From positions 1-39,008 of the forward strand of contig CAMAQB010000026.1 of NCBI GenBank assembly GCA_945860285.1: DNA of 39,008 nt. Reading direction: 5' to 3'. Within the stretch, counting starts at the first letter, position 1, and every line of letters begins with the position of its first letter. A model generated the notes under the pieces. That model made no database searches, was not told the DNA's origin, and saw only the letters and a list, made by a program, of their open reading frames with translations. The DNA comes from Akkermansia muciniphila. Lineage in GTDB: Bacteria > Verrucomicrobiota > Verrucomicrobiia > Verrucomicrobiales > Akkermansiaceae. The translations under genes were made by a program, and so were the position numbers. This document shows positions 1-39,008 of this stretch, in pieces.

Positions 1-174
1 TTTGGTAGTTGATTTTCACTAATTTCTGAAATTAATGTATATCAGGAAATCTAACGGTTAGTATGGGGCCTTGCCGCCACAACATGCTGTATCGAAGGCG
101 CTCAGACAGGCTTTATCTTGTGCTTTCTAAGTCCGACAGGCTGCTAGACTATCGCCCGACCACGAGAACCATTT

Positions 175-315
175 ATGAAAAAAATCATTCTTCTTCTAAC
201 CACTGCGGCCATTGCTTTTCTTGCCAACTCCTGCGGCACCGTTCAAGGTCTCGGTCAGGACGTTCAAAAAGCCGGCGGAGCCATCTCCACCACCGCCACG
301 CGCGCGGCCAATTGA
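175..315 (+). CDS. Entericidin-like small lipoprotein (46 aa)
   Basis: A 46-residue frame opens with a Lys-Lys N-terminus, a hydrophobic stretch (residues 4-17) and a lipobox-like A-N-S-C with Cys20, the predicted lipidated residue. The mature part, C-G-T-V-Q-G-L-G-Q-D-V-Q-K-A-G, is the typical short entericidin EcnA/EcnB pattern (Cys-x-Thr-Val-x-Gly-x-Gly-x-Asp-Val-x-x-Ala-Gly). Entericidins are tiny envelope lipoproteins; in enterobacteria they are described as an antidote/toxin pair linked to stationary-phase lysis, but in other phyla the role is unproven. There is no second copy next to it. A candidate -10 (TAGACT, 145-150) lies upstream without a convincing -35, and no Shine-Dalgarno is visible. 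The overlapping longer frames in this stretch have no family-like sequence. Confidence 0.82.
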   Translation: MKKIILLLTTAAIAFLANSCGTVQGLGQDVQKAGGAISTTATRAAN

Positions 316-345
316 CCCCGCCATTCAGGCCCGGACGTTAAAGCT

Positions 346-377
346 CCGGCACATCGAACAGCCGGCACATCGAACAG
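346..377. repeat. 16-bp direct tandem repeat, two copies
   Basis: CCGGCACATCGAACAG occurs twice, back to back (346-361 and 362-377), with no mismatch. It lies in non-coding DNA just after the entericidin-like gene. Probably a slippage product; no function is apparent. Confidence 0.9.
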
Positions 378-795
378 CCAGGACCATCCGGATACAACGC
401 TTCAGCGTCGTCGCTAGGGATTATCAATGGAACTGAACTGCTGGCAGGTGTTGTCACAACGCGGCTTTTCCGCTCTCTCTTTTTTCAGTTTGAAAGCCTC
501 CGTCGCGACCCACAATCCCGGCGCGCAGGGTCAGTGAAAATGCTGCGGTATGTTCGGCTATCCACGCTGTGCTCCGCTTGTGGTTCAAATATTCCGAACT
601 CCCGGTGTTGACTTCGGAACTCGGGTTTATTCTCCGGCGGCTTGGTTCTGTCAGGACCGCTCCCGGGGACGCACCTCCCCGCATTATGGAATCGGGGTCA
701 CCTTTTTGGTGGACAGGGTGTTCGTCCTCAACCTCTCCACAAAGAAGGTCACCCGGATTGAATAAGTCGAGGAGACGCCTGCCAGTGGTTTGTCT

Positions 796-836
796 GGGAA
801 GAGAAGAACGTCGGCGGGGAAGAGAAGAACGTCGGC
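796..836. repeat. 21-bp-period tandem repeat, two copies
   Basis: GGGAAGAGAAGAACGTCGGC occurs at 796-815 and again at 817-836, separated by one G, giving a 21-bp period. It lies about 60 bases past the gyrA stop codon on the downstream side. Confidence 0.9.
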
Positions 837-868
837 GGGACGCCGACTGATGCCGCCGAGACGGCGGC
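831..868 (-). terminator. Paired G+C hairpins past the gyrA stop (possible terminator)
   Basis: Two adjacent stem-loops each have a perfect 6-bp stem and a 5-base loop: GTCGGC-GGGAC-GCCGAC (831-847) and GCCGCC-GAGAC-GGCGGC (852-868). They begin about 25 bases downstream of the gyrA stop codon. Neither is followed by a T-tract on the minus strand, so a classic intrinsic terminator is not shown; they could instead protect the mRNA 3' end or act with Rho. Confidence 0.4.
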
Positions 869-892
869 GACCCCAAAGTGGCGGTCGTGATC

Positions 893-3514
893 TTATTCCT
901 CCTCGGGTTCGGGGCCGCCGTCGGTGGTTTCCTGTGCTTGCGACAGGGCATCACTCGCGACTTCGGCCTGGCTGTCTTCGCCGTCGGGAATGACTTTGGA
1001 GATGTCCTGCAGGGTTTCGCCTTCCTTCATGCTGAGGAGTTTCACGCCCTGGGCGTTGCGCCCGGTCTCGCGGATGGTATTGACCTTGATGCGGATGCTG
1101 AGGCCGCTGTTGGTCATCAGCATCAGTTCGTCGCTCTCCTCCACGGTGACGGCGCCGACGACAAGTCCCGTTTTCTCGGTGACTTTCATGGTGATGATGC
1201 CCTTGCCGCCGCGGGATTGCTGGCGGTATTCCTCGAATGACGTGCGTTTGCCGAGGCCGTTTTCCGCGGCGACCAGCAGCGTGCTGCCGGGAGTGACCAG
1301 TGCAAGGCTGACCACGCTATCGTCCGTTTCCGGTCGGATGCCCCAAACGCCTGTGGTGGTGCGGCCCATGCTGCGGGCCTGTTGTTCGTGGAAACGGATG
1401 CTGATGCCGTGGCGGGTGACCAGCACGACTTCGTCGTTGCCGTTGGTGAGTCGCACGCCGATCAATTCGTCGCCTTCCTCAAGGTTGATCGCGTTGAGTC
1501 CCGCTTTGCGATAGTTGCGGTAATCGTTGACCGGCGTTTTTTTCACGAGACCCACTTTGGTGGCGAAAAGAATGAAACCGGCCTCGTCGCGGAAAGTAAT
1601 GTCGTTGCCGTTTTCATCGGTCACCCGTTCGAGTCGCAGCAAGGCGGCGATTTTTTCCTCGGGCTGAAGGTTGAGCACATTGCGGATGCCGCGGCCCTTC
1701 GCCGCGCGCGAGCCTTCGGGGATTTCATAAACACGTTCGACATAAACCCGGCCGGTGTTGGTGAAGAAGAGCAGGTAGTCGTGGGCCTGGGTCGAGAACA
1801 GATGCTCGATGAAATCGTCCTCCTGATCCGCAGCGGTGCGGGTTTCCATGCCGCGCAGTCCCTTGCCGCCTCGCGCCTGCACGCGGAATTCGCTCGAAGG
1901 CGTGCGTTTGATGTAACCGCGGTGGGTGAGGGTCACGACCATCGAATCATTGGCGATGAGGTCCTCCACCGCGATTTCACCTTCTTCCGGAAGGATCGGG
2001 CAGCGGCGCGGGGTGCCGTGTTTTTCGGCAATGGCGCGCAGTTCCTGTTTGATGATCGTCAACACGCGGATCTCGCGGGCGATGATGTCCATGAAATCGA
2101 CAATCTCCGCGAGTACGCTGTCGTATTCGCCCTTGATCTTGTCGCGCTCCATGCCGGTGAGTTGATAGAGGCGGAGTTCGAGAATCGCATTGACCTGGCG
2201 ATCGGAGAAAACATAGCGGTCGCCCTGCACCGATGGTTGCGAGCGCAACAGGATGCCCAGGCTTTCGGCGGTGGCGGTCGGGAATGTGTAAGCGGCAAGG
2301 CGTTCGCGCGCCTCGTCGCGGTTTTTCGACGAGCGGATGATGTGGATGAAATCGTCGAGGTGCCCGAGCGCAAGCAGGTAGGCTTCGAGGTTTTCGGCGC
2401 GGTCCTCGGCTTTGCGCAGCAGGTATTTCGTGCGGCGGATGATCACCTCGCGGCGATGCTCGATGTAGCAATCGATGGCATCCTTCAGCGGCAGCATTTT
2501 CGGCCGCTTCTCGTGGATCGCCAGCATGTTCACGCTATAGGACGTATCCATGCTGGTGAGCTTGAAAATCTGGTTGGCGACAACCTGCGGGCGGGCGTCG
2601 CGCTTCAGTTCGATTTCAATGCGGGTTTCCTCATCGGACAAATCGCGCATGCCGGAGATCCCGGTGAGAATTTTTTCGTTCACCAGCTCGGCAATGCGTT
2701 CCTGCAAAGTAGCACGGTTCACCCCGTGCGGCACCTCGCGGATTGTTAGAATGCTTTTGCCGCCTTCCTGCTCGTCGATCTCGATTTTCCCGCGCAGGCG
2801 GAACGTGCCGCGACCAGTGCGGAGGTATTCCTCGATTCCCTTGAGGCCGCGGATTTCGCACTTGCCGGCGAAGTCCGGACCTTTGACGAACTGCATCAAT
2901 TCCGGCAGCGTGATATCCGGTTTGTCGATCTGCGCGCAGATGGCCTCGACGATTTCGCGCAGGTTGTGAGGTGCCAGGTTGGTGGCCATGCCCACCGCGA
3001 TGCCGGTGCCGCCATTGACAAGCAGATTGGGAAATGCCGAGGGCAGCACGGTGGGCTCGGTGAGCCGCTCGTCGTAGTTCGGCACGAAATCGACCGTGTC
3101 CTTTTCCAGATCCTCCATCATTGCCATGCCGAGATGGGTGAGCCGGGCTTCCGTGTATCGCATTGCGGCGGGAGGGTCGCCCTCCACCGAACCAAAGTTG
3201 CCCTGTCCGTCGATCAGCGTCTCGCGCATCGTCCAGTGCTGGCCCATGTTGACCAGAGTCGGGTAAATCACCGCCTCGCCGTGAGGGTGGTAGTTTCCGG
3301 ACGTGTCGCCGCAGATTTTCGCGCACTTGATGTGCTGCTTGCCCGGGGCGAGATTGAGTTCGCGCATGGCGAAGAGAATCCGTCGCTGCGATGGTTTCAA
3401 GCCGTCGCGCACGTCGGGAAGCGCGCGCGAAATGATCACGGACATCGAATAGTCCAGAAATGAAGTGGATAGCTCCTCGGCAACGGAGATCGGTTTGATG
3501 TGGTCGGTTGACAT
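893..3514 (-). CDS. gyrA: DNA gyrase subunit A
   Basis: The 873-residue protein is close to the 875 of the E. coli protein. With GyrB it introduces negative supercoils using ATP; GyrA cuts and rejoins DNA through a tyrosine. The catalytic Tyr120 sits in A-A-M-R-Y-T-E, preceded by D-G-Q-G-N-F-G-S. The C-terminal DNA-wrapping domain carries a GyrA box, Q-A-R-G-G-K-G, supporting gyrase rather than topoisomerase IV. In the quinolone-binding helix the sequence is [10 protein letters not shown]: the positions equal to E. coli Ser83 and Asp87 are Ala81 and Pro85. The start is the first ATG before the usual N-terminal motif ([10 protein letters not shown]). No Shine-Dalgarno is visible. gyrB lies upstream on the same strand but is separated by about 1.9 kb of toxin-antitoxin-like genes, so the two are unlikely to share one transcript. 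Confidence 0.98.
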
Positions 3515-3671
3515 GGACTTTGCGGTTGCGTCCGGATGATTGCGCCAGTCGCACCGCTATTGTTCCGAAATGCCCGGCAATAGGCAAGTAATAAGCGCCG
3601 GACAAGGCTGCGAATCACAAAGTATTTCGCGGCAAATTATGCCCGGAAAATCCTGCTGCTCCGAAATAATG

Positions 3672-3694
3672 ATTGACTGGTCAGACCGGTCAAT
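3672..3694. promoter_or_regulatory. Near-perfect palindrome, probable toxin-antitoxin operator
   Basis: ATTGACTGGTC (3672-3682), one central A, then GACCGGTCAAT (3684-3694) form an 11-bp inverted repeat with one mismatch. It covers the -35 hexamer and most of the spacer of the promoter in front of the antitoxin gene. Type II antitoxins usually repress their own promoter by binding such palindromes, so this is the expected autoregulatory operator (inference). Confidence 0.7.
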
Positions 3695-3701
3695 GTATTG
3701 T
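3673..3701 (+). promoter_or_regulatory. Promoter of the toxin-antitoxin pair
   Basis: TTGACT (3673-3678), a 17-base spacer and TATTGT (3696-3701). Only six bases separate the -10 from the antitoxin ATG at 3708, so transcription should start at or next to that ATG, giving a leaderless mRNA. Confidence 0.6.
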
Positions 3702-3707
3702 TTTCCA

Positions 3708-3935
3708 ATGAAGACGATTGCAGCGTACGATGCGAAGTCGCGGTTTTCGGAAATCCTGCGCGCGGCGGCGGCGGGGGAGGTGTTTGTGATCACCCGCAAC
3801 GGCGAAAGGATGGCGGAACTGCGGCCTTGCACGCCCCTTGCGAACCAGCGGAAGCGTGGCATGATGAAGAAGGCATTCGGGCCGGTGCCTGTTGACTTTA
3901 ACGAACCCTTGCCGGAGTTCCATGAGTACCAATGA
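3708..3935 (+). CDS. Phd/YefM-type antitoxin
   Basis: A 75-residue protein with the N-terminal Phd/YefM dimerisation and DNA-binding pattern (A-Y-D-A-K-S-R-F-S-E-I-L, then V-F-V-I-T-R-N-G-E-R-M-A-E-L). A C-terminal tail, residues about 46-75, rich in Pro, Phe and acidic residues would wrap around the toxin. It should bind and neutralise the PIN toxin encoded next and repress the shared promoter at the palindrome 3672-3694. The stop codon overlaps the toxin start by 4 bases (ATGA). The frame is open upstream to 3540, but the promoter position and family length support the ATG at 3708. Family pairing of a Phd-fold antitoxin with a VapC-type toxin is common. Confidence 0.85.
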   Translation: MKTIAAYDAKSRFSEILRAAAAGEVFVITRNGERMAELRPCTPLANQRKRGMMKKAFGPVPVDFNEPLPEFHEYQ

Positions 3936-4324
3936 GACTGCTGCTGGATACCTGCACGCTGTTGTGGTTTTTGCGCAACGATGCGGAACTCTCGGAGACT
4001 GCCGCCACAGCGATTGAGGACTCCGCAAACGAGGTCTTCGTGAGCGTCGTGAGCATTTGGGAAATCGCGATCAAAGCCAGTCTCGGCAAGATCAAGGCAC
4101 CCACAGCTTTGACAAACGGACTCGATGAGAAACTTACGGATGCGGGTTTCTCTTTGTTGGATGTTTCCTATCGACACGCGGCAGGTGTGTATTCCCTGCC
4201 AAAAGTCCACACCGATCCGTTTGATCGCTTGCTCATCAGCCAATGCCGTGCGGAAAAACTCGCCGCCGTGACCAGCGATGCCCATTGGTCGGCCTCCGAA
4301 TATGCGCTGCGGGTGCTGTGGTAG
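3932..4324 (+). CDS. PIN-domain toxin, VapC type
   Basis: A 130-residue single PIN domain. The metal-binding acidic quartet is visible: Asp6 (L-L-L-D-T-C), Glu44 (S-I-W-E-I-A-I-K), Asp98 (D-P-F-D-R-L-L-I-S-Q) and Asp116 (V-T-S-D). VapC toxins are magnesium-dependent ribonucleases, typically cleaving tRNA or rRNA loops, and are inhibited by the partner antitoxin. The gene starts inside the antitoxin stop (4-base overlap), which ties toxin translation to antitoxin translation. It ends 7 bases before the end of a convergent gene, so two toxin-antitoxin-like modules lie tail to tail. All key residues are present, so the toxin is probably active. Its RNA target cannot be read from sequence. Confidence 0.9.
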   Translation: MRLLLDTCTLLWFLRNDAELSETAATAIEDSANEVFVSVVSIWEIAIKASLGKIKAPTALTNGLDEKLTDAGFSLLDVSYRHAAGVYSLPKVHTDPFDRLLISQCRAEKLAAVTSDAHWSASEYALRVLW

Positions 4325-4331
4325 GATGCAT

Positions 4332-4721
4332 CTACGCCCTCGACAAAGCATTGGCGGAAACAAAAAGATTGCGAACGCGGAAGGCGGCGGGAGATTCCTG
4401 GAGAAGAATCATTCTTAGGTTATGGGATTTGGCCGCGAACCAAGGGGACTCCATCCTTCTCGATTGTTTATCCACCCACGATGGAAATGGGATCTCGTGG
4501 AGCTGGCAGAGATGAGCGGCGGTGGCAGCGGCGTATGCATCAGCTAAGCCGTTATCGCCTAGGATTTCACTGAGGATCGGAGGTTCTTCTTCGAGCATTT
4601 CCGAGGTCGGATCGTTTTTGAAACGGTCGAGAAAATTGGCGATGGCGTAGTGAAAGCCGTCAGGCTCTTTTACTAACCGAAGGCTATCCGCCAGCGTCTT
4701 ACGTTTGGTGAGAGTGTTCAT
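4332..4721 (-). CDS. Small partner protein of the nucleotidyltransferase gene
   Basis: A 129-residue protein whose start overlaps the upstream nucleotidyltransferase stop by 4 bases (ATGA at 4721-4718), so the two are translationally coupled. I recognise a conserved-looking C-terminal pattern, P-W-F-A-A-K-S-H-N-L-R-M-I-L-L-Q-E-S-P followed by A-F-R-x-R-N-L-F-V-S-x-N-A-L-S-R-A, which I recall from small hypothetical genes next to nucleotidyltransferases. The centre is acidic (M-L-E-E-E-P-P-I-L). There is no membrane segment or signal peptide. By position it could be the antitoxin, or an accessory subunit, of a two-gene module (inference). The frame is open to 4799, but the ATG at 4721 fits the coupling. 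Confidence 0.65.
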   Translation of the reverse strand: MNTLTKRKTLADSLRLVKEPDGFHYAIANFLDRFKNDPTSEMLEEEPPILSEILGDNGLADAYAAATAAHLCQLHEIPFPSWVDKQSRRMESPWFAAKSHNLRMILLQESPAAFRVRNLFVSANALSRA

Positions 4722-5260
4722 GGGCGGATTTCCTCGACGATTTCTTCGATGAAAAAACGGACTTTGGGAGCAAGCAGGCGCTCGCTGTAATACTGGCAAA
4801 CGAGATCACATATCGCTACAGAGTCATACATTTTCAAAAGATGCAGAAGGGTGATGACATCCGCTCGGTCGCTTATAGGGCCGACGCGACTGGCGAGGCA
4901 TTTCATGGCCAGAAGGTATTCCGTGGTCGGGCGCATCACGCGCAGATTGTCGAACACGGGCATTCCTTCGTGGGTAACTTCGGCTTTGTTCGAGATGAAT
5001 CCCTTCACTCCATTGTTCATCCAGTCATCATCAATTCCGAATTCGGCTGCGACGCGTCTGGCACATTCCAGAACGTGATCTTTAGGGACGAATACGGCAT
5101 CCACATCACGGGTGGATTCGCGGGCATCGAATGCGAGAACCATGGCAGCATCACCGAAAATACTGATTTCCCCGATGACGCCTTTTTCACGCAGAAGCTC
5201 GTCCAACCGACGCAGAGCGGCCAAGATCGTTTCTTTAGTTAGAATATCTGAAGGCTCCAT
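4718..5260 (-). CDS. DUF6036-like nucleotidyltransferase, candidate toxin
   Basis: A 180-residue protein of the nucleotidyltransferase fold. The signature is G36-D37-A-A-M-V-L-A-F-D-A-R-E-S-T-R-D52-V-D54, that is a Gly-x-Ala start and a catalytic Asp-x-Asp pair preceded by S-T-R. Most relatives have Gly-Gly or Gly-Ser at the first motif; here it is Gly-Asp. The later L-L-A-M-K-C-L-A-S-R segment followed by D-R-A-D-V-I-T-L-L is typical of DUF6036/AbiEii-related proteins. Such enzymes may transfer nucleotides to tRNA or other targets, and many act as toxins. The gene has a fair Shine-Dalgarno (GGGAGG, 11 bases before the ATG), unusual in this window. It is coupled to the small gene downstream. 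The specific activity is unknown. Confidence 0.75.
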   Translation of the reverse strand: MEPSDILTKETILAALRRLDELLREKGVIGEISIFGDAAMVLAFDARESTRDVDAVFVPKDHVLECARRVAAEFGIDDDWMNNGVKGFISNKAEVTHEGMPVFDNLRVMRPTTEYLLAMKCLASRVGPISDRADVITLLHLLKMYDSVAICDLVCQYYSERLLAPKVRFFIEEIVEEIRP

Positions 5261-5439
5261 GGCTAGCTAATCCCTCCCATCACTTGATTCCAACATTGCT
5301 TGTGTTCATTAAACAAATCAAAGCTCCGCACACCGCTCAAAATTTCATTAGAAATTCCAACAGATCTCGGAAATAATTGTTATCTGATCACGATGATTAT
5401 GTGGCTTTGAATGAACCCGGTTAACTCATCATTGATTTT

Positions 5440-8302
<2,863 letters not shown>

Positions 8303-9367
8303 TTACAACTGCAACTGTTCGATCTGCCAAGGCAATAGGCAGTCCGTGGCCTGCAATTCGCCCGCCGCGATGGATTCCGCCACACTGCGGGCGATCAACA
8401 GCGAAGGATCGAGGTCGAGGTCCCTGGCCGCCTTGTCGCGCTTTTGAATGATCTGGTCCACAGCGCGATCAAAGGCCGCGTCCTTTTTACGACGCAACAT
8501 CTTGATTTTCTGAGGCAACTCGGAGTCCGCGAGATCGGCGACGGGATTCACGAAACCTTCGTAGCGGCGCAAGCGGTCCGGACGCTGCAGATGTCGTGGC
8601 AGTTGGACTTTCTGACCGGCGGCCAGCCCTTCCGCCCAAGTCAGCATTTCCTTGTTGTTCACCACCATGAACGACGGCTTGTCCCACGAGGCGGCTTCCT
8701 CATCCCGCCACTTCCAAAGGGCCCTCAGATAGGCCAGTTCCCGGGCATTGAGGCGCGCGCTGCCATTGATGCGCCATTGTTCATCCCGGTTTTCATCCCG
8801 CTCCAGCACCTTTCTCCGGGCGGCCTCACAGCTTTGCACAAACCATTCATAGCGCCCTTTCTCATGCAACTCCTCGGTAATGCACTCCGCCATTGGCAGG
8901 AGATAAACCACGTCGTTGATCGCGTATTCGGTCATTTTTTCGGTCATCGGCCGGCGGCCCCAGTCGGCTTTTTGCGATGTTTTCAACAACACCACCCCGA
9001 ACCAGTGTTCCACCAGGTCGGAGAGACCGAATTTCCTCAGCCCTAACAATCTTGCACCAATCTGGGTGTCCCAGACAACCGGCGGGAGTTTGCCAAATTC
9101 CCTGCGGATCATGGTCATGTCGTAATCGGCGCCGTGCATCCAGACTTCACACCCGCACAGGTAATCACCAAACCGGCTGAGATCGGCGATCGCGAGAGGA
9201 TCGATCAATACATTTTCCCCGCCGGCAGACAATTGGATCAGGCACAGCGATTCCTTGTAGCGATGCAGACTATCCGCCTCGGTATCGATGGCGCAAACGG
9301 GCGCGACGGGCGCGACGCGTTCCAATAATTCGATTAAACTGGAATAGTCATTGATGAGAATAGGCAT
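8303..9367 (-). CDS. rnd: Ribonuclease D
   Basis: A 354-residue 3'-5' exoribonuclease of the DEDDy class, acting on tRNA and other small RNA 3' ends. Exo I is I-D28-T-E30, Exo II is H-G-A-D-Y-D83-M, and Exo III is Y148-A-I-N-D152. After the nuclease domain (about 1-170), a helical HRDC-like domain follows (about 205-290; L-N-A-R-E-L-A-Y-L-R-A-L-W-x-W-R-D-E). A second helical section ends the protein. The length is close to the E. coli enzyme (375). It lies between an exported protein gene and gyrB on the same strand, 97 bases after the former. No Shine-Dalgarno is seen. Confidence 0.95.
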   Translation of the reverse strand: MPILINDYSSLIELLERVAPVAPVCAIDTEADSLHRYKESLCLIQLSAGGENVLIDPLAIADLSRFGDYLCGCEVWMHGADYDMTMIRREFGKLPPVVWDTQIGARLLGLRKFGLSDLVEHWFGVVLLKTSQKADWGRRPMTEKMTEYAINDVVYLLPMAECITEELHEKGRYEWFVQSCEAARRKVLERDENRDEQWRINGSARLNARELAYLRALWKWRDEEAASWDKPSFMVVNNKEMLTWAEGLAAGQKVQLPRHLQRPDRLRRYEGFVNPVADLADSELPQKIKMLRRKKDAAFDRAVDQIIQKRDKAARDLDLDPSLLIARSVAESIAAGELQATDCLLPWQIEQLQL

Positions 9368-9464
9368 GCGGAAAATTCAAGGCGGAGAAACCATAAACCG
9401 CACAGCTCATACAAAGGGATGCGCGGTGGAGAAACCAAGGCGCCCTCGCGGCGCGGCGGTCAAC

Positions 9465-11090
9465 TCAATAGCCCGATGTCACGGCTGCGGTGGAGCGAAC
9501 GCGAACCGACGTGGGAAGTGGGTTGGAAGCTTGAATGGTTGTGGTGCCGGTCTCGAGACCCACGTCGAAGGTATCTGTGATCGTCCAGGTAAAGTTGGGG
9601 TTGCCGACCAAATTTCCTGCTTTGCTGTCCTTGACAATGACCGATGTACCTGGAACCGGAGCCTTCAGCTTCGTCCATTTGGGCTTCACCGCGAGCGCGT
9701 CGTATGACACCTCGTAGCCATAGGTGATCGAGGAGCCGACATTCCTGCGCTTGTCGATGGTGTAAGGAATCGCCAGCGGTGCGCTGACATCCGTGTAAAC
9801 CGGGGCGTTGCCGGGCAGAGGGGCGGTCAAACCAAGGCTGGCGAGATACACTGGCGTCGGCGGCACTAGGGCGTTGTAGGCGCTGTATTCCAGCGTGGTA
9901 TTGAGATCGTCACCATCGTCCTTGGAAAATGCGAATTCAAAAACGTTGAGCAAGCCATCGCCGTCGTAGTCCGCCGTGGGAGCATTGAGCTTGTCGATTT
10001 TCCCCTTGGCCTTGATGCCGGGATACGCAATTTCGAGCACGAACCGGTGTTCAAACTGGGTGTGGCCCTTGAAGGTGTCGACAAAACGCATCGGCCACTT
10101 CCACAGCCGCGTCGAGGTATCCGTGGCGACCGTGGTGGTGTTGACCGAGCGGGTGAATGACATCACACCTTTGCCGACATCGCCTTTGGTGAAAGCGTAC
10201 GGCAGGATTGCCAACTGCCTGAGATACGGGTTGCTCAGCTTGTAAAGCAGGTCGAAGGTGGGATAAACCAAATCGCCCATGTCATCCTCGATGCCAAACT
10301 CGAGCAGGTCGCTAGCCAGCGTGTTCAGATTGGTGTTCCCACGCCATTTCATGGTAGTCACAATGCGCGGATCCAACTCCTGGGCATTGTTGCGCCATTG
10401 TGTGGTGTCCAGAATGAATCCATCAAGCCCTTTGCGATATCCGTTCGGCTCGATCATTTGAGTGAGCTGGATGTTCAACTTGGTCTTGAGACCGGGATGT
10501 TGGAAGAAAGGGTCGATCACAGGAATCGAATAGATATATATCCCCGGCACCCATTCATCAGAATGCAGTTTGAATTCATCCATTCCGTATGTCTTGCTGT
10601 AGGTATATCTGGCGATGTCCTTCAATTCAATCGGCGGAGCGAGCACGTTGTAGTACATGGCGACCGAACCGTCGATGAACTCACTGCGCGGGCGCACCAA
10701 GGTGGACGGAGGAGCCGCCGCCAGGGAGATGTTTGTCGAGTTGAAGGGGTCGATGAGAATTGCCTTGGTCACCGATGCCACGGACCAATAGGCACGCAAG
10801 TCAGAGATGCCATCTTCATCGATGTCGCCGGCCTGGATGAAAGCCGTGGTGCCAAGCGGGCAAAAAAGCGGGTCGGGACCGCGAATCGTGAGCGAAGGAT
10901 GGAACGCGCAAGGGCTGAGCGAATAACTACCGTCCGAAATATTGATGTTGGTGTCGCCGCTGAGGTACTTGCTGACGGTCGGGGTGGTCAGTTCGAAAAT
11001 GCGGTTGGCATTGATATTGACACCGATTTGCGCTTGCAAGGACGATATCCCGACGAATAGGAGGCATGCGGAAGTCAGGTTTTTTTTCAT
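9465..11090 (-). CDS. Exported protein with a calcium-type Asp-rich loop
   Basis: A 541-residue protein I do not recognise. Starting at the ATG at 11090 it has a clear signal peptide (M-K-K-N-L-T-S-A-C-L-L-F-V-G-I-S-S-L-Q-A-Q, cleavage after Ala-Gln or L-Q-A). A second ATG seven codons upstream would spoil the N-terminus. Near residue 390 the loop D-Y-D-G-D-G-L-L-N-V-F-E-F-A-F is a dockerin/thrombospondin-type calcium-binding motif, commonly seen in large exported Verrucomicrobia proteins. A similar G-D-I-D-E-D-G-I-S-D occurs near residue 90. The C-terminal 100 residues are Thr/Ser/Pro-rich and beta-like. A perfect -35 (TTGACT at 11124-11119, minus strand) lies about 30 bases upstream of the start, but the -10 is poor. 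Probably an outer-surface or secreted structural protein. Confidence 0.75.
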   Translation of the reverse strand: MKKNLTSACLLFVGISSLQAQIGVNINANRIFELTTPTVSKYLSGDTNINISDGSYSLSPCAFHPSLTIRGPDPLFCPLGTTAFIQAGDIDEDGISDLRAYWSVASVTKAILIDPFNSTNISLAAAPPSTLVRPRSEFIDGSVAMYYNVLAPPIELKDIARYTYSKTYGMDEFKLHSDEWVPGIYIYSIPVIDPFFQHPGLKTKLNIQLTQMIEPNGYRKGLDGFILDTTQWRNNAQELDPRIVTTMKWRGNTNLNTLASDLLEFGIEDDMGDLVYPTFDLLYKLSNPYLRQLAILPYAFTKGDVGKGVMSFTRSVNTTTVATDTSTRLWKWPMRFVDTFKGHTQFEHRFVLEIAYPGIKAKGKIDKLNAPTADYDGDGLLNVFEFAFSKDDGDDLNTTLEYSAYNALVPPTPVYLASLGLTAPLPGNAPVYTDVSAPLAIPYTIDKRRNVGSSITYGYEVSYDALAVKPKWTKLKAPVPGTSVIVKDSKAGNLVGNPNFTWTITDTFDVGLETGTTTIQASNPLPTSVRVRSTAAVTSGY

Positions 11091-11165
11091 ACGAATTGGT
11101 GCAGCGGGCACAGGGGAAAGTCAATACGATGTATGATCAAATGCAAGTTATTTTTAAAAATATCC

Positions 11166-13067
11166 TCAGCGGATGCCCCGCAGCAACAATTCCGTATTGT
11201 TTTGGGTGGCTTTGAGGTTTTTCATCAGGACTTCGATCGCCTCGCCGTAGGGCAGTTGGGCGAGTTGACGGCGGATATCGAGCACCTTGGCAAACTCATC
11301 GGGGTGATAGAGACGGTCGTCGTTGCGAGTGCCCGACTGGGGAATGTGGATCGCCGGGTAGATGCGGCGTTCGGCGAGTTCGCGGTCGAGGCGGATTTCC
11401 ATGTTGCCGGTGCCCTTGAACTCCTCGAAAATCACATCGTCCATGCGCGATTCGGTTTCGATCAGGGCGGTGGCGAGAATGGTCAGAGAGCCGCCTTCCT
11501 CGACATTGCGGGCGGCGCCGAAAAACTTGCGCGATTTCTGCAAGGCCAGCGGCGAGATGCCGCCCGAACCGATGGGGCCCGACTGATTGGCGGAGTTGTG
11601 ACCGCGGGCCAAACGGGTCAACGAGTCCAGCAGCAAAATCACGTCTTTCCCTTGTTCGACAAGGCGTTTGGCGCGCTCGAGGACAATGTCGGCAACCTGC
11701 GCGTGGCGCTTCGGGGTTTCATCGAACGTCGAAGCATACACCGTGCAGCCTACCGTCTCTTCAAAATCAGTGACCTCTTCCGGACGCTCGTCGAGCAGCA
11801 GCACGATCAGTTCGGATTTCGGATGATTGAGGCGGATGGACTTGGCGATTTGCTTAAGAAGGATTGTTTTCCCACCGCGGGGCGGGGCGACAATCAGCGC
11901 GCGTTGTCCGAGCCCGAGCGGCGCGATCAAATCCACCAGCCGCACGCTGAAGAATTCGGGACCTTCTCCTTCGAGAAAAACCCGCCGGTCCGGAAACAGC
12001 GGCGTCAGTTTATCAAAATCGGTGCCGGGCTGCCATTCCGCAACCGGTTTGCCTTCCACCTCGAGAATCTCCGCCGTGGTCAGAAATTTGTCTTTTTCCT
12101 TGGAAGCCCGCGCGCGCAATTTCACCCGATGCCCCGATTTCAAGCCAAACTCGCGCAGAAAATTCGAACTGACGTGAATGTCGTCCTGTGCAATGCGAAA
12201 ACTGCGCTCGCTGTCGCGCAGCATGGCGAAATTGTCATTGCCCGCATCGATCACTCCTTCACAGACCAACTCCACACCTTCACGCGAATAAAATTGCAAC
12301 AGTTCGTAAACCAACTGGCTTTTGGAGGCATGGGAGACCTGCAAGCCGGGAATTGCGTCCGCCTGGTCGTGAAGCTCTGCCAACGTCTTTTTGCGGAAAT
12401 CATTCACATTCACGCTGACAGGCAGCACGAGTGGCTTTGCGTTGATCTGCGCGCTGTCCGTGGTGGTGATGCCCTGTGATTCAAGAAAGCGCGCGATTTG
12501 CGAACGCAGCAGAGCTAGCGGTCCTTCATTCCAGAACACCACATCGGCCCGCACTACTTTCTCCTCGACAGGCATCTGCGCGGCGAGAATGGAATCAATC
12601 ATCGCGTCGTCGTAGCGGGTCCGGTTTTTCAGCCGCTTCACCTGGGTTTCGCGGCTTGATGCGACCAGCAAGGATTTTTCCTGACCGAGATCAAAATTGT
12701 TTTCAAAGAGCAAGGGCACATCGGCGATGAATAATCCCGAGGCTCCCTGTTCCCGGGCATTTTCCAAGGTGTTCAGGCATTCCCGGCGGATCAGCGGGTG
12801 CAGGATTCCCTCGAGCTGCCTGCGCGCTTCGTCGTCGGAAAAGACTTTTTTGCGCAAAAACTCGCGGTCCAGGCAATTTTTCGGTGCAAAAATGGCTTCG
12901 TCTCCGAAAACGGCACGACACTGCTCCACAACGGCCGGATCGCCGTGGAGTCGACGGGTCGCCAAATCACAGTCAAAGAGTGTAACGAACGGACATAATT
13001 CGCGCAGCAATCGACACACAGTGGATTTCCCGCTGGCGATGCCGCCGGTAAGGGCGAAAATTCGCAT
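11166..13067 (-). CDS. Dephospho-CoA kinase fused to transcription terminator Rho
   Basis: One unbroken 633-residue frame holds two complete enzymes. Residues 1-198 are CoaE, the last step of coenzyme A synthesis: P-loop G8-G-I-A-S-G-K14-S-T16, F-D-C-D near 31-34, and D-V-P-L-L-F-E (116-122). Residues from about 223 are Rho, the ATP-driven RNA translocase that ends transcription: RNA-binding domain with G-V-I-D...F-A-M-L-R (271-284) and D-D-I-H-V-S, Walker A A-P-P-R-G-G-K400-T401, D-E-R-P-E-E-V-T, Walker B L-L-L-D-S-L-T-R (478-485) and the R-loop K-G-T-G-N-M-E (551-557). The linker is only about 25 residues. No stop, restart signal or frame slip divides them. A good promoter abuts the start, predicting a leaderless message. 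Both halves keep their catalytic motifs. Confidence 0.95.
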
Positions 13068-13072
13068 GCCGG

Positions 13073-13102
13073 ATTATGCGGACAATCTCACGACCATGGC
13101 AA
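13073..13102 (-). promoter_or_regulatory. Promoter of coaE-rho
   Basis: On the minus strand TTGCCA (13102-13097), an 18-base spacer and CATAAT (13078-13073, 5 of 6 match). The start codon follows after 5 bases, so the transcript should begin at or within a base or two of the ATG. Confidence 0.6.
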
Positions 13103-13170
13103 GCGGTAAGATCAAAGATTGGCAAATTTTTCCCGCTTCGCCCGCGCTTGGAATTCCCTTGCACTAAAAC

Positions 13171-13199
13171 TTGACGGACTCATCCACTCCTGTTAGCTT
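13171..13199 (+). promoter_or_regulatory. Promoter of the SH3-like lipoprotein gene
   Basis: TTGACG (13171-13176), a 17-base spacer and TAGCTT (13194-13199). Nine bases separate the -10 from the ATG at 13209, leaving a leader of about 0-3 bases. The same -10 hexamer TAGCTT occurs before rplS. Confidence 0.5.
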
Positions 13200-13208
13200 G
13201 CCGCTGTT

Positions 13209-13895
13209 ATGAAATGGCCCTTCTTTTGTCCCCTCGCGCTTGTCTGCCTTTTCCTCGCGGGCTGTGAGTCGTTCAATCAGCCTCTCAATGGTGAGTACGA
13301 CCCGCTTTCGTCGCCCGGTTCCCGCAATACAATCGATACGGCCACTGTCAATGCCGAAGTGTTCAAACCGGGACAGTACGTGACCGCCGCGACGAACTCC
13401 ACCGCCTTTTTCAGCAAACGTCCCACCGGCAATGCCGAAGCTGAGTTGTTGCTCGCGGCCGGCACTTCCATGCGCGTGGTCAAAACGGAGGGATCATTTG
13501 TAAAAGTGGAACTAGACAAGGATGGCAAGGTTGGTTACGTCAACAGTGCGATGCTGACCGATGGCCGGGCGGGACAATATCCTCCTTCTGGTGCCGTTCA
13601 AGTTTATCCACCCATCGGCGGCGGCTACGATCATGTGCTGCCACTTCCCCCTGCCGCTGGCACGCCACCCACCGACCTGACAACCGGCGCTCCCCTGCCA
13701 CCGATTTCCCCTCCCTCGGTCCCTGAGGTGTCAAAAAATCCAGCAACCGCCGCTCCCGTTCCGCTCCCCGGCACTGCGCCAGAGGTGCCCGCTCCCGGCA
13801 CGCCGGTGCAACCTGCTCCCAGCACCGAAACGGAAAAGCCAAAAGAATCGGTTGAGCTTCCCGAACCAGCCGACTCCAAGCCGAAGGATCCCTGA
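13209..13895 (+). CDS. SH3-like lipoprotein with a proline-rich tail
   Basis: A 228-residue predicted lipoprotein. The signal peptide ends in L-A-G-C with Cys19 as the lipidation site. Residues about 55-120 resemble a bacterial SH3 domain (T-A-F-F-S-K-R-P... G-T-S-M-R-V-V-K-T-E-G-S-F-V-K-V-E-L...G-K-V-G-Y-V-N-S-A-M-L), a fold that often binds peptidoglycan or peptides. Residues 125-228 are very rich in Pro, Ala and Thr and probably unfolded, perhaps spanning the cell wall. It is the first gene of a plus-strand group with two single-pass membrane proteins. The exact role is unknown; tethering at the envelope is an inference. Confidence 0.8.
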   Translation: MKWPFFCPLALVCLFLAGCESFNQPLNGEYDPLSSPGSRNTIDTATVNAEVFKPGQYVTAATNSTAFFSKRPTGNAEAELLLAAGTSMRVVKTEGSFVKVELDKDGKVGYVNSAMLTDGRAGQYPPSGAVQVYPPIGGGYDHVLPLPPAAGTPPTDLTTGAPLPPISPPSVPEVSKNPATAAPVPLPGTAPEVPAPGTPVQPAPSTETEKPKESVELPEPADSKPKDP

Positions 13896-13987
13896 CCTTT
13901 TTTGCCGGATTTCCGGACAGGACCGGGGTTAACCGCGAAACGAACAGGTCATACCCGGTTTTGCTCGCCGAATAAAACTGACTTTCG

Positions 13988-15115
13988 ATGCTGAAAAAAG
14001 GGTCATCACGCAAGGGTGAAAGAAGGCGCAAATCCGTCAATGCCCACCAGCTTGCCGAGAGTTCGGCAGCAACTTCGAGCGTAAAGAAAAAAGCCGCCCA
14101 CAAGTCCGTCGTTGTGCTGAAGGAAATCAGAGCGGGGGCGGTGGCTCTCCCCGTGGCCGTGCTTGGCATAGCCGATCCCTACCGCGGCACGGCCGCCGGA
14201 TTTCGGCCGCCCGCTGAGCAAAGCTACGCTCCGCATCAGGGAGTGGAAACCCAGTGGGGCGGGACATACAGCAAACGCAAAAGCAGTCGATGGATCTGGG
14301 TCGGCGTGGGCGCGGTGGCCATTCTTTTCTTCAGCGCTCTGTCGGTGTTTACCTATGCCAACATGAAGGAAAACCACAACCCGCAGGATCGCATGTCGGG
14401 CTTTGTGGTGGAAACGGATGAGTTCGACCCCTATTCCCCGCTGTTTGCGTTCCAACAGGATCCCCAACGCTACCTGATGGAATGCCTGGGTGTCTTGCAA
14501 AAATTCGCAGATGCCAGGGATGTTGCGGATGTGATCCCACTCGTTCGCCACCAACCGGAAAACCTGGTCGCGCTCAAAACCCGCTGGCAGCCGTGGCCGT
14601 CGCCGCCGAAGATTCAAAGCGAAATGGATTATGACTACACACTCGCCGAGTACGGCAGCATCGGCTATATCACGATTCACGGTGTTAATAACAACAACGC
14701 CCCGTTTGATGTTTATTTCACCCATGAAAATGGCGCCATGCTGCTGGATTGGGCTGCCAGCACGGGGTTGGGCGATAGCCGGCTCAGTACGGTGGTCCGC
14801 AATCCCCCAACGCACCCGGTCAGCATGCGGGTGATCTTGTCCTCCTCGCCGTATTACCTGCCCTCATTGCCGGAAGATGAGTACGAATCCTACAAGCTAA
14901 CTTGTCCGGATGATGAAGCGGTCATCTGGGGTTACGTCAAGCGCGGCTCGGAGGCACACCGCAAAATCGCTGCCCTGCTCCACACCAATGGCGAACTCCT
15001 CGAAAGCCTTGCCGGGGCTAGGGCCATCGTGAAAATAAAAAAAACCGACGACCTCTCGGCAAAAAACCGATTTTTTATCACAGAGATGCTTCACAACGAC
15101 TGGGTTATGCCTTAG
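13988..15115 (+). CDS. Single-pass membrane protein of unknown function (paralogue A)
   Basis: A 375-residue protein with a basic cytoplasmic N-terminus (about 1-100; many Lys and Arg), one membrane helix (about 102-124; W-I-W-V-G-V-G-A-V-A-I-L-F-F) and a large extracytoplasmic domain. That domain includes M-L-L-D-W, with L-L-D-W at 252-255, and a mixed alpha/beta pattern. I do not recognise a named family. Its layout closely matches the next gene: membrane helix and L-x-D-W motif fall at nearly the same residue numbers, so the two are probably distant duplicates. It lies 92 bases after the lipoprotein gene and 10 bases before the second protein. No Shine-Dalgarno is evident. Confidence 0.72.
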   Translation: MLKKGSSRKGERRRKSVNAHQLAESSAATSSVKKKAAHKSVVVLKEIRAGAVALPVAVLGIADPYRGTAAGFRPPAEQSYAPHQGVETQWGGTYSKRKSSRWIWVGVGAVAILFFSALSVFTYANMKENHNPQDRMSGFVVETDEFDPYSPLFAFQQDPQRYLMECLGVLQKFADARDVADVIPLVRHQPENLVALKTRWQPWPSPPKIQSEMDYDYTLAEYGSIGYITIHGVNNNNAPFDVYFTHENGAMLLDWAASTGLGDSRLSTVVRNPPTHPVSMRVILSSSPYYLPSLPEDEYESYKLTCPDDEAVIWGYVKRGSEAHRKIAALLHTNGELLESLAGARAIVKIKKTDDLSAKNRFFITEMLHNDWVMP

Positions 15116-15125
15116 TCTCTCCGCG

Positions 15126-16328
15126 GTGAGCATGGAAGAATCAGGGTGGCATCATTGCGGGAACTGTGGAAAATTGTACCGTGCCACCCAGACCGGCATG
15201 CCCTGCCCGAGCTGTGAACACCAGCCAGTGGCGACCAAGAAAAAGCTCACGGTCAACACCGTGGACGGCCAGACGGCATTGCAGCGGAAGGCATTCAATC
15301 CGAACCTTACCATCGAAAACATCAACACCGTCGCGTCCGTCTCTTCCGCAGGGCTTGTCCGACTCAAAAAACAGAAGGACAAGCAGGAAGGCGGTGAAAT
15401 CTACCAACGCAAGAGCACGGTACGCGTTCGCATAAAAAACTACCTTTTGGTGAAACTTCTCGTCGCATGGCTCGTGTTGCTGATGCTTGCCGCCGTCATC
15501 ATCAAGTGGAAATTCAATGATTCACCACCTGCGGTCGTCCCGCAAATCGTGCAGGAAAGCGATGACGGCAAAACATTGGACAGCAAGAATCTCGATGTGA
15601 TCAACCAATCGGTGTCATCGATCATGAGCACGGCTTCAGAGTTTTTTGCGGCCAGCTCCCCCGAAGCGCTTGCGCAATCCTGCATCAAACGCCCGCGCCT
15701 GGTGCAAACGATCAACAACGATGCTTCGAAGTCCACCATCTTCAAGCCCGAAAAAATGCCCGAACTCATCTCAAAAAACGTCATTCGTACGGCGCCGGCT
15801 GTGATGGTGGAGACGGTCTGGACCGACAGCCGGGGCAGGGAGGTCGAATTGGTCTTCGCGCAGCAGGACGACCACTGGCTGATCGACTGGGAAAATTATG
15901 CCAAAAGCTCCACCATGCCGTGGCCGGTATTCCAGGCTTCAGAGGGCGATGATGTGGGAACGTTCCGGCTGCTGGTTCGCGAACGTCTCGTGCGCAATAC
16001 GACTACGGATGCTTCCTTCAGTGTGGTCTTTTACGAACCCGGTTTTCTTCGCGGCAGCGCGCTTGGGCCTCCAAGTTGTGATTTCACGATCGACCGCAGA
16101 AGTCGCAACGGCAAAATGATTCTCGCGGCATTGAAGGCGCGGCAGGATAACAAACCGATTTTCCACTCGATCTTCCCGGAAAAAGATCCGCCCAACACCG
16201 CCCGGGTTCATGTGAAAATCCGCCGCCAGATTGTCGATGGAGAAAAAAAATTCACGCTGGAGGAATTGATCGCCTGTCACTGGCTGGGCATTGAGGATCC
16301 GGGCATCGAATTAACTGACGCTCCTTAA
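15126..16328 (+). CDS. Zinc-ribbon single-pass membrane protein (paralogue B)
   Basis: A 400-residue protein starting with GTG; an ATG two codons on (15132) is equally possible. The N-terminus is a small zinc ribbon, Cys11-x2-Cys14 and Cys27-x2-Cys30. One membrane helix follows (about 106-126; L-L-V-K-L-L-V-A-W-L-V-L-L-M-L-A), then an extracytoplasmic domain of about 270 residues with W-L-I-D-W (L-I-D-W at 252-255). The paralogue upstream has no zinc ribbon but the same overall plan. The family is unknown to me. The extracytoplasmic domain may be NTF2-like from its helix followed by beta pattern (weak inference). The gene's last 18 bases overlap the end of aroE on the other strand. Confidence 0.72.
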   Translation: MSMEESGWHHCGNCGKLYRATQTGMPCPSCEHQPVATKKKLTVNTVDGQTALQRKAFNPNLTIENINTVASVSSAGLVRLKKQKDKQEGGEIYQRKSTVRVRIKNYLLVKLLVAWLVLLMLAAVIIKWKFNDSPPAVVPQIVQESDDGKTLDSKNLDVINQSVSSIMSTASEFFAASSPEALAQSCIKRPRLVQTINNDASKSTIFKPEKMPELISKNVIRTAPAVMVETVWTDSRGREVELVFAQQDDHWLIDWENYAKSSTMPWPVFQASEGDDVGTFRLLVRERLVRNTTTDASFSVVFYEPGFLRGSALGPPSCDFTIDRRSRNGKMILAALKARQDNKPIFHSIFPEKDPPNTARVHVKIRRQIVDGEKKFTLEELIACHWLGIEDPGIELTDAP

Positions 16329-17219
16329 CCCCTGGCGCATGATTTCGAGCGGCGCCCGCCCCGGATACCAGATGTCGAATGCCAGCACTCCTTGATGCAG
16401 CAGCATGGAAAATCCATTGGCGACACTCGCCTGCTGCAAAAGCGCCTGACGGAGGAATGATGTCAGCGGTGGTTTGTAAATCGTGTCGTAAACAAGATGA
16501 TGCGAAGCAAAACAGTTCGCGTCCACCGGTGAACCATCGTCGGCGCGCAGGCCGACCGAACTGGTGTTGACGAGAATTTGACATTGTCTCGCCACGCCTT
16601 CCAGCTGCGGATCGTTCAGAGCCAAACAATGAAACTTGGTGGCGGGAAATCGACGTCGCAACAATGACGCGAGGATCTCGACTTTTTCAAGAGTGCGGTT
16701 GACCAACACCAATCGTGCGGCCCCATCCCGGGCGCACTGGGTGGCGACCGCCTGACCCGCCCCGCCTCCGGCACCGATGATCATCACCCGCTGCCCGCTC
16801 AAATCCACCATGAATTCCTCGCGGATGGCACGGGCAAATCCCAGACCATCGGTATTCCAGCCGTGAACTTCGCCATCGACGAACTTCACGGTATTCACCG
16901 CCCCGATCAGGCGCGCCTCGTCATCCACCTGATGGCAAGCGTCCAGAGCCGCGAATTTGTGCGGCACGGTGATGTTCGCGCCGACAAAACCCAGTTCGCG
17001 CAGCCCCAGCAAAGCTTCCGCCACACGACCGACCGGAACCTCCAGGCGGATGTAGCGACCGTCGATGCCACATGCATCCAAAGCCGGTTGATGCATCGCG
17101 GGCGACGCCGAGTGGCCGACGGGAAAACCAAGCACGGCAAGGATCGCGGGTTTGTCATGCCCCGCATCCAGCATTTTCCGGGACACCAGATCCTCTAACA
17201 CAAAAACGTCCGCATTCAT
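16311..17219 (-). CDS. aroE: Shikimate dehydrogenase
   Basis: A 302-residue NADP-dependent enzyme reducing 3-dehydroshikimate to shikimate in aromatic amino acid synthesis. Diagnostic motifs: substrate loop G-F-P-V-G-H-S-A-S-P-A-M-H, N-I-T-V-P-H-K with the catalytic Lys, G-A-V-N-T, G-W-N-T-D-G-L-G-F, the nucleotide loop G-A-G-G-G-A-G, N-R-T, and the C-terminal N-G-F-S-M-L-L-H-Q-G. The N-terminus is about 25 residues longer than the E. coli enzyme (272). The start overlaps the gltX stop by 4 bases, so it is translated from the gltX message. The 3' end overlaps the convergent membrane protein gene by 18 bases. Confidence 0.96.
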   Translation of the reverse strand: MNADVFVLEDLVSRKMLDAGHDKPAILAVLGFPVGHSASPAMHQPALDACGIDGRYIRLEVPVGRVAEALLGLRELGFVGANITVPHKFAALDACHQVDDEARLIGAVNTVKFVDGEVHGWNTDGLGFARAIREEFMVDLSGQRVMIIGAGGGAGQAVATQCARDGAARLVLVNRTLEKVEILASLLRRRFPATKFHCLALNDPQLEGVARQCQILVNTSSVGLRADDGSPVDANCFASHHLVYDTIYKPPLTSFLRQALLQQASVANGFSMLLHQGVLAFDIWYPGRAPLEIMRQGLRSVS

Positions 17220-18529
17220 GACGGTTCCCGCACAAAATTCCGCACGCGTTCGATGCAGCGCTCGCGACCCAACAGGGAGAGGATGGCGCCAAGATCGGGG
17301 CCACCGTGTTTTCCCGACAATGCCACTCGCAGCGGAAACATCAGCTGCCCGGCTTTCACGCCATGTTCCGCCGCCGCCGCCGCCACCGCCGCTTTCGCCG
17401 CGTCAGCCGACCACTCGGAAACCGCGTTGAAATGCCCGGGCAGTGATGCCAACCAGGTGAGCGCCGCGGCATTGCTCCGCACCTTCGCAACGGTTTCCTC
17501 TTCGCCGGGGAAGTCATCGTTCAGCAAAAATTCCAGCGCGGCGGGAACATCGGACAAGAGACGCACTTTTTCCTGCACCGCAGCCGCGATGTCCGCAAAG
17601 TTTTCCGGAACCGGCAAACCAGCCGCGCGCACGGATGGCTCCGACGCATCCGCGAAATCCTGACGGCTCATCCGCAGCAAATGCTGTTGATTCATCCACG
17701 CACATTTCTCCGCATCGAAACGCGCCGGTGCACGGTTCACCGCCTCGAGGCTGAAACGCTGTACTAAATCGTCGAGCGTAAAAATTTCCTCCCCGGTTTT
17801 CGGTGACCAGCCGAGCAGGGCCAGATAGTTCACCAGCCCCGCTGCGAGGAATCCCTGGCGCGGGTAGTCGCCCACGGCGGCACCCTTGTCGCGCTTCGAC
17901 ATTTTCGAGCCGTTTTCATTCTGAATCAATGGGATGTGCGCATAAGCCGGAGGTACCGCGCCAAACGCTTCGATGAGTTGCAAATGTTTCGGCGTGTTCA
18001 TCAAATGATCCTCGCCGCGGATCACATGGCTGACCTGCATTTCCAAATCGTCGACTACGTTCACAAAATGAAACACGAACGAGCCGTCGGAGCGTCGCAC
18101 CACCATGTCGGGCGTGTTCGATTCATCGGTATAGTCGATGGTCACATCGCCGCAGACCAGATCGCTCACGGTCACGGGGCGACGCTCGAAACGAAACCTC
18201 CAGGCACCGTCGCTTTCATAAACCCGCCCGGAATCGACGAGTTTTTCAAAATAGCGGGCGTAAATTTCCCCGCGCTGGCTTTGATAATAAGGACCGTGCG
18301 CCCCACCCGCCTGCGGGCCTTCATCCCAGTCGAGCCCGAGCCACGACAAGCCATCGAAAATCGCCTGCCGCGCTTCGTCGGTGTTGCGCGCTTCATCGGT
18401 GTCCTCCACCCGCAGGATGAATTGACCGCGGTGTTTGCGGGCAAACAACCAACAAAACAATGCAGTGCGCGCGCCGCCGACGTGAAGATAGCCGGTGGGC
18501 GATGGCGCGAATCTGGTTCTAACAGTCAT
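17216..18529 (-). CDS. gltX: Glutamyl-tRNA synthetase
   Basis: A 437-residue class I synthetase charging tRNA-Glu. The HIGH region is F-A-P-S-P-T-G-Y-L-H-V-G-G-A-R near the N-terminus; the KMSKS motif appears as S-K-M-S-K-R-D-K. The length is somewhat below the E. coli enzyme (471), the difference being in the C-terminal anticodon domain. The frame is open upstream to 18640, but the family always starts just before V-R-x-R-F-A-P-S-P-T-G, so the ATG at 18529 is chosen. First gene of a two-gene unit with aroE. Whether it also charges tRNA-Gln cannot be judged from this window. Confidence 0.96.
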   Translation of the reverse strand: MTVRTRFAPSPTGYLHVGGARTALFCWLFARKHRGQFILRVEDTDEARNTDEARQAIFDGLSWLGLDWDEGPQAGGAHGPYYQSQRGEIYARYFEKLVDSGRVYESDGAWRFRFERRPVTVSDLVCGDVTIDYTDESNTPDMVVRRSDGSFVFHFVNVVDDLEMQVSHVIRGEDHLMNTPKHLQLIEAFGAVPPAYAHIPLIQNENGSKMSKRDKGAAVGDYPRQGFLAAGLVNYLALLGWSPKTGEEIFTLDDLVQRFSLEAVNRAPARFDAEKCAWMNQQHLLRMSRQDFADASEPSVRAAGLPVPENFADIAAAVQEKVRLLSDVPAALEFLLNDDFPGEEETVAKVRSNAAALTWLASLPGHFNAVSEWSADAAKAAVAAAAAEHGVKAGQLMFPLRVALSGKHGGPDLGAILSLLGRERCIERVRNFVREPS

Positions 18530-18672
18530 GGAATGAATTCGTCCCGCACCAGCGGATTGGCACGTCCCGACAACACTGGGATAAAAATCGCCCGCTGCAC
18601 AAGCCCAGAAACAGGCAATTCGATGCAGCGTGCTGGACAAGCCCGGTTACCGAAAATTTACGCAAGATTTTC

Positions 18673-18701
18673 TTGCCAAATCGCTGGAAATTCATTTGTA
18701 T
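18673..18701 (+). promoter_or_regulatory. Candidate promoter of the tRNA-Leu gene
   Basis: TTGCCA (18673-18678), a 17-base spacer and TTGTAT (18696-18701), ending 33 bases before the tRNA 5' end. The same -35 hexamer occurs before coaE-rho, hisI and rplS. The -10 is weak (3 of 6). Confidence 0.4.
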
Positions 18702-18734
18702 CGCCCCCCACGATGCAAGTCGTGGCAACCATTT

Positions 18735-18816
18735 GCTCGGATGGCGGAATTGGTAGACGCGCTGGACTAAGGATCCAGTGGGGCGACCCGTGGGTGTTCG
18801 AGTCACCTTTCGAGCA
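18735..18816 (+). tRNA. tRNA-Leu, anticodon AAG
   Basis: An 82-base class II tRNA. The acceptor stem GCTCGGA pairs with TTCGAGC (one G-T pair), with discriminator A at 18816. The D-loop is G-A-A-T-T-G-G-T-A-G-A. The anticodon stem CTGGA/TCCAG encloses loop C-T-A-A-G-G-A, so the anticodon is AAG (18769-18771). A long variable arm (GGG-CGA-CCC) and T-loop TTCGAGT follow. The long arm and loop fit leucine. CCA is not encoded. A34 would need deamination to inosine to read CUC and CUA as well as CUU; bacteria usually carry GAG or TAG instead. A strong terminator follows. Confidence 0.93.
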
Positions 18817-18838
18817 CTTCTCTCTAACAGGAGTAAAG

Positions 18839-18873
18839 AAGAAGCCCGGCTCGCGCCGGGCTTCTTTGTTTTT
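18839..18873 (+). terminator. Rho-independent terminator after tRNA-Leu
   Basis: A perfect 12-bp stem, AAGAAGCCCGGC (18839-18850) and GCCGGGCTTCTT (18855-18866), with loop TCGC, followed by T-G-TTTTT. Twenty-three bases past the tRNA 3' end. Confidence 0.93.
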
Positions 18874-18894
18874 AAAAATCTAGTGAGGGCTCAC

Positions 18895-19248
18895 TCAGGG
18901 AGTCTTGGCCGTGATGCGGATCGCCTGATAGAGTTTCTCCTTGCGATCCACACAGCGGCTGTTGACCAAAACCCTCATGCCGGGTTTGATGTCGGTAACC
19001 GTCGCGTCCTTGCGATCGACCACGATCTTGGCCGTTTCATCCACAAGATAAATCTTGTCGCCCACCGTGATCTTTTTGCTGTCAACCGCCGTAACCTCCG
19101 GCATTCTCGCGGGAGCGCCTTTGAAAGTGCCTGATGTCGAGGCACCGCCGACGGGCCCGCACGATCCGTTCGGGCAGCCAGCATTGCTGGATTGTCCGGC
19201 GAAGAGCAGGACGACGAAGAGGGCGGCGATGGTTTTGGTGGTTTTCAT
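18895..19248 (-). CDS. Small exported protein, DUF5666-like
   Basis: A 117-residue protein with a signal peptide (residues 1-23, M-K-T-T-K-T-I-A-A-L-F-V-V-L-L-F-A-G-Q-S-S-N-A). A Cys/Gly-rich start of the mature part follows (A-G-C-P-N-G-S-C-G-P-V-G-G). The rest (about 48-117) is a compact beta pattern, V-T-A-V-D-S-K-K-I-T-V-G-D-K-I-Y-L-V-D...I-K-P-G-M-R-V-L-V, like small OB-type DUF5666 domains. The function is unknown. It lies 146 bases after msrB on the same strand, with no promoter that I can see. Confidence 0.72.
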   Translation of the reverse strand: MKTTKTIAALFVVLLFAGQSSNAGCPNGSCGPVGGASTSGTFKGAPARMPEVTAVDSKKITVGDKIYLVDETAKIVVDRKDATVTDIKPGMRVLVNSRCVDRKEKLYQAIRITAKTP

Positions 19249-19394
19249 ATTGACCGTGCTTCTGTGGTTAGGCCCTGGAAATGGACGAAATAACGGTTAC
19301 ACGCATTTCGCATATCAATTGTTACGACATTCAGAAAGCGGGGTCGGTCCGTCAAGCACAAAAAGAAGATTTTTCCGAGCCGACGCAGGCTAGC

Positions 19395-19964
19395 TCACTT
19401 GCCGTCGGTTTTTTTTTCCTCCGGTTTTGTTTCCGGTTTTTTCTCCCCTGCCGGAACAAATACAAGGGTGACCCCATTGATGCAGTAGCGCTGGTCTTTC
19501 GGAGTGTTGAATCCCTCGCCTTGGAAGAGATGGCCCAGATGCCCGTTGCAGTTGGCACAGAGCACTTCGGTGCGCACCATGCCCAGGGAGACATCCTGCT
19601 TCAAGGTGACGTTTTTGTTGTTGCTGGCATCAAAAAAAGAAGGCCAGCCGCAGTGGGAGTCGAATTTGTGATCCGAGGAAAACAATTCCGTCCCGCACCC
19701 GGCACAATAGTAGGTTCCGCCTTTTTGCTCCTTGAATTGCTTGTAGGTGGCGCTGTTGGCCGGTTCGGTGCCCGCCGTGCGCAGAACGCGATACTGCTCG
19801 GGCGTGAGGCTGGCTTTCCACTCGGCCTCGGTTTTCTCGACTTTTGCCGCAGGTTGCGGGGGTGCTTGATCTTTGGTTTGCATGACTTGTTTTTCCTCGG
19901 CGAACGTTTTTGCCACCAACAAGCCGAGGGCCAGCAGCATCAGGGCGAACAATGACTTTTTCAT
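19395..19964 (-). CDS. msrB: Exported methionine-R-sulfoxide reductase
   Basis: A 189-residue MsrB with an N-terminal signal peptide (1-22, ...L-L-V-A-K-T-F-A), so it should repair oxidised methionines in the periplasm. Zinc-holding pairs are Cys87-x2-Cys90 and Cys136-x2-Cys139. The catalytic Cys161 lies in Q-R-Y-C-I-N. Cys105 just before G-W-P-S-F-F may be the resolving cysteine. A Lys/Glu/Pro-rich tail (172-189) and a Pro-rich linker (about 30-45) flank the domain. There is no MsrA domain or neighbour. A promoter directly abuts the start codon, so the message is probably leaderless. Confidence 0.95.
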   Translation of the reverse strand: MKKSLFALMLLALGLLVAKTFAEEKQVMQTKDQAPPQPAAKVEKTEAEWKASLTPEQYRVLRTAGTEPANSATYKQFKEQKGGTYYCAGCGTELFSSDHKFDSHCGWPSFFDASNNKNVTLKQDVSLGMVRTEVLCANCNGHLGHLFQGEGFNTPKDQRYCINGVTLVFVPAGEKKPETKPEEKKTDGK

Positions 19965-19970
19965 GGGAGT

Positions 19971-19998
19971 ATCGTAGCCGATCAGCCGCGCAAATCAA
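19971..19998 (-). promoter_or_regulatory. Promoter of msrB
   Basis: On the minus strand TTGATT (19998-19993), a 16-base spacer and TACGAT (19976-19971). Six bases lie between the -10 and the msrB ATG. The -35 overlaps the end of the mtnP gene. Confidence 0.5.
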
Positions 19999-20867
19999 GG
20001 GAATCGCTGCAAAATTTTTCCCATCGCCTGGACCTTCGCCTCCGGCCACAGCGGGCGCGGGGTCATGATCGCGCCGTCGAGCGACCGATGCTCGGGCCAG
20101 TCCGCCACGGCGGGGATTCGCGCGACCGCGCGATGGATGATGGCTTTTGCCGCCGTGACATTGGCGTGGAGATGTCCCATCACCGCTTCGGCCGTTACCG
20201 GCGATTCCTCGATTTTCCAACAATCGTAGTCGGTAATCATCGCCAGGGTGGCGAGGGCGATTTCCGCCTCGCGGGCGAGTTTCGCTTCGGGCAGGTTGGT
20301 CATGCCGATCACGTCGAAGCCCATGCTGCGATTGGTTTCGCTCTCGGCTCTTGTGGAAAATGCGGGGCCGTCCATGTTCACGTAGGTGCCGCCCTCGTGA
20401 ACCGACAACCCTTGCGCCCTCGCCGATTCAGCAAGGATGCTTCGCAAACCGGCACTGACCGGTTCGGCAAAACTGACATGGCCGACGATGCCGCCGCCAA
20501 AAAAAGTATGATGCTCGCGACGACTGGTGCGGTCGAAAAACTGATCGGGCAAAACGACATGGCGCGGGTGGTATTCCTCCTTCAAGCTGCCCACGGCGGT
20601 TACGCAGATCAGCCAGCGCACATCAACACGGCGCAGCGCCCAAAGGTTCGCCCGATGATTGATTTCGGTCGGCAGCAATCGATGACCCCGGCCATGGCGC
20701 GGCAAAAACCAGACCTGTCTGCCGTGCATGATCCCGCCGATCAGAGCATCGCTCGGTGGGCCATAGGGTGTCTCGACAAAAAGCTCCTGGTTTTGCTCGA
20801 AGCCGTCGATTTCGTATAGCCCGCTGCCGCCGATGATTCCAATGCTTGCTGACTCGCTCACGCTCAC
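19995..20867 (-). CDS. mtnP: S-methyl-5'-thioadenosine phosphorylase
   Basis: A 290-residue phosphorylase of the purine nucleoside phosphorylase family. It splits methylthioadenosine, the by-product of polyamine and homoserine-lactone synthesis, with phosphate. Motifs: I-G-I-I-G-G-S-G-L-Y, T-P-Y-G-P-P-S-D, L-P-R-H-G-R-G-H-R-L-L-P-T-E-I-N-H-R-A-N, M-D-G-P-A-F-S-T-R-A-E-S, G-M-T-N-L-P-E-A-K-L-A-R-E-A-E and T-D-Y-D-C-W-K. T-E-I-N-H-R-A-N and T-D-Y-D favour MTA over guanosine-type substrates. GTG at 20867 and GTG at 20861 both fit; the second is better placed relative to the promoter. No other methionine-salvage gene is nearby. Confidence 0.93.
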   Translation of the reverse strand: MSVSESASIGIIGGSGLYEIDGFEQNQELFVETPYGPPSDALIGGIMHGRQVWFLPRHGRGHRLLPTEINHRANLWALRRVDVRWLICVTAVGSLKEEYHPRHVVLPDQFFDRTSRREHHTFFGGGIVGHVSFAEPVSAGLRSILAESARAQGLSVHEGGTYVNMDGPAFSTRAESETNRSMGFDVIGMTNLPEAKLAREAEIALATLAMITDYDCWKIEESPVTAEAVMGHLHANVTAAKAIIHRAVARIPAVADWPEHRSLDGAIMTPRPLWPEAKVQAMGKILQRFP

Positions 20868-20895
20868 TTATGGCAGATTTTCGCAGCGGTGACAA
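20867..20895 (-). promoter_or_regulatory. Promoter of mtnP
   Basis: On the minus strand TTGTCA (20895-20890), a 17-base spacer and CATAAG (20872-20867). The -10 overlaps the first possible GTG, and the second GTG (20861) begins after five more bases, near the expected transcription start. Confidence 0.55.
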
Positions 20896-20928
20896 TTCCT
20901 TTCCCCTCCGGTGCTGACTTCTTGAGAC

Positions 20929-20956
20929 TTGCCATCGGCGCGGTCACGGTTAGGAT
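20929..20956 (+). promoter_or_regulatory. Promoter of hisI
   Basis: TTGCCA (20929-20934), a 16-base spacer and TAGGAT (20951-20956). Six bases separate it from the GTG start at 20963, so the message should be leaderless. Confidence 0.5.
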
Positions 20957-20962
20957 CGGCGT

Positions 20963-21391
20963 GTGAACGACGACTTGGAAAACAATGGCTGTTTTGCCCT
21001 GCGTGGGGACAAAAACCAGATCGAAAACGGCAGCGAATTTTCACCGAAATTTGATGAGAATGGCTTGATTGCCGCGCTGGCGATGGATGCCCATACCCGC
21101 GAACCGCTCATGCTGGCGTGGATGAACAAGGAGTCGCTGCGCATGACTCTGGAAAAAGGCGAGGCGGTTTACTGGTCGCGCTCGCGCCGGGAAATCTGGC
21201 ACAAGGGTGCCACATCCGGGCAAATCCAGAAAGTCGTGGAAATGCGCACCGATTGCGATCAGGACGCCCTGATTCTCTACGTCGAACAAGCCGGCGGCGG
21301 TGCCTGCCACACCGGAAGGAATTCGTGCTTTTACCGCAGCGTCAGCCCCGGCAGCCCGGCCGCGTTGCATTTTTTGGAGGAGAACGGATGA
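20963..21391 (+). CDS. hisI: Phosphoribosyl-AMP cyclohydrolase
   Basis: A 142-residue stand-alone HisI catalysing the third step of histidine synthesis, hydrolytic opening of the purine ring of phosphoribosyl-AMP. The metal sites are visible: T-D97-C98-D99-Q-D101 and the cysteines in A-C115-H-T-G-R-N-S-C122-F-Y-R. W-S-R-S-R and W-H-K-G-A-T-S-G are the usual substrate motifs. No HisE domain is attached. About 30 residues precede the conserved core. It starts with GTG just past a promoter and stands outside any histidine gene cluster in this window. Confidence 0.95.
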
Positions 21392-21427
21392 TTTTTCAAA
21401 AAAAACGCCTGCTGACGAAATTCACAG

Positions 21428-21456
21428 TTGCCATGTTGTGAAAAAAACTCTAGCTT
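21428..21456 (+). promoter_or_regulatory. Promoter of rplS
   Basis: TTGCCA (21428-21433), a 17-base spacer and TAGCTT (21451-21456). Transcription should start near 21463, giving a leader of about 65 bases that begins with a hairpin. Confidence 0.5.
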
Positions 21457-21461
21457 CCGCA

Positions 21462-21490
21462 CCCCTTTTGGCGGTTTGACCGCTTCGGGG
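21462..21490 (+). promoter_or_regulatory. Structured 5' leader of rplS
   Basis: CCCC (21462-21465) pairs with GGGG (21487-21490), and inside it GCGGT (21471-21475) pairs with ACCGC (21479-21483) around a three-base loop. This two-storey hairpin sits at the predicted start of the rplS transcript. It might be a protein-binding leader for autoregulation or simply protect the 5' end; I cannot match it to a known family. Confidence 0.4.
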
Positions 21491-21527
21491 ACACGCAAGA
21501 TTCACAATCCATCTCCTACCAACGACC

Positions 21528-21878
21528 ATGAACATCATCGCAAAAATTGAAAAAGAGCAGTTGAAACCGGACATCGCCGACTTCAACGTGGGAGACACAG
21601 TGAAAGTGCATTGCCGCGTTGTGGAAGGTGGCAAGGAGCGGGTGCAGATTTTCGCAGGCATCGTGATTGGCCGCAGAGGTCACGGCGTGAATGCGGCGTT
21701 TACCGTTCGCAAAATATCCTACGGCGAAGGGGTAGAGCGCGGATTTCCGCTGCACACACCGCGGATCGCCAAGATCGAAGTCACCCACAAGGGCAAAGTG
21801 CGCCGCGCGAAGTTGAATTACCTTCGCCAACGCGTCGGCAAACGCGCGACCCTGGTGAAGTCGCTGGAACAAAACTGA
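21528..21878 (+). CDS. rplS: 50S ribosomal protein L19
   Basis: A 116-residue L19, the normal length, at the interface of the two ribosomal subunits. The conserved core is visible: [29 protein letters not shown], then [23 protein letters not shown], and the basic [11 protein letters not shown] end. In many bacteria rplS follows rpsP-rimM-trmD; here it is alone with its own promoter and structured leader. No clear Shine-Dalgarno precedes the ATG. Confidence 0.98.
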
Positions 21879-22002
21879 GCGGGTTTTCATCCTGCCGGAC
21901 TTGGCACATGAACAAGGTTTTTTCGCTCTTCCAGTTCGGAAGGGGAAACTTGTTGCTGGTTGATTTCTTGCATCCAGCTGAAGCGTAACGATGTGTCGTC
22001 GA

Positions 22003-22221
22003 CTACTTGCTTTTTGCGACAAGGATGAAGTCAATGAGACCTTGCACGGTGCGATGGGATTCCACAGGATGGCGCAGCGGCAGCTCGCCATGGATGCGAT
22101 AGACATTGCGCCTGCCGACACGTTCGCGTTTCAAAACACCACCGGCTTCCAACTCTGCGATGATTTTCTGAACCGCACGTTCGGTTATGCAGACGGCTTC
22201 CACCACATCCCGCAGCCGCAT
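22003..22221 (-). pseudogene. Truncated winged-helix regulator
   Basis: 72 residues read as the inside and end of a winged-helix regulator: R-L-R-D-V-V-E-A-V-C-I-T-E-R-A-V-Q-K-I-I-A-E-L-E, G-V-L-K-R-E-R-V-G-R-R-N-V-Y-R-I-H and L-P-L-R-H-P-V-E-S-H-R-T-V. Relatives I recall begin about 25 residues earlier with a first helix and an R-D-P-G sequence. Here P-G-M runs into a stop codon (TGA) two codons upstream of the ATG. Immediately past that point the DNA encodes, on the other strand, an unrelated protein tail. So the 5' end was lost by a rearrangement. A shortened functional product from this ATG is possible but unlikely, as helix 1 is missing. Confidence 0.65.
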
Positions 22222-22321
22222 TCCCGGTCACTTGATCGAACGTCTCGAGCGCGAAGGCAAGCTCATCATCCTCGGCGGAGTCTATCACCTCGACACCCGC
22301 AAGGTCGAGTTTCTGAACTGA
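22215..22321 (+). pseudogene. C-terminal remnant of a probable carbonic anhydrase
   Basis: In the frame ending with the TGA at 22319-22321 the DNA reads H-L-I-E-R-L-E-R-E-G-K-L-I-I-L-G-G-V-Y-H-L and ends T-R-K-V-E-F-L-N. This is the typical end of a beta-class carbonic anhydrase (...K-L-x-I-V-G-x-x-Y-D-L-x-T-G-x-V-E-F-L). No start codon or zinc-site sequence precedes it; upstream the DNA belongs to the truncated regulator on the opposite strand. Only the tail is left. The family call rests on a short stretch. Confidence 0.5.
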
Positions 22322-22390
22322 TATCGGTCGCATTCGGAACCGCCCTCCTCGGGGAATCAGTTCGCTCCGACCCCATCTTTGCGGCAGTTC

Positions 22391-22433
22391 AAAAACATCT
22401 TCAGTCCCCTGCGTTTTCCGCACGGGACTGAAG
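22391..22433 (-). terminator. Rho-independent terminator of the GH13 gene
   Basis: CTTCAGTCCC (22399-22408) pairs with GGGACTGAAG (22424-22433); after one C-C mismatch TGCG/CGCA extends the stem, with loop TTTTC. On the minus strand the stem is followed after three bases by a T-tract (complement of 22391-22395). It lies about 65 bases past the stop of the glycosidase gene. Confidence 0.8.
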
Positions 22434-22497
22434 TCAATTCCTCAGAAGGCTTCAGTGGTTGGATCGAGCGTTCCAACCTCGTGCAATCCAGGTTGCT

Positions 22498-23982
22498 TCA
22501 TGCATGGTCGGAACCCATTTGAAAAAAATGGAATTCCCATGGTCCCAACTCGACGTAGAGCCCGGCATTCACCATTTCGTCGCCACTCCGCTGATAGGAA
22601 ATCCCTTCTAACAGGTCGAGCAGGCTCCACATTTTTCCTCTCAAATCAGCCCACGGCACCTGGACACAGGCCTGACTGGTTGTCGGGCTGAAATTGACAA
22701 TGATCAGCCTGCGCTCCTCGTGATTATCCCAGCAGCAGGCGAATAGGTTTTGACAACTTTGATTGTCCGGCCAGCCGAGCAATGAACAGAGTTGCCATGA
22801 GCCGCTGCGAAAAACATCATGATCGATTGCCCGCAACAGGCGCCTGTAAAATGCCATCAGTTCCAGATTCACGGCTTCGAAAGGCCGTCGTGCCAGAAAT
22901 ACCGGCAGCCTGACTTTCCTTCCTTCGAGTTGCCCCTCATGAATCAGCCGTGCCCCGGGCAATGTGAAGACCGCCACTGCGGACGCCTTTGCTTTGCCAT
23001 CCGGAAATGCAGCCGCCGCCCTTGGTTCATCGTGGTTCTCGATGAAACGAACCATTTTGTTTTGATAGAATGAATCCGCATGAAGATGCAGTCGCGCGCT
23101 TTCGGCGTCGCCTTGCTCCATGCGGTCGTAGAGTTTCTTGTCGTAACAAAAGTCAAAACCCTGCTGCTGCAGTTCCCACTCAAGATCCCAGTAGGCCTCG
23201 GCCAGAAACAGAAAATCGGCCTGACTGGTTTTGACGGCGGGGATGAGCATCGACCAGAAATCCTCCGTCGGGTTTATCACGGCACGATCTCCCCAGGTGC
23301 GAGCAAAAATGTTGTTCAACATGAGCATGGCCATGTCGCAGCGGATGCCGTCGCACTGTGCGGCGATCTCCCTCACGGTTTCAATCATCGCCGTTCGCAG
23401 ACCTGGATCGAATGCATTGAGCTGCATTACATCGGGCCATGCCGGAAAAAACGGATCCCGACCACAGGCGAACACCTTGTCTCCCATGGAAAGAAACGCA
23501 GAGGGATTATGCAACAGGTCGGCGGAATCGCCCTGAATCAAGTACTCGGGATGTTCACTCACCCAAGGATGATCCGGAGCGATATGGTTCGGCACAAAAT
23601 CGAGGATGAGTCGGATCCCCCGCTGTCGAAGCATGTTTCGCGCCATGGCAAGGCCCTCCGGTCCGCCCAGCCGTTCATCCACCCGATAGCGACGAACACA
23701 ATAAGGAGAGCCGACATTGTCTGCCGCGGTGAAGTCAGGCAGGGCCCGCTTGAAATCTTCGAGCAGGCCGCTGTTCTGCAACGATATCGCAATACCGGCA
23801 GGACTGCGCTCCCAGACACCCATCAGCCAGATGACATCAAAACCAAAACCGGCGAGTCGGTCCCACTCCTCCGCAGGCACAGTGGCAAGAGTCACAGGCC
23901 GCTTGTGAATGCCCTCCAGCTCGCCCAGCCACACCCAGGTGTTGATTTCATAAATCACGGGGTGTTTGGGCCACGCTTTCAT
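22498..23982 (-). CDS. GH13 alpha-amylase family glycosidase
   Basis: A 494-residue alpha-glucan-type enzyme. The four GH13 regions are present: D128-F-V-P-N-H133; G-I-R214-C-D216 (nucleophile); F-L-A-E262-A-Y (acid/base); and F-I-E-N-H317-D318-E-P-R. It begins directly with the barrel (H-P-V-I-Y-E-I-N-T-W-V-W) and has no signal peptide, so it is cytoplasmic. A C-terminal beta domain follows (about 400-494; R-R-L-I-I-V-N-F-S). The subfamily and natural substrate (maltodextrin, trehalose-like sugar or a sugar phosphate) cannot be told from sequence alone. It stands alone, with a terminator downstream and a divergent gene upstream. Confidence 0.9.
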   Translation of the reverse strand: MKAWPKHPVIYEINTWVWLGELEGIHKRPVTLATVPAEEWDRLAGFGFDVIWLMGVWERSPAGIAISLQNSGLLEDFKRALPDFTAADNVGSPYCVRRYRVDERLGGPEGLAMARNMLRQRGIRLILDFVPNHIAPDHPWVSEHPEYLIQGDSADLLHNPSAFLSMGDKVFACGRDPFFPAWPDVMQLNAFDPGLRTAMIETVREIAAQCDGIRCDMAMLMLNNIFARTWGDRAVINPTEDFWSMLIPAVKTSQADFLFLAEAYWDLEWELQQQGFDFCYDKKLYDRMEQGDAESARLHLHADSFYQNKMVRFIENHDEPRAAAAFPDGKAKASAVAVFTLPGARLIHEGQLEGRKVRLPVFLARRPFEAVNLELMAFYRRLLRAIDHDVFRSGSWQLCSLLGWPDNQSCQNLFACCWDNHEERRLIIVNFSPTTSQACVQVPWADLRGKMWSLLDLLEGISYQRSGDEMVNAGLYVELGPWEFHFFQMGSDHA

Positions 23983-24090
23983 TGCTTAACTTCCCAACCG
24001 TCGACAACAGAAGCCGACACAGCGCGCGCGGCCCCACGGATCAAACCACAGGGCAATCCCGCTGTCCACACCGGCGTATCAAGTATTTTG

Positions 24091-24119
24091 TTGTCACGGG
24101 CTCAACCCGCGCCTATAAA
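24091..24119 (+). promoter_or_regulatory. Strong sigma70-like promoter
   Basis: TTGTCA (24091-24096), a 17-base spacer and TATAAA (24114-24119), the best promoter in the window. Seven bases separate it from the GTG at 24127, so the message should start with the start codon. Confidence 0.7.
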
Positions 24120-24126
24120 TCCATTC

Positions 24127-25080
24127 GTGCGCCTTCATAAAAGCATAGCGGTTTTCCTGTGCCTTGCCATTGTCTGGATCGTCTGGTGGAACGGTGTGAA
24201 ACACAAGGATTTCGTCTCGCCACCTTCGCCTGTGCAACTGGCAAAAGTGCGGGAGGATACCCTGCGCAATCTGGGTGCGCCGGAGATCATCGACCACGAG
24301 GAACCAGCCAAAGCGATTCTGGTCAAGGCAACATCGTTGACTTTGCCGAATCCTGCCTTGGAAAAGGAGATGGCGCAGACAAAAGATGAAATCATGGAGA
24401 TGGGCGACCTCATCACAGCTCCAGGCCTGGATTGTTATGCGAACCTCTCGGAGAAAGGCGCGTCCCACCTGATCGACCTCGCCACTCTGCTTGAAACCAA
24501 GGGGGAACTGCTGCGCTCGCTGCTTGCCTGGGAACGCGTCATCGACGTGGTCAAGCCGGAAAAGGAACAATACAACATCGCGTGGAAAGCCATGCAACGA
24601 CTCAAGCCCCAATTGCCACCATGGAACATCGATCCCACAGGATGCCAGGTCGTGATCATCAACGCGGGGTGTGATCGCGAAACCGCAAAGTTGCTCGAAC
24701 CGGTTCTGGCCGAACTGGCTGATTTTCTGGCGAGCGCCTCATCGGGAATCGTGCAGGTTCAATCGAAGATTTTTTCCGGTCCGGCTCCGGCGAAAGGTGG
24801 GCCGCAATTGCCCATCGCACTTTGGTTCAGCGGTCCGGCGGATCATTCAGTGCAGTCGAAAACGATCAGCATTCCCTCGCAATACAGTGACCAAGCCGCC
24901 ATGAAACGCGTGGTAGCGGCCAGCGCCTACAAGCTCATCCGCGACGATATTGCATCAAAAACCGCTTTTCAGGCGCCGGATGACCTCAAGGAGAACGAAG
25001 ATGCCAACCCGCTGCTGGCCACAGCGCTGACCCGGCTGCTTTGGAGCGAATTCGCAACCCGGCTCAATTCGCCCCCGTGA
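24127..25080 (+). CDS. Membrane-anchored protein of unknown function
   Basis: A 317-residue protein. From the GTG at 24127 it begins M-R-L-H-K-S followed by one membrane helix (I-A-V-F-L-C-L-A-I-V-W-I-V-W-W, about 7-21), leaving the rest outside the cytoplasm. A helical pair near 120-150 (H-L-I-D-L-A-T-L-L-E-T-K-G-E-L-L-R-S-L-L-A-W-E-R-V-I) looks like a single TPR-type repeat. I recognise no family for the C-terminal half. The frame is open about 1 kb further upstream, but that part is the antisense of the glycosidase gene; the strong promoter fixes the GTG start. It is divergent from the GH13 gene. Confidence 0.72.
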   Translation: MRLHKSIAVFLCLAIVWIVWWNGVKHKDFVSPPSPVQLAKVREDTLRNLGAPEIIDHEEPAKAILVKATSLTLPNPALEKEMAQTKDEIMEMGDLITAPGLDCYANLSEKGASHLIDLATLLETKGELLRSLLAWERVIDVVKPEKEQYNIAWKAMQRLKPQLPPWNIDPTGCQVVIINAGCDRETAKLLEPVLAELADFLASASSGIVQVQSKIFSGPAPAKGGPQLPIALWFSGPADHSVQSKTISIPSQYSDQAAMKRVVAASAYKLIRDDIASKTAFQAPDDLKENEDANPLLATALTRLLWSEFATRLNSPP

Positions 25081-25135
25081 GATTTTTTTTGAACTTTTTT
25101 CATCTCCGCGACGTTAGTACCTCTGCACCGACATC

Positions 25136-25903
25136 ATGCGCATCCTTCTAACCATCTTCTGCTCTGTGGCTTTTCTCCAGGGGCAACCCGCACCCGCGCC
25201 GCAAGCGCCGCCGAACGGGGAGATTCCAAGCAAACCGACTCCGGGGCAGGCGGAAAAAGCACCAGAGCCCGCGAAAGCACCTTCGGTCACCAAGCTCGAA
25301 AACGGGATGATCAAGGTCGGCGAGGTGACATTCGATCCCAAAACCCGGCAGATTTTTGTTCCCTGCACGGTGAATATGAACGAGGGCATGCTCGAATACG
25401 CCATCGTGCACGAAGGCGGCAAAGTCCATGAATCCCTGCTGAAAACCAAAGCATCGCCTACCGACATCAACGTCGCCTTCAAACTGCTGCGCTATGTGGA
25501 ATCCCCCGAGTTGTTCCCTCTTCCCCGGGAGAACTACGAGACTCCAGTCCAATATCCCATCGTCTCCGATGAGGTGCGCAAAGGTGCCCGGGTTGACTTG
25601 AACCTGGAATGGCAGGTCGAGGGCAAAAGCAAGAAAGCGGCGCTGGCCGAGTGGATCCACCACGGCGACGAAACCAAGCTGATGGGCAAGGAGCCCTGGG
25701 TTTACGGCGGTTCGATGATGTACGGTGGAAAGTTCGTGGCGGAAAGCACGGGCGACATCGCCTCGATTTGCGTTGTCAGCGCATCGATTCTTCTCTACGC
25801 AGGACAAGATGACGACAACGACGAGATGTGGCATGCCAATCATGATGCCATGCCTGCCAAGGATAGTCCTGTGACGCTGGTCATTTCGCCCCACAAACCC
25901 TGA
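25136..25903 (+). CDS. Exported YdjY-like protein
   Basis: A 255-residue exported protein with a short signal peptide (M-R-I-L-L-T-I-F-C-S-V-A-F-L-Q-G) and a Pro/Ala-rich linker (17-50). The domain reads V-T-F-D-P-K-T-R-Q-I-F-V-P-C-T-V-N-M, then L-E-Y-A-I-V-H-E-G-G-K-V-H-E-S-L-L and T-D-I-N-V-A-F-K-L-L, which match the YdjY family (a poorly characterised periplasmic domain). Near the end S-I-L-L-Y-A-G-Q-D-D-D-N-D-E is strongly acidic and may bind a metal. It lies 26 bases before the toroid protein gene, and the two are probably co-transcribed and act together in the envelope (inference). Confidence 0.82.
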   Translation: MRILLTIFCSVAFLQGQPAPAPQAPPNGEIPSKPTPGQAEKAPEPAKAPSVTKLENGMIKVGEVTFDPKTRQIFVPCTVNMNEGMLEYAIVHEGGKVHESLLKTKASPTDINVAFKLLRYVESPELFPLPRENYETPVQYPIVSDEVRKGARVDLNLEWQVEGKSKKAALAEWIHHGDETKLMGKEPWVYGGSMMYGGKFVAESTGDIASICVVSASILLYAGQDDDNDEMWHANHDAMPAKDSPVTLVISPHKP

Positions 25904-25929
25904 ATCTCGACAATCAACGAACCACACTT

Positions 25930-27066
25930 ATGAAAACATTGTTCCTACTTCTTACGGCAGGCATCGCGTGTGCCGATGTTTCGCCCTACGCTTCGCTGCA
26001 ACAGGAAATGAAACTGGCCATCGCGCGTGGCAACGCCTGGCTGGCCACCCAGCAAAAAGCCGAGGGTCACTGGGATGACCCCGAGACTCCCGCATTCAGC
26101 GCCCTGGCCCTCACTGCGGCGGTGCGCGATCCCAACCGCAAGGCCGGTGAGGAAAAACCCGCCCACGTGAAAAAAGGCTTCACCTGGCTGCTGACCAACC
26201 AAAAAGAGGACGGCGGGATCTTCAACAAGGGACTGAGCGTTTACAATACCGCTACTTCAGTGACGGCCCTGGCGTCGGCGGGCGACGAGGCCTACGAAGC
26301 CGCGATCGTGCGCGCCCGCAAACATCTCATCAACAACCAGTGGGACAAGGGGGAAAAAGGCAAACCGGATGAAGCCAATGACGGCGGCATCGGTTATGGA
26401 TCCAAAAACGACCGCTCCGATATGTCAAACACCCATCTGGCTCTGGAAGCCATTGTGCTTTCCCAGAAAATCATCCAGGACGGCAAACACGGCGAGCAAC
26501 CCGACCTCGACTGGGGCGCCGCAGTGCAGTTCATTTCCCGCTGCCAGAACCTTGAGGAAACCAACGACCGCGACTGGGCGTCAAATGATCCAAAAAACAA
26601 AGGCGGCTTTGTTTACGGACCGAACGAAAGCAAGGTGGAATCGGAAAAACTTCCCAGCGGAAAAACGCCTCTGCGTTCGTATGGATCGATGTCCTACGTG
26701 GGACTGCTGTCGTTGATTTACGCCAAACTTTCCCCTGACGACCAACGTGTTGTTGCAGTGAAGGAGTGGTTGGGCAAGAACTACACCATGGACGAGAATC
26801 CCGGCGTCGGTGCCCAGGGGTTGTATTATTATTATTCCGCCATGGCCAAGGCGCTCTCTGCTTCGGGAATCGATAAACTCTCTCTGGAGGGCGGCAAAAC
26901 AGCCGACTGGCGCAAGGACCTTTGCGAAAAGCTGCTCAGCAAACAGCGCGAGAATGGCTCGTGGGTGAATGACAATGGTCGATGGATGGAATCGAATGCG
27001 GTGCTCAGCACTGCGTATGCCGTCATGGCTCTGGAGCAGATCTACGACTCGATCCCGCAGCGTTGA
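25930..27066 (+). CDS. Exported squalene-cyclase-like alpha/alpha toroid protein
   Basis: A 378-residue protein with a signal peptide (M-K-T-L-F-L-L-L-T-A-G-I-A-C-A). Repeated units of the prenyltransferase/squalene cyclase type follow: G-N-A-W-L-A-T-Q-Q-K-A-E-G-H-W, G-F-T-W-L-L-T-N-Q-K-E-D-G-G-I, A-V-Q-F-I-S-R-C-Q-N-L, and L-L-S-K-Q-R-E-N-G-S-W-V-N. The D-x-D-D acid motif of true squalene cyclases is not seen, so this is more likely a binding or scaffold protein than a cyclase. Such exported toroids are frequent in Planctomycetes and Verrucomicrobia. It follows the YdjY-like gene closely. Confidence 0.85.
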   Translation: MKTLFLLLTAGIACADVSPYASLQQEMKLAIARGNAWLATQQKAEGHWDDPETPAFSALALTAAVRDPNRKAGEEKPAHVKKGFTWLLTNQKEDGGIFNKGLSVYNTATSVTALASAGDEAYEAAIVRARKHLINNQWDKGEKGKPDEANDGGIGYGSKNDRSDMSNTHLALEAIVLSQKIIQDGKHGEQPDLDWGAAVQFISRCQNLEETNDRDWASNDPKNKGGFVYGPNESKVESEKLPSGKTPLRSYGSMSYVGLLSLIYAKLSPDDQRVVAVKEWLGKNYTMDENPGVGAQGLYYYYSAMAKALSASGIDKLSLEGGKTADWRKDLCEKLLSKQRENGSWVNDNGRWMESNAVLSTAYAVMALEQIYDSIPQR

Positions 27067-27091
27067 TTCGACAGAGCGGTGCGATTATATC
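27063..27091 (+). promoter_or_regulatory. Promoter of the lipoprotein gene at 27106
   Basis: TTGATT (27063-27068), a 17-base spacer and TATATC (27086-27091). The leader would be only about 7 bases long. The -35 overlaps the stop codon of the toroid gene. Confidence 0.5.
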
Positions 27092-27105
27092 CAACTTCTT
27101 CAAGC

Positions 27106-27630
27106 ATGAAACGCTGCCTGCTTTTGCTACCATTGTTGTTGCTTGCCTCCTGTGCCACTTGCTGGCGCGGTGGCGAGCCTTTGCGAACGAATGAATTGAA
27201 ATCCCTGCATGCGGTGGCGGCGGATTTGCGCACCGCGGATAACATCGTGGTCTATCACGGACTCGCCCATCCGGTGCGCGACATGGAGATTTACCAGCAG
27301 CAATTGAAAACCGTGCCGAATGTGGAGTTCGCCGGTTTCCGCTTTCACAAAAAACCCGAGCCCGTGTCGCCGCAACTGGTGCGCTCGGTGGTGAAGCTCT
27401 ACTGCGATCCCGCGTCCCACCAGGCTCTTGCTTCGCCCAAATCGACCTGCGCGGGATTTCATCCCGATTATGCTCTGGTCTGGTCTAACAAAAAAGGCCG
27501 GCGCGTCCTGCAGATCTGCTACGGCTGTCACGAATGGAAATATTTCGGCCCTGGCGGTGTTCTCCACACCGACATCAACGAGCCAGCCTATTTCGATTCG
27601 ATCACCCGCTGGCTGCCCCCGAAACTATAG
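27106..27630 (+). CDS. Lipoprotein with a C-x-x-C-H motif
   Basis: A 174-residue lipoprotein: M-K-R-C-L-L-L-L-P-L-L-L-L-A-S-C, with lipidation Cys16. The mature part contains V-V-Y-H-G-L-A-H-P near 50, D-Y-A-L-V-W and then Q-I-C-Y-G-C-H-E-W-K-Y-F. C-Y-G-C-H could hold a c-type haem, but this place in the sequence resembles the (I/V)-C-F-x-C pattern of an unnamed family of small exported proteins, so haem is not assured. An upstream in-frame ATG at 27079 would add nine polar residues and weaken the signal peptide; the one at 27106 also suits the promoter. The role is unknown. Confidence 0.75.
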   Translation: MKRCLLLLPLLLLASCATCWRGGEPLRTNELKSLHAVAADLRTADNIVVYHGLAHPVRDMEIYQQQLKTVPNVEFAGFRFHKKPEPVSPQLVRSVVKLYCDPASHQALASPKSTCAGFHPDYALVWSNKKGRRVLQICYGCHEWKYFGPGGVLHTDINEPAYFDSITRWLPPKL

Positions 27631-27698
27631 GAAAAAAGATACCCGCCGATTTTGCGAGGCACCTTTGAATAAAGTGAATGATGCTGCGTCGTAGCTTC

Positions 27699-27714
27699 TG
27701 TAACGCACGTTACA
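27699..27714. promoter_or_regulatory. Perfect 7-bp inverted repeat, candidate operator
   Basis: TGTAACG-CA-CGTTACA lies just after TAGCTT (27692-27697, the -10-like hexamer seen before rplS) and 7 bases before the ATG of the next gene. A TTGAAT lies 21 bases upstream of the hexamer, which is too far for a good promoter. The position suits a repressor site overlapping the transcription start. Confidence 0.5.
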
Positions 27715-27721
27715 CAAGTAT

Positions 27722-28033
27722 ATGAAAACAGCATTCACTGCATTCGCCATCGCCGCTCTTGCCATCGCAGGAACGGCATCCCGAGCCGATGCCCAGTCCC
27801 ATTGCGGACGGGCACCATCGAGCTACACCTACATCAGCGGCTACCGTTCCTGCGGCACGCCGATCTACACACAGAAATATTTCGTCGGCTACGACCACTG
27901 CGGTCGTGCGATCTGGAAATACCGGGTGATCAGCCCGCCGATCCAGTATCGACCGGTGCGCGAGTGCCGCCCCGCGCCCGTCTATCAGAACTACGGATAC
28001 CCGCGCGGTTATGGCCGGAGTTCCTGCCGCTGA
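27722..28033 (+). CDS. Small exported Cys/Tyr-rich protein
   Basis: A 103-residue protein with a signal peptide (M-K-T-A-F-T-A-F-A-I-A-A-L-A-I-A-G-T-A-S-R-A-D-A, 1-24). The mature part has two imperfect repeats, G-Y-R-S-C-G-T-P-I-Y-T-Q-K-Y and G-Y-D-H-C-G-R-A-I-W-K-Y-R-V, and is rich in Tyr, Arg, Pro and Cys (five cysteines). Similar short Cys-Gly and Tyr repeats occur in small exported proteins of related bacteria (recollection). The function is unknown; an envelope or surface role is likely. It has a candidate operator upstream and a strong terminator 20 bases downstream, so it is transcribed alone. Confidence 0.8.
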   Translation: MKTAFTAFAIAALAIAGTASRADAQSHCGRAPSSYTYISGYRSCGTPIYTQKYFVGYDHCGRAIWKYRVISPPIQYRPVRECRPAPVYQNYGYPRGYGRSSCR

Positions 28034-28052
28034 TCGCACATCGTTTTCGATC

Positions 28053-28085
28053 AAGCCACACTGTCCGGACAGTGTGGCTTTTTTC
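28053..28085 (+). terminator. Rho-independent terminator
   Basis: AAGCCACACTGTCC (28053-28066) and GGACAGTGTGGCTT (28067-28080) form a perfect 14-bp palindrome, followed by TTTTC. It closes the gene ending at 28033. Confidence 0.95.
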
Positions 28086-28133
28086 TGATACGCACAGCCG
28101 ACGATCAAGCCAGGTGAGTGCCCATGTATATCC

Positions 28134-28163
28134 TTGATGAGAAGCGGGCTCGACTGCTAGTTA
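28134..28163 (+). promoter_or_regulatory. Candidate promoter of the mini-lipoprotein gene
   Basis: TTGATG (28134-28139), an 18-base spacer and TAGTTA (28158-28163), 13 bases before the ATG at 28177. Confidence 0.4.
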
Positions 28164-28176
28164 TGAACCAGAACAG

Positions 28177-28275
28177 ATGAAACGACACCTTTTCGCATGC
28201 CGCCTGACCATTTTTACCGCATTAATGTCCTTGCTGTCGTGCGCGGCTCCCCTAACGAAGCATGGCGGGACATAG
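28177..28275 (+). CDS. Possible 32-residue mini-lipoprotein
   Basis: A short frame encodes M-K-R-H-L-F-A-C-R-L-T-I-F-T-A-L-M-S-L-L-S-C and ten more residues. The basic start, hydrophobic core and L-L-S-C ending at Cys22 look like a lipoprotein signal peptide with a ten-residue mature part, similar in kind to entericidin-like peptides. A candidate promoter lies just upstream. It precedes a membrane protein gene by about 90 bases. The call rests only on the signal-like pattern. Confidence 0.4.
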   Translation: MKRHLFACRLTIFTALMSLLSCAAPLTKHGGT

Positions 28276-28368
28276 CACAAGCCGAAAACCACATTGTCGG
28301 GCAAAACCGACATTCCCATGCTTCTGGCGGGAAAAAATCCGGCAAAACATTCGCGATTGCCGATTCCC

Positions 28369-28995
28369 ATGTCGTTGAAATTTGATCCAGTCGATGTCGT
28401 GGGTGCGGGATGCTGGGACGTGCTGATGCGTTTGTTTTTGTTTGGATCCTCCTTGTGGATGGGCAGCGGCATCGGAGCCTGGGCATTGTATGGAGCCGAT
28501 CTGTTTGATTCTCCCCTGCAGCCGATCATCACCTTTTTGATTGGTCCGGCCTTTCCCTTGTCATCGCTGGTTTTTCTAACATTTCCCGCCGTGCTGATCG
28601 GGATGTTCGTGTTTATTCGCACCGAAAAGGACATTGCCCCGCGCTGGGCGGCATTTGCGACTCTCATCGGGCTGCTGATTCCATTGGGCAATTTCCGAAA
28701 GATCGAACGCCACTGGTTGACCTGGCCGGTTTGGTTGTTGTTAGACTCGATGATGTGCGTCGGAACCTGGTTTTTCATCCAGGGGCAACGAAACCGCTGG
28801 ATCCAGCAACTGGAAACGCTGAAGCAGCAAAACCACAAGCGACGCGTCGAGATGCACGAGGAATTCGGCACTTCTCCCGTGAAACTCTGCGATAAAAACG
28901 TGGAATGGAAGGGAAATAAAAACCAGTCGAGCATGGTGTCACCCGCAACAAGCAGGTATTTCGCAAGCTCAGTGCGGCGGACAGGCACTGGATGA
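28369..28995 (+). CDS. Multi-pass membrane protein of unknown function
   Basis: A 208-residue protein from the ATG at 28369; the frame is open from 28294 but the extra residues are polar and unlike a real start. Three or four hydrophobic segments are visible: about 20-40 (R-L-F-L-F-G-S-S-L-W-M-G-S-G), 52-82 (two close helices), 93-107 (A-F-A-T-L-I-G-L-L-I-P-L-G) and 118-135. A charged cytoplasmic tail rich in Gln and Lys follows. No family is recognised. It lies upstream of murG on the same strand with a 153-base gap, but nothing ties it to cell-wall synthesis. Confidence 0.62.
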   Translation: MSLKFDPVDVVGAGCWDVLMRLFLFGSSLWMGSGIGAWALYGADLFDSPLQPIITFLIGPAFPLSSLVFLTFPAVLIGMFVFIRTEKDIAPRWAAFATLIGLLIPLGNFRKIERHWLTWPVWLLLDSMMCVGTWFFIQGQRNRWIQQLETLKQQNHKRRVEMHEEFGTSPVKLCDKNVEWKGNKNQSSMVSPATSRYFASSVRRTGTG

Positions 28996-29148
28996 ACCGC
29001 GTTTCGTTTCCTCTGCCCTTGCCGGAAAACGCGCTGCATTTCAGGATTGCGCCAAAGCAACTTGCGGATCATGATTTTCCGTCCTGCGCGGTGGCTGGAT
29101 CATCGGAAACTTCACCGCAGCGGACATGAAATTTGAATTTTTTTTGAG

Positions 29149-30237
29149 GTGAAGAAATTGGTCGTGGTCATTGCGTGCGGAGGAACCGGAGGACATTTGT
29201 TTCCGGGAATCGCGGTTGCGGAGGAACTCAAGTCGCGCGGACACAAACCGCTGCTGTTGATCTCGAAAAAATCCGTTGACCAAGAGGCATCGCGGAAATA
29301 CGGCGATCTGGAATTCGCGGTGATTCCCGCTGTCGCCAAGCCGTCGACCTTTTCCCCGCAGATGATTCCTTTCCTCTGGAAAATGTGGGGCACGATCCGG
29401 CATTGCAAAAAAATCCTGCGCGCCCACAAGGCCGACATGGTGATCGGCATGGGCGGATTCACCTCGCTGCCGCCGGTGTATGCCGGCCATGCGCTCGGCC
29501 TGAAGACCTTTGTGCACGACTCCAACGCCCTGCCAGGCAAGGCGAACATGCTGACGGCGCGATGGTGCACCAAGGTGTTTGTCGGGATGAAAGAAGCGCT
29601 TGTGCATTTCAAGGGGCGCGACGTGGTGGTCACCGGCACACCGGTGCGCGGCGAGATGAAACAGGAGCCTTCGCGGGATGCGGCGGCGGAAAAATTCGGC
29701 CTCGATGCGCAACGGCCGATCCTTGTGGTCATGGGTGGCAGCCAGGGAGCCCAACGATTGAATGCGTTGGTCGCGGAGGCATTCGATCAATTTCCGGCGG
29801 GAACGCAGGTTCTGCATGTGGCTGGCAGTGCCGATGAGGCACGCGTGCGCGAGCAGTCCGCCGGGCGCAAGGGTTACGTGGTGCTCGGATTCTGCGACGA
29901 CATGGCGTCGGTCTATGCGGTGGCGGACCTGATCTTGTGTCGCGCCGGAGCGTCCAGCATGACCGAACTGGCGCATGCCGGCCTGCCGTCGATTCTGGTG
30001 CCTTATCCCTATGCAGCCGATGACCATCAAACCAAAAACGCGGAGGTGTTCGCCGCAGCGGGAGCGGCGAAAATGGTGCAACAGGCGGACCTCGATGCCT
30101 CCGGGCTGGCCGCGATGGTCGATGCAATCATCGGCCACGGAGAGGTCGTTATGAAAATGAAATCCGCGGCCCGGTCTCTCGATGTGCCCGATGCCGCCGC
30201 GCGGGTTTGTTCGGCGATGGAGGCAGCTTTGAAATAA
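29149..30237 (+). CDS. murG: UDP-GlcNAc transferase of lipid II synthesis, MurG
   Basis: A 362-residue glycosyltransferase that adds N-acetylglucosamine to lipid I on the inner face of the membrane, giving lipid II. Family motifs are the first glycine loop C-G-G-T-G-G-H-L-F-P-G-I-A-V-A (about 10-24), I-G-M-G-G-F-T-S-L-P-P, H-D-S-N-A-L-P-G-K-A-N, the G-G-S-Q-G-A-Q loop and the donor-site region C-R-A-G-A-S-S-M-T-E-L-A...P-Y-P-Y-A-A-D-D-H-Q-T-K-N-A. It starts with GTG. It is the first gene of the division and cell-wall run and ends 37 bases before murC-murB. The usual neighbours ftsW, murD and mraY are not upstream in this window. Confidence 0.97.
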   Translation: MKKLVVVIACGGTGGHLFPGIAVAEELKSRGHKPLLLISKKSVDQEASRKYGDLEFAVIPAVAKPSTFSPQMIPFLWKMWGTIRHCKKILRAHKADMVIGMGGFTSLPPVYAGHALGLKTFVHDSNALPGKANMLTARWCTKVFVGMKEALVHFKGRDVVVTGTPVRGEMKQEPSRDAAAEKFGLDAQRPILVVMGGSQGAQRLNALVAEAFDQFPAGTQVLHVAGSADEARVREQSAGRKGYVVLGFCDDMASVYAVADLILCRAGASSMTELAHAGLPSILVPYPYAADDHQTKNAEVFAAAGAAKMVQQADLDASGLAAMVDAIIGHGEVVMKMKSAARSLDVPDAAARVCSAMEAALK

Positions 30238-30274
30238 TCAAATACGATTCACGTAGTAGATCCGCAACAAATTC

Positions 30275-32578
30275 ATGCACATCAAGGACTGGAGCATACG
30301 CATCACCCAACGGGAAAAACCACTGCGGGTGCACTTGATCGGTGTGGCGGGTTCGGGCATGAGCGGGCTCGCGTTGTTGTTGTTGGAAATGGGTCACCAG
30401 GTCAGCGGGTCCGACCGCGTGACCAGTGCGGAGACCGAACGACTCCAGGGGCTCGGCCTGCGTTTTTCCTCGCCCCACACCGCCGAGGCCGTGCGCGAGG
30501 CCGATCTCGTGGTGTTCAGCTCGGCAATCCGCCCCGAAAATCCCGCCTTCGCCGAGGCGCTGGCACGGAATATTCCTCTACTCCGCCGCGCCGAATGTCT
30601 GGCTGCGATTCTCAACACCAAAAAAGGCGTGGTGGTCAGTGGAACCCATGGAAAGACCACCACCTCGTCGATGACCGCCCACATCCTGCGCGAGGCGGGC
30701 ATGCGGCCCAGTCATTATGTCGGCGCGGAAATTCCGATCCTCGGCAGCAACGCCCACTGGGAGGAAGCGGGGGAATACATGGTCGCGGAAGGCGACGAAA
30801 GCGACGGCACCCTGGTTCTCTACGAACCGGTGTGCTCGCTGGTGCTCAATGTCGAAGCCGAACATCTCGATCACTATCGCGACATCGATCACATCTGCGA
30901 GGTGTTCGCCACCTTGTTGGATCAAACGCGCGGACGCATCGTTTATTGCAAGGAATGCCCCGTCGCCACCCGGTTGCAAAGTGGTCGCGATCACGCGGTG
31001 TCCTACGGCTGGCAGGACGCGGATTATGTCGCCGAAGACCTGCGCGAACTGCGCGGCTCCAGCGCCTTCCGGGTGATGCGTGGCGGCGAGTTGCTCGGCG
31101 ACATCGAACTCGGAATTCCCGGTCGGCACAACGTGCTCAACGCGCTGGCCGCCATCGCCGTCGCCGATGGAGTCGGTGCGAATTTCGCCCTCATCGCCCG
31201 GGCCTTGTCGACTTTTGCCGGGGCGAAGAGGCGATTCGAGACCAGGTATCTTTCGGCGAACTACCGCATCGTTGATGACTACGGCCATCATCCCACCGAG
31301 CTGGCGGCGACCCTGCAAACCGCCCGATCCCTGAAACCCGTTCGCGTGGTGGTTCTTTTTCAACCGCACCGCTACTCGCGGACCCAGGCGCTGGCCGATG
31401 ATTTCGGTCGGTCCTTGCAGGCGGCGGATGAAGTTTTCATCACGGATGTGTATGCCGCAAGCGAGAAACCGATTGAGGGAGTGAGCGGGGTGACGTTGGT
31501 CGAGGCGATGAAACGCCACGGCGACATCAAGGTCACGTCCGTGCCTGATTTGAGCATCGCGCACCACCAGGTGGGCAATGCGCTGCAACCGGGCGACCTG
31601 CTGATCACGCTGGGTGCAGGCAATGTTCACGAAGCGGGAACCCGGATCGCGGATGATTTGAAAATTCTCGAGGAAATGCTGCGGCTGGTGCCCGAGGGCG
31701 ACATCGAGGGAAAACTCTACGAGCCGATGCGCCGCCACACCACCATGTTGGTGGGAGGACCGGCGCAGTTTTGGCTGGAACCTCATACGTTCGAGGCCTT
31801 CGCGGCCTGCGTCGGCTATTGCCGGGAGCGCGGCATCGCCGTGCGAGTGGTCGGGCGCGGCTCCAACCTGCTGGTCCGGGATGGCGGCATTCGCGGTGCG
31901 GTGATTCATCCGACCGGTGGCGTATTTTCCGCCGTGCGCGTGGAGGGTGACACAGTCATCGCCGGTGTCGGGGCACGCTTGAAAAAAGTCGCAAGTGCGG
32001 CTCAAAGCGCGGGGATCGGTGGCTTTGAGTGGATGGAGGGCATTCCCGGCAATGTCGGTGGAGCCCTGCGCATGAATGCCGGTGCGATGGGGGTGGAAAT
32101 GTTCGACCAGGTGGTGAGTCTCACATTTCTTGATGAGGACGGCGAAATCCGCACGCGTCAGCGCGACGAGATCACCGCGGAATACCGCAACGTCGGCGAG
32201 CTGCGACGCAATTTCGCCCTGGAGGTTGTGCTGTCGGGGACTCCCGATTCGAAAGAAAACATCCAACGTCGCTGGGATGAATCAAGGGCCAAGCGCCAAA
32301 AAACGCAACCGATTGCCGCCAGTGCCGGATGCATGTTTAAAAACCGCGAACTCATTCCCGCAGGCAAACTGGTCGATGAAATGGGCCTCAAGGGATGCCG
32401 GGTCGGCCATGCCGAAGTTTCCGCCATCCACGGAAATTTCATCGTCAACACCGGCGGTGCGAAAACCGCCGACGTGCTGGCCTTGGTGGAACAAATCCGC
32501 GACAAGGCAAGGGCTGAACGAGGCATCGAAATGGAGATGGAGGTCAAGGTCATCGGGGAGGACGATTACACATTCTAA
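30275..32578 (+). CDS. MurC-MurB fusion: UDP-MurNAc-alanine ligase and UDP-MurNAc dehydrogenase
   Basis: One 767-residue frame joins two enzymes that act in succession. Residues 1 to about 463 are MurC: V-H-L-I-G-V-A-G-S-G-M-S-G (19-31), P-loop G-T-H-G-K-T-T-T (about 123-130), E-G-D-E-S-D-G, and D-D-Y-G-H-H-P-T-E. It joins L-Ala to UDP-MurNAc. Residues from about 470 are MurB, the FAD enzyme making UDP-MurNAc: T-T-M-L-V-G-G-P-A, G-R-G-S-N-L-L-V-R-D-G-G (about 525-536), G-I-P-G-N-V-G-G-A-L-R-M-N-A-G. At the proton-donor site, where most MurB have Ser (G-S-x-F-K-N), this one has Cys686 (S-A-G-C-M-F-K-N). Fusions of these two are, as I recall, found in Verrucomicrobia. The frame ends 8 bases before ddl. 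No Shine-Dalgarno is seen. Confidence 0.96.
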   Translation: MHIKDWSIRITQREKPLRVHLIGVAGSGMSGLALLLLEMGHQVSGSDRVTSAETERLQGLGLRFSSPHTAEAVREADLVVFSSAIRPENPAFAEALARNIPLLRRAECLAAILNTKKGVVVSGTHGKTTTSSMTAHILREAGMRPSHYVGAEIPILGSNAHWEEAGEYMVAEGDESDGTLVLYEPVCSLVLNVEAEHLDHYRDIDHICEVFATLLDQTRGRIVYCKECPVATRLQSGRDHAVSYGWQDADYVAEDLRELRGSSAFRVMRGGELLGDIELGIPGRHNVLNALAAIAVADGVGANFALIARALSTFAGAKRRFETRYLSANYRIVDDYGHHPTELAATLQTARSLKPVRVVVLFQPHRYSRTQALADDFGRSLQAADEVFITDVYAASEKPIEGVSGVTLVEAMKRHGDIKVTSVPDLSIAHHQVGNALQPGDLLITLGAGNVHEAGTRIADDLKILEEMLRLVPEGDIEGKLYEPMRRHTTMLVGGPAQFWLEPHTFEAFAACVGYCRERGIAVRVVGRGSNLLVRDGGIRGAVIHPTGGVFSAVRVEGDTVIAGVGARLKKVASAAQSAGIGGFEWMEGIPGNVGGALRMNAGAMGVEMFDQVVSLTFLDEDGEIRTRQRDEITAEYRNVGELRRNFALEVVLSGTPDSKENIQRRWDESRAKRQKTQPIAASAGCMFKNRELIPAGKLVDEMGLKGCRVGHAEVSAIHGNFIVNTGGAKTADVLALVEQIRDKARAERGIEMEMEVKVIGEDDYTF

Positions 32579-32586
32579 CAAAAATT

Positions 32587-33504
32587 ATGGACAAGAACTT
32601 GTTGATTGCCGTGCTGATGGGAGGTCCGGGGTCGGAACGCGAGGTTTCACTCGCCTCCGGGGCCGCTGTGGTGAAGGCGTTGCGGGACGAGGGCTGCCGG
32701 GCCGAAGCGGTGGATGTCCACGGCCGTGAAATCCATCTGCCGCAGGGCACCGCGCTGGCATTCAATGTGATCCACGGAACATTTGGGGAAGATGGGACGT
32801 TGCAGGAATTGTTAGAGAAACGGGGCGTTCCCTACACCGGGGCCGGAGTCGCCAGCAGTCGTGTTGCCTTTGACAAAAACCTCGCGAAGAAAAAATTCAT
32901 CGATGCAGGCGTGCCGACACCGCGTGCGGAAATCGTCGATGTCTCGTCCGGTGTGCGATTGCCGGAAATGGCCGTGCCTTTCGTGGTCAAACCACCTCGT
33001 GAGGGTTCGAGCGTGGGTGTGCACATCGTGCTCAAAGCCGAAGACGCGATGGCGGCCATGGAGGATGCAGCCCGTTATGGCAATGACATTCTAGTCGAGC
33101 AGTACGTGGCCGGAAAGGAACTGACCGTGGGCATTCTCGATGGCGAGGCGCTGCCAATTGTTCACATCGCTCCGCGCAGCGGGTTCTATGACATGAGCAA
33201 CAAGTACCCGTGGATGAGCGGCGGCCAAGGCAGCGATTATTATTGTCCGGCCGATCTCGATGAAGCAACAACGCGCTGCGTCCAGCAAGCAGCTCTGGCG
33301 GCGCATCAGGCACTGGGCATCGAAATTTACTCGCGGGTCGACGTGCTTCTCGACGCGGACAATCGGCCCTATGTTCTCGAAGCGAATACCATCCCCGGCA
33401 TGACCGCCACAAGCTTGCTGCCAAAGGCGGCGGCGGCAAAAGGCATCGCTTTCGGGGAATTATGTTTACGAATTGCTGATATTTCACTAAAGTTGCGCTT
33501 GTAA
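32587..33504 (+). CDS. ddl: D-alanine-D-alanine ligase
   Basis: A 305-residue ATP-grasp ligase making the D-Ala-D-Ala end of the peptidoglycan stem peptide. Motifs: G-G-P-G-S-E-R-E-V-S-L-A-S-G, N-V-I-H-G-T-F-G-E-D-G-T-L-Q, F-V-V-K-P-P-R-E-G-S-S-V-G-V, and L-E-A-N-T-I-P-G-M-T. The Tyr in F-Y-D-M-S-N-K-Y corresponds to the residue that selects D-Ala over D-lactate (Tyr216 in E. coli DdlB), so D-Ala-D-Ala and vancomycin sensitivity at this step are expected. It lies between murC-murB (8 bases) and ftsQ (5 bases), clearly one transcript. Confidence 0.97.
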   Translation: MDKNLLIAVLMGGPGSEREVSLASGAAVVKALRDEGCRAEAVDVHGREIHLPQGTALAFNVIHGTFGEDGTLQELLEKRGVPYTGAGVASSRVAFDKNLAKKKFIDAGVPTPRAEIVDVSSGVRLPEMAVPFVVKPPREGSSVGVHIVLKAEDAMAAMEDAARYGNDILVEQYVAGKELTVGILDGEALPIVHIAPRSGFYDMSNKYPWMSGGQGSDYYCPADLDEATTRCVQQAALAAHQALGIEIYSRVDVLLDADNRPYVLEANTIPGMTATSLLPKAAAAKGIAFGELCLRIADISLKLRL

Positions 33505-33509
33505 AAATA

Positions 33510-34463
33510 ATGGCTCGTCGAAAAACCACATCGTACCGACCGTCGCAGCACACTCGTGTGCTGATGACCCGCGTCACGTCGCCCACGATCATTTGGTTTG
33601 CCGTTCAAAAATGTCTTTTCCGGCTGTTTTTCTGGGGGATGGTTTGTGCCGCGATCGGCGGTGCTGGTTACGGTGTCTGGTGCTACTTGCGACAGTCGTA
33701 CCTCGAAAATCCGGAATACCAGCTGCGGATCGTCAAACTGAATCTGAACAGCGTGATGAATGAAGCCGATGTCGTCCGGATTGGCGGCATTCCCCTCAAT
33801 TCGAGTATTTTCGGGGTGGATGTGGTCGGCGTCGAGCAGCGCCTCAAGGAGCAGCCGGCGATTATATCCGCCTCGGCGCGAAGGGAACTGCCCGCCACGA
33901 TCGTGGTGGAAATCCAGGAACGAATTCCTTATGCATGGATCGAATGCCCGGCGCAAAAGATGACAGCGCGAAGCCTCGAAGGCGGATTTTTGATCGACAA
34001 AAACATGCATTTGTATCCGTGTCCGCCGATGCAGTTTGATTCAGCGCTGTTTCTGCCAGTCATCGAAGTGGCCGCCGAGGAGGGCGAGTTGTTGCAGCCC
34101 GGGAAAATCATCGAAACCAAGGCGATGAAACGGGCCGTGCATCTGCTCGATATTGCCGAGAACGCCAGTCAATCGAACCTGCCGTGGATCGACCGTATCG
34201 AACCATACAACAGCTGGGCCATGAAAGTGCTGACCCGCGACGGCATCGAGGCTGTCTTCGGCCTTGAGGATCATGAACGGCAAATGGAGAATCTGCTAGT
34301 GTCGATGAAACACGCGGCGGGCAAAGGCATGAAAATTGCCGCAATCAATCTCATTCCCGAAAAAAACATTCCCGTGGTGTTGCGTTCGTCGGCCACACCG
34401 GAACCGCTCAAGGTCAAACCGAAGTCGCCACCTGGCTGGCAGGCCGCACAAGGACGGCACTAA
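33510..34463 (+). CDS. ftsQ: Cell division protein FtsQ
   Basis: A 317-residue single-pass division protein. A basic cytoplasmic N-terminus (1-35), a membrane helix (about 36-60, L-F-R-L-F-F-W-G-M-V-C-A-A-I-G-G) and a POTRA-type domain follow (about 68-140: L-R-I-V-K-L-N-L-N-S-V-M-N-E-A-D-V, L-K-E-Q-P-A-I-I-S-A-S-A-R-R-E-L-P-A-T-I-V-V-E-I-Q-E-R-I-P-Y-A-W). The P-A-T-I-V-V-E-I-Q-E-R-x-P signature is typical of FtsQ/DivIB. Its place between ddl and ftsA is the standard order. FtsQ links the ring to the septal synthases through FtsB and FtsL, which are not in this window. The C-terminal 20 residues are Pro/Lys-rich. Confidence 0.93.
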   Translation: MARRKTTSYRPSQHTRVLMTRVTSPTIIWFAVQKCLFRLFFWGMVCAAIGGAGYGVWCYLRQSYLENPEYQLRIVKLNLNSVMNEADVVRIGGIPLNSSIFGVDVVGVEQRLKEQPAIISASARRELPATIVVEIQERIPYAWIECPAQKMTARSLEGGFLIDKNMHLYPCPPMQFDSALFLPVIEVAAEEGELLQPGKIIETKAMKRAVHLLDIAENASQSNLPWIDRIEPYNSWAMKVLTRDGIEAVFGLEDHERQMENLLVSMKHAAGKGMKIAAINLIPEKNIPVVLRSSATPEPLKVKPKSPPGWQAAQGRH

Positions 34464-34488
34464 CGGAAAGCAACATCAATTGTAAACT

Positions 34489-35697
34489 ATGGCGCGCGCC
34501 AGAATTCATGTGGGACTAGAGATCGGCACCAGCAAGGTTTGCATGGTGGTCGGTGAGGTTCGGTCCGATGGATCGGTGAAAATCCTCGGCCTCGGCACCA
34601 GCAAGTCCGCAGGGGTGCGGCGAGGCGAGATCAGCGACTACGCCAACACCAAGGAATGTGTGGACGATGCCCTCGTCAAAGCGGAAGAAGCGAGCGATGT
34701 GGAGATCGGCAGTGTGTTCCTGTCGGTGACCGGATCGCACATCGTCGGCATGAACAACACCGGAACCTACCGGCTGCCGGAGAATGAAAAACAAATCCAG
34801 CCGGAACATTTGCACGAGGCGAAGGAGATTGCAAAAGACGTGCACATTTCCCCGGACCACGTTTGCCTCCACAACATCCTGCGCAGCTATCGTGTGGACG
34901 GCTTCGAGCACAGCAGCAGTCCGGTCGGATTGTTCGGCAAAACCCTGGAAGTCGATTTCCATGTGGTGGCCGGCATCGGCACCCGAATCCAAAACAGCAT
35001 CAAGTGTGTCAGGGAGCTGCAGGTGGATGTCGACGATGTCGTTTTCGCGCCGATCGCCACGGCGCAGTTCGCGCTCGACCGCAGCACCCGCGAACGCGGC
35101 GCACTGCTGATCGACATCGGCGGCGGCACCACCGATTATGCGCTCTATTTGAAAGGTGCGATCGTGGCCTCGGGATGCATCCCCGCAGGTGGCGAACATG
35201 TCACCAACGACATCCACATGCTCACCGGACTGCCGTTTTCGCGGGCGGAAACTTTGAAAATCAAAGAGGGTGATGCCTCGGGCGACCAGTCACGCTCGGT
35301 CGGCGGCATCAAAATTCCCGTCGATGAAAAAGGCTTTTCGCAGCAGGAAGTGAAACGCGAGCTGCTCAATGAGGTCATCCGACAGCGCATGCTCGAAATC
35401 CTCGAACTGGTCAAAAAGCGCCTGCCTCCGGGTTTGGTCGAACAGATCGGCACCGGCGTTTTTCTCTCGGGAGGCAGCAGTCTGATGCGCGGGCTCGACG
35501 AACTCACCCACCAGGTGTTCCGCCGCGCGATCTACCGGGCCCAGGCGGCGGAAATCAGCGGTGTGCAGGCAAATTTCAAGGACCCGCAATTCGCCACCGC
35601 ACTGGGACTGATCCGCTATGCGCAGTTGGCCGATGTGGAAAAACAAAACTCTTCACCCCGTGGATTCGGCCGCATCTGGCCGTTCGGAAGAAAATAA
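34489..35697 (+). CDS. ftsA: Cell division protein FtsA
   Basis: A 402-residue actin-like ATPase that tethers FtsZ filaments to the membrane. Nucleotide-binding motifs are G-L-E-I-G-T-S-K-V (phosphate 1, about 9-17), L-I-D-I-G-G-G-T-T-D-Y-A (phosphate 2) and G-V-F-L-S-G-G-S-S-L-M-R-G (adenosine). The 1C domain sequence L-S-V-T-G-S-H-I-V-G is present. The C-terminal R-G-F-G-R-I-W-P-F-G-R-K is a short amphipathic membrane-targeting helix. It starts 25 bases after ftsQ and ends 22 bases before ftsZ. No Shine-Dalgarno precedes the ATG. Confidence 0.97.
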   Translation: MARARIHVGLEIGTSKVCMVVGEVRSDGSVKILGLGTSKSAGVRRGEISDYANTKECVDDALVKAEEASDVEIGSVFLSVTGSHIVGMNNTGTYRLPENEKQIQPEHLHEAKEIAKDVHISPDHVCLHNILRSYRVDGFEHSSSPVGLFGKTLEVDFHVVAGIGTRIQNSIKCVRELQVDVDDVVFAPIATAQFALDRSTRERGALLIDIGGGTTDYALYLKGAIVASGCIPAGGEHVTNDIHMLTGLPFSRAETLKIKEGDASGDQSRSVGGIKIPVDEKGFSQQEVKRELLNEVIRQRMLEILELVKKRLPPGLVEQIGTGVFLSGGSSLMRGLDELTHQVFRRAIYRAQAAEISGVQANFKDPQFATALGLIRYAQLADVEKQNSSPRGFGRIWPFGRK

Positions 35698-35719
35698 ACA
35701 ACGTGCGAATGCCACCACC

Positions 35720-37240
35720 ATGATCGAATTCGTCAAAGACCCACAAAACACCATCCCCTCGTCTCTCGTCAAAATCATCGGCCTCGGCGGCGCTGGCGCA
35801 AACATGCTCGACCGCGTGGCGCTCGATGGCATGGAAGGCGCTGAAATGCTGGCTCTCAATGCCGACATCCGCACGCTCTCCGGATCGGTGGCTCCCGAAA
35901 GAATTCAACTCGGCGTCAATCTCACCAAGGGCCTCGGCACCGGCGGCGATCCGGACCTCGGTCAAAAGGTGATGCTGGAGGCCGAAAGGGCCGTGCGATC
36001 TTCGATCAAGGGCCGCAAGATCGTTTTCCTGTGCGTCGGTCTCGGCGGCGGCACCGGTTCCGGTGGCGCGCCCATCCTCACCCGCATCGCCCGCGAGGAA
36101 GGCGCGTTTGTGGTCATTTTCGCAACGATGCCCTTCGCTTTTGAAGGCCGCAGAAGACGCGAACAGGCGGAAACCGCTCTCAACGAGCTGGCGGTGCTTA
36201 GCAATGCGCTTGTGGTTTTCGACAACACCCGGATGGGCGAACTGGTGCTCGCAAAACAGGGCATTCACGAAGCGTTTTCCGCCGGCGACCGGATGATTTC
36301 GGACAGCATCAAGGCGGTCATCCGTCTGGTGATCCGCCCGGGATTGATCCACGTGGGCCTCGATGAACTGATGACCGCCCTGCGCACCACCCGCTCGCGC
36401 TGCCTGTTCGGCTCGGGCACGGCCAATGGCAAGGACCGTGCGTCGAAGGCCCTGGCGAATGCGCTTTCGAGTCCGCTGCTCGACAAGGGTGCCCTGCTCA
36501 AGGAAGCCGCCTCGGTGCTTGTCCACATCTGTGGCGGCGAGGATCTGACCCTCTATGAGATCGAACTGTTGATGCAAAAACTTTCCAAGTATGTGCCGCA
36601 AAAAGCGCACGTGCTTTTTGGAGCCGCCATCGACACCAACATGAAGGACGCGCTCAGCATCACCCTGATCAGCGCGTTGCCCGAGGAAAAACTGCAAGCC
36701 AGCTCATTCGAAGAACTGCCCGGCGAACGCGAGGCGATGGAACCCAGCGAAGGTTTCGGTTTCGATGACATGCCGCAACCCGCGCGGATTGTGGAGCCGC
36801 CCGTTGACGAAGAACCCGCCGAAAATGAAATCATTGAGGCTGTTCCGCCCGCAATGGTGGAGCAAAAGGTAGATGGCTGGGTGAATTTTCAGGAAGCAGA
36901 CGATCACGAGGTCGACCTGCCGTTTGCCGAACCCGAACAATCCGGCAGTGGGGGCGTTTTTTCTCCGCAAGCCAGCATATCGCCCGCGAGTTTTGTAATT
37001 GATGCGGCGCGCGACTTTCGCGACGCATTGAAGCCGGCAGAGCCGCTCTCCGAGGAAGAGGATGCGCTACCTCCACCCGCTGTGCTTGGTGACCTGCTGG
37101 AAAAAACCCGCATCCGCCTTGGACAAAACGACATGCTTTTCGAAGGCAGCGCCCGCGGAAAATTTGCCGACAACGAAGCCAATCTCGTCGATGGCGACGA
37201 CCTCGACATTCCGCCTTTCATGCGCAAGAAGAAGAAATGA
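35720..37240 (+). CDS. ftsZ: Divergent cell division GTPase FtsZ
   Basis: A 506-residue tubulin-like protein forming the division ring. The GTP-binding part is clear: I-I-G-L-G-G-A-G-A-N, N-A-D-I-R-T-L, G-G-G-T-G-S-G-G (109-116; the family norm is G-G-G-T-G-T-G-A) and M-P-F-A-F-E-G-R. The T7 loop, which completes the active site of the next subunit, is H211-V-G213-L-D-E216-L; the family has N-V-D-F-A-D-V. The Asn is replaced and one Asp is Gly. After about residue 310 a long acidic Pro-rich linker leads to a conserved end, L-D-I-P-P-F-M-R, and four lysines. The open frame reaches 35618, inside ftsA, but the ATG at 35720 fits the family N-terminus. It probably polymerises, with altered GTP hydrolysis (inference). 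Confidence 0.95.
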   Translation: MIEFVKDPQNTIPSSLVKIIGLGGAGANMLDRVALDGMEGAEMLALNADIRTLSGSVAPERIQLGVNLTKGLGTGGDPDLGQKVMLEAERAVRSSIKGRKIVFLCVGLGGGTGSGGAPILTRIAREEGAFVVIFATMPFAFEGRRRREQAETALNELAVLSNALVVFDNTRMGELVLAKQGIHEAFSAGDRMISDSIKAVIRLVIRPGLIHVGLDELMTALRTTRSRCLFGSGTANGKDRASKALANALSSPLLDKGALLKEAASVLVHICGGEDLTLYEIELLMQKLSKYVPQKAHVLFGAAIDTNMKDALSITLISALPEEKLQASSFEELPGEREAMEPSEGFGFDDMPQPARIVEPPVDEEPAENEIIEAVPPAMVEQKVDGWVNFQEADDHEVDLPFAEPEQSGSGGVFSPQASISPASFVIDAARDFRDALKPAEPLSEEEDALPPPAVLGDLLEKTRIRLGQNDMLFEGSARGKFADNEANLVDGDDLDIPPFMRKKKK

Positions 37241-37252
37241 TCCCGCGCGGAT

Positions 37253-37840
37253 TTATCTTTCCTCCAGGCCGAAAACAAAGTGGATCTTTTGATCGGCAAT
37301 GCGGACATCACGCAACAACCAGCGCGCCAGCGATTGCGCGGGGTCTTTTTCCGTTAGATTGTAAACGGGAATTTTGTCAAAATACTGGCTGGCCGCCAGA
37401 GTTGCGGCGGTCTTGGCGATCTCGAGGTATTTGTTAGGAATTTTCGGGATGCTCAGATCCTCCAATCCGGCATCCTGAAGGTAAATTTGCTTCTTTTCCG
37501 AATCGTAGCCGATTTTGGTGAGCACCGCGGCCGCGCCGTCATAGGATTTTTCGAGCCCACTGATGCCAATCGTCGCTTTCACCTTCAAACTCACCCGCAC
37601 CTGGTCGGTACCGGTGATCAAAACGGCCCGGGGCTCGGAGTAGGTGAGCTTGACGACCTTGAGATATTTTTTGTTCTGCGGAAATGTTTTCGCCAGCACC
37701 GCATTGATCTGCGCCTGCGAAATGGTGACCTCCATCCTGCCGGACGCAAGTTTGCGATGCACGAAAAAGATCAGCAGCGCGATCAAGACCAGAGCAAGCA
37801 CCGCTGCAAGTGGGGAGATGGGCTTTTTCATCAAACGCAT
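37253..37840 (-). CDS. DUF1439-like (YceB-type) membrane-anchored protein
   Basis: About 195 residues from the ATG at 37840; another ATG at 37831 is as good, and the open frame to 37930 adds residues unlike a signal. A membrane anchor or signal follows (K-K-P-I-S-P-L-A-A-V-L-A-L-V-L-I-A-L-L-I-F-F-V). The body starts with V-T-I-S-Q-A-Q-I-N-A-V-L-A-K-T-F-P and continues with L-T-Y-S-E-P-R-A-V-L and V-R-V-S-L-K-V-K-A-T-I-G-I-S-G, the pattern of DUF1439/YceB proteins, which share a lipid-binding-type fold. No lipobox cysteine is present. It is convergent with ftsZ, with only 12 bases between stops and no terminator visible. Confidence 0.75.
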   Translation of the reverse strand: MRLMKKPISPLAAVLALVLIALLIFFVHRKLASGRMEVTISQAQINAVLAKTFPQNKKYLKVVKLTYSEPRAVLITGTDQVRVSLKVKATIGISGLEKSYDGAAAVLTKIGYDSEKKQIYLQDAGLEDLSIPKIPNKYLEIAKTAATLAASQYFDKIPVYNLTEKDPAQSLARWLLRDVRIADQKIHFVFGLEER

Positions 37841-38240
37841 CGTGATGATCGCATGCCGGGTGTCAATTCCGAAGTAGGTCGATGCATCATGGGCAAAAGG
37901 AGCGAAGCCGGGGAACCATCGATCCGCCACCGGTGCCTGCCACCATCAGCGCGCGAATCCCACGCCGCTGGTCGCAGACGATCGCTCCACACATTCCCTC
38001 ACCAGGGATGATGGAAAGATCGGTGTAGGGTTGGTGCATTTTGGGTTTTGAAGTGCGATGAGGATGAACAACGCAGGATCAATCAAAAATCGAAATTCAA
38101 AAACGTAGCACCCTTCCGCTTCCCGTCCCGGCAGCCAACACCAGCAAAGGTCGAAAACCGGCGCTGTAGGAAAACCATTCGCCCTGATACGACAGACCCC
38201 GTGCACATTCAAAGCACGGTGAAGCAATCCATCGGTCACC
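37841..38240. other. Gene-free stretch beyond the DUF1439-like gene
   Basis: I see no convincing gene here. Open frames on both strands translate to sequence without family features. The stretch may hold an old gene remnant and the promoter of the DUF1439-like gene; I could not identify either. Confidence 0.4.
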
Positions 38241-38271
38241 GGAAAAGAAACACGGGAGTTTTGCTCCCGTG
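38241..38271 (-). terminator. Rho-independent terminator of the ArsR gene
   Basis: A perfect 8-bp stem CACGGGAG/CTCCCGTG (38251-38258 and 38264-38271) with loop TTTTG; on the minus strand it is followed by TTTCTTTTCC. It lies 19 bases past the ArsR stop codon. Confidence 0.85.
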
Positions 38272-38290
38272 ATGTCCTTGTCGGACGCCC

Positions 38291-38593
38291 TCATGCTTTC
38301 GTCGGCACACCCAGCCGCAACAGGCAGATGCCGTAGTCGAGGATACGCTCCTCCTTGGAAACCAGCTGTCCGGGCGGGATGGCGTATTGGCCGTCGCGAT
38401 TCTTTGTTACCAATCCGCACGAGTGCAGAATCTTCATGTGCCGGGACAAACTATTCTGCACGGCCCCGAGTTGCTCGGATAGTTCGATCGTCAACAGCGG
38501 CTATCCTGCCGCCAGCTCGCGAAGTGCTTCCCAGCGTGTCGAATTGCCCAGAGCATTCGCCAGCGATTTCATGGTAATTTGTGCTTCATTCAT
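38291..38593 (-). pseudogene. ArsR-family regulator broken by an in-frame amber codon
   Basis: From the ATG at 38593 (or 38572) the frame reads M-K-S-L-A-N-A-L-G-N-S-T-R-W-E-A-L-R-E-L-A-A-G, then TAG (38503-38501, codon 31). It continues in the same frame P-L-L-T-I-E-L-S-E-Q-L-G-A-V-Q-N-S-L-S-R-H-M-K-I-L-H-S-C-G-L-V and on to a stop at 38291. Together the two parts form a normal ArsR winged helix of about 100 residues. The helix-turn-helix (L-S-E-Q-L...Q-N-S-L-S-R-H-M-K-I-L) lies wholly after the stop. No metal-site cysteine pair is visible. A single base change explains it; a TTG start at codon 34 could give a 67-residue fragment. Its terminator is intact, so the break is probably recent. 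Confidence 0.85.
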
Positions 38594-38728
38594 AATATGC
38601 ACGTGGAAGATGAAAAAAACCGCAGATTTGCCAATAAAAATAATGTGTATGTTGATAAAAATCACATTTCATCTCCCCTCATCATCCTGTTTGATGATAG
38701 CAATCGATGATTTGCCTATCCGAATCTG

Positions 38729-38791
38729 TCGGACGGTTATTCCAATGGATCGGACGGTGGCACCGATGCATCGGATAGTGGCTTCAATAAA
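38729..38791. repeat. 21-bp tandem repeat, three copies
   Basis: Three units (38729-38749, 38750-38770, 38771-38791) each begin TCGGA(C/T)(G/A)GT and are about 60-70 per cent alike. They lie at the end of the transposase gene. On the minus strand the array encodes a seven-residue pattern I-x-x-T-V-R-x in another frame, but I see no gene. Confidence 0.65.
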
Positions 38792-39008
38792 TGCCTCTTC
38801 CGCAGAATCTGTGGGTGGCTTGCGGCTCGGGGAGGGCGCCCGGTTGATGGTAAAGGGCAATGCTTAAATGCTCGAAGTTCCTATATCCAAAGGCTCTTCT
38901 CATCGCGTTGCCTACTTTCAAATTGAACCATTCTACCATCCCTGAGTGGTATTGTTTTTTGGCTCGAAAATAGTTTAACAGCAAGTCCTCGTGCGCTCGC
39001 AGCGTTTT
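38784..39008 (-). CDS. ISL3-type transposase, C-terminal part (cut by window edge)
   Basis: The last 74 codons of a frame entering from the right edge. The sequence L-L-L-N-Y-F-R-A-K-K-Q-Y-H-S-G-M-V-E, then N-L-K-V-G-N-A-M-R-R-A-F-G-Y-R and I-A-L-Y-H-Q-P-G-A-L-P-E-P-Q-A-T-H-R-F, is the highly conserved end of ISL3-family DDE transposases; the Glu in S-G-M-V-E should be the last acid of the catalytic triad. The usual end is just after T-H-R-F; six residues follow here. I could not locate the terminal inverted repeat in the 190 bases before the ArsR gene. Whether the element is complete cannot be judged from this window. Confidence 0.85.
   Translation of the reverse strand, partial: KTLRAHEDLLLNYFRAKKQYHSGMVEWFNLKVGNAMRRAFGYRNFEHLSIALYHQPGALPEPQATHRFCGRGIY

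Follow-up and report, generated by a model that had tools for sequence, protein, structure and literature searches.

The only FtsZ encoded in the window, the whole 39,008-nucleotide stretch of Akkermansia muciniphila DNA that was analyzed, is probably an ordinary, functional division protein whose GTPase half-site has been rebuilt around one retained acid, an arrangement that is typical of Verrucomicrobiales (the order of Verrucomicrobium and Akkermansia) and Chthoniobacterales. By sequence, the swinging, water-positioning acid of the T7 loop (Asp209 in Escherichia coli, Asp210 in Staphylococcus aureus) is Gly, and the static acid (Asp212 and Asp213, respectively) is Glu216. In addition, an acid has been gained at Asp215, the K+-binding Asn207 is His, and the K+-locking Gln47, which lies on the face of the neighboring subunit, is Arg. 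Residues held to be universally required for FtsZ assembly and hydrolysis are missing from the sole FtsZ of most members of the two orders. The view that this is nonetheless a working FtsZ draws on its conserved nucleotide face, evolutionary constraint, single copy and position in the dcw cluster, and on the essentiality of FtsZ in Verrucomicrobium spinosum (PMC12283558).

The canonical catalytic site

FtsZ hydrolyzes GTP at a site completed by the T7 loop of the adjacent subunit, for which the general motif is NxDxx[D/E] (PMC12583498). In S. aureus filaments, the catalytic water is positioned by a swinging Asp210 (E. coli 209), whereas Asp213 (E. coli 212) is static and supplies the environment; Asn208 (E. 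coli 207) coordinates a K+ ion that Gln48 (E. coli 47) of the neighbor locks against the T7 loop, and Arg143 assists catalysis (PMC8936486). Each of the substitutions D46A, R143Q, N208L, D210N and D213N abolishes assembly of the S. aureus protein (PMC8936486), and E. coli FtsZ carrying D209C does not support division (PMC13423816). Because these canonical-site mutants fail, a wild-type FtsZ with both Gly209 and His207 needs explaining. Moreover, since N208L, D210N and D213N abolish assembly instead of stabilizing filaments, the window FtsZ must be compensated elsewhere, one candidate being its Arg in place of Gln47.

Verrucomicrobial FtsZs are known to be among the most divergent (PMC1845146; PMC9871819), and V. 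spinosum FtsZ (VerFtsZ) is described as departing from the norm at 8 positions that do not vary in other FtsZs (Yee et al., PMC1845146). A literature search, beyond whose reach Pilhofer et al. (2008) lay, returned no paper on the T7 loop of Verrucomicrobiota FtsZ and no biochemistry for any FtsZ bearing such a loop.

A single, constrained FtsZ in an ordinary dcw cluster

The ftsZ gene occupies positions 35720..37240 of the forward strand, from an ATG at 35720 to a stop codon ending at 37240, and encodes 506 amino acids: a core of approximately residues 1-325 followed by a long acidic linker. Domain searches place both the tubulin/FtsZ GTPase domain (PF00091, 3.3e-33) and the FtsZ_C domain (PF12327, 5.7e-22) above cut-off. 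Against TIGR00065, the NCBI FtsZ equivalog, the protein scores 260 bits, under a cut-off of 295.2 that is a naming threshold and no biological definition of FtsZ, and it is therefore classed as a divergent FtsZ variant. Directly upstream on the same strand lies ftsA (34489..35697; TIGR01174, 324 bits, over cut-off), preceded by ftsQ (33510..34463; POTRA_1, PF08478), the D-Ala-D-Ala ligase gene ddl (32587..33504; NF002378 and TIGR01205, over cut-off), a murC-murB fusion in one ORF (30275..32578; TIGR01082 and NF010480, over cut-off) and murG (29149..30237; TIGR01133, 265.5 bits, over cut-off). This is an ordinary dcw arrangement, and the murCB fusion has been described for V. spinosum too (PMC12283558).

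An initial sequence-only reading had recognized the only ftsZ of the window while allowing for a second copy elsewhere. A single protein matches PF00091/PF12327 across the genome, a result that is not absolute because the assembly, at 98% completeness, is spread over 162 contigs. A catalytically dead paralogue standing beside a canonical ftsZ was considered and rejected, as this genome yielded no second, canonical copy. The AlphaFold model of residues 1-360 has a mean pLDDT of 87.6, with a moderate value of about 81 in the T7 block, and its best PDB matches are FtsZs (E about 1e-37 to 3e-37, rmsd 2.7). Taken as marks of an FtsZ orthologue, both domains, the GGGTG[T/S]G signature, the fold, a single copy after ftsA and the C-terminal peptide are all present.

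Besides the T7 loop and site 47, further nucleotide-site residues were compared, of which the window FtsZ keeps N44, D46, G72, E139, R143, N166, F183 and D187 (S. aureus numbering); the transition-state Arg143 corresponds by alignment to Arg146, encoded at 36155..36157 (forward strand). The T4 tubulin signature, read from the ORF translation, is GGGTGSGG (36044..36067, forward strand), as the sequence-only reading had it. Its Ser, which that reading took as an oddity, is instead the published verrucomicrobial form, GGGTGSG being reported for V. spinosum FtsZ (PMC1845146). VerFtsZ shares with the window protein its order-level clade, this signature, a long C-terminal extension and the dcw cluster. 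The C-terminal D-I-P-x-F-M-R peptide with four lysines, also noted earlier, is present as DIPPFMRKKKK; with its flank it spans 37202..37237 (forward strand), is conserved in relatives and is likely the FtsA-binding tail.

Within the genus, the FtsZ core shows pN of 0.04-0.11 against pS of 0.56-0.80, and the protein is thus under strong purifying selection. This selection, the conserved nucleotide-site residues and the fact that V. spinosum cannot do without FtsZ (PMC12283558) make it very unlikely that the GTPase function is decaying while division shifts to another system, even though small-genome members of the family have much more eroded loops or no recognizable FtsZ (L051, G013 and G025; see below).

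Register and residues of the T7 loop

The T7 (catalytic) loop reads H211-V-G213-L-D215-E216-L at 36350..36370 of the forward strand, with the H211 codon at 36350-36352 and the L217 codon at 36368-36370. The ORF translation reproduces the coordinates and residues of the sequence-only reading exactly, and alignments and clade comparison place the loop likewise. It aligns without a gap to the FtsZs of E. coli (L052), Bacillus subtilis and Aquifex (PGLIHVGLDELMTAL versus PGLMNVDFADVRTVM). Relative to E. coli N207-V-D209-F-A211-D212-V, the differences are N207H, D209G, A211D and D212E, so that the losses of Asn207 and Asp209 proposed from the sequence are real. For Asp212, two counterparts had been offered, Glu216 or a shifted Asp215. 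Glu216 does occupy the site; Asp215 falls at position 211, where it is an added acid (Ala211 to Asp) and no canonical one. A shifted-loop alignment equating Asp215 with Asp212 was rejected, because neither the phylum alignment nor a comparison with any of the three reference proteins calls for a gap. Glu at 212 also fits NxDxx[D/E], which puts E216 in the canonical position and makes D212E conservative, although HVGLDE as a whole departs from the motif, only its last acid fitting.

Six other genomes of the genus carry the complete HVGLDEL loop, and variants differing by one residue occur in two further ones; this recurrence excludes chance and sequencing error. A fault of sequencing or assembly, which would reduce the unusual loop to an artifact, has practically no probability left, being refuted by independent assemblies of both genus and order. 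As judged from the alignments, the genuine departures of the window FtsZ are those at Asn207 and Asp209, together with one absent from the earlier reading: Arg51 (35870..35872, forward strand) in place of E. coli Gln47/S. aureus Gln48, the latter being the K+-locking residue in S. aureus (PMC8936486). The protein otherwise resembles the FtsZs of E. coli, B. subtilis and S. aureus in its two-domain fold, T4 signature, Arg143, Asp46, Gly72, FtsA-type tail and operon position, but differs from them in having His at 207, Gly at 209, Arg at 47, an additional Asp at 211 and Glu at 212.

A Gly209 loop across two orders

The distribution of the loop was followed in FtsZs from 56 relatives, 80 named genome records (retrieved with patterns excluding the T7 loop) and a phylum-wide draw. 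Among 132 FtsZs from Verrucomicrobiales, Chthoniobacterales and relatives of no assigned place, 131 have Gly209, in every case combined with Asp or Glu at 212. The sole exception, from the order of the window organism (L048:1104-2594, forward strand; G043), has a GGGTASG signature and a T7 loop reading RLELAQL, with Glu at 209 and Gln at 212. Alignment with FtsZs of Verrucomicrobia and other phyla upholds the non-canonical loop first noticed in the window; on the residues compared, the Gly209 loop characterizes two orders and is nothing peculiar to the window protein.

Phylum-wide, an acid stands at 212 in every one of 135 Gly209 sequences, and none of these sequences departs from D46, G72, E139, R143 or F183 (S. 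aureus numbering). At position 207 they differ, with N, R, H, K or Q. Site 47 is Arg in 116/135, and those Gly209 sequences that have Gln47, for example in Chthoniobacterales, usually have Arg at 207. Altogether, Arg or Lys is present at 47 or 207 in 131 of the 135, compared with a minority of Asp209 sequences.

Position 211 is acidic in 130/135 Gly209 sequences versus 6/109 Asp209 sequences. This association is what would be expected if the role of Asp209 had shifted by two residues within the loop, making Asp215 (E. coli 211) the catalytic acid in a new place. Such a relocation is nevertheless rather unlikely, since three Verrucomicrobium-type relatives (L044, L121 and L124) have Gly209 but carry Ala or Ser at position 211; an acid there is dispensable and hence not the sole catalyst. 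Among them, L124 is the FtsZ of a Verrucomicrobium sp., the genus of V. spinosum, and its loop, RMGIADL, differs from that of the window in lacking the acid at 211 and having Asp at 212.

A separate change concerns the S. aureus Asp97 site, which is Lys or Arg in 86/135 Gly209 sequences, including the window FtsZ. Asp97 and Arg67 of S. aureus are joined by a salt bridge at the interface, which means that another longitudinal contact is altered too.

Proposed assembly and hydrolysis with one retained acid

If the half-site has indeed been rebuilt around the 212 acid, head-to-tail filament assembly would be retained. Glu216, perhaps with help from Asp215, would polarize the catalytic water, whereas K+ would be replaced structurally at the T7/H2 contact by the Arg of site 47, or in Chthoniobacterales by Arg/Lys at 207. 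GTP hydrolysis would then continue, probably more slowly and with little K+ dependence. It counts against this account that the covariation behind its Arg-for-K+ step lies mostly within one clade.

Alternatively, hydrolysis might be strongly impaired, with assembly upon GTP binding, slow turnover and stable filaments, and with Z-ring dynamics provided via partner proteins. The loss of the water-positioning Asp would fit this, as would the 7% of GTPase activity left in E. coli D212A (PMC8142252) and the existence of natural low-GTPase FtsZs, such as that of Spiroplasma at 0.16 Pi/FtsZ/min (PMC11987601). Severe impairment is doubtful all the same, because the unbroken retention of the 212 acid (135/135) and the invariant Arg143 in Gly209 sequences suggest selection for catalysis.

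The Gly209 FtsZs offer natural controls for deciding whether an FtsZ active site depends on its swinging acid, its static acid or its K+ site. They also bear on possible routes of FtsZ loss in two related groups, Planctomycetota and Chlamydiota, and FtsZ inhibitors built on the canonical T7 loop may fail on Verrucomicrobiales and Chthoniobacterales.

Possible reciprocity in the loss of the 209 and 212 acids

The opposite loss occurs within the same phylum. In three families (f9, f14 and f16) for which the name Opitutaceae is inferred, the loop reads N-[LV]-D-F-x-[TSAQ]-L. Like the window FtsZ, these proteins are short of one member of the catalytic acid pair; unlike it, they keep Asn207 and Asp209 and have replaced Asp212 with Thr, Ser, Ala or Gln. 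Tubulins offer parallels to both types. The T7 loop of alpha-tubulin has Glu (E254) at the 212 position, as in the window, but also keeps the 209-type Asp (D251), whereas beta-tubulin keeps the 209 Asp and has no 212 acid, resembling the Opitutaceae-type loop.

Across 269 FtsZs, 153 have the acid at 212 only, 76 at 209 only, 34 at both and 6 at neither. A strict rule that the two acids are never both lost was accordingly rejected as absolute. The six sequences without either (L199, L200, L203, L207, L265 and L274) come from other parts of the phylum; they, some of which have altered T4 signatures too, are candidates for GTPase-dead FtsZs. On a maximum-likelihood tree computed without columns 209 and 212, at least 17 changes at 209 and at least 14 at 212 are required. 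A likelihood ratio test of correlated evolution favors the dependent model on the full tree (LR 19.3, p 0.0007); with the Gly209 clade thinned, p is 0.09, and an independent-pairs test of the 209/212 reciprocity is not significant. Reciprocity across Verrucomicrobiota is thus suggestive, not proven. It is a tentative possibility that a two-acid, K+-assisted site split in this phylum into single-acid versions, one using the 212 acid with Arg/Lys for K+ and the other Asp209 alone. If so, an essential, dynamic FtsZ would need one acid and no K+ once its interface had been rebuilt.

Eroded FtsZs and other tubulin homologs in the phylum

Small-genome relatives in the family of the window organism show further divergence. 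In a 1.1-Mb, 69% complete genome of genus g4 (G012), the FtsZ (L051:1601-2380, reverse strand) has an intact GGGTGSG but a T7 loop reading SIEVIQL, with Glu at 209 and Gln at 212; it may represent an intermediate of FtsZ erosion in small-genome family members. In two genomes of 1.5-1.6 Mb from genus g5 (G025 and G013), no FtsZ comes to light even with a cut-off as loose as E<=1. Directly after ftsQ-ftsA, both encode an ORF of FtsZ-like layout (L294:1-1191, reverse strand, and L302/L295), with a globular part of about 290 amino acids starting EIILLGIG, a long acidic linker and, in G013, a basic tail. This ORF lacks GGGTGTG, T7 and other nucleotide motifs, but is constrained between the two species (79% identity, pN 0.13 versus pS 0.80). 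Its match to FtsZ is weak and collinear (hmmsearch E 0.01), and a profile comparison is not significant (E 0.33, probability 0.2). Position and the collinear match suggest homology to FtsZ, and the ORF is possibly a relic that no longer binds nucleotide.

Beyond this family, two genomes of family f36 (G246 and G262; 2-3 contigs, 94-96% complete) contain no FtsZ above threshold. An FtsA-like protein is present in them, and their only tubulin-superfamily member is a distant 376-aa protein (L287, L288), which makes them candidates for an FtsZ-less or highly diverged division system. In family f4, four genomes (G041, G045, G048 and G054) encode adjacent pairs of strong tubulin-domain matches in addition to FtsZ, G045 having two such pairs approximately 220 kb apart; these pairs are probably BtubA/BtubB.
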